Below are positions 1 to 64,000 of a stretch of 64,000 nt of DNA, one piece after another; the first letter of the stretch is position 1; each line of letters starts with the position of its first letter. The notes under the pieces are model-generated. The model worked only from the letters and a program-made list of their open reading frames with translations, ran no database searches and was not told where the DNA came from. A program made the position numbers and the translations under genes. The stretch is from NCBI RefSeq assembly GCF_900302475.1, contig NZ_OMOQ01000001.1, positions 558,001-622,000 on the forward strand, given 5' to 3'. Source of the DNA: Defluviimonas aquaemixtae (lineage in GTDB: Bacteria > Pseudomonadota > Alphaproteobacteria > Rhodobacterales > Rhodobacteraceae).

Positions 1-3000
1 TGGTTCTGGTAACGTCCGCCGGACGGCAGCAGTGGCGGCTGCGGCACCGTGGGCTGCACCCGAAGCGCGATGTCGATCTGGCACGTCGCCCCCGCCGCGA
101 GCGTGAAGCCCGAAGCCACGGTCTGCGCGCCCGCGCCATTGAAGCCGCCGTTGAGCCCGCCGCAGGTGCCGGATGGCCCGGAGAGCATCGTGTACGTGCC
201 GCGCGCCAGCGGGTCCGTCGCGGGTGCGCCAACCGAAGCATGCGTGCCGAAGAACGGCGCGGCCCCGGCCAGCGGATCGCTGACCTGCATGGCATTCAGC
301 GCCTCGAGGCTGAAGTTCGTGACGTTCAGACGGAATGTCACGTTGAACGATCCGTCGGCATTCGGCGTCGGCCCGGATTGCACCGCCTTGGCGATGCCGA
401 CGCGCGCCGTCGGCACCACGGCGAACAGATAGCCCGTCGCGGCGGTGTTGGAGGGGAGCGAGACGCCAGCGATCGTTGTCGGCGTAGCGCTTCCGCCCGC
501 CGTACCGGGCGTATTGGTGCCGTTTGTCACGTTCGCGGCGGAAACCGTCCCGCGCGTCACCGTGTAGGTGCCCTGCGGCACGTAGTTGAAGACATAGCTG
601 CCATTCGGCTGCGTGGTCACGGTCTGCGTAATCGGCGCTCCGTCGAAGGCTGTTCCGGTCAGCGTCATCGTGACGCCGCCCAGACCCGTATCGCCTGGGC
701 CGTTGATCGCGCCGTTATCGTTGAAATCGTAGAAGACGGTGCCGGCAAGAGATGAGGAGTCGACGCCGACGTTGCCGGAATTGCTGTTGTTGGCCGGATT
801 CACATCGAGCGATGAGGTCGCAACCGAGGCGGTGTTGGTGAAACTCTGCGGCAGGCTCGAGACCGCGATAACGCGCACCGGCACGGTTATGTTGACGACC
901 GCGCCGCTGGTCATCGTGCCCAGATCGCAGGTAAAGGCGGTGCCGCCGGAAGCGCCCGTGCACGACGTCGCGCTGGCGCTGCCGGATGCGACGGCTGCGC
1001 TCGGATTGCCGGTAAGCTGCATGTTGGCAGGCAGCGTGTCCGAGACAAGGACGTTGTCGGCCTCATCCAGACCCGGTCCGGTGTTGTTGCGCACGACGAT
1101 CACGAAGTTGAACGGATCGCGCAGGTTGACCGGGTTGGACGAGGGCGTCTTGCTGACGACCTGGACATCGGCCTTGGTGCGCACGGTGGTGTTCTCGATA
1201 TCGGAGTTGTTCAACGGATCGGTGTCGAAACCCGCCGCGATCTCGTCCGATGTGATCGAGACCTGGTTCGAAGCCGTACCCTTCGCGTCGCCGCGCGCGG
1301 TGATGGTGATGACGCGGCTCTGACCAGAGGGGATCGTCGCGAAAGAGCAGGTCAGCGTGCCGCCGAGGGAATTGGCCGCTGGCACCGAAGAGCATACTCC
1401 GCCGGCCGGAACCGTATGTGACTGGTAGGAAATCAGCGCAGGCGGCATCTGGTCGGTCACGACCACATTCTCGGCCGAGGATGGTCCATTGTTGGTGACC
1501 GTCAGGCTGTAGACGGTGAGGTCGCCCACCGCGACTGGGTCGACGCTTTCGGTCTTGCCAACCTGGAGGTCGAGAGCCGGGTTGGCAACAGGTGTCGCGC
1601 GTGAGACGGAGTTGTTGGTCGTATCGGTTTCCGGCGTCGATGTCGTCACCGCGGCATTGTTCGTGATCGTCGTGCCGCGGGTGACGTTGTTGGGGCGGAC
1701 CACGATGGTAATCGTCTGCTGCGCGCCGTTGGAGATGGTGCCGAGGTTGCAGATGACGGCGTTGTTGCCCGGCCCGGTGGTCGAATTCGCCGCCGGCGCG
1801 GCGGAGCAGCTGCCAGTGGAAGGCGTCGCGGAGATGAAGGTCAGCCCGGCTGGAAGCGTGTCGGTGACGGTCACGTTGTCAGCCGCGCTCAGACCGTTCG
1901 CGAGGTTCTGCGCAGTCACGACATAAGTCAGGTTCTGCCCGGCCACAGCCGTGGCCGGGCTCGCGGTCTTCTGCACCGTCACATCTGCACGCGGCGTCAC
2001 CATATAGGAGGCAGTCCCGGTGTTGTTGCCGAGGTTCGGATCCGCCGTTGCGGTCGAGGTTGCATTGGCGCTGTTCGTGCGGCTGCCCGCATTGCCGCCG
2101 GGGCGAACCTGCACGGTCACGACCGGACAGGTCGACCCGGCGGTGCAGACCGGAAGCGTTGCGATGGAGCAGTTGAGGCGGCGGGTGGTCGAACCCGCCG
2201 CGCTGCTGGAACAGCTCACGCCCGAAGCGGCGTTGGCGGCGACGCTGACGCCGACGAAACCGGCCCCGGTCGCTCCGGCATTGCTGTTGATGAGCCCGGT
2301 CAGGTTGTCGGTCACGTTGACGTTTGCCGATGGCTGCGGCCCGGCATTCACCACCTCTATCGCAAAGGTCTCGATGTCGCCCGCGACTACCGAGCCCGGC
2401 GACGCGGATTTCGTCACCGAGATGTCAGCCGAATTGGGGCCGGTAGAGCCGGTGACGCTATAGGTGGCGGTATCGTTCGCCGTATTGGTGTCGGCGATGT
2501 TGGCGTTTGGTGAACTGACGGTCATGCCGTTGACAATGCTGCCCGTGCCGGTCGCCGTCGTGGTCAGTGTGACTGCGGGCGTCGTTGCGCCCGGCGCAAG
2601 CGGCGCGCCGGAGGTATAGACCCGCTGACAGGTGATCGACGCCGGTCCGACGACGCTCGCGGCAGGCAAACAGGTCCAGCCGTTAAGGCCGTAACTCGTG
2701 ACGGTCAGTCCGGCAGGAAGGCTGTCGGTCATCACAGCGGTGCCGAAGAAGGCTGCATTGCCGACGTTCGAGGTGCTGATCGAGAAGTTGTAGCTGTTGC
2801 CGACCACGACCAGCGCCGGGCTTGGCCCGGACTTGTTCGCGCGCAGGTCGACAACCGGAGCGGTGATCGTCGCGCCGCCGTCGTTCGCGCTGTTGTTGGT
2901 CAGGTTTGGGTCGGCAGGGCCGGCCGAGGCGATTGTCGCCGTGTTGGTTGTCGCCGGCGGCGTCCCCGCGCTTGCCGCGGTTGCGTTGATGACGATGTTG

Positions 3001-4241
3001 CCGAGCGAGACGTTCGCGCCAGCCGCCCCGCCGCTGGCGCGGATGCAGGTGACGGTCTGGCCGGCGGTCGAACAGCTCCAGCCCGGCGCGGAGATGGCGC
3101 CCAGGGTATAGTTGGCGGGAACCGTGTCCGTCACCGTCAGCCCGGTCGGCGTGTCGCCGGTGTATCGCGGCGTCAGATTGAAGGTGACGGGCGCACCTAC
3201 CAGAAGCGTGCCGCCGGGCGAGCGGCTCTTACCGATTGACACGTCGCTGCCGCCGGTGATGGTCGTGGCCGCGGTCGCGGTGTTGTTGGCCGGAATCGGA
3301 TCGGTGGGTGAGACGTTAATGACGCTCGCCGCCGCCGTAACGGTGGAGCCGCCGGCTGCGGAGATCTGGCCGCTGAAGGTCCGCGTGACGCTTGCCCCCG
3401 ACGCGATCGGTCCTGCGATCACGCAGGAATAGGTCGAAGCCGACTGCGTGCAACCCGACGGCGGCGTGACATTGGTGACGCCGCTCGGAATCGGGAAACT
3501 GAATGTGAAGGACGTGGCCGTGTTCGGACCGCTGTTGGTGGCGATCAGGTCGTAGCTTACCGTGCTGCCCGACGACGCCGTCGCGGGGCCGCTGATGTTC
3601 AGGCTGAAATCCGAACCGGCCTGAACGGTGGTGTTCTCGGTCGCTGCGTTGTTAGCGCTATTCACGTCGCCGGCCGTCGGGACGCTTGCCTGAAGCCCGA
3701 CGGTGCCGGAGACGGTGGTCCTGACGCCCAGCGTCAGGCCAGTGGTAGCGTCGACGACGAGTGGCGGCACGTTGCAGGTCACGGCGATGCCGCCCGGACC
3801 GGCGACGCCTGTCGGTATCGGCGCACACCCGGTGATTCCGCCTGTCGCGGTCAGAAGCTGCGTCGTTGGCGGCACGACGAGATTGAGAGTCGTCGCCGGC
3901 GCGGCCCCGGTGCCGTTGTTGTCCACCCGGACGTTATAGGTGATGGTCCCGCCGGCCGCGATCGGGTCCGAACCGATGTCGTCAAGGTTGAGGACCCAGT
4001 CCACGACCTGTGCTTCGACCCGGCCCGAACCCCCGCATGTCGCCGCGAACGCGGCGAAAATCAGAACGAAACCACGAAGAACGGCCGACAACGACCGGCG
4101 ACCACCAAGTGTGGGCTGACTCTCGCGATGGTTGAGAATTGCAGTTATCGAGGAGGGATGTCCACAACACCAACGACGAGCAATAGCAACCAATGCGAAC
4201 AAAACACACATCCCCCACGAAGCGAATCGTACGTCGAACAT
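1..4241 (-). CDS. Giant secreted DUF11-repeat protein with a Cna-B-like domain (partial, 3' end outside window)
   Basis: One reading frame stays open on the minus strand from 4241 to the window edge (1,413 codons), so the C-terminus is missing. After a signal-peptide-like hydrophobic stretch and Ala-Gln (about 4085-4010) come about eight DUF11 units. Each begins with a motif like ADVTVQKTASP and ends near D(P)NxxNN; units begin near 4000, 3620, 3250, 2850, 2430, 1995, 1580 and 1190. A Cna-B/SdrD-like domain follows at about 740-520 (GTVFYDFNDNG ... GLGGVTMTL), then another DUF11-like unit. Such proteins are typically cell-surface or secreted, often adhesive; no enzymatic function is implied. 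The start is uncertain: ATG at 4241, ATG at 4211 (GGGGG immediately upstream), or TTG at 4091, directly before the signal peptide. Codons upstream of 4091 have unusually low G+C at third positions, which favours the later start. Confidence 0.85.
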   Translation of the reverse strand, partial: MFDVRFASWGMCVLFALVAIARRWCCGHPSSITAILNHRESQPTLGGRRSLSAVLRGFVLIFAAFAATCGGSGRVEAQVVDWVLNLDDIGSDPIAAGGTITYNVRVDNNGTGAAPATTLNLVVPPTTQLLTATGGITGCAPIPTGVAGPGGIAVTCNVPPLVVDATTGLTLGVRTTVSGTVGLQASVPTAGDVNSANNAATENTTVQAGSDFSLNISGPATASSGSTVSYDLIATNSGPNTATSFTFSFPIPSGVTNVTPPSGCTQSASTYSCVIAGPIASGASVTRTFSGQISAAGGSTVTAAASVINVSPTDPIPANNTATAATTITGGSDVSIGKSRSPGGTLLVGAPVTFNLTPRYTGDTPTGLTVTDTVPANYTLGAISAPGWSCSTAGQTVTCIRASGGAAGANVSLGNIVINATAASAGTPPATTNTATIASAGPADPNLTNNSANDGGATITAPVVDLRANKSGPSPALVVVGNSYNFSISTSNVGNAAFFGTAVMTDSLPAGLTVTSYGLNGWTCLPAASVVGPASITCQRVYTSGAPLAPGATTPAVTLTTTATGTGSIVNGMTVSSPNANIADTNTANDTATYSVTGSTGPNSADISVTKSASPGSVVAGDIETFAIEVVNAGPQPSANVNVTDNLTGLINSNAGATGAGFVGVSVAANAASGVSCSSSAAGSTTRRLNCSIATLPVCTAGSTCPVVTVQVRPGGNAGSRTNSANATSTATADPNLGNNTGTASYMVTPRADVTVQKTASPATAVAGQNLTYVVTAQNLANGLSAADNVTVTDTLPAGLTFISATPSTGSCSAAPAANSTTGPGNNAVICNLGTISNGAQQTITIVVRPNNVTRGTTITNNAAVTTSTPETDTTNNSVSRATPVANPALDLQVGKTESVDPVAVGDLTVYSLTVTNNGPSSAENVVVTDQMPPALISYQSHTVPAGGVCSSVPAANSLGGTLTCSFATIPSGQSRVITITARGDAKGTASNQVSITSDEIAAGFDTDPLNNSDIENTTVRTKADVQVVSKTPSSNPVNLRDPFNFVIVVRNNTGPGLDEADNVLVSDTLPANMQLTGNPSAAVASGSASATSCTGASGGTAFTCDLGTMTSGAVVNITVPVRVIAVSSLPQSFTNTASVATSSLDVNPANNSNSGNVGVDSSSLAGTVFYDFNDNGAINGPGDTGLGGVTMTLTGTAFDGAPITQTVTTQPNGSYVFNYVPQGTYTVTRGTVSAANVTNGTNTPGTAGGSATPTTIAGVSLPSNTAATGYLFAVVPTARVGIAKAVQSGPTPNADGSFNVTFRLNVTNFSLEALNAMQVSDPLAGAAPFFGTHASVGAPATDPLARGTYTMLSGPSGTCGGLNGGFNGAGAQTVASGFTLAAGATCQIDIALRVQPTVPQPPLLPSGGRYQN

Positions 4242-4693
4242 CTATGGAGAGATGAAGAACGATCTCAAGCTTTTGTGATGTCGCCAAAACAGAAATTGCG
4301 TCATGCGACCCATATGAAACATAATGCTGCGCCGACCCGCTGATCCGCGCATTCTAATTGCTATTTTCCGCTCCGGGGATACGTGCGGCGCGCGGTCAGC
4401 TAATGGTCAGGGCTTTTGGCACACAATGCGTCATCCTCCCGATGGATCTCCGCAGATTCGCCGAGCTGCGCGGCGCCCAGCGCTAATTAGATCCGCGCCA
4501 AATGTCGCCTTAGGGTTGTGTCGTCTATGCCGGCACGCGCCAACCCAGTCGACGCCACTGGCGGGTCGGGGCCGCCCATACAACGGCCAATGGCCGCTAT
4601 GCGCGCTTCGCACCAGTTCGATCGTCGCGCAGCATTGGTCAGATTGGGCTCAAAGCGGTCATTCCGCCTCGGAGGCCGGGGAGTGTCCCCCGG
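4242..4693. other. Intergenic region, promoter side of the DUF11 gene
   Basis: About 450 bases lie between the 5' end of the DUF11 gene and the 3' end of the GST gene. The first 150 bases are A+T-richer than the surroundings and probably hold the promoter of the minus-strand DUF11 gene. Short open frames occur on both strands (for example 4324-4734 plus) but lack Rhodobacterales-like codon use and a ribosome binding site. No convincing gene, RNA or repeat was seen. Confidence 0.5.
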
Positions 4694-5353
4694 TCACGCC
4701 GGCTCGGCCAGCCGCCGTTCCCACATCGCCTTGAAGGCGGGCCTTGCGTGGCAGTTGGCGAGCCACTTGGCGACGGCGGGGTAAAGGTCGACCAGTCCCG
4801 GCTCGGCCTGGGCGTAGCGCACGATCTCGGCCATGTTGATGTCCGCCACGGTGAAGCGGCCGCCGACCATGTGGCCGTGTTCCCTCAGATGCGAATCGAG
4901 GACGGCGAGCGGGCGGCGGAGCCGTCCCGTCTCGGCGGTGATCTCAGCCTCTCCCCCGGGCGTCTTCGCCCGGCCCTCGGCATGGACGTACATGATGGCG
5001 AGTGCATGCGCCTCGATCGCGGTCATGCCGTAGAGCGCCCATTGCTCCATCAGCGCGGTCTCCTTGTCGTCGGCCGGGGCGAGCGCGCCGCCCCCCTTGC
5101 GCGCGATGTAGTGGTTCATCGCGAGCGATTCCGACAGGACGAAATCGCCGTCCTTCAGGACCGGCACCGCGCCCGCCGGGCTGACCGACAGGAAACCGGG
5201 CGACTGCGTGTTGAAAGGTGCGTTCTCGGCCTCGGGGTCGGGCAGGCGGTAGGCCTGGATCACCGGCACATGCTCGAACTCCATGTCGAATTCCTCGAGC
5301 AGCCAGAAATTGCGCGCGGCGCGGCTGCGGTAGACGCCGTAGATAGTGAGCAT
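4694..5353 (-). CDS. Glutathione S-transferase family protein
   Basis: This 219-residue protein has the two-domain GST layout. The thioredoxin-like N-terminal half begins MLTIYGVYRSRAARNFWLLEE and contains the cis-proline region GAVPVLKDGDFVLSESLA, where glutathione gamma-glutamyl contacts normally lie (E-S pair). The C-terminal helical half includes GRFTVADINMAEIVR, the conserved N-capping/hydrophobic-staple motif. It probably conjugates glutathione to electrophiles or acts as a glutathione-dependent peroxidase or reductase in the cytoplasm; the substrate is unknown. The start at 5353 is chosen for the GGAGG at good spacing; a longer frame to 5497 lacks family similarity. It stands alone between the DUF11 gene and a divergent cytochrome c gene. 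Confidence 0.85.
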   Translation of the reverse strand: MLTIYGVYRSRAARNFWLLEEFDMEFEHVPVIQAYRLPDPEAENAPFNTQSPGFLSVSPAGAVPVLKDGDFVLSESLAMNHYIARKGGGALAPADDKETALMEQWALYGMTAIEAHALAIMYVHAEGRAKTPGGEAEITAETGRLRRPLAVLDSHLREHGHMVGGRFTVADINMAEIVRYAQAEPGLVDLYPAVAKWLANCHARPAFKAMWERRLAEPA

Positions 5354-5555
5354 GGCGAGCCTCCGGATGTGAAGGGATGCCTTCATGGCTAACGCGAAGC
5401 GCGGGCGCTGGATAGTCCCCTTGGCGGTTTTGCCGGGGCTTCGGACGGGCGGCGAGGCAGGCTGAAGCGCAGACGGGCACCCCCTGATGCGCGTCAATGC
5501 GTCCGATCCGGGTTCAATCGAGACTGGGCTTGTTTTGGATGTGGAGGAGCAGAAT

Positions 5556-5969
5556 ATGCTGAAATCGATTTTCCATTCGACTATTGCGCTGGCGCTTTGC
5601 GTGACCGGGGCCGCAGCCCAGGATGCGGCGATCGGTCAGGAGATTTTCCAGGACCGCTGCGTCGTCTGTCACGGCGAGACCGGCGCGGGGGACGGGATCG
5701 TAGCCGAACTGTTCGATCAGAAGCCGCGTAACCTCACGACGCTCGCCAAGGATAACGGCGGGGTCTACCCCTTCGACGCAGTGTACCAGTCCATCGACGG
5801 CCGGCGCGAGATCACGGGGCACGGCTATTCCAAGATGCCGATCTGGGGTGAGTATTTCATGGCGCATGAGATGGCCGACCCGGCCAGCAATCCGCGAGAC
5901 GCGATGGCCGTCACGCAGGGCCGAATTCTCGCCGTCGTCTATTACCTGCAGTCTCTTCAGAGCGAATAG
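5556..5969 (+). CDS. Small periplasmic c-type cytochrome
   Basis: The 137-residue precursor has a signal peptide (residues 1-22, ending TGAAAQ) and one CxxCH heme site (CVVCH, residues 35-39). A later Met in YSKMPIWGEYF is a plausible second axial ligand. This is the pattern of a monoheme class I cytochrome c exported by Sec and matured by the Ccm system, acting as a periplasmic electron carrier. The start at 5556 has GGAGG a few bases upstream, whereas the longer frame from 5487 adds residues before the signal peptide. No partner oxidoreductase is adjacent, so its redox partner cannot be inferred. Confidence 0.85.
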   Translation: MLKSIFHSTIALALCVTGAAAQDAAIGQEIFQDRCVVCHGETGAGDGIVAELFDQKPRNLTTLAKDNGGVYPFDAVYQSIDGRREITGHGYSKMPIWGEYFMAHEMADPASNPRDAMAVTQGRILAVVYYLQSLQSE

Positions 5970-6058
5970 GGCCGAAAAACACTTCCTTTGACCCGGATCA
6001 AGGCTGATTTCCGCCCTGTACTGTATGCTTCGAACTCAAGTTGAGTGGAGGATGCCGC

Positions 6059-7147
6059 ATGGAGTCATCGCGACCGGCAAAGGGCGAGATCGAAGAGAAT
6101 GAAGCTGCGAAACCTGTCAAGAGCGATGCGCCGGCTTTAGAGGCGACGGTGGATTCGGTGGATGGCGCCACGACAGGCGAAGGCGTTAAGTCGTTTCCTG
6201 TGGTGGATTCCGACGCGATCCGTCACGCCTTCGAAAGCGGCCGCTATCCCTATGCGCGCAAGATGGCGCGCAAGACCTACGAGGCTGAGAAGGCGCGGCT
6301 TCAGGCAGAGCTTCTGAAGGTCCAGAAATGGGCGCTGGAGACCGGCCAGAAATTCGTGATCCTCTTCGAGGGCCGGGACGCCGCCGGCAAGGGCGGCACG
6401 ATCAAGCGTTTCATGGAACACCTGAACCCGCGCTTCGCCCGTGTGGTGGCGCTCAACAAGCCCTCGGAATCCGAGAAGGGCCAATGGTTCTTCCAGCGCT
6501 ACATCGAGCATCTGCCGACCGCGGGCGAAATGGTGTTCTACGACCGTTCCTGGTACAACCGCGCGGGCGTCGAGCGGGTCATGGGGTTCTGCTCGCCGAA
6601 CGAGTACCTCGAATTCATGCGTCAGGCGCCCGAGTTCGAACGGATGCTCGTCCGGTCGGGCATCCGGCTTTACAAATACTGGTTCTCCGTCACCCGGCCC
6701 GAGCAGCGCCGCCGCTTCGAGAGCCGCGAGACCGATCCCCTGAAGCGCTGGAAACTGTCGCCGATCGACAAGGCGTCCTTGGACAAGTGGGACGACTATA
6801 CCGAGGCCAAGGAGGCGATGTTCTTCTACACCGACACCGCCGATGCGCCCTGGTCGATCGTCAAGTCAAACGACAAGAAGCGCGCACGGCTGAACTGCAT
6901 GCGCCACTTCCTCGCCTCGCTCGACTATCCCGGAAAGGACTGCGAGATCGTGCAGGGGCCAGATGCTCTGATCGTCGGCCGGGCGACCCATGTCGTTCAT
7001 GGGTCGGATCACATCCTCGGGGCATCGCTGCATCCCGAGATGCGGCGCACGCCGCGCAATTCCGAAGCCAAGCCTGCCAGCCCACGCGCGCCCCGGCGCA
7101 AGGCGCCGTCCCCGAATGGCGGTGACGCCGGCGAGAAGACGCGCTGA
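6059..7147 (+). CDS. ppk2: Polyphosphate kinase 2 family protein
   Basis: This 362-residue protein matches PPK2, which transfers phosphate between polyphosphate and nucleotides. A Walker A motif (GRDAAGKGG, near residue 105) is followed by a Walker B-like segment (MVFYDRSWYNRAGVERVMG) and an Arg-rich lid (RRRFESRETDPLKRWKLS). Single-domain architecture and length fit class I PPK2 (nucleoside diphosphate phosphorylation). About 50 N-terminal acidic, low-complexity residues and a basic Pro-rich tail look disordered. ATG 6059 is preferred because GGAGG lies just upstream; a TTG at 6041 would be possible. A strong terminator follows directly, so it is probably monocistronic. Confidence 0.92.
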   Translation: MESSRPAKGEIEENEAAKPVKSDAPALEATVDSVDGATTGEGVKSFPVVDSDAIRHAFESGRYPYARKMARKTYEAEKARLQAELLKVQKWALETGQKFVILFEGRDAAGKGGTIKRFMEHLNPRFARVVALNKPSESEKGQWFFQRYIEHLPTAGEMVFYDRSWYNRAGVERVMGFCSPNEYLEFMRQAPEFERMLVRSGIRLYKYWFSVTRPEQRRRFESRETDPLKRWKLSPIDKASLDKWDDYTEAKEAMFFYTDTADAPWSIVKSNDKKRARLNCMRHFLASLDYPGKDCEIVQGPDALIVGRATHVVHGSDHILGASLHPEMRRTPRNSEAKPASPRAPRRKAPSPNGGDAGEKTR

Positions 7148-7154
7148 TTTCATT

Positions 7155-7194
7155 GGCATCTGCCGCCCGAAATTGCGGCAGATGCCTTGATTTT
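7155..7194 (+). terminator. Rho-independent terminator after ppk2
   Basis: A perfect 12-bp stem (GGCATCTGCCGC with GCGGCAGATGCC), an 8-base loop and the T-rich tail TTGATTTT lie eight bases after the ppk2 stop codon. Confidence 0.85.
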
Positions 7195-7321
7195 AGGTGC
7201 AGTGACCGCGCCACGCGGTCGCCTTTCCGCTTACGTTGCGGCATTGCCATTCCAATCTTGGACAACTGCCTCCATGTTTGCCGCGCCGCAGCAATGCGTG
7301 CGCAGAAACGGAGCTGAACTC

Positions 7322-7858
7322 ATGCCCGGCCCACTTCTCGCTGGTCTCGATCTGTCGGTCCGCTCTCCGGTGGACCTCGACTGCCGCCTGAATTTGGGCG
7401 CGCATCTTTTGCGGCTTGGCCCCGACTCGCGTCAGAACAGGTTCCTCAGCGCCACGTCGGACAGCGCGGTCTGGCGCTACGCCGAGACGACCGCTGCCGC
7501 CGCCGTCATCCATGCCTGGCGGCGGGGCCGCGTCGTGGGCATCGCCGAGGTCCATATCCGCCCCGGCCGCCGTCCCGTTGCTGAAATCGCCCTCTCGGTC
7601 GAGGAGGGCGACCGCGACGCGGGCATCGGCTCGGCCTTGTTCGACAAGGCGCTGAGGGAGTGCCGCAAGCGTGGCGTGTGGGAGATCTGGATCGTCTACC
7701 TGCGCACGAACGAGCCGATCCGCCGGATCTCGGAACGTGCGGGATTTACCCCGGTTCCCGACATGGACCCGGGCATCGTGCAATCCCATGTCGGCCGACC
7801 CCTGCCGCCCGAGGCTGCCGCCGCCCGCCGTCTCGACCCGCCCGGTCGCATTTCCTGA
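7322..7858 (+). CDS. GNAT-family N-acetyltransferase
   Basis: This 178-residue protein contains a GNAT fold. VVGIAEVHIRP gives the central beta strands, and EEGDRDAGIGSALFDKAL matches motif A, with the acetyl-CoA pyrophosphate-binding R/Q-x-x-G-x-G/A loop represented by RDAGIGSA. NEPIRRISERAGF corresponds to the conserved C-terminal helix and strand. It should acetylate an amine, small molecule or protein, but the substrate cannot be told. The start at 7322 is chosen for an upstream GGAG; an earlier in-frame ATG at 7274 is possible. It is followed 65 bases later by the MATE transporter gene on the same strand. Confidence 0.85.
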   Translation: MPGPLLAGLDLSVRSPVDLDCRLNLGAHLLRLGPDSRQNRFLSATSDSAVWRYAETTAAAAVIHAWRRGRVVGIAEVHIRPGRRPVAEIALSVEEGDRDAGIGSALFDKALRECRKRGVWEIWIVYLRTNEPIRRISERAGFTPVPDMDPGIVQSHVGRPLPPEAAAARRLDPPGRIS

Positions 7859-7923
7859 GCCCCGATTCCGGGCCCCAGCCGGCCAGTCTGGACGTTGCCC
7901 GCCGCCGGGCGTAAGGCACGGGG

Positions 7924-9303
7924 ATGACGGAACGGCTGACATACCGTGCCCATGTGCGGGCGCTTCTTGTGCTGGGTCTGCCGCTCGTCGGCTCGAACCT
8001 CGCGCAGATGATCCTGCATGTCACCGATACGGTGATGCTCGGCTGGTACGGGGTCGAGGCGCTGGCCTCGGTCGTCCTCGGCGCGTCGACCTTCTTCATC
8101 CTCTTCATTCTCGGCGCGGGCTACTCGATCGCCGTCGCGGGCATGGTCGCCTCCGCCCTCGGCCGGGGCGACGAAACCCAGGTCAGGCGCGACACCCGAA
8201 TGACGATGTGGCACTCGATTCTCTTCGGCGTCGTCGTCCTGCCGATCCTGTGGTGGTCGGGGCCGATACTCGTCCTGCTCGGACAGGATCCGGCCCTCGC
8301 GGCGCTCGCGCAGGACTATCTCAGGATCGCGGGGTTCGGGATGATCCCGGCGCTTCTCCTCAACACGCTCAAGAGCTACCTGTCGGCTCTTGAACGCACG
8401 CAGATCGTGCTCTGGGCGACGCTCTCGGGCGCGGTGGTGAACGTCGTTCTCAACTGGATGCTGATCTTCGGCAACTGGGGTGCGCCGGAACTCGGCGTGC
8501 GCGGCGCGGCGATCGCGACGCTGGTGACCCAGGTCGCAACCATGGCGATCCTGATGGTCTATGCGGCGCAAAAGCCCGAATTGGCGCGGTTTCACCTCTT
8601 TCAGCGCTTCTGGCGGCCGGACTGGCCCGCCTTCGCGCAGGTGTGGCGTCTCGGCTGGCCAGTGGGGCTCACCGGGCTCGCGGAAGGCGGACTCTTCAAC
8701 GCCTCGGCGCTGATGATGGGCTGGGTCGGCACAATCCAGCTTGCCGCGCACGGCATCGCGCTCGAGGTCGCGGCCCTCGCGTTCATGGTCCATCTCGGGC
8801 TCTCGAGCGCGGCAACGGTGCGGGCGGGCCGGGCAGAGGGCGAGCGGGACCTCAGAAAGCTGCGCGACGGGGCGGTGACGGCGATCGCGCTGTCGATGGT
8901 TTTCGGGCTTGTTGTGGTCGCGGTGTTCCTGACGCTGCCGGGGCCGATCGTGGGCCTCTTCCTCGACGAGACGAAGCCGGGTACCGACGCCATTCTTGCC
9001 TTCGGTGTCGTGCTTCTGGCGGTCGCGGCGCTTTTTCAGATGTTCGATGCGGCGCAGGTCATGGCACTCGGGCTCCTGCGCGGCGTGCAGGACACGCAGG
9101 GCCCTTTGTGGATCAGCGCGGTGAGCTACTGGATCATCGGCATCCCCGCGAGCTACGTCATGGCCTTCCCGATGGGGCTTGGCGGGGTCGGGCTGTGGCT
9201 CGGGCTCACGATCGGGCTCGCGGTCGCGGCGGTCCTTCTGACCTGGCGGTTCTGGGCGCGCTGGGGGCGCGGGGTTCCGGCAGGATGGGCGGTGAAGGCG
9301 TGA
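7924..9303 (+). CDS. MATE family efflux transporter
   Basis: The 459-residue integral membrane protein has about 12 hydrophobic segments in two homologous halves. Typical MATE features are the first-helix stretch LPLVGSNLAQMILHVTDTVMLGWYG and an LRIAGFGMIPALLLNTLKSYLSALERT segment between helices. MATE proteins export cationic drugs, metabolites or dyes in exchange for Na+ or H+. The sequence fits the NorM/DinF-like branch and gives no substrate. It may be cotranscribed with the preceding acetyltransferase gene. The reading frame is full length. Confidence 0.9.
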   Translation: MTERLTYRAHVRALLVLGLPLVGSNLAQMILHVTDTVMLGWYGVEALASVVLGASTFFILFILGAGYSIAVAGMVASALGRGDETQVRRDTRMTMWHSILFGVVVLPILWWSGPILVLLGQDPALAALAQDYLRIAGFGMIPALLLNTLKSYLSALERTQIVLWATLSGAVVNVVLNWMLIFGNWGAPELGVRGAAIATLVTQVATMAILMVYAAQKPELARFHLFQRFWRPDWPAFAQVWRLGWPVGLTGLAEGGLFNASALMMGWVGTIQLAAHGIALEVAALAFMVHLGLSSAATVRAGRAEGERDLRKLRDGAVTAIALSMVFGLVVVAVFLTLPGPIVGLFLDETKPGTDAILAFGVVLLAVAALFQMFDAAQVMALGLLRGVQDTQGPLWISAVSYWIIGIPASYVMAFPMGLGGVGLWLGLTIGLAVAAVLLTWRFWARWGRGVPAGWAVKA

Positions 9304-9720
9304 TCAGCCTTTCGCGCGATCCTCGGTCTGCACCAGCCGTTCGGACTTCTTCCTGACGAGCACGGTGCGCAGGTCGTGCATGGCCAGAAGGAGCACGTCC
9401 GTCACCTCTTCGAGCTGCTCGTCCGTGGCCCTCGACTGCGCCCATTGCGCGGTCAGGTTCAGATGGTCGACCGCGCGGTGGATGTCGTCGATGTCGCGCC
9501 GGGCGAGCCGTTCGACGCGCCGGGTCAGCCAGTCGCGGATGACCTCCATGTCCTTGGGCGAAAGCTCGCGGTCGCCGTGCGCCCTGACCTCGCCGTTCTT
9601 CACGTTGACGACGGCGATCTGGTCCATCTCGATCCGCCGCTGGCGGTTTTCCGTATCCACGCGAAAGACCGCCGCGCCGTTCTCTCGGATTCGGAAATAG
9701 TAGTCGGGAATATCTGACAT
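9304..9720 (-). CDS. Conserved hypothetical cytoplasmic protein
   Basis: This 138-residue protein has no signal peptide or membrane segment. The N-terminal third (DYYFRIRENGAAVFRVD ... RRIEMDQIAVVNVKNGEV) looks like a small beta-rich module. The remainder is helical, rich in Arg/Asp/Glu, and ends in a basic-acidic tail. I do not recognise a characterised family. Coding is supported by third-position G/C bias and a methionine start close to the upstream gene boundary. Its stop codon is adjacent to that of the MATE gene, so the two are convergent. Confidence 0.7.
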   Translation of the reverse strand: MSDIPDYYFRIRENGAAVFRVDTENRQRRIEMDQIAVVNVKNGEVRAHGDRELSPKDMEVIRDWLTRRVERLARRDIDDIHRAVDHLNLTAQWAQSRATDEQLEEVTDVLLLAMHDLRTVLVRKKSERLVQTEDRAKG

Positions 9721-9787
9721 GGCACCGGCCCCGGGGCGTTTCGGCCAAACTAGGTAGAGCCGGAACCGGTGTCAAAGCGAGACTGCG

Positions 9788-10408
9788 TCAGCGCTTGCGC
9801 GCCACGATGTAGCGCCGGGGCGGGGTCTTCGGGAAATCGCCGGATTCCACGATCTCGAAGCCCTGGGCCGCGATCGTGCGTTCCAGCCAGGCCGGATTGA
9901 AGAACCGGATACCGGGCCACTTGCCCAGCGCGCGCATGACCGTGCCTGGAAGCCACAGCGCGCGGAAGATCCCGCAGAGGCACGGCGTCTTGGAGATGAA
10001 GAGCCCGCCGGGTTTCAGAAGCCCGTACACATTTCTCGCCGCGTCCCCGGGGTCGCGCAGGAGGTGGAGAAGGTTGAAGGCCATCACCGCATCATAGGGG
10101 CCGTCGGGCAGGGCGCCGTCTTCAAGGCTGGCGCGCACGAAGTCGATATTGCCCACCGCCTGGTCGCGCGCCTTCTGCCGCCCGATGGCGACCATGCCCT
10201 CGGCATAGTCGCTCGCTGTCACATGGGCGACGTTCTCCGCCAACAAGAGCGCGGTGCTGCCGGTGCCGCAGCCGATTTCGAGAATTCGGTCGTCTTCATG
10301 CAGGTAGCTGCGGGTGCGGTCGAGCGTATGCTCGTAGGCGGTCGTGTCCTTGATCGGATGGGTCGCGTATTTGGGCGCGATCCGGTCCCAGAAGCTTGCA
10401 TTCGTCAT
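9788..10408 (-). CDS. Class I SAM-dependent methyltransferase
   Basis: This 206-residue protein carries the Rossmann-type methyltransferase motif I ILEIGCGTGSTALLLAE. Motif II follows in HVTASDYAEGM, then PYDAVMAFNLLHLLRD (motif IV region) and LLKPGGLFISKTPCL (motif V). It should methylate a small molecule or lipid using SAM; the substrate is unknown. It is transcribed divergently from the LysR regulator 85 bases away, the usual arrangement for a LysR-controlled target, so this gene is the likely target. Confidence 0.88.
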   Translation of the reverse strand: MTNASFWDRIAPKYATHPIKDTTAYEHTLDRTRSYLHEDDRILEIGCGTGSTALLLAENVAHVTASDYAEGMVAIGRQKARDQAVGNIDFVRASLEDGALPDGPYDAVMAFNLLHLLRDPGDAARNVYGLLKPGGLFISKTPCLCGIFRALWLPGTVMRALGKWPGIRFFNPAWLERTIAAQGFEIVESGDFPKTPPRRYIVARKR

Positions 10409-10461
10409 GGCTGTCTCCTTTGCGCAGGAGGGATAGAGCCGCGGCTCGTCAAAGGAAATTG

Positions 10462-10495
10462 CAGAAATTCATATTCGTTATATACAGAAATGCAT
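10462..10495 (+). promoter_or_regulatory. Candidate LysR operator: near-identical 11-base direct repeats
   Basis: CAGAAATTCAT (10462-10472) and CAGAAATGCAT (10485-10495) differ at one base and start 23 bases apart, about two helical turns. They lie between the divergent methyltransferase and LysR genes. The second copy covers the LysR start codon. This is a candidate autoregulatory and target operator; no known consensus was matched. Confidence 0.4.
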
Positions 10496-11384
10496 GGATT
10501 GGCGATCCGTCTCCTTCGACTGGAACCAGGTCCGGGCGTTCCTGGCCACGGTCGAGGAGGGTTCGTTCTCGGCTGCCGCGCGGGCGCTCGGGCTGACGCA
10601 GCCGACGCTCGGCCGGCAAGTCGCCGGGCTCGAGGAGGGGCTGGGGGTGACCTTGTTCGAGCGGGTGGGCAAGTCGCTCGTCCTCACCCAGCCGGGACTG
10701 GAGCTTCTCGATCATGTCCGGGCGATGGGCGACGCGGCGAGCCGGATTTCGCTCACCGCTACGGGGCAGAGTCAGGCGATCGAGGGTCGCGTGCGGATCA
10801 GCGCGAGCGACTCGGTTGCGGCCTATCTTCTGCCCGCCGCGCTCGAGCGGTTGCAGCGCGTGGCACCCGGGATCGAGGTGGAGATCGTCGTTTCGAACGA
10901 GCTCAGCGATCTCCGCCGCCGCGAGGCCGACATCGCCATCCGTCATGTCCGCCCGACCGAGCCAGAGCTGATCGCGAAACTGGTCCGCGACAGCGTCGCC
11001 CATATCTACGCCGCGCCCGACTATCTCAGCCGCCACGGGCGGCCGCGCTCCGTCCGGGACCTGACCGGCGCGCTCTTCGTAGGCGTCGACCGTTCCGATC
11101 GCATGGTCGAGGTCCTGAACCGGCACGGGCTTCATGTCACCGAGCAGAACTTCCGCTTGTTCTGCACGAACACGCTCGTCGGCTGGGAACTGGTGCGGCA
11201 GGGCCTCGCCATCGGCGTGATGGTGCGCGAGATAGCGGCGCTGACGCCCGGCGTCGAGCGGATCCTGCCGGATTTCGAGCCGATCCCGGTGCCGGTCTGG
11301 CTGACGACACACCGCGAGCTGCACACCAGCCGCCGGATCCGGCTGGTCTACGACCTGCTCGCCGAGGAGATGGAGCGCTGGTAG
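10494..11384 (+). CDS. LysR-family transcriptional regulator
   Basis: This 296-residue protein has the LysR layout. A winged helix-turn-helix lies at residues 8-65 (QVRAFLATVEEGSFSAAAR ... TQPTLGRQVAGLEEGLG) and a periplasmic-binding-protein-like effector domain follows (VRISASDSVAAYLLPAALERL ...). It probably regulates itself and the divergent methyltransferase gene. The effector is unknown. No clear ribosome binding site precedes ATG 10494, and a direct-repeat operator candidate overlaps this start, so the mRNA may be leaderless or have a very short leader. Confidence 0.9.
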   Translation: MDWRSVSFDWNQVRAFLATVEEGSFSAAARALGLTQPTLGRQVAGLEEGLGVTLFERVGKSLVLTQPGLELLDHVRAMGDAASRISLTATGQSQAIEGRVRISASDSVAAYLLPAALERLQRVAPGIEVEIVVSNELSDLRRREADIAIRHVRPTEPELIAKLVRDSVAHIYAAPDYLSRHGRPRSVRDLTGALFVGVDRSDRMVEVLNRHGLHVTEQNFRLFCTNTLVGWELVRQGLAIGVMVREIAALTPGVERILPDFEPIPVPVWLTTHRELHTSRRIRLVYDLLAEEMERW

Positions 11385-11388
11385 GCGT

Positions 11389-12627
<1,239 letters not shown>

Positions 12628-12675
12628 TCATAGATTGCGCGCGACTCTCCGACAAGCGACTTCAGCGAGGATGCG

Positions 12676-13098
12676 ATGACAACCGACACGCTCGATAACT
12701 CGACCGATGCGACCGAAAACTGGTTCAGCAACGACGCTGCGACCTTCGGAGACCGCCTCGCCGCGGCGCGCGAAGCAGCCGGGCTCAGCCAGGCCGAGCT
12801 TGCCGCACGTCTCGGCGTAAAGACCCGCGTGGTCGAGCATTGGGAGGCCGATGCGAAAGAGCCGCGCGCCAACCGGCTGCAGATGCTGGCCGGGATGCTC
12901 GGCGTGTCGCTCATGTGGCTCTTGACCGGTGAGGGCGACGGTGTGGAACCGCCGGCCGAGGACAGTACTGATAGCGCGCATGTGAAGGGCGTTCTGGCCG
13001 AGATCCGCGAATTGCGCGCCGCGATGACGGCGATGACCGGACGGCTTGGCCGGCTGGAGAAGAAGCTGCGTCAGGGCAGCAGCCGGGACGCCGCGTGA
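12676..13098 (+). CDS. XRE-family helix-turn-helix regulator
   Basis: This 140-residue protein has a Cro/C1-type HTH at about residues 25-80 (FGDRLAAAREAAGLSQAELAARLGVKTRVVEHWE), then MLAGMLGVSLMWLLTGEG. The C-terminus (about residues 105-138) is a predicted coiled-coil helix with heptad-like Leu/Met spacing, probably for dimerisation. It is a cytoplasmic DNA-binding regulator with an unknown target. Its TGA stop overlaps the GTG start of sdhE in GTGA, so the two are translationally coupled. Confidence 0.9.
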   Translation: MTTDTLDNSTDATENWFSNDAATFGDRLAAAREAAGLSQAELAARLGVKTRVVEHWEADAKEPRANRLQMLAGMLGVSLMWLLTGEGDGVEPPAEDSTDSAHVKGVLAEIRELRAAMTAMTGRLGRLEKKLRQGSSRDAA

Positions 13099-13382
13099 GC
13101 GAAACGGGCGAGGCGCGGCTCAAGCGTCTGGCGATGCGCAGCGCGCGTCGCGGCACGAAGGAGATGGACCTGATCCTCGGTCCCTACGCCGGGGCCCATC
13201 TCGCCGCAATGGCAGAGGACGAGCTTCGCCTCTACGACGCGCTTCTGGCCGAGAATGACCAGGACCTCTACGCTTGGATGACGGGCACCGCGCCCGCGCC
13301 CGGCCACTTCGCGGGGCTCGTCGCCCGCATCGCCCGCTTCGCGGCCGATCCCGTGCGCGAGGGCCGCGCCGGCGCCGCCTGA
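13095..13382 (+). CDS. sdhE: SdhE family FAD assembly factor for succinate dehydrogenase
   Basis: The 95-residue protein fits SdhE/YgfY/Sdh5 (DUF339) in size and in its RGxxE signature (SARRGTKEMDLILGPYA). This motif is needed for attaching FAD covalently to the SdhA flavoprotein of succinate dehydrogenase. Downstream helices (LYDALLAENDQDLYAWMTG) also match the family. It acts in the cytoplasm. The start codon is GTG at 13095, overlapping the XRE regulator stop. Pairing with an XRE regulator suggests coordinated expression, but sdh genes are not in view. Confidence 0.9.
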   Translation: MSETGEARLKRLAMRSARRGTKEMDLILGPYAGAHLAAMAEDELRLYDALLAENDQDLYAWMTGTAPAPGHFAGLVARIARFAADPVREGRAGAA

Positions 13383-13462
13383 GACGGCGCAGCGGATTTA
13401 ACTGAAAGTTTGCCCTTTCCGCCCATCCTGCCGCCCAGCGAATAACGGGCGGAGAGTGTGAG

Positions 13463-13960
13463 ATGACGATTCACGCGCAGGTGCCGGAGGGCGGCGAGGC
13501 CGGCCTGATGGCCCCATATCTTGAAACGCTGGGGCTGGTGGAGCGCTTGCACCGGCTCCTGCTCGACGTGATCAAGGACGAGTTCGAGAGGCTGGGCCAA
13601 CTGGAGATCAACGCGGTCCAGGCGCTTCTTCTCTTCAATATCGGCGAGGCCGAGGTGACGGCAGGCGAACTGAAGAGCCGGGGCTACTACCAGGGCTCCA
13701 ACGTCAGCTACAACCTCAAGAAGCTCGTCGAGGCGGGCTACATGCACCACGAACGCTGCGAGGTCGACCGCCGCTCGGTCCGCGTGCGGCTGACCGACAA
13801 GGGCATCGCGGTGCGCCAGGCGGTGGCGGCGCTCTTCGGGCGCCATGCCGAGGTGATGGAGAGCAAGGGCCTCATCGGCTTATCCGCGTCCAGGGAGGTG
13901 AACGGGCATCTGCGGCGCCTGGAACGCTTCTGGACCGACCAGATCCGCTACATCTACTGA
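13463..13960 (+). CDS. ldtR: MarR-family regulator, LdtR type
   Basis: This 165-residue winged-helix protein resembles the LdtR branch of MarR regulators found in Rhizobiales and Rhodobacterales. The signature block INAVQALLLFNIGEAEVTAGEL is followed by GYYQGSNVSYNLKKLVEAGY (recognition helix) and the wing VDRRSVRVRLTDKG. In Liberibacter and Sinorhizobium, LdtR controls an L,D-transpeptidase gene and osmotic stress genes. Regulation of a cell-wall transpeptidase here is inference, as no such gene is in view. An upstream GGAGAG serves as ribosome binding site. Confidence 0.8.
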   Translation: MTIHAQVPEGGEAGLMAPYLETLGLVERLHRLLLDVIKDEFERLGQLEINAVQALLLFNIGEAEVTAGELKSRGYYQGSNVSYNLKKLVEAGYMHHERCEVDRRSVRVRLTDKGIAVRQAVAALFGRHAEVMESKGLIGLSASREVNGHLRRLERFWTDQIRYIY

Positions 13961-14069
13961 GCCGGCGGCCGACACGCGGCGGATCCGCCGTGGCGGTCGA
14001 GCAGCGCCGCGCGCGGTCGCCTCGTGGCGCGGAAGCCCGAGCCATCACCCGGCACGCACACACTGGTCC

Positions 14070-14846
14070 TCAGCCGTCCTCGGGGAGAGGTTCGGGTGCG
14101 CCGCCGCGACCGCGTTCAACCGGCTCCGGTCTCGGCGGCGGCGCGGTGCCCACCGCGAAGCCTGACAGCTCCTTCAAAAGCTTGCGTGTCATTGCCGCCT
14201 CGAAATCCTCGAAACCGAGCGCGGCTTCCACGAAGCCGTCGGGTCCGCGGACCACCTCGACCCAGAACCAGGCGGTCAACTCGGCGATCCCCGGATCACC
14301 GCCGTCCCAGCCCTCTTCCTCGTCCGACCCGATGACGAGCGCATTGACCGTCAGCGCCGCGCCAAGAGGCGCTAGCGCGAGTTGGCGCGGCTGGGGTCCG
14401 GAATTGTTCTTGCCGTCGCCGGTCAGATCGAGCGTGTAGCGCCAGCAATCCGGCCCCCTGTCCAGAAGCGCGTGGCCGTAAAGAAGCGCCGTGCCGACGC
14501 CGGTGCTGGGCGACAGCGCCGGGCGCGGCGCGGTCCCGATCGCGGTGGCGGCGCGCAGGATGGCGTCGGCATCCGTCATTGCAGTCCAGTCGAGAATCAG
14601 GCGCTGGCTTTCCGCGCCGCTCCAGGTATAGGCCGCGAGCCAGACCGGCTTCAGCGGCTGGTCGAGCAGCGCGCTTGTTACCTTCGGATCGGCCAGAGCG
14701 CGCGCAACGCCCTGCATCTGAAGCGCATATTCCTGCTCGTCCACCGATGCCGACACGTCCAGCCCGATGGCGAGCGCCTGACGGCAATCGGCATGGGCGA
14801 TCTCCGCCCAAAGCAGGGAGGCGAGGGCCGCGTATGCCGCGTTCAT
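14070..14846 (-). CDS. DUF1194 (vWA-like) exported protein, copy 1
   Basis: The 258-residue protein has a short signal-like N-terminus ending AHADCRQALAIG. It then shows a von Willebrand factor A-like fold: the MIDAS DxSxS motif is GLDVSASVDEQEY and the later Asp loop is LTGDGKNNSG. The C-terminus is Pro/Arg-rich. Such folds bind a divalent metal and mediate protein contacts; DUF1194 has no assigned role. It is last of three tandem paralogues behind a gloA-like gene and overlaps the preceding gene by four bases (ATGA). Two Cys flank the fold (DCRQ and DCWRY), perhaps forming a periplasmic disulfide. Confidence 0.85.
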   Translation of the reverse strand: MNAAYAALASLLWAEIAHADCRQALAIGLDVSASVDEQEYALQMQGVARALADPKVTSALLDQPLKPVWLAAYTWSGAESQRLILDWTAMTDADAILRAATAIGTAPRPALSPSTGVGTALLYGHALLDRGPDCWRYTLDLTGDGKNNSGPQPRQLALAPLGAALTVNALVIGSDEEEGWDGGDPGIAELTAWFWVEVVRGPDGFVEAALGFEDFEAAMTRKLLKELSGFAVGTAPPPRPEPVERGRGGAPEPLPEDG

Positions 14847-15532
14847 CCCGGACCGTCCGGTCCGCCGAGCGCGCCCATGAGCTGCTCGGTCAGCTCGCGC
14901 TCCAGCTTACGCCGGATCGCGCGGGGATAGTCGGTCTCGTCCCGCGCCACCTCGACGAAGGCGCCCGGCCCCCGGATGACCCGGGCGCGGTAATAGATCG
15001 CGATATCGGCCTCGTGCCCGCCGATCGGCAGGCCGTTCACGACGATATCGCCGAAATCCGTCTCGGCATAAACCTCCTCGGGCCCGCGCCCGTCGTTTGA
15101 CCGCCCATCGCCCGAAATGTCGAGCGTCCGGGCCGCACAGTCCGGCGCCCGTGCGATCAGTGCATGGCCGTAGTCGAGCGCCGCGCCGAGCCCGGTCGGC
15201 AGCGCCGTCCCGCCCCGCTCGTGAGCCTCGATCACCGCGCGGATCGCGGCCAGTCCGGACTCGCTCCTGACGAGCGTCCAGTCCACGATCACCTCCTGAT
15301 AGGCCTGCCCGCTCCATTCGTAGACCGCGAAGGCGACCGCGTCCTCGGGCTTCAGGAACGCGTCGCGGATCGCCGGATCGGCCAGCGCGGCGAGGATGCC
15401 TCGGCGCTGGATCGCGTAGTCCTCCGCATCGACCGAGCGCGACACGTCCACGCCGAGGGCCAGCGCCAGCCGGCACGCGCCGGCCGCCGGCCCCGCCGCG
15501 AGCAGCACGGCAAGCGCCAGCGCCGCCCTCAC
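14843..15532 (-). CDS. DUF1194 (vWA-like) exported protein, copy 2
   Basis: This 229-residue protein has a clear signal peptide (ALALAVLLAAGPAAGA) followed by CRLALALGVDVSRSVDAEDY, which contains the DxSxS MIDAS motif. ISGDGRSNDGRGP is the conserved Asp loop. It is a paralogue of the genes on either side and shares with them the EWSGQ-like strand and the ending of the fold (FVEVARDETDYPRAIRRKL). It overlaps both neighbours by four bases, so the three are translated as one unit. Function unknown; likely a periplasmic metal-dependent binding protein. Confidence 0.87.
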   Translation of the reverse strand: MRAALALAVLLAAGPAAGACRLALALGVDVSRSVDAEDYAIQRRGILAALADPAIRDAFLKPEDAVAFAVYEWSGQAYQEVIVDWTLVRSESGLAAIRAVIEAHERGGTALPTGLGAALDYGHALIARAPDCAARTLDISGDGRSNDGRGPEEVYAETDFGDIVVNGLPIGGHEADIAIYYRARVIRGPGAFVEVARDETDYPRAIRRKLERELTEQLMGALGGPDGPG

Positions 15533-16215
15533 CGCGCCGCCCCGAGCCCGCCCATCACCGGCCCCTCGAGCTCCCTCAGAAGCTTCAGCCGCATCGCCCG
15601 CGCGAAATCCTCGAAATCCTCGGCCACGATCACGAACGCGCCGGTCCCCCGGATCAGCTCGCGCCGGTAGTACTCGCCGAGCTCCAGGTCCGATCCCGCG
15701 ATCGCCAGCCCGTTCACCGTGACACCGTGGAAATCGAACGCCCGGTAGGCGCTCGACGGCGGAAACCCGTCATTGTTGCGCCCGTCGCCCGAGACGTCGA
15801 TTTTCTTCTCGTCGCAGGCCGGCGCGTCGCGGAAATGCACCGCCGCGAAGCCGAGCGCGTAGCCGAGTGCGGTCGCCATGTCGTTCCTCTCCCGCTCGCT
15901 CGCCGCGATCGCCGCGGCGGCGGCGCGCAGGTCCTCGGCGCCCTCGATCATGTGCCAGCCGAGCATCAGGTGCTGCTGGTAGCGCCCGCTCCACTCGAAT
16001 GCCGAGAGCGCTACTGGACGGCCCGGAAAGGCGAGGAACGCCGCCTCGACCTCGGGCAGCGTCAGGACATGCGCCAGCCCCTGTCGCTGCAGCCGGTCCT
16101 CCGCCGCATCGACCGAAGCCGAGATGTCGAGCGCGAGGACGAGCGCCAGCCGGCACTCCGCTCCCGCCGGTCCGGCGGCGAGCGCCGAGGCAAGCGCAAG
16201 GACCGCCGCTCTCAC
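15529..16215 (-). CDS. DUF1194 (vWA-like) exported protein, copy 3
   Basis: The 228-residue protein starts at GTG 16215, whose last two bases are part of the gloA stop (GTGA overlap). The longer frame to 16485 lies inside gloA. A signal peptide ([19 protein letters not shown]) precedes [20 protein letters not shown] with the DxSxS MIDAS motif. The second Asp loop is [10 protein letters not shown], and the fold ends [25 protein letters not shown]. It is the first of three tandem DUF1194 genes. Sequence divergence among the copies is substantial while motifs are kept, so the duplications are not recent. Confidence 0.87.
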
Positions 16216-16640
16216 CAATGCCCGGTATTCTCCATGCTGGCCCAGGGCTCCTCTTTCGCGAGCGCCGCGCCCTTCTGCAGAAGCTCGACCGAGATGTTGT
16301 CGGGCGAGCGCACGAAGGCCATCCGCCCGTCGCGCGGCGGCCGGTTGATCGTCACGCCGTTCTTCTGAAGATGCGCGCACATCGCGTAGATGTCGTCGAC
16401 CTCGTAGGCGAGATGGCCGAAATGCCGGCTGTCGGACGGCAGCCCCTCGTCGCCGTCCCAGTTCCAGGTCAGCTCCACCGGGCACTCGTGCTGCCCCGGC
16501 GGCGCCATGAAGACCAGCGTGAACCGGCCGCCCTCGTTCTCCATCCGGCGCGTCTCCTCAAGCCCGAGGAGCCCGTAGAACGCCATGGATTTCTCCAGAT
16601 CCTTCACCCGCACCATCGTATGGAGATATTTCACCGCCAT
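16212..16640 (-). CDS. gloA: Glyoxalase I / VOC-family lactoylglutathione lyase
   Basis: This 142-residue protein fits glyoxalase I, which converts the hemithioacetal of methylglyoxal and glutathione to S-lactoylglutathione. Metal-ligand positions are visible: His in [10 protein letters not shown], Glu in CPVELTWNW, His in HFGHLAYEV and Glu in ISVELLQKG. The length matches the E. coli type enzyme. ATG 16640 has GGGAGG upstream. It heads an operon with three DUF1194 genes through a GTGA overlap, an unusual partnership. Confidence 0.88.
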
Positions 16641-16823
16641 CCTCGCCTCCCTGAAGCCGCGCCCGCACGAGCCTACCAGCCGCCCCCGCCCGCCGCCAAG
16701 CGGCAAGCCCCGCCTTTCGCCCGCCGCCCCGGTAAATTTTCCGCCTCACACAGCCCATCGTGGTACCCCGCGCGCGCGCCCATAGATATAGTGGGTGCGA
16801 TTCGGATGCGGGAGGACGGAGCC

Positions 16824-17729
16824 ATGACCCTGACGAAAGACCAACAGGCCGAGATCGCGGCGGCGCGGGCCGAGACGCGGCAAACCCTGCGCGCCACCTC
16901 CGAGGGGATGGAAAAGCACCTCTACGCGGCCCACGAGGTCCTCGACCACGGGCTCGTCCGGGTCATCGACTACATGGGCGACGACGCCGCCATCACCCAG
17001 GCCGCGCGCGTCAGCTACGGCCGCGGCACCAAGGCCGTCTCGAACGACGAAGGCCTCATCCGCTACCTCATGCGCCACTGGCACTCGACGCCGTTCGAGA
17101 TGTGCGAGGTCAAGTTCCACGTCAAGCTGCCGGTCTTCGTCGCCCGCCAGTGGATCCGCCACCGCACCGCGAACGTGAACGAATATTCCGCCCGCTACTC
17201 GATCCTCGACCGCGAATTCTACATCCCCGCGCCCGAACACCTCGCCGCCCAGTCCACCCAGAACAACCAGGGCCGGGGCGAGCTTCTGGAGGGCGAGGAG
17301 GCGGCCCGCGTCCTCGACATCCTCAAGGGCGACGCCTCGCGGTGCTACGACCACTACGAGGACATGCTGAGCCAGGACGGCCAGAAGGGCCTCGCGCGGG
17401 AGCTCGCGCGGATGAACCTGCCCGCGAATGTCTACACCCAGTGGTACTGGAAGACCGACCTCCACAACCTCTTCCACTTCCTCCGCCTGCGCGCGGACGC
17501 CCACGCCCAATACGAGATCCGCGCCTATGCCGAGACGATGTGCGGCATCGTTCGGGACTGGGTGCCCTTGGCCTACGGCGCGTTCGAGGACTACCGGATG
17601 GGCGGCGCGCAGCTGTCGCAGAAGGGCGTCGAGGCGCTGAAGCGGCGGCTGGCAGGCGAGACCGTCACGCAGGAGAACTCCGGCATGAGCAAGGGCGAAT
17701 GGCGGGAGTTTGAAGGGGTTTGGGGGTGA
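16824..17729 (+). CDS. thyX: FAD-dependent thymidylate synthase
   Basis: This 301-residue protein is ThyX, which makes dTMP from dUMP using methylenetetrahydrofolate, FAD and NADPH. The family signature RHRxxxxxEYSxR is present as [13 protein letters not shown], and the dUMP/FAD contact regions [10 protein letters not shown] and [15 protein letters not shown] are intact. Length is typical of alphaproteobacterial ThyX. ATG 16824 is preferred because GGAGG lies at 16811-16815; an in-frame ATG at 16806 would add six residues. It is essential if no thyA is present in the genome. Confidence 0.95.
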
Positions 17730-18063
17730 GCGGGACCCAGACGCTTTTCTGAGATATTAAGAAACTCGAGAGAGCTGCAATATGTTCGTCTTTGTAAATA
17801 GACGGGCAGGGTCAACATGATGATGACAGAATCGATAATAGTAGTTCTGTTTTCCTCTGTTTGGTGATGTTGATAAATCCCTGATGGGCGCGAAAGAGTT
17901 GAAAGTATGATATTGCTTGCAGTCAAAGCTTAGAGAATAAACATCAATCCGCCTGAGTTTCTGAAGATTGAGCGTATATAATTTAACAATATTAGAAGAC
18001 GCGGGTGAATGCCTCCTAGAAAGGGGTGCTAAACAGCACCCCTTTTGCTTCGCAATATGACAG
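17730..18063. other. A+T-rich intergenic region after thyX
   Basis: About 330 bases with much lower G+C than the flanking genes. No coding frame has a family match, ribosome binding site or local codon use. The only clear element is the terminator hairpin near 18016-18043. The base composition suggests acquired or decayed DNA at the edge of the accessory stretch. Confidence 0.5.
18016..18043. terminator. Terminator between thyX and the VPLPA-CTERM gene
   Basis: A near-perfect stem (AAAGGGGTGCT with AGCACCCCTTT) around an AAAC loop, with short T-runs readable from both strands. It lies about 20-45 bases past the stop of the minus-strand VPLPA-CTERM gene and may also stop transcription leaving thyX. 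Confidence 0.75.
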
Positions 18064-18708
18064 TCAAGCAGCTTTGCGCCTATACCGTGACATGAAACCC
18101 AAACCCCCGAGCCCCGCCAAGAGCATTGGCAGCGCCGCTGGGACGGGGATTGGCGCCGGTACAGCGTCAAACGTCACCTCACTCAAGAAGACCCACTGGG
18201 TTTGTCTGGTGATTGATGCAGTCAAGGTGTTCGTTGTCGCACCGTTTAAGTCAAACGTGAACGAGAACGGCGTGCTCCCGGGGTTTGTCGGCACGATCTG
18301 ATTAACACCATTTACCGTGACGCTAGCGGGTTGTGAAACGCCACCGACGCCGTTGGTATCGTCAAAGTAAAAAGTCATGGAATTGAAGGACAGGTTGGTC
18401 GCGAAGTTGAAGGTGATGACGGGATCGACATTTAGCCATCCCACGTACGGAAGGTGGGAACCCGCAGTGCTATTCCAGCTCTGCGTAGCAATTGTACCAT
18501 CCGTAAGCTGGCCGAGCCCACCCGACAACTGATCGCCGCTTAAGGATGGGTTGCCGGAGCCGTTATACGAGTCGTCGAAGTAAGTGAAGAAACCAGAGTT
18601 GCCGTTTGGCATATCGTAGCTTGTAGGCAAGACGGTCGCAGCAGACAATGCATGTGGCGCCATGGCGCCGAACAGAGCTGCGGTCGCCGCAGTAATTTTT
18701 AGATTCAT
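18064..18708 (-). CDS. VPLPA-CTERM sorted surface protein
   Basis: This 214-residue protein has an N-terminal signal peptide (ending APHALSA), a Gly/Asn/Thr/Ser-rich beta-type body, and a C-terminal sorting signal. The signal consists of PVPAALPMLLAGLGGLGFMSRYRRKAA-type elements: Pro-rich motif, hydrophobic helix and Arg cluster at residues 188-214. This is the VPLPA-CTERM variant of PEP-CTERM, recognised by an exosortase not present here. The body resembles secreted proteins with a beta-sandwich fold; no enzyme motif is seen. Codon use is less G+C-rich than its neighbours, consistent with acquisition. Confidence 0.8.
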   Translation of the reverse strand: MNLKITAATAALFGAMAPHALSAATVLPTSYDMPNGNSGFFTYFDDSYNGSGNPSLSGDQLSGGLGQLTDGTIATQSWNSTAGSHLPYVGWLNVDPVITFNFATNLSFNSMTFYFDDTNGVGGVSQPASVTVNGVNQIVPTNPGSTPFSFTFDLNGATTNTLTASITRQTQWVFLSEVTFDAVPAPIPVPAALPMLLAGLGGLGFMSRYRRKAA

Positions 18709-18830
18709 GATTTTTTAACCTTTTCAAACGGCCCCTCGCCAAGTCCAGCACTGGAGACAAACTGTGGCAAATTTCCGTTCGAAAGATGATAAGTTTCATG
18801 GATTGCGAAGACATGCAAACGTAGCAGGCC

Positions 18831-18855
18831 GTAGGGTGCGCATTCATTGCGCACC
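18831..18855 (+). repeat. REP element, left arm of an inverted pair (REPIN-like)
   Basis: This 25-base element begins GTAGGGTGCGC and is a palindrome (GGTGCGCA / TGCGCACC) preceded by the GTAG foot that RAYT transposases recognise. It is perfectly repeated in inverted orientation at 18929-18953, with 73 bases between. Confidence 0.75.
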
Positions 18856-18928
18856 ATCGATGCGCGTTCGCTCCGTTACGTCGCTCTCCGATCCGCACCG
18901 CGCAATCGTTGCGTTTAATCGTGAAAAC

Positions 18929-18953
18929 GGTGCGCAATGAATGCGCACCCTAC
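18929..18953 (-). repeat. REP element, right arm; supplies the RAYT stop codon
   Basis: Exact reverse complement of 18831-18855. The GTAG foot lies at the 3' end of the RAYT gene so that its TAG (18950-18952) is the transposase stop codon. Confidence 0.75.
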
Positions 18954-19423
18954 GCGATGACGCCGCCGTCGCGGTGATACGACGAATACGGCCAATCCTC
19001 GGGCCGCTCGACATATCCGTGCTTCACCGGATTGATCCAACAATAACGGACATGTGCTTGGTAATCCGCCTCGTCGCGGATGTGGTGTTCCCAAAACCGC
19101 CGCTGCCATATCCCGTGCTCGCGGCGCGCCTCATGGCTGCGCCGGCGCTCGACGATCGGCATTGCGCGCGAAAACCGCGCCTTGATGATGCTCCATCGTG
19201 TCGAAAAGTCCCGGTCGCCCACCGGCAATGTCCACAGGCAATGCATGTGATCCGGCAAGGTGACCCATGCGTCGATGGCAAACGGGCGTTCCGCGCGTGT
19301 TGCCCGCACGGCATCGCGCAAGGCCCCGACCTCCCGGACGAGGGCGTCCGAGCTTCGGTCGGCGAGCGCCACGGTGAAGAACACCGTCGCTCCGGGAACC
19401 CTGGGGCGGAGGTAACGGGACAT
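18950..19423 (-). CDS. REP-associated tyrosine transposase (RAYT)
   Basis: This 157-residue Y1-type HUH transposase contains the metal-binding His-x-His motif in LPDHMHCLWTLP. Typical RAYT blocks follow: FSTRWSIIKARFSRA, GIWQRRFWEHHIRDEADYQAHVRYCWINPVKHG (catalytic Tyr within) and PEDWPYSSYHR. RAYTs cleave single-stranded REP hairpins at a GTAG tetranucleotide and mobilise or maintain them. REP palindromes flank the gene on both sides. The frame is intact, so the protein may be active. Confidence 0.93.
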   Translation of the reverse strand: MSRYLRPRVPGATVFFTVALADRSSDALVREVGALRDAVRATRAERPFAIDAWVTLPDHMHCLWTLPVGDRDFSTRWSIIKARFSRAMPIVERRRSHEARREHGIWQRRFWEHHIRDEADYQAHVRYCWINPVKHGYVERPEDWPYSSYHRDGGVIA

Positions 19424-19819
19424 TGCCCGATCATCGGGTGTCGATGGTTACTGCCGCGTTAATGACCGCTCCCGCTCAGCAAGCGTAGGGTGCGTGGTTC
19501 CGCGCTCTGGCGCGGGTTCACCCACCGTTCTCCGAACCCAACCACCGGCCCGGTCCAACTGACCGGGCAGCGCCCGACCGTTCGGCGGGTGTGTGGCCCA
19601 CGCCACTGGCGCGACGGTCCCGCCTCACCCCACGGGGCGGGCGCTTCTCGCCCTCCCCGCCGGGCCGGGCGCCGCCCTCCGCCGCTCCCCAATCCGTAAC
19701 CAAATCCCGAACGCACGGCCCGCCCGTGTAGCTACGGAGTTCCTACGCTTGTCCTACGCGGACCCGACGCATGTCAGACGCCCCGTGACAGCGCCGCCGG
19801 AATCCCGCACTCTCGCCCA
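19424..19819. other. Intergenic region holding a REP copy
   Basis: About 400 bases between the RAYT gene and the DUF1810 gene. The REP-like palindrome at 19485-19526 is the only clear element. The rest is C+G-rich low-complexity sequence whose open frames (such as 19459-19716 minus) encode Gly/Arg-rich peptides with no ribosome binding site, so I see no gene. Confidence 0.45.
19485..19526 (+). repeat. REP-like imperfect palindrome upstream of the RAYT gene
   Basis: GTAGGGTGCG is followed by an imperfect palindrome with core CGCGC-TCTG-GCGCG and outer arms GGTG/CACC. It shares the GTAGGGTGCG foot with the REP pair on the other side of the RAYT gene. Confidence 0.6.
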
Positions 19820-20230
19820 ATGGCCGACCTCGCCCGCTTCCACGACGCCCAGGAAACCACCTGGGACACCGCGCTGGCGGAGCTGACAGCGGGCCGCAAG
19901 CGGAGCCACTGGATGTGGTTCATCTTCCCCCAGCTCGCCGCGCTCGGGCGTTCACCCACCGCGAAACATTATGGAATTTCCGGCTTGTCGGAGGCGCGGG
20001 CCTACCTTGCGGACCCAACCCTTGGCCCCCGGCTCCACGAGGCAGCCCGCGCCCTCCTTCTCCACCCCGCCGACACCCCCGAGGCCATTTTCGGCCCCGT
20101 CGACGCGCTGAAGCTGCGTTCCTCCGCCACGCTCTTCCGCGCGGCCGGCGGAGGTCCAGAATTCCAAGCGATTCTGGACACTTACTACGACGGCACGGCC
20201 TGCCCCCTGACCGAGCTTGCGCTCGCCTGA
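19820..20230 (+). CDS. DUF1810 family protein
   Basis: This 136-residue cytoplasmic protein matches DUF1810 (COG5579). The N-terminal block RFHDAQETTWDTALAELTAGRKRSHWMWFIFPQL with its invariant Ser-His-Trp-Met-Trp is diagnostic. KHYGISGLSEARAYL and IFGPVDALKLRSSATLF are the other conserved blocks. The biochemical role is not established. The gene ends just before the convergent small gene at 20237. Confidence 0.9.
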   Translation: MADLARFHDAQETTWDTALAELTAGRKRSHWMWFIFPQLAALGRSPTAKHYGISGLSEARAYLADPTLGPRLHEAARALLLHPADTPEAIFGPVDALKLRSSATLFRAAGGGPEFQAILDTYYDGTACPLTELALA

Positions 20231-20236
20231 CGCCCT

Positions 20237-20497
20237 TTATTCCGCTGCGATCGTGCCGGCCGCGCCCATCTCCATCACCTCGACGGAGACGACGTAGGGC
20301 TCCGTCCCAACCCGCGCCGCGATCGCCCCGATCGACGGCGGATGGTCGAAGACCAGCCGCTGCACGTCGCGCCCGTCGCGCGTGACCTGGACGATGAAGC
20401 GCCGCGCCGGCCCCTCTGGCTTGGTCTTTCCCGCGTCGGTCCCCAGCTTGCGCCGCAGCCGGCCGATGAAGTCGTTGTTCTCCATGATCGCTGTCAT
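20237..20497 (-). CDS. Small hypothetical protein, paralogue of the 21874-22158 gene
   Basis: This 86-residue protein has no signal peptide. After a basic N-terminus (FIGRLRRKLGTDAGK), a compact alpha/beta segment reads RFIVQVTRDGRDVQRLVFDHPPSIGAIAARVG and EPYVVSVEVMEMG, ending AAE. The pattern (two strands around a DG turn, a Pro-Ser/Thr-hydrophobic-Gly helix, R-x-G, then a V-V strand) recurs in the gene at 21874-22158. I do not recognise the family. ATG 20497 has GGGAG upstream; GTG 20506 is an alternative. Confidence 0.65.
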   Translation of the reverse strand: MTAIMENNDFIGRLRRKLGTDAGKTKPEGPARRFIVQVTRDGRDVQRLVFDHPPSIGAIAARVGTEPYVVSVEVMEMGAAGTIAAE

Positions 20498-20674
20498 CTC
20501 ACCCACTCCCGATGACCCGTTACCCTTGTCACGGCATCATGGTGCCGACGATCCGGAAATGTGGCAAGTTTGCGGCAAAATTGGCCGGAAATTCCGGCAT
20601 CCAGTCGCCCGTTCGGAAATGATCGCAGGGGTTCGCGGCGCATTGTTCACGGCATCGACGAATCTGGTCCGATC

Positions 20675-21325
20675 CTAGCCCTGCCAGTGCGAGATTCGGA
20701 CGTCGTCCATCCAGTAGCCCGTAGGACCCGTGGCGTTGAGAAGCTGGACCGCGATCCCGACATGGGACCCGGGAAAGTCGTCTGCGTCGGGAAAGGCGCC
20801 CGCGACGCCGCCGCCGCTGTCGGCCGCGCCCGAGAGGCTCACACCCCATTGATCGGTGACGGGATTGAGGCTCACGAAGACCGCGTGTTCGCCCGTGCCG
20901 GAATAGCTGCCGATCGAGTTGCCGTTGGCGTAGACGAGCCCCTGCTCGAAATTGAGCCTCAGCGGGAATTTGTCGAAATCGACCCAGATGTTGATCTCGA
21001 CCTGGGCGCCGCTGCCCATGCGGCCCGACCACGACAGGAAGACCGGCTTCGTCTGGTCGAAGATCGGCGCGGCGTACATGATCACGCGAGGCGCAGTGCG
21101 GCTGCTCGGCCCGTCGATCCTGAGCGACTGCTCGCCCTCAAGCGGCAGCGCGGTCGTGACGCTGACCGCGCCCGGGCCTTCGGCGAAGGTGAGCGAGTCG
21201 GCGGGCGCGCCGGCCGGATTGGCAAGCGGCGCGCTGCCGGCCGGATCAGCCTCAAAGTCGTCCCTGAAGATCGCCGTGCAGGCGGTTAGCGCGACGGGCA
21301 GCAGAAATGATGCGTAGCGCGGCAT
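20675..21325 (-). CDS. Lipoprotein with probable concanavalin-like beta-sandwich
   Basis: This 216-residue protein begins with a lipobox signal (MPRYASFLLPVALTAC, cleavage before Cys16), so it should be lipid-anchored. The body contains FRDDFEADPAG near the start and ends GYWMDDVRISHWQ. This beginning and end are common in secreted LamG/glycosyl-hydrolase-associated jelly-roll domains, suggesting carbohydrate or surface binding. No catalytic residues are recognisable. It sits among small hypothetical genes in an accessory stretch. Confidence 0.75.
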   Translation of the reverse strand: MPRYASFLLPVALTACTAIFRDDFEADPAGSAPLANPAGAPADSLTFAEGPGAVSVTTALPLEGEQSLRIDGPSSRTAPRVIMYAAPIFDQTKPVFLSWSGRMGSGAQVEINIWVDFDKFPLRLNFEQGLVYANGNSIGSYSGTGEHAVFVSLNPVTDQWGVSLSGAADSGGGVAGAFPDADDFPGSHVGIAVQLLNATGPTGYWMDDVRISHWQG

Positions 21326-21384
21326 GGATCAGTCCTTTCGTGCGGGCCGGCGCGGGGGGCGCGATCCCGTGCCCAGCCGGCGCG

Positions 21385-21666
21385 TCAGAGAAGAGACAAC
21401 CGCTCCCCGTTTCTGAGTGCGCGGATAAGGCCGGGATGGTCCTCTTCCCAGCTCTTGAAGCGGCGGTAGGCGGATCGGTCGAGGGCGGCGCGGCGTGGGC
21501 CATTCGCCAGCCCGAACTCGGCGCGTTCCTCATCGGACAGGAAGCGGATCTTGACCGTCTCGTAGGCCTCGGCACAACGTGCAATGTCGGCCGCCGCCAG
21601 CCGGCCGTTGATCGCGGCCTGGTCGCAGGCGTAGTAAAACGCCATAACACCGAAAAAATCGCTCAT
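21385..21666 (-). CDS. Small hypothetical protein
   Basis: This 93-residue cytoplasmic protein begins MSDFFGVMAFYYACDQAAINGRL. A helical, charged body follows (ARCAEAYETVKIRFLSDEER ... RRFKSWEEDHPGLIRALRNGERLSL). GGGG lies at good spacing before ATG 21666, and third-position G/C bias supports coding. I recognise no family. It lies between the lipoprotein gene and a paralogue of the 20237 gene, all on the minus strand. Confidence 0.6.
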   Translation of the reverse strand: MSDFFGVMAFYYACDQAAINGRLAAADIARCAEAYETVKIRFLSDEERAEFGLANGPRRAALDRSAYRRFKSWEEDHPGLIRALRNGERLSLL

Positions 21667-21843
21667 GGCAAACCCCTTTCATGCGTGGGGTGCAAAGCGA
21701 GGCATCGAAAGTACGTCGATTAATGATTCAATTAACGCCCCGCCACCCCGGGTCGGAATCCATCCAATAAAATGGTTTTCAATGGCCAAAGTGTGAACGT
21801 TCCGGCCCTTTCGCGAAAGTCCGGAATTCCTGTAAAGCGGCCA

Positions 21844-21867
21844 CGGCCCGCGCTTACCCGCGGGCCG
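21844..21867 (-). terminator. Hairpin downstream of the 21874-22158 gene
   Basis: A 9-bp G+C stem (CGGCCCGCG/CGCGGGCCG) with a six-base loop, directly after the stop of the small minus-strand gene. It has no T-run, so it may act as a mRNA 3' stabiliser or weak terminator. Confidence 0.45.
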
Positions 21868-21873
21868 ATGCGC

Positions 21874-22158
21874 TTACTCAGCCGCCAGCGCGAGCCGCAG
21901 CCGTTCACGCAGCGGACGGCGCTTCATCGTCACTGCGACGATGTAGACGCCCGGTCCGATGCGGTCGAAGATGTCGCCGAGCGTCGGCGTATCTTCGAAG
22001 TAGACGTCGTGAGTGTTTTGTCCGTCGACTGTGATCGTCACGCAAAAATGCGCATGCCGGGAAAGCGCCCGCCGCCGCCCGTTGCGCGCGCGTTCGCTCA
22101 ACCGGCGACCTGTCTCGGTCGACAGCCGCTCGATCAGTTCATTCGAAACTGTCATCAT
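21874..22158 (-). CDS. Small hypothetical protein, paralogue of the 20237-20497 gene
   Basis: This 94-residue protein has a helical basic N-terminus (MTVSNELIERLSTETGRRLSERARNGRRR). The core is HFCVTITVDGQNTHDVYFEDTPTLGDIFDRIGPGVYIVAVTM, and it ends LALAAE. Core spacing matches the protein at 20237-20497: DG turn, F-x-D/H-x-P, hydrophobic-Gly-x-I, R-x-G, VY-x-V. The family is unknown. ATG 22158 and ATG 22155 are both possible; GGGGGG precedes them. Confidence 0.65.
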   Translation of the reverse strand: MMTVSNELIERLSTETGRRLSERARNGRRRALSRHAHFCVTITVDGQNTHDVYFEDTPTLGDIFDRIGPGVYIVAVTMKRRPLRERLRLALAAE

Positions 22159-22449
22159 GCCCCCCTGCGCGATCCCGTGAGGGCAGGTCCGCGCGGTTCT
22201 AGTTAGAAACAGGAAACTCGTGCTGTACAGAGCCGCCCACCAGCAGCAATTCGGTGCTAAATTGCCCTGTCCGATCGGTCAACCGGCGCGGAAAGGAGGT
22301 TTAGATCCACGCCGGAAATTTGCCGAAAATGCTCGGAATTCCGCCGATAGCGGCGATCGGGAGAGCGGCTTCTGGCGGCTTATTGCCGATCGCTTGTCGT
22401 GACGCAACGAAGCGTTTAGGGATGGCTCGTTGTCGGCGGAGGTGGCGCG

Positions 22450-22776
22450 ATGATGCTTTACGGCATTGCAACATGTGATTCCTGCCGCAAGGCGCTGAAG
22501 GCGATCCGTGCGGCCGGGCGCGAGGTTGCGTTTCGGGACATCCGCCAGAAACCTCTTGGGCCCAACGAGCGGCGCGAGTTTATCGATGCCTTTGGCGAGG
22601 CCCTGATCAATCGCGCCTCTGCGACGTGGCGCGGCTTGTCAGACGAGGAGCGGGCAGCGTCGCCGGACGCGCTTTTGGAGCGACACCCAACGCTCATGAA
22701 ACGGCCTGTGATCCGTAATGGACAGAGCCTGCATCTCGGTTGGAAGGCTGGCGTGCAGGAGCTTGTTCTCAAATGA
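22450..22776 (+). CDS. ArsC/Spx-like (YffB-type) thioredoxin-fold protein
   Basis: This 108-residue protein has the ArsC-like fold. The active-site motif is CDSCRK near the N-terminus (YGIATCDSCRKALKAIRA). The later blocks FRDIRQKPLGPNERREFIDAFG and LLERHPTLMKRPVIRNGQSLHLGW contain the RP-V/I loop conserved in ArsC/Spx/YffB. It may reduce arsenate or, as YffB-type proteins, act as a glutathione-dependent oxidoreductase; no ars genes are nearby, so an arsenic role is unsupported. GGAGG precedes ATG 22450/22453. Confidence 0.85.
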   Translation: MMLYGIATCDSCRKALKAIRAAGREVAFRDIRQKPLGPNERREFIDAFGEALINRASATWRGLSDEERAASPDALLERHPTLMKRPVIRNGQSLHLGWKAGVQELVLK

Positions 22777-22801
22777 AAAACGGCCTGCGGGCGCAGGCCG
22801 T
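22776..22801 (-). terminator. Rho-independent terminator of the cold-shock gene
   Basis: On the minus strand the stem ACGGCCTGC/GCAGGCCGT with loop GCCC is followed by a run of five T. It lies 22 bases past the cold-shock gene stop and may also serve the convergent ArsC-like gene. Confidence 0.85.
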
Positions 22802-22822
22802 AGGAAAGGTGCCAAAGGCGCC

Positions 22823-23029
22823 CTAGAGCAGTTTCAGATCGGACGCCGAGGAGCGGCCGTCGCGGCCGGCCTGCATCTCGAAAGCGACCTTCTGATTGTC
22901 GGCGAGGGTTTTCAACCCCGCCCGTTCGACCGCAGAGATGTGCACGAACACATCCTTGCCGCCGTCGTCGGGTGCGATAAATCCGTACCCTTTTGTCGTG
23001 TTAAACCATTTTACGGTGCCGGTGGCCAT
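22823..23029 (-). CDS. Cold-shock domain protein (CspA family)
   Basis: This 68-residue single cold-shock domain protein begins MATGTVKWFN. It contains the nucleic-acid binding motifs RNP1 (KGYGFI) and RNP2 (VFVHIS). It binds single-stranded RNA/DNA as an RNA chaperone. The start at 23029 is preferred over 23035 because GGAGG is then eight bases upstream. A rather long upstream gap (about 180 bases to the next gene) may encode the regulatory 5' leader common in csp genes. Confidence 0.95.
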   Translation of the reverse strand: MATGTVKWFNTTKGYGFIAPDDGGKDVFVHISAVERAGLKTLADNQKVAFEMQAGRDGRSSASDLKLL

Positions 23030-23208
23030 CCGCATATCCTCCGTCGCGTCGTCTTTCCCCGGGCGTGATTGCGCGGGGTCGTGCAGCCAGGTCTTCCAAG
23101 TCTTCCGGCTGCCCCGATAGCGAGGGAGCGGTAGGAAAGTCTGAATTCACGCCTGATGGATGATGAGCGATCCGGGGGAAAAATCAAGACGCATGCAACC
23201 GGTTAGCC

Positions 23209-23757
23209 CTATCGGCGCCGCCCCGACAGCATGCGGTCCAGCGACAGGGCGCCGCCGCCCAGCAGCACGAGAGTCGCGAGCAGCGCGATCCAGAGCGCCC
23301 TCTGATCGAGGATGAGCGCGCCCGACGCGGCGTCGAACCAGCGGCCGAGGTCGTCGCCCGCCACGCCATGGCCGACGATGTCAGTGGCGCTTTGGACGAC
23401 TACAAACCCGATCATGCCGAGGCTCGCGAGGCGGGTGAATAGCCCCAGTATGATCAGTGCAGGCAAGAGGAGCTCCGCCCAGGTGCCGGCGACCGCGACC
23501 GCCCAGTGAAACCATCCGAGCTGCGAAAAGTCGTAGCCCGACGCTTCGATCGTCTTGGGGAAGATCTGGATATAGGCGCCGTCGGAGGGCTGGAAGAGCC
23601 CTGCCACGCCTTCTCCGACCTTCGTGCGGGCGGAGTTCCAGAAGTAGACCAGCAGCACTCCGGCAAAGACCAGCCGGGCGATGAGCGGCACAAGCGCGGG
23701 CGCGATTCGGTCCAGTGCCTGGGCCGCGCGGTCGTAGGGCGCAATAAGGGCGTTCAC
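23209..23757 (-). CDS. DoxX-family membrane protein of the bufferin operon (GigT/BufD-like)
   Basis: This 182-residue membrane protein has about four transmembrane segments and DoxX-family character (ARLVFAGVLLVYFWNSARTK ... GTWAELLLPALIILGLFTRLASLGMIGFVVVQ). It is the last gene of the operon and overlaps bufC by four bases (ATGA). In gig-type operons (gigPABT of Cupriavidus) a DoxX protein accompanies the DUF2282, DUF692 and DUF2063 proteins, so position supports the same role, perhaps membrane electron transfer or export. The exact function is not established. Confidence 0.85.
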   Translation of the reverse strand: MNALIAPYDRAAQALDRIAPALVPLIARLVFAGVLLVYFWNSARTKVGEGVAGLFQPSDGAYIQIFPKTIEASGYDFSQLGWFHWAVAVAGTWAELLLPALIILGLFTRLASLGMIGFVVVQSATDIVGHGVAGDDLGRWFDAASGALILDQRALWIALLATLVLLGGGALSLDRMLSGRRR

Positions 23758-24497
23758 GTTGAATCTCCGGTCTTGATGTTCGCGATGGCGCCCGCGCCGA
23801 TCAGGAGCCCCAGGGTCGCCGTGACGTCGAATTCTCCGGCGCTGTCGAGCGCTTCGCCCACCGTCGAGCCGGCGATGAGGCGTTCGACGAAATCACCTGC
23901 GCCCACAGGCAGGAGGCGGGGGTCGGGATCGAATTCGGGACGCACGATCAGCACGTCCTCGGCCACCGTGGCCTTGGGTGACGGCGCGCCGCGCATATTC
24001 GCCGACCAGATCGTATGGATCGGCCAGCGCGACCGCACGAGCCGCACGGGTGGTGCAAGCTCGAACCGCGCGGAGATGAGCGCGTCGGGGGCGAGGGCAG
24101 CGAGCGCGGCGGGATCGGCGGGCTCGGCGTCGGCCGCGTGATAGGACCTGCGGACTGCAAGTTCCAGCCGGGCCATGTCGGGCAGGTAGCCCAGATGCGC
24201 GACCGGTGGAAAATGTTCGAGGAAGGTCGGCATCGCCTCGCCGTAGAACATCATCAGCGGCGAGGCCGGCGGATGGGCGCGCAGGTGTTCGCGCGCCATG
24301 GCGGCGAAGAACTCCTCGCCCACGAGCTTCAGGATGACCGGAAAGGCCTGCCTGAGCGCCTCGGTCAGCGAGACGGTGACATTGTTGCGGTAGACGTTGA
24401 AGCGGCGTCCCGCCGGGCGGCCCTGCGGGTCGGTGAGACGCGCCGGCGCCGGTCGCGCGGGGTCGAGGAGCGCGGCGCGGAACTCGGACTGGTTCAT
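23754..24497 (-). CDS. bufC: DUF2063 protein, bufferin maturation partner
   Basis: This 247-residue cytoplasmic protein matches DUF2063 (putative DNA-binding domain family, now known as partner of MNIO enzymes). The N-terminal block is FRAALLDPARPAPARL and RRFNVYRNNVTVSLTEALRQAFPVILKLVGEEFF. LEHFPPVAHLGYLPDMARLELAVRRSYHA is also typical. In characterised bufferin systems it binds the precursor and aids the DUF692 enzyme. It overlaps bufB and the DoxX gene by four bases each, indicating translational coupling. Confidence 0.9.
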   Translation of the reverse strand: MNQSEFRAALLDPARPAPARLTDPQGRPAGRRFNVYRNNVTVSLTEALRQAFPVILKLVGEEFFAAMAREHLRAHPPASPLMMFYGEAMPTFLEHFPPVAHLGYLPDMARLELAVRRSYHAADAEPADPAALAALAPDALISARFELAPPVRLVRSRWPIHTIWSANMRGAPSPKATVAEDVLIVRPEFDPDPRLLPVGAGDFVERLIAGSTVGEALDSAGEFDVTATLGLLIGAGAIANIKTGDST

Positions 24498-25348
24498 GCG
24501 GCGACCCTGTCGAGAATCCGGGCGGCGCGCGCGGCCTCATCGGCGAGGACCGGCCAGTCGGGCACGTCGTTGTCCCATTCAATGAGCGTGGGCTTCGGTC
24601 CACCGGTGCGGATCGTGTGATCGTACAGCTTCCATACCGGATCGACGACCTCGGAGCCGTGTGCGTCGATCAGCAAGGGCGCGCCGGTATCGTCGTGATC
24701 CTCGTCATGTCCGCCGAGATGGACCTCGCCAACAAGGTGATGCGGGAACTGGTCGATATAGGTGTTGGCGTCGGTCTGGCGGTTCGTCGAGGAGACGAAG
24801 ACGTTGTTGACGTCGAGGAGAAGGCCGCAGCCCGTGCGCTTGGCGATCTCGGTCAGGAAGTCGATCTCGTCCATCTCCGTTTCGGCGAATTCGACATAGA
24901 CCGAGGGATTTTCCAGCAGCATCCGCCGGCCGACATGGTCCTGCACCTGCTCAACATGCTCCGCGACGCGGGCGAGCGTTTTCTCGGTATAGGGCAAGGG
25001 CAGGAGGTCGTTCAGGAATTCGGCATCATGCGTAGACCAGGCGAGATGTTCGGAAAAGCTTGCCGGACCAAGCCAGCCGCAGAGATGCTTCAACCGGTCG
25101 AGATGGTCGCGATCGAGCGGCGTCTCGCCACCGATAGAAAGGCCCACTCCGTGCACCGAAATCGGGAAGCGCTCTGCCAGATGGCGCAACTGCGCGAGAG
25201 GACGGCCGCCGTCGCCCATGTAGTTTTCTGCGTGGATTTCAAGCCACGCGACCGGGTCTGGGGCCTCTAGAATGTTCGAGAAGTGCTGCGGCTTGTAGCC
25301 GACGCCGGGGCGGGCGGGCAGGGTCTGTCTTGCGGTCTGGTCCAGCAT
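24494..25348 (-). CDS. bufB: DUF692 multinuclear non-heme iron oxidase (MNIO), bufferin maturase
   Basis: This 284-residue TIM-barrel protein is an MNIO (DUF692). Metal-binding and active-site blocks are intact: AWLEIHAENYMG, ISVHGVGLSIGG, FSEHLAWS, LLENPSVY, GLLLDVNNVFVS, GEVHLGGH, IDAHGSEV and LIEWDNDVP. MNIO enzymes oxidise Cys residues of ribosomal peptides; in bufferin systems they convert Cys of the DUF2282 precursor to thiooxazoles using iron and oxygen. It lies between the precursor gene bufA and bufC. The start at 25348 follows the strong intergenic hairpin. Longer frames to 25648 cover bufA and are not real. Confidence 0.93.
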   Translation of the reverse strand: MLDQTARQTLPARPGVGYKPQHFSNILEAPDPVAWLEIHAENYMGDGGRPLAQLRHLAERFPISVHGVGLSIGGETPLDRDHLDRLKHLCGWLGPASFSEHLAWSTHDAEFLNDLLPLPYTEKTLARVAEHVEQVQDHVGRRMLLENPSVYVEFAETEMDEIDFLTEIAKRTGCGLLLDVNNVFVSSTNRQTDANTYIDQFPHHLVGEVHLGGHDEDHDDTGAPLLIDAHGSEVVDPVWKLYDHTIRTGGPKPTLIEWDNDVPDWPVLADEAARAARILDRVAA

Positions 25349-25369
25349 CGCGTCCCCCGATCGTCTGGA

Positions 25370-25395
25370 GCCTCTCCGGCCAAAGCCGGAGAGGC
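25370..25395 (-). promoter_or_regulatory. Strong stem-loop between bufA and bufB
   Basis: A perfect 11-bp inverted repeat (GCCTCTCCGGC / GCCGGAGAGGC) with a four-base loop lies between the bufA stop (25407) and the bufB start (25348). No T-run follows, so it is better read as an mRNA-processing or stabilising hairpin that raises precursor over enzyme expression than as a full terminator. Confidence 0.7.
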
Positions 25396-25406
25396 TCGTG
25401 TCACTG

Positions 25407-25700
25407 TCAGCCCTGCGGCAGGTCGCGGTCAAGCGCTTCGAGCGAGCCCATGCGGCCATCCGGCAGTTCCATGGTCTCGCAGGAGCCGGCCGGGACGAGC
25501 TTCCAGGCGTTGCCCTGATAGTCCACCGACGAGGTGCCGGCGCAGGTTGTGCCCGGGCCCGCGGCGCAGTCGTTCTGACCGGCCAGCGAGACGCCGAAGC
25601 ACTTCTCTTTGTCTTGCGCGGCGGCAGGCGTCGCGACATGAGCGGCAAGAGCGGCGGCGAGCGAGCCGGCGACGGCGAGGGTTTTCATGGATTGAGACAT
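25407..25700 (-). CDS. bufA: Bufferin precursor peptide (DUF2282 family)
   Basis: This 97-residue precursor has a long Sec-type signal peptide (residues 1-29, ending TPAAAQ). The core has four Cys at positions 34, 45, 53 and 74, within [32 protein letters not shown] and VPAGSCETM. This is the DUF2282 (BufA1/GigP) pattern. Such peptides are Cys-modified by the MNIO, exported, and bind copper. It is the first gene of the operon bufA-bufB-bufC-doxX and is separated from bufB by a strong hairpin. ATG 25700 is chosen for the signal peptide and upstream GGGAAA. Confidence 0.9.
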
Positions 25701-25896
25701 AGGTGTTTCCCTTGTTGAAATGTCGTGCGTCGTCAGAGCGACAGCGCAACCCTGCCAAGAGCCCTCTACAAATTCCATTCACGAACCCGTGGGCCACGGC
25801 GGCGTGATGAAATGTAACGGGCCGAACACACGTATGGGCGCCTTGTCAGTGCCGCCTGAGCGTGTGAAGTTTTCCACATAGAGCATTGATTTTCAG

Positions 25897-27843
25897 TTAT
25901 TTCTTGTCCGGTGGCGCCGCGTCGTCGCTGAACTCGGCGATTGCCTGCTCAAGCGGCATGGTCTCTGTCCGGGACTCGCCGAGGCGGCGGACTGAAACAG
26001 TCCGGCCCTCTACTTCCTTCATGCCGATGGCGAGAATGGCGGGGACTTTACCAACCGAATGCTCACGGACCTTGTAGTTGATTTTCTCGTTCCGCGTGTC
26101 GGACTCGGCCCTCAACCCGGCATCGCGAAGCCGCGCCGTGACCTCGGTCACATAGTCGTCAGCATCCGACACGATAGAGGCGACTACAATCTGCCGCGGT
26201 GCGAGCCAGAACGGCATCTTGCCCGCATAGTTCTCGATGAGGATGCCGATGAAGCGCTCGAAAGACCCGAGGATCGCGCGGTGAAGCATCACCGGCCGGT
26301 GCTTGCCGCCGTCCTCGCCGACATATTCCGCGCCGAGCCGCATCGGCAGGTTGAAATCGACCTGGAACGTGCCGCACTGCCATTCGCGGCCGATGGCGTC
26401 GGTGAGCTTGAAGTCGAGCTTCGGCCCGTAGAAGGCGCCTTCGCCGGGGTCGATTTCGAAATCGTTCGTGACCTTGCGGACCGCGTTCTCGAGCGCGGTT
26501 TCGGCCTTGTCCCAGATGTCGTCCGATCCGACGCGAACTTCAGGGCGCGTCGAAAGTTTCACGTCGAACTTGGTGAAGCCGAGGTCGCGGTAGATCGATG
26601 ACAGAAGTTCGATGAAACCCGCGCATTCCTGTTCGATCTGGTCCTCGGTGCAGAAGATATGGGCGTCGTCCTGCACGAAACCGCGCACCCGCATGAGCCC
26701 GTGCATCGAGCCCGAGGATTCGTAGCGGTGGCACGAACCGAACTCCGCAAGCCTCAGCGGCAGGTCGCGGTAGCTCTTGAGTCCCTGGTTGTAGACCTGC
26801 ACGTGGCAGGGGCAGTTCATCGGCTTCAGCGCGTTGATGCGCTTTTCCTTGGCATGTTCTTCCTCGACCTCGACGATGAACATGTGCTCGCGGTAAGCCT
26901 CCCAGTGGCCGGAGCGTTCCCAGAGGACGCGGTCGACGACCTGGGGGGTCTTGATTTCCTGGTAGCCCGCGCGGATGAGGCGGCGGCGCATGTAGGCTTC
27001 GAGCTCGCGGTAGATCGTCCAGCCGTTCGGATGCCAGAAAACCATGCCCGGCGCTTCCTCCTGCAGGTGGAAGAGCTCCATCTCGCGTCCCAACTTGCGG
27101 TGGTCGCGCTTGGCTGCCTCTTCGAGCATCGTCAGATGCGACTTGAGGTCGTCGCGGTTCTTGAAGGCAATGCCATAGATGCGCTGAAGCTGCTTGTTGC
27201 GGTGATCGCCGCGCCAATAGGCGCCCGCGACGGACATGAGCTTGAAGGCATCCGCCGGAAGCTGGCCGGTGTGCTGAAGATGCGGGCCGCGGCAGAGGTC
27301 CTGCCAGTGGCCATGCCAGTACATGCGGACCGGCTCATCGCCGGGGATGCCCTCGATCAGTTCGACCTTGAAGGGTTCGTTCTTGCGGATGTAGTGCTCG
27401 ATCGCGCGCGAACGGTCCCAGACCTCGGTTCTGACCGGGTCGCGCTGGTTGATGATCGCCTTCATCTCCTTCTCGATCGCACCCAGGTCTTCGGGCGTGA
27501 AGGGTTCCTCGCGGTCGAAGTCGTAGTACCAGCCGTTCTCGATCACCGGGCCGATCGTGACCTTGACGTCGGGCCACAGCGTCTGGACGGCCCGCGCCAT
27601 GACATGTGCGAAGTCGTGCCGGATGAGTTCGAGCGCCTGGGCGTCGTCCTTAATCGTGTGAATGGCGATTTTCGCATCTTCGTCGATCGGCCACTGGAGA
27701 TCGTAGTGCCGGCCGTCGACGCTGGCCGAGATCGCTGCCTTCGCGAGCGAGGGGGCGATCGCGGCAGCCACCTCGAAAGGCGTCACGCCCTTGTCGAAGT
27801 CGCGTTTGTTGCCATCGGGAAAGGTCAGGGAAATCTGGGTCAT
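25897..27843 (-). CDS. thrS: Threonyl-tRNA synthetase
   Basis: This 648-residue class II aminoacyl-tRNA synthetase charges tRNA-Thr. Domains in order: TGS (residues 1-60, [16 protein letters not shown]); editing domain with HDFAH and [10 protein letters not shown] metal-site residues (about 60-245); catalytic core with the zinc-ligand Cys in [12 protein letters not shown], motif 2 ([22 protein letters not shown]), Asp/His in QDDAHIFC and motif 3 ([17 protein letters not shown]); anticodon-binding domain (about 550-648). The start at 27843 gives the canonical TGS beginning. It appears monocistronic. Confidence 0.97.
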
Positions 27844-28006
27844 GGCCCATGCTCCTCGTCGGTTTGGCGCCCACGGAACGCCCGGTTGCGGGTATGTCGA
27901 AGCTCTATCGGGGATCGGCAAGGCGAAGTCAACGGACGCGGCGTCGGGGGTTCCACCCCCGCACCCCCGGAGGTATTTGAGCAATGAAGAAGAAGAAGGG
28001 GTGGAG

Positions 28007-28762
28007 ATGAGCGACGTTCTGACGACGCCGGAAGGCCGAAGGATCGCCTATGACCGCGTCGAGGGCGCGGGGCCGGGCGTGGTGTTCCTCGGTGGCTTCC
28101 GGTCGGACAAGGAGGGGACGAAGGCGCTGGCGCTCGAGGATTGGGCGAGGGCGACGGGGCGGGCCTTTCTGAGGTTCGACTATTCAGGGCACGGATCGTC
28201 ATCCGGCGACTTTCTCGACGGGTCTATCGGCGATTGGTTCGAGGACGCGCGCGCGGCGATCCTTTCGCTGTCCGAGGGACCCCAGATTCTTGTGGGCTCG
28301 TCGATGGGCGGCTGGATCGCGCTTCTCTTGGCGCGGGAGCGTCCGGAGAAAGTCGCTGGCCTCGTCACCGTCGCGGCTGCGCCGGATTTCACCGAGGACG
28401 GGATGTGGGCCGAGTTCACGCCCGAGCAGCGGCGGACGCTCAAGGAGGAGGGCCAGGTGGCGCTACCCTCGGACTATTCCGACGAGCCCTACATCATCAC
28501 CGGCCATCTCATCGAGGAGGGGCGCGGGCGGCTCGTGCTGCGGTCGCCCCTGACGTTGCCCTTTCCGGTTCGCATGCTCCAGGGCACGGCGGATGCGGAC
28601 GTGCCGGTCTCGGTCGCACTCAAGCTTCTCGACCATGCTGAAGGCGAGGATATCCGCCTCACGCTCGTCAAGGGGGCCGATCACCGGTTCTCGACGCCCG
28701 ATTGCCTGAAGCTCATCCTTCTGTCCGTCCAGAAGATCGCCGCGCGATACGCCGATGCGTAG
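28007..28762 (+). CDS. Alpha/beta hydrolase, serine type
   Basis: This 251-residue protein has an alpha/beta hydrolase fold. The oxyanion region is [17 protein letters not shown], the nucleophile elbow is GSSMGGW (Ser of GxSxG), the acid lies in GTADADVPV, and the catalytic His lies in GADHRFS. It resembles thioesterase-like hydrolases related to ABHD10; the substrate is unknown. ATG 28007 has GGAG upstream. It overlaps or abuts the next hydrolase gene on the same strand. Confidence 0.88.
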
Positions 28763-28772
28763 GGTGGGGCGG

Positions 28773-29735
28773 ATGATCGGGCGCGCGCTCCTCGTGCTGG
28801 CGATCGTGATCGCGGGACTGTTCGTCTTCGGGGCGCGCGAGCCCCTGGACCTCGTGCCGCGCTTCGACGCGGCCGCTTTGCCCGACGATCTCGACGCCTA
28901 TCTCGTCGCGCGCGAGGGTGTGTTCGATGATCTTGTGCCTGGGACGGAAAAACGCATCCTCTGGGCCGGTGCGCCGAGTACGCGCACCGGGTGGGCTGTT
29001 GTCTACCTGCATGGCTTCTCCGCGACCTCCGAGGAGGTCAGGCCCCTGCCTGACAAGGTGGCCGGGGCGCTCGGTGCCAATCTCTACTTCACGCGATTCG
29101 CCGGGCATGGGCGGCCGGGAGCCGCGCTGACCGGACCCTCGGCGCAGGACTGGATGGTCGATTTGTCCGAGGCGCTCGCCATCGGGCGGCGTATCGGCGA
29201 GCGCGTTCTCGTGATCGCGACCTCGACCGGTGGAACGATCGCGGCGGAGGCGCTGTTGCAGCCGGACCTCGCGTCGGAGATGGACGCGGTCGTGTTCGTC
29301 TCGCCGAATTTTGAGCTTGCCGCACCGGAAGCTGCGCTTCTGACCTGGCCCTTTGCCCGGCACTGGGCCCCCGTCGTCGCGGGCGCCGAGCGCTGCTTCG
29401 AGCCGCGAAACGAGGCTCAGGCCCGCTTCTGGACCACCTGCTATCCGACGACGGCGCTGATGCCGATGGCCGCACTTGCTGCCCATGCGGGCGGCGCCGA
29501 TTACAGCGGGGTGCAGGTGCCTGCGCTCTTCATCTTTTCGCGGGAGGACCAAGTCGTGTCGGCGACGGCGACCGAGAGGGTTGCCTCCGACTGGGGTGGC
29601 GCGGTCGAGATATTGGCAGTTGAGCCGGGACGTGGGGACGATCCGCTCGCGCATGTGATCGCGGGCGACGCGCTCAGCCCGTCGATGACCGCACCGCTGG
29701 CGGCGCGGATCGTGAACTGGGCGAAGGGTCTCTGA
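28773..29735 (+). CDS. Membrane-anchored alpha/beta hydrolase
   Basis: This 320-residue protein has an N-terminal hydrophobic anchor or uncleaved signal (GRALLVLAIVIAGLFVFGA) followed by an alpha/beta hydrolase domain facing the periplasm. VVYLHGFSATSEE is the HG oxyanion motif. The nucleophile elbow is IATSTGGTIA, with Thr/Ala replacing the first Gly of GxSxG. FIFSREDQVVS holds the acid, and DDPLAHVIAGD probably the catalytic His. ATG 28773 (GGTGGGG upstream) is preferred to ATG 28755, which overlaps the previous gene. Substrate unknown. Confidence 0.82.
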   Translation: MIGRALLVLAIVIAGLFVFGAREPLDLVPRFDAAALPDDLDAYLVAREGVFDDLVPGTEKRILWAGAPSTRTGWAVVYLHGFSATSEEVRPLPDKVAGALGANLYFTRFAGHGRPGAALTGPSAQDWMVDLSEALAIGRRIGERVLVIATSTGGTIAAEALLQPDLASEMDAVVFVSPNFELAAPEAALLTWPFARHWAPVVAGAERCFEPRNEAQARFWTTCYPTTALMPMAALAAHAGGADYSGVQVPALFIFSREDQVVSATATERVASDWGGAVEILAVEPGRGDDPLAHVIAGDALSPSMTAPLAARIVNWAKGL

Positions 29736-29742
29736 TGAATCG

Positions 29743-31020
29743 TCAGACGGCGCGGATGTTGTTGCGCGGATTCTTGCGCTTGCGCTTGCCTTCAGAGTTG
29801 CGGTCGAAGAAATCGAGCACCAGCGGCCGGATGTTGTTCCGCCACGACTTGCCGGCGAAGATGCCGTAGTGGCCGGCACCCGGCTCCAGATGCGAATCCT
29901 TCATCGAATCAGGCAGCCCGGTGCAGAGTCCGAGCGCGGCGGCGCATTGGCCGGGTGCGGAGATGTCGTCCTCCTCGCCTTCCACAACCATGACCGCCAC
30001 GTCGGTGATCTTGCCTATATCGACCTGCTTGCCCTCGACCTCGAAGCAGTTTCGCGCGATCTCGCGCTTCTTGAAGATACGCTCGACGGTGGACAGGTAG
30101 AATTCCGCCGTCATGTCCATGACGGAGAGATATTCGTCGTAGAACCGGTTGTGGGCGTCGCGCTCCCCGTCCTCGCCTTTCGCGGCGCGGAGGATCTGGT
30201 TCGAGAAGGCCTGAGCGTGCCGATCAAGATTCATCGAGATGAACGAGGCGAGTTGAAGCAGCCCCGGATACACGAGTCGGCCGGCCCCGGCGGACTTGAA
30301 ACCCACGTGCTGGATAACGAGATGCTCGATCTGGCCCATGGTCAGGCGGCGGCCAAAGTCGGTGACCTCGGTCGGCGCGGCGTCGGGGTCGATCGGGCCG
30401 CCGATCAGCGTCAGGGTGCAGGGCTGCGCGGCGGGGTCTTCACCCGCGAGATAGGCAGTTGCCGCAAGCGCGATCGGGGCCGGCTGGCAGACCGCGACGA
30501 CGTGGATGTCGGGGCCAAGATGACGCATGAATTCGACGAGGTAGAGCGTATAGTCTTCGATGTCGAACTTGCCCTTGCTGACCGGAATGTCGCGGGCGTT
30601 GTGCCAGTCGGTGACGTAGACGTCGCAGTCGGGCAGAAGGCTCGCCACGGTCGAGCGCAGAAGAGTCGAGTAGTGACCCGACATCGGCGCTACAAGAAGA
30701 ACGCGGCGCGGCATCGGATCGCGGCCGAGCACGCCGAATTGGATGAGGTCGCCGAAGGGGCTGGCGATCAGCGACTGGATATCCACGAGATGGTCGCGCC
30801 CGTCTGCGCCGACCACGGTGCGGATGCCCCAGTCGGGCTTGATGACCATGCGCGCAAAACTGCGCTCTGTGATGCGGCCCCACGCCGACATCACCTTGAA
30901 CATCGGATGCGGCACGAGTCCCCAGACAGGGTAGGAGGCCATGGCCCTGGCAGATGCGCCCAACCATTCATTGGTATTGCGGACGCTCTCCATCAAATCG
31001 TACGAATAGACACCTTTCAT
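29743..31020 (-). CDS. phaZ: Intracellular polyhydroxyalkanoate depolymerase
   Basis: This 425-residue protein matches intracellular PHB depolymerase (PhaZ). It hydrolyses granule polyhydroxybutyrate. The region VVAVCQPAPIALAATAYLA carries the catalytic Cys box (C in VCQPA), and the blocks RVLLVAPMSGHYSTLLRSTV, YVTDWHNARDIP and VVEGEEDDISAPGQ are family hallmarks. EPGAGHYGIFAGKSW holds the catalytic His. It is divergent from phaC over 97 bases that contain a PhaR-type operator. GGAG before ATG 31020 defines the start. Confidence 0.94.
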   Translation of the reverse strand: MKGVYSYDLMESVRNTNEWLGASARAMASYPVWGLVPHPMFKVMSAWGRITERSFARMVIKPDWGIRTVVGADGRDHLVDIQSLIASPFGDLIQFGVLGRDPMPRRVLLVAPMSGHYSTLLRSTVASLLPDCDVYVTDWHNARDIPVSKGKFDIEDYTLYLVEFMRHLGPDIHVVAVCQPAPIALAATAYLAGEDPAAQPCTLTLIGGPIDPDAAPTEVTDFGRRLTMGQIEHLVIQHVGFKSAGAGRLVYPGLLQLASFISMNLDRHAQAFSNQILRAAKGEDGERDAHNRFYDEYLSVMDMTAEFYLSTVERIFKKREIARNCFEVEGKQVDIGKITDVAVMVVEGEEDDISAPGQCAAALGLCTGLPDSMKDSHLEPGAGHYGIFAGKSWRNNIRPLVLDFFDRNSEGKRKRKNPRNNIRAV

Positions 31021-31083
31021 GGCCACTCCTTTGCCGGCGCGCGGCGAATTCGCTGCTTTCCCCGGCGGGTGCGCAACGTTATG

Positions 31084-31094
31084 CTGCAGCGCAG
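31084..31094. promoter_or_regulatory. PhaR-type operator between phaZ and phaC
   Basis: CTGCAGCGCAG fits CTGC-N3-GCAG, the PhaR site described in Paracoccus denitrificans. It is 24 bases before the phaC start and in the shared phaZ promoter region, so PhaR may control both genes. Confidence 0.7.
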
Positions 31095-31117
31095 TATTCT
31101 AAGGAGGAAGATCTGCG

Positions 31118-32911
31118 ATGACAACCGGGCTTACCGAACCCTCCGAAAATCTCGAGAAACTCAACGCCAATCTCGCCAGGGTCGAAGAGTTGACGCAACG
31201 TCTCATTCAGGCACTGGCGCAGAAGCGCGCGCCGAATCCCTCGGTCGAGGCGCCGGGGCAGGGGCTTTTCGTCAATGCGGTGAACGCCTACTGGAAAGAG
31301 GCGATGGAAAACCCGGGCAAGCTGATCGAGCAGCAGGCGACTTTTTGGGGCCGGACGCTGAAGCACTACATCGACGCCCAGCACGCGCTTGCCGCAGGCA
31401 AGTTCAGCGCGCCCGAGGATACCAGCCCGAAGGATCGGCGCTTTGCCAACCCGCTCTGGCAGACGCATCCCTATTTCAACTTCGTCAAGCAGCAGTATTT
31501 CCGCAATGTCGAGGCGATGGAGCAGGCATTGGCCGCCATCGACGAGCTTGCACCGCACGAGCGCAAGCGCGTGGAACACTTCGCCCGGCAAATGATGGAC
31601 ATGTTGGCGCCGACCAACTTTCTGGGCACAAATCCCGATGCGCTCGAGCGCGCGGTGGAAACCGAGGGTGAGAGCCTCGTGAAGGGGCTCGAGAACCTCG
31701 TCCGCGATATCGAGGCCAACCGCGGCGACGTCCTTGTCACGCTGGCCGATCCCGACGCCTTCGCGCTTGGCGACAATATCGGCGCGACCGAGGGTGCGGT
31801 TGTCTATCGCAACCGGATGTTGGAGCTCATCCAGTACGCAGCCACGACGGACAAGGTGCATGCGACGCCCGTGGTGATCTTCCCGCCGTGGATCAACAAG
31901 TTCTACATCATGGACCTGAAGCCCTCGAACTCGCTGATCAAGTGGATCGTCGATCAAGGCTACACGCTTTTCGTCGTCAGTTGGAAGAACCCCGACAAGA
32001 GCTACGCCGATGTCGGGCTCGACGCCTATGTCGATGAGGGATTGATCGAGGCGATCGAGGAAGTGAAGAAGATCACCGGCGAGAAGTCCGTGAACGCGGT
32101 GGGTTACTGCATCGCGGGCACCGCGCTGACCATGGCGCAGGCGGTGCTGGCCAATCGCGGCGAGAAGTCGGTCAAGTCGGCCACGTTCTTCACCACGCTC
32201 ACCGATTTCTCTGATCCGGGCGAAGTCGCCGTTTTTCTCGACGACGACTTCATCGACGGGATCGAGAGCCAGGTCGCCAAGGACGGCTATCTCGACAAGT
32301 ACTATATGTCGCGCACGTTCTCGTTCCTGCGCTCCAACGACCTGATCTATGGTCCTGCAATCCGCAGCTACATGATGGGCGAGGCGCCGCCCGCCTTCGA
32401 CCTTCTCTACTGGAACGGCGACGGGACAAACCTGCCCGCGCGGATGGCGGTCGAGTATCTGCGCTGGATCTGCCAGGACAACCGGCTCGCCGAGGGCAAG
32501 ATCACGATCTGCGGCGAGACGATCGGCCTCAAGGACGTCAAGGTGCCGCTGTTCGCTGTCGCCTGCGAAACCGACCATATCGCGCCCTGGAAGGGTTCGT
32601 TCCACGGCATCCGGCAGTTCGGTTCCAAGGACAAGACCTTCGTGGTCTCGCAGTCGGGTCACATCGCCGGGATCATCAATCCGCCGACGAAGGAGAAATA
32701 CGGCCACTACGTCAACGACGCCGAGATGGGCGACGCGGACGAGTGGCTGGCCACAGCGAGCTTCAACAAGGGCAGCTGGTGGCCAACCTGGGAAGCCTGG
32801 CTGAAAAAACGGTCGGGCAGGATGGTGGACGCCCGGCCGCTTGGCGATTCGAAGCACCCGATGATGGCGCCGGCACCTGGCACCTACGTCACCGAGACGC
32901 CAATCATCTGA
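31118..32911 (+). CDS. phaC: Class I poly(3-hydroxyalkanoate) synthase
   Basis: This 597-residue enzyme polymerises 3-hydroxyacyl-CoA into PHA on granules. The PhaC N-domain (ANPLWQTHPYFNFVKQQYF) is followed by an alpha/beta hydrolase catalytic core. The lipase-like box is VGYCIAGTA, where Cys331 replaces Ser. The catalytic Asp is probably in VACETDHIAPW, and the His in SQSGHIAGI. The Trp-rich end SWWPTWEAWL is typical of class I. phaP follows, and a PhaR site precedes the gene. Confidence 0.97.
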   Translation: MTTGLTEPSENLEKLNANLARVEELTQRLIQALAQKRAPNPSVEAPGQGLFVNAVNAYWKEAMENPGKLIEQQATFWGRTLKHYIDAQHALAAGKFSAPEDTSPKDRRFANPLWQTHPYFNFVKQQYFRNVEAMEQALAAIDELAPHERKRVEHFARQMMDMLAPTNFLGTNPDALERAVETEGESLVKGLENLVRDIEANRGDVLVTLADPDAFALGDNIGATEGAVVYRNRMLELIQYAATTDKVHATPVVIFPPWINKFYIMDLKPSNSLIKWIVDQGYTLFVVSWKNPDKSYADVGLDAYVDEGLIEAIEEVKKITGEKSVNAVGYCIAGTALTMAQAVLANRGEKSVKSATFFTTLTDFSDPGEVAVFLDDDFIDGIESQVAKDGYLDKYYMSRTFSFLRSNDLIYGPAIRSYMMGEAPPAFDLLYWNGDGTNLPARMAVEYLRWICQDNRLAEGKITICGETIGLKDVKVPLFAVACETDHIAPWKGSFHGIRQFGSKDKTFVVSQSGHIAGIINPPTKEKYGHYVNDAEMGDADEWLATASFNKGSWWPTWEAWLKKRSGRMVDARPLGDSKHPMMAPAPGTYVTETPII

Positions 32912-32934
32912 TTTTGCTTGCAAGTTAATTTTTT

Positions 32935-32945
32935 CTGCAGTGCAG
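32935..32945. promoter_or_regulatory. PhaR-type operator 1 upstream of phaP
   Basis: CTGCAGTGCAG fits CTGC-N3-GCAG. It is the first of two sites in the phaC-phaP spacer, 29 bases (start to start) from the second. Confidence 0.75.
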
Positions 32946-32963
32946 CATTCTGGGGTTGCATTG

Positions 32964-32974
32964 CTGCACTGCAG
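32964..32974. promoter_or_regulatory. PhaR-type operator 2 upstream of phaP
   Basis: CTGCACTGCAG fits CTGC-N3-GCAG. It lies 57 bases upstream of the phaP start; the two-site arrangement matches the strongly PhaR-repressed phasin promoter known in Paracoccus. Confidence 0.75.
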
Positions 32975-33030
32975 AACGTATATGTTTTCGCAGACGCAGA
33001 ACGGGCCGCCGCCCAAGTCAGGAGATACAG

Positions 33031-33480
33031 ATGCAGAAGAACCAGGATTTCACGAAGGTCATGCAGGACATGGCCGCTTCGTTCCCCTTCGACGCGAAAG
33101 CGTTTCAGGACACCTTCAAGACGTCCGCCGTCCTCGGCGAGCGGATGACCAAGGTCGCGCTCGAAGCCGCTGACAAGTCGAACGAGATCTCGTCCAAGTG
33201 GGCCAAGGACACGCTCACCAAGGTTGGCGTTCTGGCCAAAGTCAAGGACGAGCCGACCGACTACACCAAAGCGCTGACCGACTTCGCTTCGGCCGCCGCC
33301 GAAACCGCTGCCGAGAACATGGCTGCCTTCGCCGAAGTCGCGAAGAAAGCCCAGATGGAAACGGTCGAGCTGATGCTCGCCGCCGGCAAGGACTTCTCCG
33401 AAGATGCGACCGCTGCGGTCAAGAAGGCGCAAGCCGAAGTGACCTCGGCCGCCAAGAAAGCCGCCGCGTCGGTCAAGTAA
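33031..33480 (+). CDS. phaP: Phasin, PHA granule surface protein
   Basis: This 149-residue helical protein is a phasin (Phasin_2 type). It coats PHA granules and controls their size. It is rich in Ala, Lys and Glu, with long amphipathic helices and a C-terminal Ala-Lys tail (KKAQAEVTSAAKKAAASVK). It has no membrane segments. GGAG precedes ATG 33031, and upstream frames are not coding. Its position after phaC and two upstream PhaR-type sites fix the assignment. A strong terminator follows. Confidence 0.92.
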   Translation: MQKNQDFTKVMQDMAASFPFDAKAFQDTFKTSAVLGERMTKVALEAADKSNEISSKWAKDTLTKVGVLAKVKDEPTDYTKALTDFASAAAETAAENMAAFAEVAKKAQMETVELMLAAGKDFSEDATAAVKKAQAEVTSAAKKAAASVK

Positions 33481-33529
33481 GTCGAGTTTACGGTCTCCGA
33501 AACTCCTCCCTGTCGGTGAGACCGAAACT

Positions 33530-33557
33530 GGGCGGGCCCACGTGGCCCGCCCTTTTT
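33530..33557 (+). terminator. Rho-independent terminator of phaP
   Basis: A 9-bp stem (GGGCGGGCC/GGCCCGCCC), five-base loop and TTTTT, 50 bases past the phaP stop. Confidence 0.9.
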
Positions 33558-33688
33558 CTTTGGCGGGCGGGACGCGTGCGCGGTTCCGGAAAGATGCATC
33601 GAGCCCGCCCGATTAACTCTGTCGCGCATCCCCTGCGCTGGACAAAGCCGCGCGCTCTGGCTGGTCAGGAGGAAACGGAGGTCAGTCC

Positions 33689-33989
33689 ATGACTTTCCTC
33701 ATCCGTTGGCTCGTAGCCTTCGTGCTTTTCTCGGCAACCTACAACCCGACGGGCCGGAGCTTCGCCCACTGGGCGCGGACGCGGCTTCGGCATGATCCTC
33801 GTGGCTGCGGTCGTGGCGGCGCTCGGTTGGGTGTTCGTCGATCGGGGCCTACTGAGGCTCGACAACCCTTCGCTGAACGCCTGGCTCGGCATTCTGGCGC
33901 TGTCGGTCATCCTCCGAATCGGGCTTAGCTGGAGCCATGCGCGGAGGCGCCTCTCGGGCCAGTCGGACATTGACGGTGTCGGCGACTGA
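33689..33989 (+). pseudogene. Broken DUF6524-like small membrane protein gene
   Basis: The ATG at 33689 (GGAGG upstream) opens with MTFLIRWLVAFVLFSATYNPTG, a start I associate with DUF6524-type membrane proteins. The characteristic C-terminal part (MILVAAVVAALGWVFVDRGLL ... WLGILALSVILRIGLSWSHARR ... SGQSDIDGV) is present but in another frame (from 33792). The middle, normally holding a further membrane helix, seems missing. This fits an internal deletion that also shifts the frame near 33780. The family name is from memory; the frame break is seen directly. It could also be a sequencing or assembly error. Confidence 0.6.
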
Positions 33990-34051
33990 GGGGTTGCGGC
34001 CCGTGCCCCATGGGCCTAGATAGGCGCGTCAGCGACACGAAGAAAGTCCCG

Positions 34052-34408
34052 ATGGAAAACGTTCTGCTCACCGTTCTATTGATCCTCGCCCTGCTCCTTA
34101 TAGGCGTGGTTCTTCTCCAGCGCTCGGAGGGCGGGGGCCTGTTGTCGGGCGGCGGGGCGTTCAGCGCCCGGGGCACCGGCAACGCGCTGACCAAGCTCAC
34201 ATGGGTCCTTGGCGGCGCCTTCATGGCGGCCTCGCTCGCGCTGACGATCGTCGCGGCGCGGAATGCCGGCACGACCTCGATCCTCGATGCGCCCGCACCC
34301 GAAGCCACAGCGCCTGTGTCCGAACCGGCCGCACCTGCGGTGCCCGAAGGCGATCTTCTGCCGCCGGCCGCCGGCGATGCGCCCTTGGCGCCACCGCCTG
34401 CGGACTAG
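34052..34408 (+). CDS. secG: Preprotein translocase subunit SecG
   Basis: This 118-residue protein is SecG, the small membrane partner of SecYE that assists SecA-driven export. Two transmembrane helices are visible (VLLTVLLILALLLIGVVLLQRS; ALTKLTWVLGGAFMAASLALTIV). Between them is the conserved GGGLLSGGGAFSARGTGNALTKLTW loop region. The Ala/Pro-rich C-terminal tail is common in alphaproteobacteria. It precedes pyrG, the usual alphaproteobacterial order. Confidence 0.96.
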   Translation: MENVLLTVLLILALLLIGVVLLQRSEGGGLLSGGGAFSARGTGNALTKLTWVLGGAFMAASLALTIVAARNAGTTSILDAPAPEATAPVSEPAAPAVPEGDLLPPAAGDAPLAPPPAD

Positions 34409-34574
34409 AAATATACCACAACGAATTGACCCGGCGGCGAAAGTGGCCACAACACCTTGCGGTCCTGTTGCGGGCAGGGCGCGAATCTGTTAGGTCTTGA
34501 ATCCCGTGATGCAGCGTCCCCGAGGGCTGCTGCTGACCCAGACGAGTTGAGGCAATCACGGGGGCATCCTGACC

Positions 34575-36218
34575 ATGGCGCGTTACGTTTTCATCACTGG
34601 CGGTGTGGTCTCGTCGCTTGGCAAGGGGCTCGCCTCCGCCGCACTGGGCGCGCTCTTGCAGGCCCGCGGCTTCTCTGTGCGGCTGAGGAAACTCGACCCC
34701 TATCTCAACGTCGATCCCGGCACGATGTCGCCCTTCGAACACGGCGAGGTGTTCGTCACCGACGACGGCGCGGAAACCGATCTCGACCTTGGCCATTACG
34801 AGCGCTTCACGGGCGTGCATGCGCGCCAGACCGACTCGGTCTCGTCCGGGCGCATCTATTCGACGGTTCTCGAAAAGGAACGCCGCGGCGACTACCTCGG
34901 CAAGACGATCCAGGTCATTCCCCACGTCACGAACGAGATCAAAGATTTCATCCGCATCGGCGATGACGAGGTCGATTTCATGCTCTGCGAGATCGGCGGT
35001 ACGGTGGGCGACATCGAGGGGCTGCCGTTTTTCGAGGCGATCCGCCAATTCAGCCAGGAGCGGCCGCGCGGCGACTGCATCTTCATGCATCTGACGCTTC
35101 TGCCCTACCTCGCCGCATCGGGCGAGCTGAAGACCAAGCCTACTCAGCATTCGGTCAAGGAACTGCGCTCCATCGGGCTTCAGCCTGACGTGCTCGTCTG
35201 CCGCTCCGAACACGAGATCCCGGAGAAGGAACGCGCCAAGATCGCTCTTTTCTGTAACGTGCGGCCCGAGGCCGTGATCCCTGCCTATGACCTGAAGTCG
35301 ATCTACGAAGCGCCGATGGCCTATCACCGCGTGGGTCTCGACCAGGCGGTGCTTGACGCCTTCGGAATCTCGCCCGCGCCGCGCCCAAATCTCTCGCGCT
35401 GGGAAGACGTGATGGACCGGCTGGACCACGCCGAGGGCGAGGTCCGCGTCGCCATCGTCGGCAAGTACACCCAGCTCGAGGATGCCTATAAGTCAATCGC
35501 CGAAGCGCTGACCCACGGTGGCATGGCCAACCGGGTGCGGGTGAAGGCGGAATGGATAGACGCGGAGATCTTCGAGGCCGAGGATCCCGCGCCCTATCTC
35601 GAACGCTTCCACGCGATCCTCGTCCCCGGCGGTTTCGGCGAAAGGGGTACTGAAGGCAAGATCAAGGCCGCCCAGTTCGCACGCGAGAAGAAGATCCCCT
35701 ATCTTGGCATCTGCCTTGGCATGCAGATGGCAGTGATCGAGGCCGCACGAAATCTCGCGGGTGTCACGAAGGCCGGGTCGGAGGAATTCGACCACGAGAA
35801 GGGCGAAAAGCGGTTCGAGCCTGTTGTCTATCACCTGAAAGAGTGGATCCAAGGTAACCACACGGTCGCGCGGAAAGTCGACGACGACAAGGGCGGCACG
35901 ATGCGGCTGGGCGCCTATACGGCGCATCTGAAGGACGGCTCCAAGGTCGCCGACGTCTACGGCGCCACGGTAATCGAGGAACGTCACCGCCACCGCTACG
36001 AGGTGGACGTGAAGTACCGTGAGAAGCTCGAGAAATGCGGCCTGATCTTTTCAGGCATGAGCCCCGACGGGCGGCTGCCCGAGATCGTGGAATGGACCGA
36101 CCACCCGTGGTTCATCGGGGTGCAGTTCCACCCCGAGCTCAAATCAAAGCCCTTCGCCCCGCACCCGTTGTTCGCAGATTTCGTCCGGGCGGCGAAGGAG
36201 GTGGAACGGTTGGTGTGA
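34575..36218 (+). CDS. pyrG: CTP synthase
   Basis: This 547-residue enzyme aminates UTP to CTP using glutamine and ATP. The N-terminal synthase domain begins [20 protein letters not shown] (P-loop). The C-terminal class I glutamine amidotransferase domain (from about residue 290, [19 protein letters not shown]) has the Cys nucleophile in [13 protein letters not shown] and His-Glu in [11 protein letters not shown]. Length and motifs are canonical. It lies downstream of secG. Confidence 0.98.
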
Positions 36219-36286
36219 GAACACTGCGCACGTGACAAGCCAACGGTTTGCGCATCTTGACATGTCGAAGGCGGATCCGCCCTCTT

Positions 36287-37060
36287 TCAGAAATCGAACG
36301 ACACCCGGCGCGTCAGCACCACCTTCGCGCCGTACTGATCCTCGCTACCGAGCCCGGTGATCGGCGAACTTGCCGCGTCGTCGGTCAACCTGTTCCAGGT
36401 CAGCGCGCCCTCGACACCCCAGTTCTCGTTCAGCCGGTAGCGGAGGCCGAGTTCCAGTCCTGCAGAGACCATCCCGCCGCTCGCTGAATAGGTCGGCAGG
36501 CCGCTGGCCAGCGACTCAGCCGGGGTCACGCCGAAATAGGTTGCCGCGTAGTCGTCGCTGCCGAACTGCGCTCGGGGGCCGAAGGTGACAAGCAGCCGGT
36601 CGCTGGGCCGGAACTTCACGTCCGCGCCGATCTCGCCGACGAACGCCTCGTGCCCAATCACGCCGTAGCGTACGTCGCCGAAAACCCGGTAGATCGGCTG
36701 CTCCCAGCCGAGCCCGATTCCGAGTTCCAGAGCATCATCGACGTCATTGAGCCCGGCGAGTTCGGGATATTCGCCCGCCGTCCGGTCCGCGACGTAGCGG
36801 AACGAGCCGCGCAGGCCCAGCCCTTCCGGTTCGTGATAGGGGTCGGGTGATCCGAAGCGGCGCCCGCCGAGCCGTAGATAGTTGACCCGGAACGCGAAGC
36901 CGGGGCCAACTTCGTAATCGTCCGAGCCGAAATAGCCGGGCGCCACCTGCGCCCCGAGACCAAAGGTCAGGACCATGTCGGGCTCGGCTAAAGCGGAGTG
37001 CGGCGCGGCGCAGACGAATGCGGCGGCAATCGTGGCGGCGGCCTTGCGGAAGGGGTTCAT
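36287..37060 (-). CDS. MipA/OmpV family outer membrane protein
   Basis: This 257-residue precursor has a signal peptide (ending APHSALAEPD) and a beta-barrel body with alternating polar/hydrophobic strands. It ends in RRVSFDF, the terminal aromatic expected for BAM-assembled proteins. VAPGYFGSDDYEVGPGFAFRVNYLRL and GPRAQFGSDDYAATYFGVTPAES are family-specific MipA/OmpV blocks. MipA interacts with murein machinery in E. coli; other members are simple porin-like barrels. ATG 37060 has GGAG upstream. It is convergent with pyrG. Confidence 0.9.
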   Translation of the reverse strand: MNPFRKAAATIAAAFVCAAPHSALAEPDMVLTFGLGAQVAPGYFGSDDYEVGPGFAFRVNYLRLGGRRFGSPDPYHEPEGLGLRGSFRYVADRTAGEYPELAGLNDVDDALELGIGLGWEQPIYRVFGDVRYGVIGHEAFVGEIGADVKFRPSDRLLVTFGPRAQFGSDDYAATYFGVTPAESLASGLPTYSASGGMVSAGLELGLRYRLNENWGVEGALTWNRLTDDAASSPITGLGSEDQYGAKVVLTRRVSFDF

Positions 37061-37197
37061 CTGGCACTCCGTACTGACAGATCGGGCAAGTCGGCCCTCT
37101 AGCCGCCAAATGCACGGATATGGCGAGTCGCGCAATGTTATTGTTGGAACGTCCTGACGTTTGCGGTGCGCGACCCAGCCCAGGCGCTTCAGCCGGG

Positions 37198-37959
37198 TCA
37201 CGCCAAAAGCTTTTCCACCGCCTCGTTTATCTCGGCCGCCACTGCCGAAGGTGCGGGCTCGAACCGCGTTTCGTCGCCCTCCTGATACTTTCCCGTCCGA
37301 ACCAGAATGGCCGTCCCGACACCCGCCGCAAGCGCGCCCGCCACATCCACTTCCGCGTCGTCGCCGATCATGGCGACCTCGGCTAACGAAAGCCCCATGC
37401 TGTCCGCCGCCGCCGCGAAAAAGTCGAGCGACGGCTTGCCGAGGATTTGCGCCTCGGCCCCGCTCGCGAATTCCAGCGCCGCGACGAAGGCCCCCGCGTC
37501 GAGACTTAGCTCTCCGTCCGCGTCGCGGAAGACGCGGTTCGCCGCCAGCGCGAGGAACGGGGCACCGCGTGACAAAGCCCGGAAGGCCGCGTTCAATGCC
37601 TCGTAGGTGAAGAACCGCCCGGCATCGCCGAGGACCACCGCCTCGGGGCCCGTGCCGGCGCAATCCGCGAAATCCTCAGCGAGGTTGGGATGGATCAGGA
37701 GATGGGGCGCGTGGCCATGCCGCGCGAGCCAGTCGCAGGCGGCTGCGGCGGGAGTGAAAAGCTCGTCCGGTCCTGCCTCGATCCCGAACCCTTCGAGCCG
37801 TTTCAGAAGTCGCGCCTTAGGCGCGCGCGTCGAGTTGGTCAGGAACCGAACGGGCAGGTCCGCATTCCGGAGTTGGGCGAGCGCATCCGCCGCGCCGGGA
37901 AGCGCCGCGTTGCCGTCGTAGAGCACGCCTGCGAGATCGATCAGGACACCCTTCACCAT
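37198..37959 (-). CDS. HAD-superfamily phosphatase, NagD/HDHD2-like
   Basis: This 253-residue protein is a class IIA HAD hydrolase. Motif I is VLIDLAGVLYDG, with the expected nucleophile Asp but Ala replacing the second Asp (DxAGVL rather than DxDGVL), as in the LHPP/HDHD2-like branch. RFLTNSTRAPKARL is motif II. The Lys of motif III is in LGKPSLDFF, and motif IV is MIGDDAEVDVAGA. It is probably a cytoplasmic sugar- or nucleotide-phosphate phosphatase. The substituted acid residue makes the catalytic competence uncertain. Confidence 0.85.
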   Translation of the reverse strand: MVKGVLIDLAGVLYDGNAALPGAADALAQLRNADLPVRFLTNSTRAPKARLLKRLEGFGIEAGPDELFTPAAAACDWLARHGHAPHLLIHPNLAEDFADCAGTGPEAVVLGDAGRFFTYEALNAAFRALSRGAPFLALAANRVFRDADGELSLDAGAFVAALEFASGAEAQILGKPSLDFFAAAADSMGLSLAEVAMIGDDAEVDVAGALAAGVGTAILVRTGKYQEGDETRFEPAPSAVAAEINEAVEKLLA

Positions 37960-38104
37960 GGCCTAAGTGTGCGTGCCGCCCCAAAGGCCGTCAATCAGAC
38001 CCGTCATTGCGAAGGGGGGGGTCCGCGGATCGTCCACGGAGTCGTCCAATTGCCGCCGCATTCGGGTTTGATGTTTCCTGCGCGGAAACCGCAGGAGTAC
38101 GACG

Positions 38105-38332
38105 ATGAAATACGTTCAGGCCATTCTCTCGCTCGGCCTCTTCGGCTGGGCGTCTTATGCGGTTCTGATCGGCAGCTTCCCCGGCGGCGACGGCGGTTCG
38201 TCCAAGACCCGCGCGCTTAACGCCGCCGTGATCTCGGCCACAGAACAGTTCGGCACCTTGCAGACTGCGGCGGGGCTTGCCGGGTTCGGCATGTTGCTCG
38301 CGCTCTTCTTCCTGCTGCGCCGGAGCGCCTGA
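38105..38332 (+). CDS. Small two-helix membrane protein, unknown function
   Basis: This 75-residue protein has two hydrophobic segments (YVQAILSLGLFGWASYAVLIG; TAAGLAGFGMLLALFFLLRR) joined by a Gly/Ser/Lys loop. The basic C-terminus indicates the tail remains in the cytoplasm. GGAG lies about ten bases upstream of ATG 38105. I recognise no family. It lies between the HAD gene and the TerB gene. Confidence 0.65.
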   Translation: MKYVQAILSLGLFGWASYAVLIGSFPGGDGGSSKTRALNAAVISATEQFGTLQTAAGLAGFGMLLALFFLLRRSA

Positions 38333-38437
38333 GGCGGTCCCGGCGACTGCGCGCGTAGCGATTTTTCGATGCCGCCGGATGCGCGCAGCGCGACGGACCT
38401 TTTGCAGACCGCGCCGAAAGGTCCTATATCGCGCTTC

Positions 38438-38881
38438 ATGTTCGGCCGACTTCTTTCCTCGCTCATGGCCCAGGAGCCGGAGCGCCTGCCTGATCCGGAT
38501 GCGCGCCTCGCGCTCGCGGCGCTGCTCGTGCGTCTCGCGCGAGCAGACGAGCATTACACCGATCCCGAGCGTACGCGGATCGACCGGGTTGTAGCAAAGC
38601 GCTACGGCCTTTCGCCCTTCGAGGCCGCGAAGATCCGCGCCGAGGCTGAGGTGCTGGAAGCAGAAGCGCCCGACACGGTCCGCTTTACCCGCGCGCTGAA
38701 GGATGCGGTGCCGCACGAGGACCGGATGAGCCTGATGGAGGCGATGTGGTCGGTGGCGCTGTCGGACGACGACCGCGACCCGCGCGAGGATGCCATGATC
38801 CGTGTCACGGCGGACCTTCTTGGCATCAACGACCGCGACCGCGCGATCGCCCGCCAGAATGTCGAGAACCGAAGGAAATGA
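38438..38881 (+). CDS. TerB-family protein
   Basis: This 147-residue helical protein matches the TerB-like (COG4103) fold: ARLALAALLVRLARADEHYTDPERTRIDRVVAKRYGL, then EDRMSLMEAMWSVALSDDDRDPREDAMIRVTADLLGI. Both halves carry acidic clusters (D/E with YT/RD) typical of TerB metal-binding sites. The role in this organism is unknown. ATG 38438 starts the conserved part; a longer frame from 38369 lacks support. It overlaps the next gene by ATGA, so the two are coupled. Confidence 0.82.
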   Translation: MFGRLLSSLMAQEPERLPDPDARLALAALLVRLARADEHYTDPERTRIDRVVAKRYGLSPFEAAKIRAEAEVLEAEAPDTVRFTRALKDAVPHEDRMSLMEAMWSVALSDDDRDPREDAMIRVTADLLGINDRDRAIARQNVENRRK

Positions 38882-39645
38882 TCGCCAGCCTCGCGATGTA
38901 TGACTGGCCGCAGAACGCGGCCGAGAACGATCGCCTGTGGATACGAATCCGCCAGGCTCTCGCCGATGAGGGGATCGCCGCGCCCGAAGGACTAACCCGA
39001 GATGGCAGTTTGTGGGACATCTGGGAATGCCCCGCGCTCGTCCTCGCGCAGACCTGCGGCATGCCGTACCGGACGCGGCTTCACGGTCGGGTGCAACTCG
39101 TGGCGACACCCGACTACGGGCTGCCCGACGCGCCGGCCGGACATTACTATTCCGTCCTTGTGACGCGCGCCGACGAGCCGGGCGGGTTCGCGGATTTCGT
39201 CGAACGCAGGCTGGCCTACAACGATCCGCTCAGCCAGTCCGGCTGGGCCGCGCCGCAGAACCGAGCCTTGTTGTTCGGGCGCGGCTTCACGCGGACCCTG
39301 CGCACCGGTGCCCATCGCGACAGCGCCCGCGCCGTGGCCGAGCGCCGCGCCGATATCGCCGCCATCGACGCGGTGACGTGGCGGCTTATCGCGCGCCACC
39401 TGCCGGACCTCGCGGCGCAGCTCCGCCTCATCGACCACAGCGAGCCGACGCCCGGCCTGCCGCTCATAACCTCGCCGGGCCAGGACGCCGCGACTATCGC
39501 GCGTGCCGTCGGCGCCGCCATCGCCGCGCTCGATTCGGTTGACCGCACGGCAACCGGGATTCGCGGCCTGGTCGCCATCCCGTCGGAGGCTTATCTCGCC
39601 GTGCCTACCCCCGCGTCACCCACGGAAGAAGTGCCGGCGGACTGA
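38878..39645 (+). CDS. PhnD-like substrate-binding fold protein, no signal peptide
   Basis: This 255-residue protein has the phosphonate/transferrin-type binding fold: MIASLAMYDWPQNAAENDRLW, ALVLAQTCGMPYRTRL, YNDPLSQSGW, DIAAIDAVTWRLI and a C-terminal EAYLAV region. PhnD-type proteins are usually periplasmic ABC binding proteins. This one has no signal peptide, so it may be a cytoplasmic sensor-like member. It starts inside the TerB stop (ATGA). Ligand unknown. Confidence 0.78.
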   Translation: MIASLAMYDWPQNAAENDRLWIRIRQALADEGIAAPEGLTRDGSLWDIWECPALVLAQTCGMPYRTRLHGRVQLVATPDYGLPDAPAGHYYSVLVTRADEPGGFADFVERRLAYNDPLSQSGWAAPQNRALLFGRGFTRTLRTGAHRDSARAVAERRADIAAIDAVTWRLIARHLPDLAAQLRLIDHSEPTPGLPLITSPGQDAATIARAVGAAIAALDSVDRTATGIRGLVAIPSEAYLAVPTPASPTEEVPAD

Positions 39646-39672
39646 GCTGTTCGCCGGTATTTTCCTGCCAAT

Positions 39673-39699
39673 CCGGTTAAAAAGTGCATTGTAAACCGG
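39673..39699. promoter_or_regulatory. Inverted repeat upstream of the ABC transporter operon
   Basis: CCGGTT (39673-39678) and AACCGG (39694-39699) form an inverted repeat with 15 bases between, centred 54 bases before the ATPase start. It has the geometry of an operator. The regulator is unknown. Confidence 0.4.
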
Positions 39700-39739
39700 C
39701 AAAATATCCGCCCTACTCTGGCCCCGGGGAGAAAACCAC

Positions 39740-40519
39740 GTGTCGGAACTGGAAACACCGGTCATCGAAATCCGTGACCTGCACAAGGCCTATGGCCAGC
39801 TCGAGGTGATCAAGGGCGTGTCGCTCGCGGCGCATCGCGGTGAGGTGATCTCGCTCATCGGTTCGTCGGGCTCGGGCAAGTCGACGATCCTGCGTTGCTG
39901 CAATCTTCTTGAGGAAAGCCAGCAGGGCGACGTGATTTTCGAGGGCGAGAAGGTCAGGTGGCGGGGCCAGGGGCTCAACCGTCATCCCGCCGACCGGGCG
40001 CAGGTGATCCGCATCCGCACGAACCTGTCGATGGTCTTCCAGCAGTTCAACCTCTGGTCCCACATGACAATCCTGCACAACGTCATGGAGGCGCCGCTGA
40101 CGGTCCTGCGCCGCGACCGGGCCGAAGTCGAGGCGGCGGCACGCAAGTATCTCGACAAGGTCGGCATCGGCGACAAGTGCGACGTCTATCCCGCGCAGCT
40201 TTCCGGCGGCCAGCAGCAGCGCGCCGCGATCGCACGGGCGCTCTGCATGGAACCTCGGGCGCTTCTCTTCGACGAGCCGACCTCGGCGCTCGACCCCGAG
40301 CTCGAGCAGGAGGTTGTGAAGGTCATCAAGGCGCTTGCCGACGAGGGGCGCACGATGCTCCTCGTGACCCACGACATGCGGCTTGCGGCCGACGTGTCGG
40401 ACCACGTCATTTTCCTGCATCTGGGCAGGATCGAGGAGGAGGGTCCCCCCGATCGCCTGTTCGGACAACCGAAAACCGAACGCCTGCAACAGTTTCTGAG
40501 CGCGACTGTCGCGGCATGA
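39740..40519 (+). CDS. Polar amino acid/polyamine-type ABC transporter ATPase
   Basis: This 259-residue ATPase belongs to the HisP/GlnQ-type group: Walker A GSSGSGKST, Q-loop VFQQFNLWSHMT, signature LSGGQQQR, Walker B LLFDEPTSALDPE and H-loop LVTHDM. Length and the FNLWSHMT loop are like the histidine/lysine/arginine/ornithine importers. It powers uptake with the two permeases and binding protein that follow. Downstream glutamylation genes suggest a basic amino acid, agmatine or polyamine as substrate, but this is inference. Confidence 0.92.
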   Translation: MSELETPVIEIRDLHKAYGQLEVIKGVSLAAHRGEVISLIGSSGSGKSTILRCCNLLEESQQGDVIFEGEKVRWRGQGLNRHPADRAQVIRIRTNLSMVFQQFNLWSHMTILHNVMEAPLTVLRRDRAEVEAAARKYLDKVGIGDKCDVYPAQLSGGQQQRAAIARALCMEPRALLFDEPTSALDPELEQEVVKVIKALADEGRTMLLVTHDMRLAADVSDHVIFLHLGRIEEEGPPDRLFGQPKTERLQQFLSATVAA

Positions 40520-40555
40520 AATCCCAAGCAGCTCAAGACAACCGGGAGTAACGAG

Positions 40556-41278
40556 ATGAAACACTTGATCCTTTCCGCCGCCGCGCTGGCGCTGAGCGCC
40601 AGCCTCGCCACCGCGCAGACCGTCCGCATGGGGACCGAGGGCGCCTATCCTCCGTACAACTTCATCAACGATGCGGGCGAAGTGGACGGCTTCGAGCGGG
40701 AACTGGGCGACGAGCTTTGCGCACGAGCCGAACTGACCTGCGAGTGGGTGACGAACGAGTGGGATTCGATCATCCCGAACCTCGTCTCGGGCAACTACGA
40801 CACGATCATCGCCGGCATGTCGATCACCGATGAGCGTGACAAGGTCATCGACTTCACCCAGAACTACATCCCGCCGGCGGCCTCGGCCTATGCGGCGCTC
40901 TCTGCCGATGCCGACGTGAGCTCGGGCGTGATCGCGGCGCAGACCGCGACGATCCAGGCCGCCCATGTCGCCGAATCCGGCGCGACGCTTCTGGAATACC
41001 CGACGCCGGACGAGACGATCGCCGCTGTCCGCAACGGCGAGGCCGATGCGGTGTTTGCCGACAAGGACTTCCTCGCGCCCATCGTCGCGGAATCGAACGG
41101 TCAGCTCGTCTGGGCCGGCGAGGACGTGCAGCTCGGCGGCGGCGTGGGCCTGGGCATCCGCGAAAGCGATACCGAGCTTCGCGACAAGTTCGACGCCGCG
41201 ATTCAGTCGATGAAGGATGACGGCACGCTGAATGCCATGATCAAGAAGTGGTTCGGCGACGAAGCACTCGTCTACTGA
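40556..41278 (+). CDS. Periplasmic amino acid-type binding protein
   Basis: This 240-residue family 3 solute-binding protein has a signal peptide (residues 1-21, ending ASLATAQ). The ligand-binding fold is recognisable: TEGAYPPYNFINDAGEVDGFERELGDEL, NEWDSIIPNLVSGNYDTIIAGMSITDER and DAVFADKDFL. Acidic and aromatic residues of the pocket resemble the lysine/arginine/ornithine/histidine group. It delivers substrate to the neighbouring permeases. A strong hairpin follows the stop codon. Confidence 0.93.
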   Translation: MKHLILSAAALALSASLATAQTVRMGTEGAYPPYNFINDAGEVDGFERELGDELCARAELTCEWVTNEWDSIIPNLVSGNYDTIIAGMSITDERDKVIDFTQNYIPPAASAYAALSADADVSSGVIAAQTATIQAAHVAESGATLLEYPTPDETIAAVRNGEADAVFADKDFLAPIVAESNGQLVWAGEDVQLGGGVGLGIRESDTELRDKFDAAIQSMKDDGTLNAMIKKWFGDEALVY

Positions 41279-41287
41279 TGACGATTA

Positions 41288-41311
41288 GGGCGGGGCCGGC
41301 CGGCCCCGTCC
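41288..41311 (+). promoter_or_regulatory. Stem-loop after the binding-protein gene
   Basis: A perfect 18-base palindrome (CGGGGCCGG/CCGGCCCCG, 41291-41308) lies between the binding-protein stop (41278) and the first permease start (41324). It is a candidate mRNA-stabilising element raising binding protein over permeases. Confidence 0.6.
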
Positions 41312-41323
41312 TTCTTCATTCCG

Positions 41324-42205
41324 ATGTTTTCATTCTGCACCGACCCAAAGTCGATCGAGGGCCTGACCTGGCTCGTGTGCTACCTGACCACGGGCAAGCA
41401 TTTTCTCTTCTATACCTCGTTCGGGGTCGTGCTGGTTCTGATGCTGATCACGGCGCCTGCCGCGCTTGCCTTCGGCTTCGGGGGCGCGATGGCAGCGCAG
41501 TCACACATCCCGCCGCTCCGCTGGCTTGGCAAGGCCTACACAGGGATGGTGCGGGGCGTGCCGGATGTCATCTTCTTTCTCTTCGTGCCCATCGCGCTCG
41601 ACCAGGCCTTCGAGTTTTTGCGCCACAAGGTGAAGTGCCCCGGCTGGGACAAGCCGGTCTGGCAGGGCAATGACTTCGTCGTCTGCGCCGAGGCCAAGCT
41701 GCCCCTGTCGACGAGCCCGCAATGGATGCACGAGGCCTATGGCTTCTCGCTCGCCGTGCTCGCCTTCTCGATCGTCTTCGGCGCATTCGCGGCCAACGTG
41801 ATCTACGGCGCCATGCAGGCCGTGCCTCGGGCGCAGATGGAGACGGCCGAAGCCTACGGCATGACCCACAGGCAGACCTTCTGGCGCGTGCTCGTGCCGC
41901 AGATGTGGATCTACGCCCTGCCGGGCCTGTCGAACCTCTGGATGATCCTCATCAAGGCGACGCCGCTTCTCTTTCTCCTCGGCGTCGAGGACATCGTCTA
42001 CTGGGCGCGCGAACTCGGCGGGTCGAAGACCTCACAATACGACTATCCGCATCCCGACTGGCGTGTGTGGTACTTCCTTGGTCTGCTCGTCTTCTACCTT
42101 ACGATGACACGGCTCTCGGAAGGCGTGCTCGGCCGTCTAACGGTGCGGCTCAGCCACGGCCAGGCGACGCTCGCGGGTGAGATGCAGCGGAAGGCCGCGC
42201 GATGA
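41324..42205 (+). CDS. ABC permease, HisQ/ArtQ-like
   Basis: This 293-residue membrane protein has about five or six transmembrane segments. It has the amino acid-type inner-membrane motif (EAA loop) in PRAQMETAEAYGMTHRQTFWRVLVPQMWIYALPG. A large insertion (about residues 90-130, FEFLRHKVKCPGWDKPVWQGNDFVVCAEA) between helices is unlike the short E. coli HisQ and may face the periplasm. The stop codon overlaps the start of the second permease by four bases (ATGA). Confidence 0.9.
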   Translation: MFSFCTDPKSIEGLTWLVCYLTTGKHFLFYTSFGVVLVLMLITAPAALAFGFGGAMAAQSHIPPLRWLGKAYTGMVRGVPDVIFFLFVPIALDQAFEFLRHKVKCPGWDKPVWQGNDFVVCAEAKLPLSTSPQWMHEAYGFSLAVLAFSIVFGAFAANVIYGAMQAVPRAQMETAEAYGMTHRQTFWRVLVPQMWIYALPGLSNLWMILIKATPLLFLLGVEDIVYWARELGGSKTSQYDYPHPDWRVWYFLGLLVFYLTMTRLSEGVLGRLTVRLSHGQATLAGEMQRKAAR

Positions 42206-43041
42206 GTTGCTGGGAAACCTTCACAGGCTATGCCCTGCGCTCGATCGGGATCGGCGAGCGGCTCTTGCCGCGTTCCGACTTTACGCTCTGCGAGCATTTC
42301 GTGCTGATCGGGTCAGGCCTCATCTGGAACCTGTATTTCGGAATCCTTGCGCTCAGCCTCGGCTTCTTTCTCGCCAACGCGCTTGCCGTGGCCAAGGCGA
42401 GCGCCAACCCGTGGGCCAGGGCGCCTGCCGAATGGTTCATCTTCATCTTCCGCGGCTCGCCGCTCTTCATCCAGTTTTTCCTGGCCTACGAAACCTTCGT
42501 GTTGCTGCCGCGCGCCGGGATCGATATTCCGCTCGGCTTCATGACGATCACGGTCGCAACGTCGTGGTTGTCGAAGGCCTGGGCAGGGGCGCTTCTCGTG
42601 CTCTTCCTCAACACCGCCGCCTATTCGGGCGAGATCTTCTACGGCGCGCTGCGCTCCGTTCCGAAGGGCGACATAGAGGCGGCGGACGCCTACGGCATGG
42701 CGGGCTGGGCGCGCTTCCGCCGCGTGATCTGGCCGACCATGATGCGGCTTGCCTGGCCAGCCTATACGAACGAGGCGATCTTCCTCTTCCATGCCACGAC
42801 GCTGGTCTATTTCTCAGGCTTCCCAGCGTTCCAGCAAAAGGGAGATTCGCTTTACTACGCGACCTATTTCTCGGCCAAGACGTTCAATCCGTTCATCGCA
42901 TACCCGGTGATCGCGGCCTATTTCATCCTGCTCACGCTCGTCATCATCTGGGCCTTCGGTCAGATCAACAAGAAGCTCAACCGTCACCTTCCGCAGGCGA
43001 GCCGGAGCAGAATTCGCTTGCGTCCGCAGATCATCCGGTAG
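42202..43041 (+). CDS. ABC permease, HisM-like
   Basis: This 279-residue membrane protein forms the second half of the channel. Its EAA loop is SVPKGDIEAADAYGMAGWARFRRVIWPTMMRLAWP, and ESFIFIFRGSPLFIQFFLAYE-type sequence (FIFRGSPLFIQFFLAYE) is the family's conserved region before helix 3. It ends in a short basic tail. Start overlaps the previous stop, so the two permeases are coupled. Confidence 0.9.
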   Translation: MSCWETFTGYALRSIGIGERLLPRSDFTLCEHFVLIGSGLIWNLYFGILALSLGFFLANALAVAKASANPWARAPAEWFIFIFRGSPLFIQFFLAYETFVLLPRAGIDIPLGFMTITVATSWLSKAWAGALLVLFLNTAAYSGEIFYGALRSVPKGDIEAADAYGMAGWARFRRVIWPTMMRLAWPAYTNEAIFLFHATTLVYFSGFPAFQQKGDSLYYATYFSAKTFNPFIAYPVIAAYFILLTLVIIWAFGQINKKLNRHLPQASRSRIRLRPQIIR

Positions 43042-43049
43042 TAATCCTC

Positions 43050-43134
43050 ATTTGATCAAATTTTGAGCGCTGCGTTGCTTCCATAATTCTTCCCATAGCT
43101 TGAGAGCGGCGGAGCTACGGTATTATTTGATCAT
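43050..43134. promoter_or_regulatory. Two TTTGATCA palindromic sites before the first glutamine synthetase
   Basis: ATTTGATCAAAT (43050-43061) is a perfect palindrome and ATTTGATCAT (43125-43134) carries the same core 75 bases later. Both lie in the 196-base A+T-rich gap between the permease gene and the first PuuA-like gene. They could be paired operators (looping) of an unknown regulator. Confidence 0.45.
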
Positions 43135-43237
43135 AAACAGGCAAGGCCCAAGGGCATGGGCAGATGCAGCCGACCGGACTCTTCGGGACCGGGCCCATGG
43201 CGGCGTCGGAGCACGGCCCCGGCATTCAGGTGCGACG

Positions 43238-44572
43238 ATGAAGAACTGGCTCAGAAAACACCCCGAGGTGCGCACGATCCGCGTGGCCGCCGCCGATCTC
43301 AACGGTCAGCCGCGCGGCAAGCGCGTGCCGGTGCGCTTCGCCGACACGGTCGTCGAGAACGGCACGCGCTTTCCCATGTCGGTCCTCAACCTCGACATCT
43401 GGGGCGAGGATATCGAAGACAGCCCCTTGGTCTTCGAAACCGGCGACCAGGACGGCATCCTAAAGCCCACCGAGCGCGGATTCATGCCCATGCCCTGGCT
43501 CGACTCCGCGACGGCGCTGCTACCGATCTGGATGTTCCGCGAGAACGGCAAGCCTTACGAGGGTGACCCGCGCCATGCGCTCGCGCGCGTCGTCGAACGT
43601 TACAAGGCGCTGGGCTTGACGCCGGTCTGCGCGATGGAGCTTGAGTTCTTCCTAATCGACGACAGCGGCAAGACGCTGCAGGTCCCGACCAGCCCGCGAT
43701 CCGGCAAACGCCGCAAGGCAGCCGAGATCATGTCGATCCGCGCACTCGACGCCTTCGATACATTTTTCACCGATCTTTACGATGCCTGCGAGGCGATGGA
43801 CATTCCGGCCGACACTGCGATCTCGGAGGCGGGCCTCGGCCAGTTCGAGATCAACCTGATGCACACGGATGATGCGCTGCGCGCCGCCGACGATGCCTGG
43901 CTTTTCAAATTGCTTCTGAAGGGCCTTGCGCGCCGCCACGGTTTTGCCGCCAGCTTCATGGCCAAGCCATATCCGGAATATTCCGGCAACGGTCTGCACA
44001 CCCATTTCTCGGTCCTCGACGCCGAGGGCAACAACATCTTCTCGGACGGCGGAACGGACGGCTCGGAGCGCCTGAAACACGCGGTCGCCGGCTGCATCGC
44101 GGCGATGCCCGATTCCACGCTGCTCTTCGCGCCTCACGCCAACAGTTACGACCGGCTGGTTCCCGAGGCCCACGCACCGAACGGCATCTGCTGGGCCTAC
44201 GAGAACCGCACCTCGGCGATCCGTATCCCCTCGGGCAACCCGAGCGCGCGGAGGATCGAGCATCGCGTCGCCGGCGGCGACGTAAATCCCTACCTCATGC
44301 TCGCGGGCATTCTCGGCGCCGCCCTAACCGGGATCGAGGAGGAAATGACGCCGCCGCCACCTATCACCGGCAACGCCTATGCGCTCGATCTTCCGCTTCT
44401 GCCCGACAACTGGGGCGAGGCGATCGACACGTTCGAGAAGAGCGAGGCAATGCACCGGATCTTCCCCGATGGGCTTATCCGCAATCTGGTGATGACCAAG
44501 CGGCAGGAGATGCACTACATGGAAGAACTGACGCCCGAGGAGAAGACCGAGATCTATCTCGACACCGTCTGA
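43238..44572 (+). CDS. Glutamine synthetase-like ligase, PuuA type (copy 1)
   Basis: This 444-residue protein belongs to the PuuA-like branch of glutamine synthetases, which glutamylate amines such as putrescine. The metal/substrate motifs are intact: VCAMELEFFL, GLGQFEINLMH, GNGLHTHFSV, NSYDRLVPEAHAP and ENRTSAIRIPSG. The N-terminal beta-grasp region begins RTIRVAAADLNGQPRGKRVP. No C-terminal adenylylation motif is seen. ATG 43238 is the probable start. It precedes the amidotransferase and a second GS-like gene in the same direction. Confidence 0.88.
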   Translation: MKNWLRKHPEVRTIRVAAADLNGQPRGKRVPVRFADTVVENGTRFPMSVLNLDIWGEDIEDSPLVFETGDQDGILKPTERGFMPMPWLDSATALLPIWMFRENGKPYEGDPRHALARVVERYKALGLTPVCAMELEFFLIDDSGKTLQVPTSPRSGKRRKAAEIMSIRALDAFDTFFTDLYDACEAMDIPADTAISEAGLGQFEINLMHTDDALRAADDAWLFKLLLKGLARRHGFAASFMAKPYPEYSGNGLHTHFSVLDAEGNNIFSDGGTDGSERLKHAVAGCIAAMPDSTLLFAPHANSYDRLVPEAHAPNGICWAYENRTSAIRIPSGNPSARRIEHRVAGGDVNPYLMLAGILGAALTGIEEEMTPPPPITGNAYALDLPLLPDNWGEAIDTFEKSEAMHRIFPDGLIRNLVMTKRQEMHYMEELTPEEKTEIYLDTV

Positions 44573-44638
44573 CGACGCCCGCTTGCCGACCCGCCGGGGG
44601 CGGCGCTACGTTCTTCGAAACCGGATACAGGCACGTTC

Positions 44639-45319
44639 ATGAAGATCGGCATCCTCCAGACCGGGAAATCGCCCGACATCCTCCGGGAGGAGTTGGGCGA
44701 CTATCCCGATATGTTCGCTCGGCTTCTTGCCGGCCGCGGGCTCGAGTTCCGCGCTTACCATGTCGAGGGGATGGTGTTCCCTGAGAATGTCCACGACTGC
44801 GATGGCTGGCTCATCACCGGTTCGCGTCATGGAACCTACGAGGACCACCCCTTCATCGCGCCGCTCGAGGAGTTCGTGCGGGCGGCCATTGCTGCCAAGG
44901 TGCCGCTTGTGGGAATCTGCTTCGGCCATCAGATCATCGCCCAGGCGCTCGGCGGCAAGGTCGAGCGGTTCGGGGGCGGCTGGGCGATCGGACCGACGAG
45001 TTACGATTTCGGCGGCGAGATCCTGACAGTGAACGCCTGGCACCGCGACCAAGTGACCACGCGGCCAGAGGGGGCCGAGGTCGTCGCCAGCAACCACTTC
45101 TGCGAGAATGCCGCGCTTCTCTACGGCGACCGCGCGTTCACGGTGCAGGCCCATCCCGAATTCGAGGATGCCTTCGTCGAAGGGCTGATGCGCACACGCG
45201 GTAAGGGCGTGGTCCCCGACGACGTCATGGCCGAGGCCGCCAAGAAACTCGGCCCCCCCAATTCGTCGGCGGCAATCGCCGACCGGATTGCGGATTTCTT
45301 CAAAGAGCATCGAAACTGA
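44639..45319 (+). CDS. Class I glutamine amidotransferase-like protein (SpuA/PuuD-type neighbour)
   Basis: This 226-residue class I amidotransferase-fold protein has the Cys nucleophile in VGICFGHQIIAQALGG and the His-x-Glu pair in VQAHPEFEDAF. WLITGSRHGTYEDHPFI gives the oxyanion region. In polyamine clusters (spu of Pseudomonas, puu of E. coli), proteins of this fold hydrolyse gamma-glutamyl bonds; that role fits the flanking PuuA-like ligases. It could instead supply ammonia to one of them. It lies between the two synthetase genes. Confidence 0.82.
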   Translation: MKIGILQTGKSPDILREELGDYPDMFARLLAGRGLEFRAYHVEGMVFPENVHDCDGWLITGSRHGTYEDHPFIAPLEEFVRAAIAAKVPLVGICFGHQIIAQALGGKVERFGGGWAIGPTSYDFGGEILTVNAWHRDQVTTRPEGAEVVASNHFCENAALLYGDRAFTVQAHPEFEDAFVEGLMRTRGKGVVPDDVMAEAAKKLGPPNSSAAIADRIADFFKEHRN

Positions 45320-45333
45320 CAACAGTGTGATTC

Positions 45334-46692
45334 ATGTCCGACTGGACCCAGGAACTGCCCGAAGCCGCCCAGGACTACATCGCCGGACGCCGGCTTGACG
45401 AGGTCGAGTGCCTCGTCTCCGACCTCGCTGGGGTCGCGAAGGGCAAGGCGATGCCGGCGTCGAAATTCGGCAAGCAGAAATATTTCCACCTGCCGAACTC
45501 GATCTTCGCCCAGACCATCACCGGTGAATACGCCGACATGCCGGACGAAAGCGAATTCACCGAGCCCGACATGGTGCTCGTCCCCGATTTCAAGACCGCG
45601 ACGGCGGTACCCTGGTCGGTCGACATCACGCTGCAGGTGATCCACGACGTGAATGACCAGGTGGGCAATCCGGTGCCGCTGGCGCCGCGCAATGTCTTGA
45701 AGCGAATGGTCCAGCTTTACGCCGATCAAGGCTGGAAACCGATCATCGCGCCCGAGATGGAATTCTACATCGTCGCCCGCAACATCGACCCCAACCAGCC
45801 GGTGATCCCGCCCATCGGCCGCTCGGGCCGGCGGGTGATGGCAAATCAGGCCTATTCGATGTCGGCCGTCGACGAATACGGCCGCGTCGTCGATGACATC
45901 TACGACTTCGCCGAGGCGCAGGGCTTCGAAATCGACGGCATCGTGCAGGAAGGCGGCGCCGGGCAGGTGGAACTGAACTTGTCTCACGGCGCGCCGGTGG
46001 ATCTTGCCGACGAGGTCTTCTACTTCAAGCGCCTTATCCGCGAGGCGGCGCTTCGCCACGACTGCTTCGCGACATTCATGGCCAAGCCGATCGAGGGCGA
46101 ACCCGGTTCGGCCATGCACATTCACCAGTCGGTCGTGGACATCACGAACGACACCAACCTTTTCTCGAACGCGAAGGGCGAGGAGACCGAGGAGTTCATG
46201 CATTTCATCGCGGGCATGCAGAGTTACCTGCCAGCGGTGGTGGCGCTGATGGCGCCCTACGTGAATTCCTACCGCCGTTACGTGCCGGATTTCGCCGCGC
46301 CCATCAACCTCGAATGGGGGCGGGACAACCGCACGACCGGGCTGCGGGTTCCGATCTCCGAGCCCGAGGCGCGGCGGCTTGAAAACCGGCTGCCAGGGAT
46401 GGACTGCAACCCCTATCTCGGGATCGTCGCGACGCTCGTCTGCGGTTATCTCGGGCTGATGGAAAAGAAGCAACCGCGCCCCCAGGCGAAGGGGAACGCC
46501 TATATAAACGCCGACGAGCTGCCGACGAACCTAGGCGACGCGCTCGATCTGTTTTCCGAATGCGTGCCCGTGCGCGAGGCGCTCGGGGCAGAGTTCTGCG
46601 ATATCTACGAGGCCGTCAAGCGGAACGAATACAAGGAGTTCCTGCAGGTCATCAGCCCTTGGGAACGTGAGCACCTGCTGCTGAATGTGTGA
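45334..46692 (+). CDS. Glutamine synthetase-like ligase, PuuA type (copy 2)
   Basis: This 452-residue ligase is distinct from copy 1: APEMEFYIVARN, QEGGAGQVELNLSHG, GSAMHIHQSVVD, NSYRRYVPDFAAP and DNRTTGLRVPISEPEARR. It carries the PuuA-like N-terminal start CLVSDLAGVAKGKAMPASKF. It starts 15 bases after the amidotransferase stop. Two divergent ligases side by side suggest two different amine substrates or sequential steps, as with SpuB/SpuI. Confidence 0.88.
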   Translation: MSDWTQELPEAAQDYIAGRRLDEVECLVSDLAGVAKGKAMPASKFGKQKYFHLPNSIFAQTITGEYADMPDESEFTEPDMVLVPDFKTATAVPWSVDITLQVIHDVNDQVGNPVPLAPRNVLKRMVQLYADQGWKPIIAPEMEFYIVARNIDPNQPVIPPIGRSGRRVMANQAYSMSAVDEYGRVVDDIYDFAEAQGFEIDGIVQEGGAGQVELNLSHGAPVDLADEVFYFKRLIREAALRHDCFATFMAKPIEGEPGSAMHIHQSVVDITNDTNLFSNAKGEETEEFMHFIAGMQSYLPAVVALMAPYVNSYRRYVPDFAAPINLEWGRDNRTTGLRVPISEPEARRLENRLPGMDCNPYLGIVATLVCGYLGLMEKKQPRPQAKGNAYINADELPTNLGDALDLFSECVPVREALGAEFCDIYEAVKRNEYKEFLQVISPWEREHLLLNV

Positions 46693-46796
46693 CGCTTTTA
46701 TCGGCAGTTTTCCGCGGCGTCCCCGGGCAGCCTGTAGTCTTTTCCGTGGGCATGGGGTAAGGAAATTCGCAACCTGACATTTCAAAAAGGTGAACC

Positions 46797-47999
46797 ATGG
46801 CCTCCGCGACCCTTGCGCTTCAGTCTGGCCAGGCCCCCGACACCTACCAGGCCGAACCGATCCCCGAATCCGCTCGGGCCGAAATCGACCGGCTGCTGAA
46901 TTCGGGCGATCTGTTCCGCTACACGGCGCCCGCAAACGCGCCGGTGGCGCTTCTGGAGAGGGAATTCGCCGAACATATCGGCGCGCGCTACGCGCTTGCG
47001 GTGTCGTCCTGTTCCGCTGCGCTCTTCCTTGCGCTGAAGGCGCTCGGTCTGCCGCGCGACGCGCGCGTCTTGATCCCGGCCTTCACCTTCGCCGCCGTCC
47101 CCTCGGCCGTCGTCCACGCGGACTGCGTGCCGGTTCTGGTCGAGGTCGGGCGCAACTTCCGCATCGATCTCGATGATTTCCGCGCCAAACTCGACGGCGC
47201 CGATGCGGTGCTTATCAGCCATATGCGCGGCCACACCTCCGACATGGACGCGATCATGAAAGAGGCGGATGCGCGCGGCCTGCCGGTGATTGAGGATGCC
47301 GCGCATTCGCTTGGCACGCTCTGGAACGGCCGCAAGATCGGCACGATCGGCAGGATCGGCTGCTTCTCGTTTCAGTCCTACAAGCTCGTCAATGCGGGCG
47401 AGGGCGGCATGTTCATCACTGACGATCCAGACTTGGCCGCCCGCGCGATCATCATGTCGGGCGCCTACGAGCACAACTGGAAAAAGCATCACGGACTGCA
47501 GAACAGCTTCCACTACTGGCAGAACAAGTTGCCGCTCTACAACATGCGGATGCAGAACCTTTCGGCCACGGTGATCCGACCACAGATCCCGCTCATCGAC
47601 GATCGCGTGACCGCGGGCCGGTCCAACCACGACTATGTCGCCGAGCGTCTCTGCACGAGCGTTTGGATCGACGTGCCGCCGCCCCTGCCACAAGAGACGC
47701 GCGCGCCGGATTCCCTGCAGTTCAACCTTCTAGGCTTTGATGAGGATGACGCGGCGCGGGCCTTTCAGAAGGCGGCCGCGCGGCGCGGAGTCTCGGTGCA
47801 GGTCTTCGGATTGTCCAAGGACAACGCCCGCGCGTTCTGGAACTGGCAGTTCCTTGGCCCCGTGCCCGACCTGCCAAAGACGCGCGAGATGCTGATGCGG
47901 GCCTGCGACCTGCGCCTGCCCGCGCGTCTGACGCGCGAGGAACTGGACGTGATCGCCGACGCGATCCTGGCCGCAGCTGCGGAGGTGAAAGGCGCCTGA
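46797..47999 (+). CDS. DegT/DnrJ/EryC1/StrS-family aminotransferase
   Basis: This 400-residue PLP protein matches DegT/AHBA-synthase type aminotransferases. The substrate pocket entry is LFRYTAPANAPVALLEREFAEHIGARYALAVSSCSAAL; the PLP phosphate/ring contact is VIEDAAHSLGTLWNGRKIGTIG; the Schiff-base Lys is in CFSFQSYKLVNAGEGGM. Such enzymes usually aminate keto-sugars or, in related families, act on cyclitols. Here it follows two glutamine synthetase-like genes, so a role on an amine-derived aldehyde is plausible but not shown. Confidence 0.85.
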   Translation: MASATLALQSGQAPDTYQAEPIPESARAEIDRLLNSGDLFRYTAPANAPVALLEREFAEHIGARYALAVSSCSAALFLALKALGLPRDARVLIPAFTFAAVPSAVVHADCVPVLVEVGRNFRIDLDDFRAKLDGADAVLISHMRGHTSDMDAIMKEADARGLPVIEDAAHSLGTLWNGRKIGTIGRIGCFSFQSYKLVNAGEGGMFITDDPDLAARAIIMSGAYEHNWKKHHGLQNSFHYWQNKLPLYNMRMQNLSATVIRPQIPLIDDRVTAGRSNHDYVAERLCTSVWIDVPPPLPQETRAPDSLQFNLLGFDEDDAARAFQKAAARRGVSVQVFGLSKDNARAFWNWQFLGPVPDLPKTREMLMRACDLRLPARLTREELDVIADAILAAAAEVKGA

Positions 48000-48015
48000 G
48001 GCGCCAGACAACCCA

Positions 48016-48603
48016 CTAGAGCTTGGAAAGCTTCTTCTGCAACTCGCTGAGTTGCTTCTTGATCGATTCCAGGTCGCCTTCGTCCGACCCCTTGGACTTC
48101 GCCTTGCCCTTCTCATTCGGTGCTTCGTCCTCGTCCGCCTCCAGCTCGGGGCCGGAGGATCCGGGGAAGCCCGCCATGATGGACTTCAGAAAGGCCTGCT
48201 GCTGGCGCTGAAGCGCCTCGAAGCCGGGCATCGAGGCCATCGGATTGGGAAAGGTCGACAGATTTTCGAGCATCTTCGACTGTCCTTCGCGCAGCATCTC
48301 GAAGCTTGCCGCCAGGAACTGCGGCACGACGCTTTGCGCGTTAGTGGTGTAGCTGCGCACGAGATCGGTCAGGACGTCGATTGGCAGAACGCTCTCACCG
48401 CGGCTTTCATGTTCCGCGATGATCTGAAGAAGGTATTGTCGCGTCAGGTCGTCGCCCGACTTCAGGTCAACGATCTGCACCTCGCGCCCGTCGCGGATGA
48501 AGGCGGCGATATCTTCGAGCGTCACATAGTCGCTCGTTTCGGTGTTGTAGAGCCGCCTGCTGGCGTAGCGCTTGATCAGCAGCGGCTTGGCACCCTCGGC
48601 CAT
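48016..48603 (-). CDS. phaR: PHA synthesis repressor PhaR
   Basis: This 195-residue protein is PhaR. The N-terminal PHB/PHA accumulation regulator DNA-binding domain reads LLIKRYASRRLYNTETSDYVTLEDIAAFIRDGREVQIVD. The following repeat region (DLTRQYLLQIIAEHE) and an acidic, Lys-rich C-terminal tail are typical. PhaR binds PHA granules and represses phaP and itself until granules form. CTGC-N3-GCAG lies 48 bases upstream of its start (48651-48661), consistent with autoregulation. It is about 15 kb from phaC/phaP. Confidence 0.95.
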   Translation of the reverse strand: MAEGAKPLLIKRYASRRLYNTETSDYVTLEDIAAFIRDGREVQIVDLKSGDDLTRQYLLQIIAEHESRGESVLPIDVLTDLVRSYTTNAQSVVPQFLAASFEMLREGQSKMLENLSTFPNPMASMPGFEALQRQQQAFLKSIMAGFPGSSGPELEADEDEAPNEKGKAKSKGSDEGDLESIKKQLSELQKKLSKL

Positions 48604-48650
48604 GGGCCAGTCTCCCCAGTCATTCTTTTTGGCGTTGCGGCGAGATTAAG

Positions 48651-48661
48651 CTGCGCAGCAG
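48651..48661. promoter_or_regulatory. PhaR-type operator upstream of phaR
   Basis: CTGCGCAGCAG fits CTGC-N3-GCAG and lies 48 bases before the phaR start in the phaR promoter region, suggesting autorepression. Confidence 0.65.
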
Positions 48662-48705
48662 AAAAGACAACAAAAAGAACGGTGAGGCGAAGGAAGGCCC
48701 GGTTT

Positions 48706-49407
48706 TCAGCGCTGGAAGAGTATTTTCTGCGCCTTTCGGTCGGCTTGAAGGTCGGAGCGCCTGTCGGATGCCAGCGCACGACCCCGCTGCACCCCCGGGC
48801 GAGCGCCAACCTCGTCGAGCCAGCGGGCCAAATGGGGTTTGTCGTCGAGCGTCTGTCCCTGTCCCTCCCAGAGCGAGCACCAGCCCCAGAGCGCCATATC
48901 GGCGATCGAGAAGAAATCGCCCGCGGCATAGCGGTTGTCGGCCAGACGTCGGTCGAGCACCTCGTAAAGCCTCGCGACCTCGCGCTTGTAACGGGACTGG
49001 GCATAGGGCAGGACCTGCGCCGGCTCAAGCGACGGCGCGTATTTCAGGAAGTGATGCGCCTGGCCAGCCATCGGCCCGACGCCGCCAATCTGCCACGTGA
49101 GCCATTCCTCGACCGCGATCCGGTCGCGCTCGCTCGCGCCGTAGAACTTGCCCGTCTTGCGGGCGAGATACATGAGGATCGCGCCGGATTCGAAGACGGA
49201 GACCGGCTTTCCGTCCGGTCCGTCGGGGTCGACGATCGCGGGCATCCGATTGTTCGGCGAGATCTTCAGGAACTCTGGCTTGTACTGATCGCCAGCGCCG
49301 ATATTCACCAGATGGGTCTCGTAGGGAAGACCCATCTCCTCGAGCGCGATGGAGATTTTCCAGCCGTTCGGCGTGGGCCAGTAATATAGCGCGATCGGGG
49401 CGGTCAT
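48706..49407 (-). CDS. Glutathione S-transferase, YfcG/YghU (nu) type
   Basis: This 233-residue GST fits the YfcG/YghU-type: ALYYWPTPNGWKISIALEEMGLPYETHLVNIGAGDQYKPEFLKISPNNRMPAIVD is the thioredoxin-like half, with the conserved NGWK and SPNNRMPAIVD blocks. GAGDQY and ESGAILMYLA contact glutathione. The C-terminal half has FSIADMALWGW. This branch acts as disulfide-bond oxidoreductase or peroxidase with glutathione. ATG 49407 is preferred over the longer frame from 49440. Confidence 0.9.
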   Translation of the reverse strand: MTAPIALYYWPTPNGWKISIALEEMGLPYETHLVNIGAGDQYKPEFLKISPNNRMPAIVDPDGPDGKPVSVFESGAILMYLARKTGKFYGASERDRIAVEEWLTWQIGGVGPMAGQAHHFLKYAPSLEPAQVLPYAQSRYKREVARLYEVLDRRLADNRYAAGDFFSIADMALWGWCSLWEGQGQTLDDKPHLARWLDEVGARPGVQRGRALASDRRSDLQADRKAQKILFQR

Positions 49408-49480
49408 GCGGTCGTCCTCTGTCGGAATCGTCAGGGCCAATCTGGCCGGTCAGTCACGTGTCTGCAAGGCGCGGGGCCGC

Positions 49481-49729
49481 TCAGCCCAGATCGTCGAGCA
49501 GCTCCCGCGCGGTCAGGTGATGGCGCGCGGACCAGAAACAGGCCTCAAGCGTTGCATGCGCGCAGACGACGGGCTTGCCATCCACCCGTACCCGCCAAGT
49601 CCCGTCGGAAAGCGCCTCGATCGGATAGGTCACGTTGTTCACCGTGACGCTGCCCACAGGTTCAGGCTTGGAGCCCGTGACGCAGGCGGAGAGGGCAAGG
49701 GCGAAGGACAGGGGGGCGAGGCGGAACAT
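49481..49729 (-). CDS. Small lipoprotein, unknown function
   Basis: This 82-residue protein has a lipobox (LSFALALSAC, Cys16) and a short mature domain with VTVNNVTYPIEALSDGTWRVRVDGKPVVCAHATLEACFWSARHH. Two further Cys (in VVCAH and EACFW) may form a disulfide. It ends in a helical LTARELLDDLG. Function unknown. It starts at ATG 49729 and lies upstream of the metZ riboswitch on the other strand. Confidence 0.72.
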   Translation of the reverse strand: MFRLAPLSFALALSACVTGSKPEPVGSVTVNNVTYPIEALSDGTWRVRVDGKPVVCAHATLEACFWSARHHLTARELLDDLG

Positions 49730-49856
49730 GGCACCGGCTGTGTTGGGGCGAGTCGTCAGTTGACCGCAAATCTCGCGTCGCCGCAAGAGCCGCCCCGGTC
49801 TGGCCCCCATGCCGCAACGCAGTTGACCCGGAAGACGCTTCGCGCTATCGAAAAGG

Positions 49857-49912
49857 CCGTGGCGATTTGTACCGGATTGCGGGCCACGTAAAACATGCCG
49901 CTAAAGAGGTAG
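49857..49912 (+). ncRNA. SAM-II riboswitch aptamer upstream of metZ
   Basis: The leader shows the compact SAM-II pattern: P1 arms GTGGC (49859-49863) and GCCAC (49883-49887), the conserved GATTTG and ACCGGATTGC in the loop, then GTAAAACATGCCGCTAAAGAGG, which carries the conserved AAACA and GCTAAAGAGG of the pseudoknot strand. SAM-II riboswitches bind S-adenosylmethionine and repress methionine genes in alphaproteobacteria, typically metA/metZ. A terminator hairpin follows immediately. Confidence 0.88.
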
Positions 49913-49924
49913 GTGGCCCAAAAT

Positions 49925-49954
49925 GCCCCCACCCAAACCGGTGGGGGCTTTTTT
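49925..49954 (+). terminator. Terminator hairpin in the metZ leader (riboswitch expression platform)
   Basis: An 8-bp stem GCCCCCAC/GTGGGGGC with an 8-base loop and a run of six T lies between the SAM-II aptamer and metZ. SAM binding should favour this hairpin and stop transcription before metZ. GGTGG at 49912-49916 could pair with the left arm as part of an antiterminator. Confidence 0.85.
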
Positions 49955-49972
49955 GTTGCCGGAGGAACGGTG

Positions 49973-51148
49973 ATGAACGAATGGAAGACGCGCACCAAAC
50001 TTGTCCATGCGGGCGCCCGGCGCAGCCAGTACGGCGAGATGTCCGAGGCGATATTCGTGACGCAGGGCTTCGTCTATGACAGCGCAGAACAGGCCGAGGC
50101 CAGGTTCATTGAGAGCGGCCCGGATGAGTTCATCTATGCCCGCTATGGCAATCCGACCGTACGGATGTTCGAGGAACGCATGGCGGCGATCGAGGGGACG
50201 GAGGACGCCTTCGCCACTGCCTCGGGCATGGCGGCCGTCAACGGCGCGCTGACGTCGATGCTGAAGGCGGGCGACCATGTCGTCGCGGCGCGGGCGCTCT
50301 TTGGGTCATGCCTTTACGTCCTCGAAATCCTCGGCCGGTTCGGCGTCGAGGTCACGCTGGTCAACGGCACGGATCTGGATCAGTGGCGCGACGCGGTCAG
50401 GGACGGCACGAAGGCTGTCTTTCTCGAGTCGGTGTCGAACCCGACGCTCGAGGTCATCGACGTACGCTCGGTTGCGGAGATCGCGCACGCGAAGGGCGCG
50501 ACCGTCATCGTCGACAACGTCTTCGCCACGCCCACCTTCTCGAAGGCGGTCGAACTTGGCGCCGATGTCGTCGTCTATTCGGCGACCAAGCATATCGATG
50601 GATCGGGGCGTTGCCTTGGCGGCGTGGTCTGCGGCCCGCGCGACTACGTCCGCAAGGTGTTCGAGCCCTATCTCAAGCATACCGGCGGAGCGATGAGCCC
50701 GTTCAACGCCTGGGTCATGCTGAAGGGGATGGAGACGCTCGATCTCCGTGTCCGGCAGCAGGCGGCCAACGCGCATGCAATCGCCGAGGCGCTCGAAGGC
50801 CACGAAAAGCTGTCGCGCGTGCTCTTCCCCGGCCTTCCCGGCCACGCGCAGCACGCGATCGCAATGGAGCAGATGGGGGCCGGCGGGACGGTCGTGTCAC
50901 TTGATGTCGCGGGCGGGCAGGCGGGTGCCTTCCGTTTCCTGAACGCGCTGGAGATCGTGAAGATCTCGAACAATCTCGGCGACGCGAAGACGATCATCAC
51001 CCATCCCGCGACGACAACGCATCAGCGCCTCCCTCCCGAACAGAGGACAGAACTCGGCATCACGCCCGGCCTCGTGCGGCTTTCGGTCGGGATCGAGGAC
51101 GTGGACGACCTTCTGGCCGACATTCGCGGCGCGCTGGCATCGGTCTGA
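49973..51148 (+). CDS. metZ: O-succinylhomoserine (or O-acetylhomoserine) sulfhydrylase
   Basis: This 391-residue PLP enzyme of the Cys/Met gamma-family makes homocysteine directly from acylated homoserine and sulfide. The N-terminus RTKLVHAGARRSQYGEMSEAIFVTQGF, the phosphate-binding block ASGMAAVNGALTSMLKAGDH, and the PLP Lys in YSATKHIDGSGR are characteristic. The ending MPAxxTHQR region is ITHPATTTHQRL. ATG 49973 with GGAGG is chosen. A SAM-II riboswitch and terminator control it. Confidence 0.93.
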   Translation: MNEWKTRTKLVHAGARRSQYGEMSEAIFVTQGFVYDSAEQAEARFIESGPDEFIYARYGNPTVRMFEERMAAIEGTEDAFATASGMAAVNGALTSMLKAGDHVVAARALFGSCLYVLEILGRFGVEVTLVNGTDLDQWRDAVRDGTKAVFLESVSNPTLEVIDVRSVAEIAHAKGATVIVDNVFATPTFSKAVELGADVVVYSATKHIDGSGRCLGGVVCGPRDYVRKVFEPYLKHTGGAMSPFNAWVMLKGMETLDLRVRQQAANAHAIAEALEGHEKLSRVLFPGLPGHAQHAIAMEQMGAGGTVVSLDVAGGQAGAFRFLNALEIVKISNNLGDAKTIITHPATTTHQRLPPEQRTELGITPGLVRLSVGIEDVDDLLADIRGALASV

Positions 51149-51252
51149 GGTCGTGAATCGGTCGCGGATTACCGCGTAGGATTGGACATCTGGCGGCGCG
51201 ATCCCACATAATGGATCATCCCGGGGCCGTCCGGGACTTCGAGGAGAGGGCG

Positions 51253-52350
51253 ATGAACTTCGTTGGCGAGATCGGCCGGGAACCCGACCGTCGGGACGCC
51301 GAACAGGCGCTCGACCTTCTAAGGCGCTGGGCGGAGAAAGCTGACCCGGCGGAAATCGTGCGGCTGGACCCAGCCATCGCGCGGCTTCTGCCCGGGCGCG
51401 AAGTCGGAAACTATCCCGAGCTATCAAGAATCTACCCGGAGAACTTCACGCCGGATGCGAGCTATCGCGCCTCGATGCCCGACCTGCAGAACGGCCCCGC
51501 CAGCCTCATCGTCGGCGCGCAGGCGCCGATCCAGCATGTCGGCATCTCGAACTTTCGCCTGCCGATCCGGTTCCACACCCGTGACGGCGGCGACATCACG
51601 CTCGAGACCTCGGTCACCGGCACCGTCAGTCTCATCGGCGAGAAGAAGGGCATCAACATGAGCCGCATCATGCGGTCCTTCTACGCCCATGCCGAGCGGA
51701 CGTTTTCCTTCTCGGTCCTTGAAGCCGTGCTCGAGGACTACAAGAAGGACCATGACAGCGTCGATGCGCGGCTGATGATGCGGTTTTCCTTTCCCGCGCG
51801 GGTGGATTCGCTCAGGTCGGGGCTCACCGGCTGGCAGTATTACGACATCGCGCTGGAACTGATGGAGGGGGAAGGCCGGCAGAAGCGCATTACCCATCTC
51901 GATTACGTCTATTCGTCGACCTGCCCCTGTTCGCTTGAACTTTCCGAACACGCCCGCCAGTCGCGCGGTCAGCTTGCCACGCCGCACTCGCAGCGTTCGG
52001 TCGCGCGGATCTCGGTTGTCGAGGAGGGTGGCAAGATCCTCTGGTACGAGGACCTGATCGACCTCGCCCGCGCCGCCGTACCGACGGAAACGCAGGTCAT
52101 GGTCAAGCGCGAGGACGAACAGGCTTTTGCCGAGCTCAATGCCGCGAACCCGATTTTCGTCGAGGACGCCGCCCGCAGTTTCGCCGAGCGGCTTCTGGCC
52201 GAGCCGCGCGTCGGCGATTTTCGTATCGTGGCGAGCCACCAGGAAAGCCTGCATTCGCACGATGCGGTGTCGATCCTGACCGAGGGGCCGACCTTCGCCG
52301 CCGAAAGCATCGACCCCAAGCTATTCTCGACGCTTCACCGTCCCGGTTGA
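51253..52350 (+). CDS. folE2: GTP cyclohydrolase I, type IB
   Basis: This 365-residue protein is FolE2 (GTP cyclohydrolase IB), which converts GTP to dihydroneopterin triphosphate, the first step in folate and queuosine pathways. Family blocks: QHVGISNFRLPIRF, GTVSLIGEKKGINMSRIMRSFYAH, SSTCPCSLELSEHAR (conserved Cys) and TPHSQRSVARISV. Unlike zinc-dependent FolE it can use other metals. ATG 51253 follows GAGGAGAGG. No Zur box was recognised upstream. Confidence 0.95.
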   Translation: MNFVGEIGREPDRRDAEQALDLLRRWAEKADPAEIVRLDPAIARLLPGREVGNYPELSRIYPENFTPDASYRASMPDLQNGPASLIVGAQAPIQHVGISNFRLPIRFHTRDGGDITLETSVTGTVSLIGEKKGINMSRIMRSFYAHAERTFSFSVLEAVLEDYKKDHDSVDARLMMRFSFPARVDSLRSGLTGWQYYDIALELMEGEGRQKRITHLDYVYSSTCPCSLELSEHARQSRGQLATPHSQRSVARISVVEEGGKILWYEDLIDLARAAVPTETQVMVKREDEQAFAELNAANPIFVEDAARSFAERLLAEPRVGDFRIVASHQESLHSHDAVSILTEGPTFAAESIDPKLFSTLHRPG

Positions 52351-52428
52351 GATTGAACATCTGGTGCGTCGCGCGACTGCATTCCACACAACCAAGCACT
52401 GGGAGCAAGGGGCGGCCGTGCGGTAAAG

Positions 52429-53901
52429 TCAGTTCGACGAGGCGATGTAGCCGCGGAGCGTGGCGGCGACTCCGTCCTTCCACAGGCGCTCAAGCTGGGC
52501 CGAGAACGCGTCCACAAAACGATCCTTTCGCTTCAGATCGCCAAATATGCTCTCGTATTCGAGGAACAGCGGCGGGCTTTCCCTCGCGGCGAGCGCCCTG
52601 TTCTTCAGTTCGACATGGTCGTCATCGTTCGGCGGGATCGCCTTACCAGCTTCGTCTTCGCCCGCGCAGTAGCGGCACCAGAGGGCCACTTCGAGCGCGA
52701 GACCGTTGACCGGTGCGCTGTGGGCGAGCGCGTCGCGAAGGGTGGGCAGGATGAACTTCGGCTGACGGTTCGACCCGTCGAGGCAGAGGCGCGGGATCGT
52801 GTCGCCGATGCGCGGATTCGAAAAGCGCTCGATGATCTTTTCGCGGTAGGCCGAGTAGTCCACGCCGGCGATCGGCTTCAACGTCGGGATGATCTCCCGC
52901 CGCTGGAGCGCGTCGAGCCAGTCGCGGATCAGGGGATCGGCCATCGCGTCGTGGACGAAATGATGCCCGATCAGCGCCGAGGGATAGGCGATGGCCGCAT
53001 GCCCACCGTTGAGGATGCGCAGCTTCATCAGCTCGTAGGGCGCGACATCCGCGACGAATTCCGCGCCGACCTTTTCCAGAGATGGACGGCCTTGCGGGAA
53101 GTTGTCCTCGAGAACCCACTGCCGGAACGGTTCGCAAACGACCGGGGCCGCATCGTCGATGCCGAATGTCTCGGCGACCATAGCGCGCTCTCGGTCCGAG
53201 GTCGCCGGCGTAATGCAGTCGACCATCGAATTGGGGAAGGCGACATTGTCCTCGATCCATTTCGCGAACCCGGGATCCGAGAGGCGGGCGAGGCCGACGA
53301 CCGTTTGCCGCGCGACATGGCCGTTTTCGGGCAGGTTGTCGCAGGTCATGACAGTGAATGGGGCGGTTCCCGCATCCCAGCGCCGCCTGAGCGCGAGGAT
53401 GATCATGCCGAAGACGCTCTTGGGCTCTTCGGGATGCTCCGCGTCTCGAGCCATGTCGGGATGATCCGCGTTGAACCCGTCGGTTTGGGCGTCGATATAG
53501 TAGCCGCCCTCCGTGATCGTGAGCGAGACGATCCGGATTTCGGGGTCGGTCATCGCGGCGATCGTCTCCTCGGCATCGATTGGCACGAAATCGATCATCG
53601 AGCCAATCACGCGTGCGCTCAGCGCCTTGGGATCGAGCTCCACGACGGTCGTCAGCCAGTCCTGCTTCTTCAGCGTCTCGCGCATGGCAGAGTCGCCGGC
53701 TCGCACGCCCGCGCCCCGGATCGCCCAGTCATGCCCCTCGCCCAGCTCGAACAGCCGGTCGAGATAATGGGCCATGTGGGCGCGGTGAAAGTTTCCGATG
53801 CCAATGTGCAGGATGCCGGCCTTCAGCGCCGCGCGGTCGTAGCGTGGCGTTGAGACTTCGGATCCGATCGCGGCGAGCGCGGCGTTGTTCAATGCGGTCA
53901 T
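52429..53901 (-). CDS. mtlK: Mannitol 2-dehydrogenase
   Basis: This 490-residue member of the long-chain polyol dehydrogenase family oxidises mannitol (also arabitol/sorbitol in some members) to fructose. NAD-binding block ILHIGIGNFHRAHMAHYLDRL is at the N-terminus; TCDNLPENGHVAR, CITPATSDRERA, and the catalytic Lys in ELMKLRILNGGHAAIAY are characteristic. The C-terminal RFSNPRIGDTIPRLCLDGSNRQPKF binds substrate. It is the last gene of the polyol operon. No fructokinase (mtlZ) follows; folE2 is next, on the other strand. Confidence 0.93.
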   Translation of the reverse strand: MTALNNAALAAIGSEVSTPRYDRAALKAGILHIGIGNFHRAHMAHYLDRLFELGEGHDWAIRGAGVRAGDSAMRETLKKQDWLTTVVELDPKALSARVIGSMIDFVPIDAEETIAAMTDPEIRIVSLTITEGGYYIDAQTDGFNADHPDMARDAEHPEEPKSVFGMIILALRRRWDAGTAPFTVMTCDNLPENGHVARQTVVGLARLSDPGFAKWIEDNVAFPNSMVDCITPATSDRERAMVAETFGIDDAAPVVCEPFRQWVLEDNFPQGRPSLEKVGAEFVADVAPYELMKLRILNGGHAAIAYPSALIGHHFVHDAMADPLIRDWLDALQRREIIPTLKPIAGVDYSAYREKIIERFSNPRIGDTIPRLCLDGSNRQPKFILPTLRDALAHSAPVNGLALEVALWCRYCAGEDEAGKAIPPNDDDHVELKNRALAARESPPLFLEYESIFGDLKRKDRFVDAFSAQLERLWKDGVAATLRGYIASSN

Positions 53902-53903
53902 TG

Positions 53904-54677
53904 TCAGCTCATCCAGTTGCCGCCGTCCACGTTGTAGGTCTGGGCGACGATGTAGTCGGCCTCGGGAGTTGCGAGGAAGATCGCCATGCCGGTCAGATCC
54001 TCAGCCCTGCCCATGCGGCCGAAGGGGACAGCCTCGCCCGCTTCCTTCTTCTTCTGGCCGGGAGCCTTACCCTCGTATTTCGCGAAGAGGGCGTCGACGC
54101 CGTCCCAGTGCTCGCCGTCCACGACGCCCGGAGCGATCGCGTTGACGTTGATTCCGTGCTCGATGAGGTTCAGCCCGGCCGATTGCGAGAGGCTGATGAC
54201 AGCGGCCTTCGAGGCGCAATAGACCGCGACAAGGCTTTCGCCGCGGCGGCCGGCCTGAGAGGCCATGTTAATGATTTTGCCACCTTTTCCGCGCGCGATC
54301 ATGCCCTTGGCGACGGTCTGCATCGTGAAGAGCGTGCCCGCGACATTGACCGCGAAGACGCGATCGTAGTCCGCGCGCGTGATATCGGTGACCGGCGCGG
54401 CAGTGAAAAGGGCGGCGTTGTTGATCAGGATGTCGATGCCGCCGAAGCTGTGTTCGACCTCGGCCACGGCAGCGTCGATCGAGGCCTGATCCGTCACGTC
54501 CATCTTCACAGCGATGGCGCCGCTGCCGAGGCTTTCGGCTGCTTCGCGCGCGGCCTTCATGTTTATGTCGGCAATTGCGACCCTGGCACCTTCCGCCGCG
54601 TAAGCCTTCGCGAACGCGAGCCCGATGCCGCGCGCAGCCCCGGTGATGATGGCGGATTTGCCCTCAAGCCGCTTCAT
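53904..54677 (-). CDS. smoS: Sorbitol (L-iditol 2-) dehydrogenase, SDR family
   Basis: This 257-residue short-chain dehydrogenase converts sorbitol to fructose. NAD-binding GxxxGxG is [12 protein letters not shown]. The catalytic Ser-Tyr-Lys are in [63 protein letters not shown] is the substrate and C-terminal loop. This matches SmoS/PolS of Rhodobacter. It begins within the smoK stop (ATGA) and ends two bases before mtlK. The order fits the known Rhodobacter sphaeroides polyol operon. Confidence 0.92.
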
Positions 54678-55678
54678 GCGATCCGCAGACCGTCCTTGTC
54701 GAAACGGTGGATCTTGTCCGCCTCGGGTGTGAGCCAAACGGTGTCGCCGTGGTGGAGATTGACTTCGCCGCCGGCGCGGACGGTCATCGCCTCGGCAAGC
54801 CCGGTATCGTGGACATGGAAGAAAGTGTCCGATCCAAGATGCTCGGAAACGCCGACCGTGCCTTTCCACGTGCCCTCTGTCGGCGAAACCCCGATATGTT
54901 CGGGCCGGACGCCGATCGTTGTCGCGCCGTGTTTCGCCGCCTCCGCGCCGTCGATCAGGTTCATCTTCGGGCTGCCGATGAAGCCCGCGACGAAGACGTT
55001 GCGGGGCGTCCGGTACAGTTCCAGCGGCGACCCCACCTGTTCGATCACCCCGGCCTGCAGGACGACGATCTTGTCGGCCATGGTCATCGCTTCGACCTGG
55101 TCGTGGGTTACGTAGATCATCGTGGTGGTGAGCCGGTTGTGGAGCTCGGAAATCTCAAGCCGCATGCCGACGCGCAGGGCGGCGTCGAGGTTCGACAACG
55201 GCTCGTCGAAGAGGAAGGCCGCGGGCTCGCGCACGATGGCGCGGCCAATGGCGACGCGCTGGCGTTGGCCACCCGAGAGCTGGCCCGGGCGCCGCTCGAG
55301 ATAGTCGGTGAGGTTCAGGACATCGGCGGCGGCCTTGACTCGCCGGTCCTGCTCGGCCTGGTCGAGCCCGGCCATCCTCAGAGGAAATGCGATGTTCTTC
55401 CGCACGCTCATATGCGGGTAGAGCGCGTAGGACTGGAACACCATGGCGAGCCCGCGCTTCGCAGGCGACACGCTGGTCGCGTCGTTGCCGTCGATGCGGA
55501 TCTGTCCGGACGAAACGTCCTCAAGCCCGGCAATCAGCCTGAGCAAGGTGGACTTGCCGCAGCCCGAGGGTCCGACGAAGACGACGAACTCCCCTTCCTC
55601 GATCGTCAGGTCGAGCGGCGGAATGACGTTCACTTCGCCGAAGCTTTTGGAAACCTTGTCGAGTGTGATGCGTCCCAT
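54674..55678 (-). CDS. smoK: Polyol ABC transporter ATPase (MalK/UgpC type)
   Basis: This 334-residue ATPase has Walker [11 protein letters not shown]-loop [16 protein letters not shown], signature [19 protein letters not shown], Walker [16 protein letters not shown] and H-loop [15 protein letters not shown]. The C-terminal OB-type regulatory domain (from about residue 240, with [15 protein letters not shown]) is typical of sugar importers. It drives SmoFG. The gene is followed by smoS through an ATGA overlap. Confidence 0.94.
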
Positions 55679-55690
55679 CTTATTTTTCCC

Positions 55691-56521
55691 TTACTTCACG
55701 GCGCCGAAGGTCAGGCCGCGGACAAGTTGTTTCTGGCTGAACCAGCCCATGATAAGGATCGGCGCGATGGCCATGGTCGAGGCCGCGCTGAGCTTGGCGT
55801 AGAATAGGCCTTCGGGGCTCGAATAGCTGGCGATGAAGGCGGTGAGCGGCGCGGCCTTGGCCGCGGTCAGATTCAGTGTCCAGAACGCCTCGTTCCACGC
55901 CAGGATGATGTTGAGAAGCAGCGTCGAGGCGATGCCGGGCAAGGCCATCGGCGTCAGCACGTAGAGAATTTCGGAGCGGAGCGACGCGCCGTCCATCCGC
56001 GCAGCTTCGAGGATATCGTTGGGGATTTCCTTGAAGTAGGTGTAGAGCATCCAGATGATGATCGGCAGGTTGATGAGCGTCAGCACGATCACCAGTCCCG
56101 TACGCGTGTCGAGAAGCCCCGTATCGCGGAAGATCAGGTAAATCGGCACCAGAACGCCCACCGGCGGCAGCATCTTCGTCGACAGCATCCACATCAGCAC
56201 GTCCTTGGTGCGCTTGGCCGGCACGAAGGCCATCGACCAGGCGGCCGGGATCGCGATGATGAGGCCGAGCACCGTGGAGCCGATCGAGATGACCACCGAA
56301 TTCATGAAGTGCCGGAAATAGTTCGAGCGTTCCATGACGGTGCCGTAGTTCTCCGTCGTCCACTCGAACGCGACGAAGACAGGCGGATCGGCGATCGCGG
56401 TTGCTTCGGTCTTGAAGCTCGTGAGCACGGTCCAGAGGATCGGAAAGAAGATCAGGAAGGCGATGAACCACGCGGCGGCTGTGGTGATCGTCTTGCGGCG
56501 GTTCGTGACAGCGCGGGCCAT
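55691..56521 (-). CDS. smoG: Polyol ABC transporter permease (MalG type)
   Basis: This 276-residue membrane protein is MalG-like with about six transmembrane helices. The EAA loop is EAARMDGASLRSEILYVLTPMALPGIASTLLLNIILAWNEAFW. Extracytoplasmic region ERSNYFRHFMNSVVISIGSTVLGLIIAIPAAWSMA. It pairs with SmoF, starts 11 bases after it and ends 12 bases before smoK. Confidence 0.93.
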   Translation of the reverse strand: MARAVTNRRKTITTAAAWFIAFLIFFPILWTVLTSFKTEATAIADPPVFVAFEWTTENYGTVMERSNYFRHFMNSVVISIGSTVLGLIIAIPAAWSMAFVPAKRTKDVLMWMLSTKMLPPVGVLVPIYLIFRDTGLLDTRTGLVIVLTLINLPIIIWMLYTYFKEIPNDILEAARMDGASLRSEILYVLTPMALPGIASTLLLNIILAWNEAFWTLNLTAAKAAPLTAFIASYSSPEGLFYAKLSAASTMAIAPILIMGWFSQKQLVRGLTFGAVK

Positions 56522-56532
56522 GTCTCTCTCCC

Positions 56533-57405
56533 TTACGTGTCGAGGTTCTTGCCGATCATCCGCATCAGGAAGATCGCAACGATATTGGCGAGAATGATGG
56601 CGACGACGCCGCCAGCGGAGCCCGTGCCGACATCGAAGCGCAGAAGCGACTCGGCATAGACAAGGAAGGTGAGGTTCGTCGACGCCGTGCCCGGACCGCC
56701 ATTGGTGGTCACGAGGATCTCGGCGAAGATCGACAGAAGGAAGATCGTCTGGATCAGGATCACCACCGTGATTGCGCGCGCCAGATGCGGCAGGATCATG
56801 AAGACGAAGCGGTTCGGGAAGTTCGCGCCGTCCATCTCGGCCGCTTCGAGCTGCTCACTGTCGAGCGACTGCAGCGCGGTCAGCAGGATCAGCGTGGCGA
56901 ACGGCAGCCACTGCCAGGAGACGATCAGGATGATCGACATCAGCGGCGCGTGCGCGAGGAAGTCGAAGGGTTGAAGCCCGACAGCCTTGGCAGCGTGGGC
57001 GAAGAGCCCGCTCACCGGGTTCATGAACATGTTCTTCCAGACCAGCGCCGAAACCGTCGGCATGACGAAGAACGGCGCGATGACGAGGACCCGGACAATG
57101 CCCTGTCCCCACATCGGCTGATCGATCAGGAGCGCAAGCAGCACACCGCCGACGATCGTGATGAGGAGGATTCCTCCCACCAGCAGGAGCGTGTTCCACA
57201 ACGCGGAAAAGAAAGCAGGATCGCTCAGGAAGAAGCGATAGTTCGCCAGGCCTGCCCACTCCTCCATCCCCGGCATGAGAAGGTTGTAGCGCAGGAAGGA
57301 GAAATAGAGCGTGAGGCTCAGCGGGATGATCATCCAGCCCAGCAGGAGAAGGACGGCGGGCGAGATCATCAGTCTTGCGGCGGAGCGGGATGCTTTGGTG
57401 GCCAT
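56533..57405 (-). CDS. smoF: Polyol ABC transporter permease (MalF type)
   Basis: This 290-residue membrane protein has about six transmembrane helices. Its EAA loop is EAAEMDGANFPNRFVFMILPHLARAITVVILIQTIF, and the first helix is RLMISPAVLLLLGWMIIPLSLTLYFSFLRYN. It forms the channel with SmoG. ATG 57405 is chosen for upstream context. It follows a strong stem-loop after smoE, so its expression is probably lower. Confidence 0.93.
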   Translation of the reverse strand: MATKASRSAARLMISPAVLLLLGWMIIPLSLTLYFSFLRYNLLMPGMEEWAGLANYRFFLSDPAFFSALWNTLLLVGGILLITIVGGVLLALLIDQPMWGQGIVRVLVIAPFFVMPTVSALVWKNMFMNPVSGLFAHAAKAVGLQPFDFLAHAPLMSIILIVSWQWLPFATLILLTALQSLDSEQLEAAEMDGANFPNRFVFMILPHLARAITVVILIQTIFLLSIFAEILVTTNGGPGTASTNLTFLVYAESLLRFDVGTGSAGGVVAIILANIVAIFLMRMIGKNLDT

Positions 57406-57512
57406 CGGTCCTTGCCTCGTCTCGGCTGAAATCCGGGTGCGCGGGCACAATGCGGTTCAGCGCAGTAGCGCCCGCAACGAAAGCAACAACAGGGAACGGG
57501 TTACTTCGAGGG

Positions 57513-57536
57513 CGGCCGCCCCCGAAGGGACGGCCG
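57513..57536 (-). promoter_or_regulatory. Stem-loop with UUCG tetraloop after smoE
   Basis: On the minus strand CGGCCGTCCC-TTCG-GGGGCGGCCG forms a 10-bp stem (one G-T wobble) with a UUCG tetraloop. It lies 12 bases after the smoE stop (57549) and before smoF (57405), without a T-run. Likely an mRNA 3' stabiliser for the abundant binding protein. Confidence 0.7.
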
Positions 57537-57548
57537 GGGAGCGTCCGG

Positions 57549-58856
57549 TTACTTGATGTAGCCGGCCTTCATCATTTCACGCTCGGTCAGCTGCTGGGCC
57601 GCAGCCAGCGCGTCTTCGGCCGACATCTGGCCTGCGAGCGCGGCCGAGAACTGCTGGCCGACAGCCGTGGCGACGCCCTGGAACTCCGGGATCGCGACGA
57701 ACTGGACGCCGACATAGGGCACCTCGTCGACCGCAGGGTTGGTCGGATCGGCCGAATTGATCGAGTCGAGCGTCATCTTGGCGAACGGCACTTCGGCATA
57801 TTCGGGGTTCTCGTAGAGCGAGGTACGCGTGCCCGGCGGGACGTTGGCCCAACCTTCGTTCGAAGCGACGAGTTCGAGGTATTCCTTGGACGTTGCCCAC
57901 GCGACGAACTTCTTGGCCGCATCGATCTTCTGCGAACCCGCAGGGATCGCCAGCGACCAGGCCCAGAGCCAGTTGCCGCGCTTGCCGAGCCCGTTGTCCG
58001 GTGCGAGCGCGAAGCCGACCTTGTCGGCGACGGTCGAGTCTGCCCCGGTCACGAAGGACGCGGCCACGGTGGCGTCGATCCACATGCCGCACTTGCCTTG
58101 CTGGAAGAGCGCGAGGTTCTCGTTGAAGCCGTTGTTCGACGAGCCCGGAGGACCGTAGTTGTTCATCAGGTCGAGATAGAAGTTGAGCGTGTTGGCCCAG
58201 GCTTCGGAGTCGAACTGGGGTTTCCACTCCATGTCGAACCACTTCGCGCCGAACGAGTTGGACATCGCGGTCAGGAACGCCATGTTCTCGCCCCAGCCGG
58301 CCTTGCCGCGCAGGCAAATGCCGAAGATTTCGTTGTCCTTGTCGGTCATTGCCGCTGCGGCTTCCTTGATGAAGTCCCAGGTCGGCGCCTCGGGCATCTC
58401 CAGTCCGGCCGCTTCCATCAGGTCGGTCCGGTACATGACCATCGACGATTCACCGTAGAACGGCGCGGCATAAAGCTCGCCGTCCACGGTCAGACCGCCC
58501 CGGATCGCTGGCAGCAGGTCGTCGATATCGTATTCCGCGGGCAGGTCGTTGAGCGACACGAGCCAGCCTTGCTTGGCCCAGATCGGGACCTCGTAGGTGC
58601 CGATCGTCATGACGTCGTACTGGCCGCCCTTGGTGGCGATGTCGGTCGTCACACGCTGACGCAGGACGTTTTCCTCAAGCGTCACCCACTCGACCTCGAT
58701 GTCGGGGTTTTTTGACGTGAAATCATCCGTCAGGCCCTGCATTCGGATCATGTCGCCGTTGTTCACGGTTGCGATCGTCAGCGTCTCGGCCTGAGCGAAG
58801 GCCGCTGCAGCACTGAGCGCGGTTGCACCCAGAAGGGCGCGCGTCGTCAGGTTCAT
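57549..58856 (-). CDS. smoE: Polyol-binding periplasmic protein
   Basis: This 435-residue family 1 solute-binding protein has a signal peptide (residues 1-22, ending AAAFAQA). SmoE binds sorbitol/mannitol in Rhodobacter. Body blocks: ETLTIATVNNGDMIRMQGLTDDF, VEWVTLEENVLRQRVTTDIATKGGQYDVMTIGTYEVPIWA and the C-terminal DALAAAQQLTEREMMKAGYIK. ATG 58856 with GGAGG upstream is chosen; the longer frame from 58967 crosses the promoter region. Confidence 0.93.
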   Translation of the reverse strand: MNLTTRALLGATALSAAAAFAQAETLTIATVNNGDMIRMQGLTDDFTSKNPDIEVEWVTLEENVLRQRVTTDIATKGGQYDVMTIGTYEVPIWAKQGWLVSLNDLPAEYDIDDLLPAIRGGLTVDGELYAAPFYGESSMVMYRTDLMEAAGLEMPEAPTWDFIKEAAAAMTDKDNEIFGICLRGKAGWGENMAFLTAMSNSFGAKWFDMEWKPQFDSEAWANTLNFYLDLMNNYGPPGSSNNGFNENLALFQQGKCGMWIDATVAASFVTGADSTVADKVGFALAPDNGLGKRGNWLWAWSLAIPAGSQKIDAAKKFVAWATSKEYLELVASNEGWANVPPGTRTSLYENPEYAEVPFAKMTLDSINSADPTNPAVDEVPYVGVQFVAIPEFQGVATAVGQQFSAALAGQMSAEDALAAAQQLTEREMMKAGYIK

Positions 58857-58878
58857 CTGTTCCTCCCTTTTCCCATCA

Positions 58879-58910
58879 TTGGGCAAATGCCTATTGGGTG
58901 GGCAAATATT
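58879..58910 (-). promoter_or_regulatory. Candidate regulator site: direct repeats before smoE
   Basis: TGGGCAAAT occurs twice (58880-58888 and 58899-58907), 19-20 bases apart, 25-55 bases upstream of the smoE start. On the minus strand a TTGACT -35-like hexamer lies upstream (near 58929-58934). The neighbouring SorC-family regulator is the obvious candidate to bind here. Confidence 0.45.
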
Positions 58911-58990
58911 CGCAGCCCGAGCGAGTCGAGTCAACAGTGAACTTTTTATACACTTATTGGCCCACATGCGGGGCCGGTCTCAAGTTGGCT

Positions 58991-59953
58991 TCAGCGTTCG
59001 GCGAGAAGCAACTCTGCCGTCGCCTCATTGGTGATTAGGCCATTGACCAGTCTGCCGCGCAATGCCGCCGTGAACGCGGTTACCTTCGCCTCACCGACCG
59101 CCACCGCGATCACGCGCCGCTCGACCGCCTTGGGCAGCGGAACCGAGGCCACGCGCGCGTTGAAGGCGCAGTCGATGATGTGGCCGTCCTGGTCATAGAC
59201 CCAACTTGTGATCTCGCCGGCGGCGCCGGCGGCGACGAGTGAATCTATCTCGTTCTCCGGCACGAACCCGTCCACGACAAGCGGCGCGGTGCGGTTCATC
59301 TGGCCGATGCCGACAAGCGTCAGGTCCGCCTGCTGGCCAAGCGCGATCGTGTTACGGACTGCCTGTTGCGAAAGAAGGACCCTCAGCTCGTCTTCGTCGC
59401 GCGCGAGCACCGGCAATGGGTAGGGATAGTGCTTCGCGCCGACCCGTTCGGCCATGGCGATAGTGGCGTTGTAGGGCGTCGCAGACCCGTCCTGCATCAT
59501 GTTGCCCAGAAGCGAGACGATGCTGTGCTGCGGGCACGCCATGCGCGGCAGTTGATCCACCGTGGCCTTAAGCGCTCGACCGGTGCCGAGCGCGATGATC
59601 TTCGGCTCGTCGGATTTTAGAACGCGCTCAAGCTCCGCGGCCGCTGCGATCGCCACGCCGGTCAGCAGCCCCGGCGCTCCGGGATCGGAGGGCACGACTT
59701 CGCAGAATTTCAGGTCGTAGGCTGCGGTGAGCGCCCCGGAGAGATCCATGCAGCGTCCGATCGGGTGATCGATTCGCACCTTGACCAGCCGCTCGCTGAC
59801 CGCCATCGCCACGAGCCGCTGCGCCGTCTGGCGCGAGACGCCAAGCTTCTTCGCGATCTCGTCCTGGGTGTTGCCCGCAACGTAGTAGAGCCATCCGGCG
59901 CGCGCGGCATCGTCGAGCCGAGTGGTCTCCGGTGTGAAGCGTCCGACGGTCAC
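58991..59953 (-). CDS. smoC: SorC/DeoR-family polyol operon regulator
   Basis: This 320-residue protein has an N-terminal HTH (NTQDEIAKKLGVSRQTAQRLVAMAVSERLVKV, residues 28-60) and a sugar-binding SorC-type domain (CEVVPSDPGAPGLLTGVAIAAAAELERVLKSDEPKIIALGTGRALKATVDQL ... GQMNRTAPLV). It should sense a sugar phosphate or polyol and control the operon from the smoE upstream region. It is cotranscribed with the HAD gene (ATGA overlap at 59950-59953). Confidence 0.9.
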   Translation of the reverse strand: MTVGRFTPETTRLDDAARAGWLYYVAGNTQDEIAKKLGVSRQTAQRLVAMAVSERLVKVRIDHPIGRCMDLSGALTAAYDLKFCEVVPSDPGAPGLLTGVAIAAAAELERVLKSDEPKIIALGTGRALKATVDQLPRMACPQHSIVSLLGNMMQDGSATPYNATIAMAERVGAKHYPYPLPVLARDEDELRVLLSQQAVRNTIALGQQADLTLVGIGQMNRTAPLVVDGFVPENEIDSLVAAGAAGEITSWVYDQDGHIIDCAFNARVASVPLPKAVERRVIAVAVGEAKVTAFTAALRGRLVNGLITNEATAELLLAER

Positions 59954-60621
59954 GTTGCGTCCGATCCTTGGCAGAGTTCTTCAAAGAGGTGCGGGAAATC
60001 GGCCCAATTGTCAAAGAATCGTACCGGAAAGGGTGCATCGGGCGCCTGACCCTGCAGGTGCTCGCCGCCCGTATAGGCCAAGGCGGCCATGCCTGCGGCG
60101 CCGGCGGCGGTAAGCCCCGGCGCGCTGTCTTCGATCACCAATGTGCGGGCGGGCGGCACGCCCATCCGGCGCGCGGCATGCAGGAAGAGATCGGGCGCCG
60201 GCTTGCCGTGGCGGACCTCGCTCGCCGTGAATACGTCGGGGCCGAACCGCGCGGCGAGGCCGAGCAACTCGAGCGTCCGCGAGACCCGCTCGGGGCTCGA
60301 CGAGGTCGCGACACAGGCAGCGACGTTTAGCGCGTCGAGAACCTCGACGACGCCGCTCGTGGGGCGGAGCTCCGTCTCGAACCGTTTGAGAAGCCGGTTG
60401 CGATACCGCATCTCGAAATCTGCGGGCAGCGGCCGGTCCAGATCTTCGCGGATCATCTTGGCCACCGTCGGAAAGCTGCGGCCCAGAAAGTGTCGGCGCA
60501 CATAGCCGAAATCGATCGCGATCCCCTCGCGCGCCAGCTCCTCGATCAGGACATGCGCCGAGATGACCTCGCTGTCGGCAAGCACGCCGTCGCAATCGAA
60601 GATGACGAGTTCCACGCTCAC
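59950..60621 (-). CDS. HAD-family phosphatase (phosphoglycolate phosphatase/beta-PGM type)
   Basis: This 223-residue HAD hydrolase has motif I IFDCDGVLADSE, motif II ATSSSPERVSR, the Lys of motif III in RHGKPAPDLFLHAARRMG and motif IV VIEDSAPGLTAAGAAGM. The helical cap (SEVISAHVLIEELAREGIAIDF) is of the beta-phosphoglucomutase/phosphatase type. As first gene before smoC it may act on a sugar-phosphate by-product of polyol metabolism. HAD genes are known to accompany polyol operons in Rhodobacter; the substrate is not known. Confidence 0.85.
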   Translation of the reverse strand: MSVELVIFDCDGVLADSEVISAHVLIEELAREGIAIDFGYVRRHFLGRSFPTVAKMIREDLDRPLPADFEMRYRNRLLKRFETELRPTSGVVEVLDALNVAACVATSSSPERVSRTLELLGLAARFGPDVFTASEVRHGKPAPDLFLHAARRMGVPPARTLVIEDSAPGLTAAGAAGMAALAYTGGEHLQGQAPDAPFPVRFFDNWADFPHLFEELCQGSDAT

Positions 60622-60805
60622 AGCCGCATATGTAGCACAATCAATCGGGCAGTCATCGCGCTTCGCTGGTCGGCGTCAATCAACTCCTGTACGAACTCGC
60701 GGCCGCAATTGACAGGTGCAGGCTGCGTATCCACTATGACCGGATTGATCTCTCAGCGAAAAATAAGCGCGGCGTTATCCGTGCAAGTATCAAGGTGAGG
60801 GGACT

Positions 60806-61576
60806 ATGCGCGAACACACACGATCTTCTTTCACGAGGTTCTTGCTCACGCTTTTGGTCGCACAGGTAGGTTTCCCGATTGCGGAGGCGAGGGCACAGTC
60901 CGGTGCGGATGCGGACCTGCAAACCGCGTTGAAGCTGGCATCCCTGCTGCGATCGGCCCGGACGGTGATCGCCTCGAACCAGGATGTCATCAACGATCCG
61001 GCGGGCGGCGACAAGGGGCTGACCGGCGACCGCGTTCTTGCCGAGGCGACGGAATCCTATCTGGCGTCGAACGGAACCACGCCGCTCCACGACGGCCAGG
61101 ACGAACGCGAAGCGCGGCTCATTTCCGCGCAGATGGCGGCAATAGGCGAGGTGATGGAAGCCAATCAGGCGACGATCAACCAGGACGGAGTGGGATTCAA
61201 GGGTTTCGTGCCGGCGGTGTTCGGGCGCCTGGTGAACGAACGTTTCGCCGAGCTTGTCGGCGATGAGGCTGTGATCAAAGTCACAGCGCCGCCCGAACTG
61301 ATCCGCAACCGCAAGGCCCGCCCCGACGACTGGGAGACTGGTGTCATCCGCGCCGACCTCTCGGCGTCCGACTGGCCCGAGGGCCAGGTCTTTGCGGCCG
61401 AGGCCGAGAAAGACGGCAGGCCCGCCTACCGCGTGCTGGTCCCAGAGTATTACGGCGAGGGCTGTCTGGCCTGTCACGGCGAACCGAAAGGCGAAATCGA
61501 CGTGACGGGCTACCCGAAGGAAGGCGGCAGGCTCGGCGATCTGGGTGGTGTCATAAGCATCAGTCTGTTTCGCTGA
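60806..61576 (+). CDS. Periplasmic c-type heme protein, Tll0287-like/DUF3365
   Basis: This 256-residue protein has a signal peptide (ending AEARAQ). The C-terminal CLACHGEPKG (CxxCH, about residue 224) binds heme c. The Tll0287-like (DUF3365) domain is recognisable by WETGVIRADLSASDWPEGQVFAAE and the ending GRLGDLGGVISISLFR. Such domains act as heme-based sensors, free or fused to kinases. Here it precedes a hybrid histidine kinase by 65 bases on the same strand, suggesting a separate periplasmic sensor subunit. Confidence 0.88.
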   Translation: MREHTRSSFTRFLLTLLVAQVGFPIAEARAQSGADADLQTALKLASLLRSARTVIASNQDVINDPAGGDKGLTGDRVLAEATESYLASNGTTPLHDGQDEREARLISAQMAAIGEVMEANQATINQDGVGFKGFVPAVFGRLVNERFAELVGDEAVIKVTAPPELIRNRKARPDDWETGVIRADLSASDWPEGQVFAAEAEKDGRPAYRVLVPEYYGEGCLACHGEPKGEIDVTGYPKEGGRLGDLGGVISISLFR

Positions 61577-61641
61577 GATGGTCGCCGCAGGCGACATTGC
61601 CGGCAGGCGTTTGAGCCATGCGCAGTTCCCGCGGGGGGCGC

Positions 61642-64000
61642 ATGGCTAGGGTCTCGATCCTCGCGCGGCTGGTCTTCCTGTCCGTCGTGTTGCTGGCGTT
61701 CCTCGTTGCGACAAACGCGTTTCTGTCATCGCGCCTGTCGCGAAATGCCGACGCAATATCCGAGGGCGCGACGGCGATCGGTGTTCTGACCCGCGCCAAC
61801 GCGGCGAGCACCCATTTCGGCGAGTTGAAGTACTGGCTGTCGGACTTGTCCGTGAGCCTTCTCATGCGGTCGGAGCAGAACGCGCTCGCCGCGCGCGAGG
61901 CTCTGGAGGCGGAACTCACCGCACTCGAACCGGTCGCGCCCGATCATGTCGCGACAATCCGTACCGAGATCGAGGGGCTTCTGGAGCAGTCTTTCCTCGC
62001 GGTCGATGCCTATACCGAGGATCAGCGGGTTCTCGGCAATTCGCTGGTCGCCAAGGGCCAGGCACATATCCGCAGCGTCGATGCCGAGCTTGGCGCGCTG
62101 GTGGCCGAGCTCCAGGCCGAGGCCGTCGCCAAGAGCGATGCCGCATATTCCGAAGCCGCGCGGGCGGTCAGGCTTTCAACCGCGATCGTCATCGCGGCGG
62201 GGCTCGTTGGCCTCCTGCTCACGCTCCTGATCGTCGGCTCTATCACCTCGCCCCTCAGGCGGCTGCTGACCGCGATGAGGGAGATCACAGATGGCAACCT
62301 CGCCGCCGAACTGCCGAGACCCGGCCACGATGAAATCGGCGCGATGACGCGGACGCTCGGCCTCTTCCGTGACAGTCTTGTCGAACGCGAACGCCTGGCG
62401 TCGGCCCGCGCGGAGGCGGACCGCGAGGTCAAGCGGCTCCAGGTCCAGCTGACCGAGGCGATCGAGGCGATCAGCGAGGGCTTCGCGCTTTTCGATGCCG
62501 AGGACCGACTGGTCATCTGCAACCAGCGCTACAAGGACATGTACGCGAAGATCGGCTTCGACATCCGTCCCGGATGCAGCTTTGCCGACATCGCGGAGCA
62601 CGTGGCGAAGTCGGATATCATAGCGGGCGGCGCAGAGGGATGGGCCGAGAACCGCATCCGCCGGCACCGCCACCCCGAGGGCCCGTTCGAGCAGAAGCGC
62701 GGCGACGGCACGTGGATGAAGATCAACGAGCGGCCGACCGAAGCCGGCGGCATCGTCGGCGTCTTCACCGACATCACTGAGATGAAGGAGCGCGAGTCGA
62801 AGCTGCAGGAACTCGTGGAAAGCCTCGCCGAGGCGCGCGATGTCGCGCTGAAGGCGACGACCGCGAAAAGCCAGTTCCTCGCCAATATGAGCCACGAGAT
62901 CAGGACCCCGATGAACGGCGTCATCGGGATGAGCAATCTTCTGATGGACACCGATCTTTCCCCCGAGCAGCAGGACTTCGCCCGCACCATCAATGAAAGC
63001 GCCGAAAGCCTGCTGACCGTGATCAACGACATCCTCGACTATTCCAAGGTCGAGGCGGGCAAGCTGGAGCTTGAGCGGATTCCCTTCAACCTCCGCGACT
63101 GCGTCGAAGGGGCGCTTGACCTCGTCGCGATGGCGGCGGCGCGGAAAGGGCTGGACCTCGCCTATTACATCGAGCCGGACGTGCCCGAAACGATCGTGTC
63201 GGACGTCACGCGGCTCCGGCAGGTGCTCCTGAACCTTATCAACAACGCGATCAAGTTCACCGAGAAGGGGGAGGTCGTGCTGACCGTCGCGCCCGACGTG
63301 GAGCGCGCGCCCGAAGGCGAGTGCCGCTTGCTCTTCACCGTCCGCGACACCGGGATCGGCATTCCCGCCGATCGCAAGGACCGGCTTTTCCAATCCTTCA
63401 GCCAGGTCGATGCGACCACGACACGGCGCTACGGCGGCACCGGCCTCGGCCTCGCGATCAGCCAGCGGCTCGTGGGTCTCATGGGCGGACGGATCTGGGT
63501 CGAGAGCGCGCCGGGCGAGGGCACGACGTTCCATTTCACGCTCACCGCGCCCGTGGGAAACGCGATCGGCACGATCAACCTCAATGAGGCGCGGCCCGAT
63601 CTCGAAGGCAAGCGCGTGCTGATCGTCGACGACAACGAGACGAACCGGGTGCTCCTCTCGCGCCAGACCACCAGCTGGGCGATGGAACCGGAGGCCGTAG
63701 GGGAGCCGGAAGAGGCGCTTCGGATGGTGGCCGGTGGCGAGAAGTTCGACGTCGCGATCCTCGACATGCACATGCCTGGCCTGGACGGGATCGACCTGGC
63801 ACAGAAGCTTCGCGGCGTTGCGGCGGGAAAGAGCATTCCCTTGATACTGCTGTCCTCGCTCGGCCAGTCGAACGACCACAGCCCCGAAGAGCTGTCCAAG
63901 GCTGATTTCGCCGAAGTTCTCGCCAAGCCCGTCAAGCCCTCGCCGCTTCTGAACGCGCTCGTCAGCCTCTTCGCCGGTAAGCCGATCCGGGTCATCGACC
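61642..64000 (+). CDS. Hybrid sensor histidine kinase (partial, 3' end outside window)
   Basis: The frame runs from 61642 past the window edge (more than 786 residues). Order: transmembrane helix (about 5-25), periplasmic domain (26-165), second helix (about 167-188), HAMP (TSPLRRLLTAMREITDGNLAAELP), coiled coil, PAS-like domain (EAIEAISEGFALFDAEDRLVICNQRYKDM), HisKA with phospho-acceptor His418 (FLANMSHEIRTPMNGVIGM), HATPase (N, G1, F, G2 boxes: LINNAIKFTEKG, VRDTGIGIP, GGTGLGLAISQRLV) and a receiver domain with Asp708 (VAILDMHMPG). More domains may follow. ATG 61642 is chosen for the GGGGGG upstream; ATG 61618 is in frame. The upstream heme protein is a likely partner. Confidence 0.92.
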   Translation, partial: MARVSILARLVFLSVVLLAFLVATNAFLSSRLSRNADAISEGATAIGVLTRANAASTHFGELKYWLSDLSVSLLMRSEQNALAAREALEAELTALEPVAPDHVATIRTEIEGLLEQSFLAVDAYTEDQRVLGNSLVAKGQAHIRSVDAELGALVAELQAEAVAKSDAAYSEAARAVRLSTAIVIAAGLVGLLLTLLIVGSITSPLRRLLTAMREITDGNLAAELPRPGHDEIGAMTRTLGLFRDSLVERERLASARAEADREVKRLQVQLTEAIEAISEGFALFDAEDRLVICNQRYKDMYAKIGFDIRPGCSFADIAEHVAKSDIIAGGAEGWAENRIRRHRHPEGPFEQKRGDGTWMKINERPTEAGGIVGVFTDITEMKERESKLQELVESLAEARDVALKATTAKSQFLANMSHEIRTPMNGVIGMSNLLMDTDLSPEQQDFARTINESAESLLTVINDILDYSKVEAGKLELERIPFNLRDCVEGALDLVAMAAARKGLDLAYYIEPDVPETIVSDVTRLRQVLLNLINNAIKFTEKGEVVLTVAPDVERAPEGECRLLFTVRDTGIGIPADRKDRLFQSFSQVDATTTRRYGGTGLGLAISQRLVGLMGGRIWVESAPGEGTTFHFTLTAPVGNAIGTINLNEARPDLEGKRVLIVDDNETNRVLLSRQTTSWAMEPEAVGEPEEALRMVAGGEKFDVAILDMHMPGLDGIDLAQKLRGVAAGKSIPLILLSSLGQSNDHSPEELSKADFAEVLAKPVKPSPLLNALVSLFAGKPIRVID

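Follow-up and report, generated by a model that had tools for sequence, protein, structure and literature searches.

The bufA-bufB-bufC-doxX operon of Defluviimonas aquaemixtae carries a strong hairpin between its precursor gene and its enzyme gene, and a strong hairpin is present just after bufA in 95 of the 96 Rhodobacteraceae loci examined, its structure rather than its sequence being conserved within the genus. On balance, the operon is probably to be read as a copper-buffering operon of the Buf1 type, encoding a RiPP, in which the hairpin maintains an excess of precursor message. In its gene set the operon is an ordinary Buf1 member, and the hairpin is what is new relative to the literature searched: PMC12452194, PMC13097082 and PMC12538549 use neither "hairpin" nor "stem-loop" in their main text, "hairpin" does not occur in PMC3511200, and a literature search found no paper linking bufferin operons with an intercistronic hairpin. 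A periplasmic copper buffer can be expected to work only where the peptide is more numerous than its biosynthetic enzymes, and a conserved hairpin at the boundary of precursor and enzyme is a concrete candidate answer to the question of how that ratio is set; peptides modified by MNIO enzymes are widespread. All positions given below are those of the window, which is the whole stretch of 64,000 nucleotides that was analysed.

Table 1. Features of the operon and of the DNA preceding it, in window positions.
Feature	Position	Strand	Basis or remark
doxX, DoxX-family membrane protein, 182 aa, GTG start	23209..23757	-	PF07681, 30.9 bits (cut-off 23.6)
bufC, DUF2063 partner protein, 247 aa	23754..24497	-	PF09836, 92.3 bits (cut-off 27.2)
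bufB, MNIO enzyme, 284 aa, ATG start at 25348	24494..25348	-	NCBIfam MNIO_BufB (NF050167), Pfam PF05114
Ribosome-site-like GGGGGA of bufB	25353..25358	-	read from sequence; outside hairpin
Intercistronic hairpin, 13-bp stem, 4-base loop	25368..25397	-	9 bases after bufA stop
bufA, DUF2282 bufferin precursor, 97 aa	25407..25700	-	PF10048, 88.7 bits (cut-off 22.4)
Weak 5-bp dyad in bufA leader, suggestive	25728..25743	-	genus alignment, family shuffles
Double-dyad element TSACG-N4-YGTGR-NN-CACR-N4-YGTGA-N-TGG, possible regulator site	25775..25807	-	genus alignment

Gene content and class of the operon

Four open reading frames lie head to tail on the minus strand in the order bufA, bufB, bufC and doxX (Table 1). 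The original prediction of a DUF2282 precursor with four Cys, a DUF692 (MNIO) enzyme, a DUF2063 protein and a DoxX protein agrees with the profile searches, in which all four products score above their Pfam cut-offs. BufB matches the NCBIfam MNIO_BufB model (NF050167) with 377.7 bits against a cut-off of 310 and the Pfam MbnB_TglH_ChrH model (PF05114) with 351.9 bits, also above the cut-off; among solved structures 3BWW is the closest to it in sequence (E 4e-43), and its nearest named relatives are proteins of a Rhodobacteraceae MAG (84%) and of two Defluviimonas (83 and 80%). BufC reaches 46.7 bits with the NCBIfam HvfC model, under the cut-off of 142, and has no match in the PDB at E 0.001; DoxX reaches 27.4 bits with the NCBIfam HvfX family, under the cut-off of 80. 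The genome (4.2 Mb in 18 contigs) contains a single DUF2282 match, which is bufA, and a single MNIO match, which is bufB. The N terminus of the bufA product, judged by eye, has Lys, a hydrophobic stretch and an AAA-Q site, an apparent Sec signal peptide extending to about residue 28. The genes had also been thought to be coupled throughout by ATGA overlaps, which holds for bufB and bufC; the overlap of bufC and doxX is GTGA, whereas 58 bases lie between bufA and bufB.

By its sequence the operon is almost certainly of the Buf1 type, and its assignment to the bufferin family with the gene order of gigPABT, as first proposed, is borne out; the same order is found in Caulobacter CC3254-3257. The precursor is classed as Buf1 because it falls far below the NCBIfam BufA2 model (NF050166; 21.1 bits, cut-off 60) and has four Cys (positions 34, 45, 53 and 74), and a Buf2 bufferin, which would have six conserved ones, was rejected on these grounds. 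A four-Cys core is matched by 94 of 95 Rhodobacteraceae precursors, a count that is partly circular in that precursors were picked by their four-Cys pattern; Asp precedes the second Cys in 92 of the 95 and Thr the third Cys in 92. The suggestion that the Cys core of BufA might carry a modification pattern of its own thus finds no footing, the four-Cys core being usual for the family and the window peptide conforming to it (D44-C45, T52-C53). In Buf1 bufferins the central Cys are reported to be modified and the outer two to form a disulfide (PMC12452194), and 5-thiooxazoles have been assigned in bufferin 1 of Caulobacter (PMC13097082). In fontiphorin, each modified motif loses 4 H (PMC13097082).

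Two described operons have the same make-up. Caulobacter CC3254-3257 (CCNA_03363-03366) encodes DUF2282, DUF692, DUF2063 and DoxX proteins in one order and direction, as here (PMC3511200, PMC8224329). The gigPABT genes of Cupriavidus metallidurans have the four-gene order seen here, GigP being a 94-aa preprotein with four Cys, and were found by RT-PCR to form an operon that is induced by copper (PMC10304878). Carriers among the Rhodobacteraceae include Ruegeria pomeroyi and Leisingera strains (loci L076, L106 and L107). A BufB match is absent from three of the 21 congeners searched (G008, G009 and G014), one of which (G008) is listed as 100% complete; therefore the operon is dispensable, and in G008 it has probably been lost.

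The hairpin and its distribution

The 58-base gap between bufA and bufB holds GAGCCTCTCCGGC-TTTG-GCCGGAGAGGCTC, a perfect stem of 13 bp that sits upstream of the bufB ribosome site and leaves that site uncovered. The 81 bases around it have a folding z-score of -3.95, and none of 200 shuffles was as stable. A search of the window's own genome at up to two mismatches found the hairpin nowhere else, and its being a repeat of that genome was rejected on this single occurrence. All 18 congeners with a BufB match, out of the 21 searched, have a stem score of at least 25, and the 19 hairpins of the genus, the window's included, all differ in sequence. Over the 96 Rhodobacteraceae loci the score after bufA is at least 23 in all but one (L078, score 21), with a median of 30.5 against a shuffle mean of 15.5, and 92 different hairpin sequences occur; the 96 include the window itself and probably three species twice (L007/L084, L009/L031 and L018/L032, with identical hairpins), and the hairpins of L071 and L091 are identical as well. 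Look-alike palindromes of the GTAAGGTGGG type form the hairpins of L040, L043, L050, L060, L065 and L066, and are perhaps a repeat family entering the gap between bufA and bufB.

The gap between bufA and bufB is exceptional among the gaps of the same loci. Of 80 named loci, 75 were counted (L046, L063, L073, L079 and L109 gave no pair of bufA and bufB, and L028 and L029 likewise had none by script), and a score of at least 23 was found in 74 of 75 bufA gaps versus 18 of 88 other gaps (40-150 bases) between genes on the same strand (Fisher p about 1e-27, a value that treats related loci as independent, which they are not), the control gene models being rough longest-ORF calls. Of the 18 control gaps with such a score, two (L035 and L070) are in fact the gap between bufA and bufB read in another frame; therefore the control rate is if anything lower. 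Where genes converge in the 75 loci, 41 of 266 ends reach the same score; so do 3.9% of shuffled bufA gaps, and a stem this strong was found after doxX in 4 of 45 loci.

Conservation of the structure within the genus is also seen in the pairing itself. Of the 19 genus gaps, 16 were aligned with MAFFT (L016, the most divergent upstream, L017 and L019 had been left out beforehand), and five of eight predicted pairs show compensatory double changes. For an 11-pair stem, the share of paired cells is 89.2% versus 81.0% in shuffles; the covariation score reaches 0.419 versus 0.252, with none of 500 shuffles as high, although these shuffles do not remove the relatedness of the sequences; with the partners slid, the score is at most 0.222. 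As many pairs with double changes as observed occurred in 57 of the 500 shuffles, and as many further pair types in 23.

The hairpin recurs outside the Rhodobacteraceae and is not universal there. In a wider survey of the 60 best-scoring loci, which are not a random draw and of which six had no pair of precursor and enzyme genes, a stem score of at least 23 after the precursor gene was found in 8 of 8 further Rhodobacteraceae loci, 17 of 37 loci of other alphaproteobacteria and 3 of 9 loci from other classes, versus 1-4% of shuffles; the 70 bases examined run into bufB in some loci (L126). Five loci from outside the Rhodobacteraceae that were kept apart (L023-L027) gave no score of at least 23. 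The hairpin is thus missing in 20 of 37, 6 of 9 and 5 of 5 loci outside the family; therefore the operon can work without it. Seven precursors from outside the family, some from outside the class, look like Buf2 by their Cys-Lys motifs (L148, L149, L152, L154, L156, L159 and L167), and a strong hairpin follows every one of them; for L149, the domain of the enzyme starts 664 bases further on.

Possible functions of the hairpin

Stabilization of the bufA message by the hairpin, to which an even chance is given, would work as follows. One message, predicted to start upstream of bufA, would span the operon; the hairpin after the bufA stop would shield the bufA segment from 3' decay while the bufBCD segment (bufB, bufC and doxX) decays; and the peptide, needed in bulk, would be made in excess over its modifying proteins. 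For the puf operon of Rhodobacter, Klug in 1987 reportedly measured differential mRNA stability, with a hairpin giving protection from 3' decay. The puf operon, which belongs to the same bacterial family, is said to resemble the present operon in having a strong hairpin directly after the genes of a product needed in excess; its mRNA stability was reportedly measured, whereas the bufA hairpin is known from structure and conservation. Clostridial SRPS operons similarly place a stem-loop behind one selected gene, at its 3' end within the operon (PMC8219983), the shared transcript being presumed here; they are Gram-positive operons with measured transcript ratios (PMC8219983), whereas here the evidence is the DNA sequence.

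It is somewhat unlikely that the hairpin is a leaky transcription terminator, at which the majority of transcripts would stop behind bufA while a minority continue into bufBCD; peptide would again exceed enzyme, but the ratio would be fixed during transcription instead of through RNA decay. The strong, GC-rich stem suits termination, and a few loci (for example L035, L036 and L044) have T-rich tails. The window hairpin is followed by one T and is absent from the list of the terminator scan, and at least four T in the next eight bases follow 14 of 74 bufA hairpins versus 14 of 51 hairpins at convergent ends, the gene models behind that control being rough. The mean number of T in the next eight bases is nevertheless 2.4 after convergent-end hairpins and 2.3 after bufA hairpins (Mann-Whitney p 0.77), and scarce T is no argument against termination because the convergent-end hairpins show the same T counts. 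That the hairpin is an inert palindromic repeat settled by chance in a permissive gap is very improbable: look-alike palindromes of the type noted above do occur in several loci titled Yoonia or Loktanella and in L060, but the window hairpin is found once in its genome, the 96 loci have 92 different hairpins, bufA gaps far exceed control gaps (74/75 versus 18/88), and pairing changes are compensatory.

Regulation, copper and neighboring genes

The operon may be regulated through the double-dyad element upstream of bufA, whose full pattern has its only site in the genome there at up to two mismatches. Its relaxed core is present in the upstream regions of 16 of 19 genus loci and 31 of 76 other Rhodobacteraceae loci, the corresponding numbers for a half version being 16 and 53 (95 upstream regions, L056 having no start codon by the rule used); elsewhere in the DNA of the 76 loci (1.53 million bases with both strands included) the relaxed core occurs 0 times and the half version once. 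The patterns were drawn from the same sequences, and these counts are descriptive. When the genome was searched for a regulon with a shortened pattern, a single exact site and five sites with two mismatches were found, and the latter look like chance because a reversed-pattern control gave six. The leader of bufA contains a further, weaker dyad; over the family the leader stem scores a mean of 14.7 versus 12.8 in shuffles, a modest difference, and in the window another stem scored best.

The Caulobacter genes are under the control of SigF and NrsF, whereas the window genome has no match to NrsF (PF06532), for which the same search was positive in the Caulobacter control, and has a different conserved upstream element. 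SigF/NrsF genes accompany some Buf1 clusters and do not define the type. From the NrsF search, NrsF-type control was rejected for this genome; therefore the SigF/NrsF switch of Caulobacter is not present in its known form, and the conserved double dyad is a handle for finding what replaces it in Rhodobacteraceae. A broader proposal, put forward tentatively and at somewhat less than even confidence, is that bufferin operons use a sequence-free hairpin directly behind the gene of the precursor as a dial for the ratio of peptide to modifying enzyme, a hairpin that has arisen again and again in evolution (almost without exception in Rhodobacteraceae, frequently in other alphaproteobacteria, and also with Buf2-type precursors), and that the Rhodobacteraceae operon left SigF/NrsF control for a dedicated regulator that reads the double dyad.

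Protection of the periplasm from copper is a fair inference from relatives. By analogy with them, BufB with its partner BufC would convert the central Cys 45 and 53 of BufA into 5-thiooxazoles, the peptide would be exported by Sec with Cys 34 and 74 forming a disulfide, and the mature peptide would bind and sequester excess periplasmic copper; DoxX would have a role in the membrane. Caulobacter cells mutated in sigF are sensitive to copper, and copper induces the genes there (PMC8224329), and the share of Gig in the copper resistance of Cupriavidus is small (PMC10304878). It is unlikely that the operon serves mainly against another stress (gold, chromate, cadmium, mercury or redox) with copper secondary. 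Such a role would fit the first discovery of the Caulobacter SigF regulon through chromate and cadmium (PMC3511200), the induction of gig by gold and the small effect of gig on copper resistance (PMC10304878), the existence of bufferins with MerC fusions (PMC12452194), and the lack of an NrsF match in the genome, by which the inducer may differ; but loss of sigF in Caulobacter is reported to cause sensitivity to copper and not to chromate or cadmium (PMC8224329), and thiooxazole peptides of the same class bind copper (PMC13097082). Among the papers listed by a literature search on DUF692 with Ruegeria, Rhodobacter and copper, none contains DUF692.

In Cupriavidus, rpoQ, which encodes an ECF sigma factor, and a gene for an anti-sigma factor are oriented divergently from gigPABT (PMC10304878), whereas here thrS lies upstream and no such pair recurs beside the operons of the family. 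Among the 28 gene clusters listed for the 75 named loci and judged by eye, none next to the operon looks like a regulator or sigma factor; thrS is clustered upstream of the operon in 56 of the 75, and an ArsR-type regulator fused to AHSA1 lies about 4 kb upstream, past thrS, in 11 of the 75. Downstream of doxX in the window are genes of an ArsC-family protein (22450-22776, plus strand) and a cold-shock protein (22823-23035, minus strand), and a 216-aa protein encoded at 20675-21325 on the minus strand, which starts with MPRYASFLLPVALTACTAIFRDDF and has no Pfam match at E 0.1, looks like a lipoprotein by eye.
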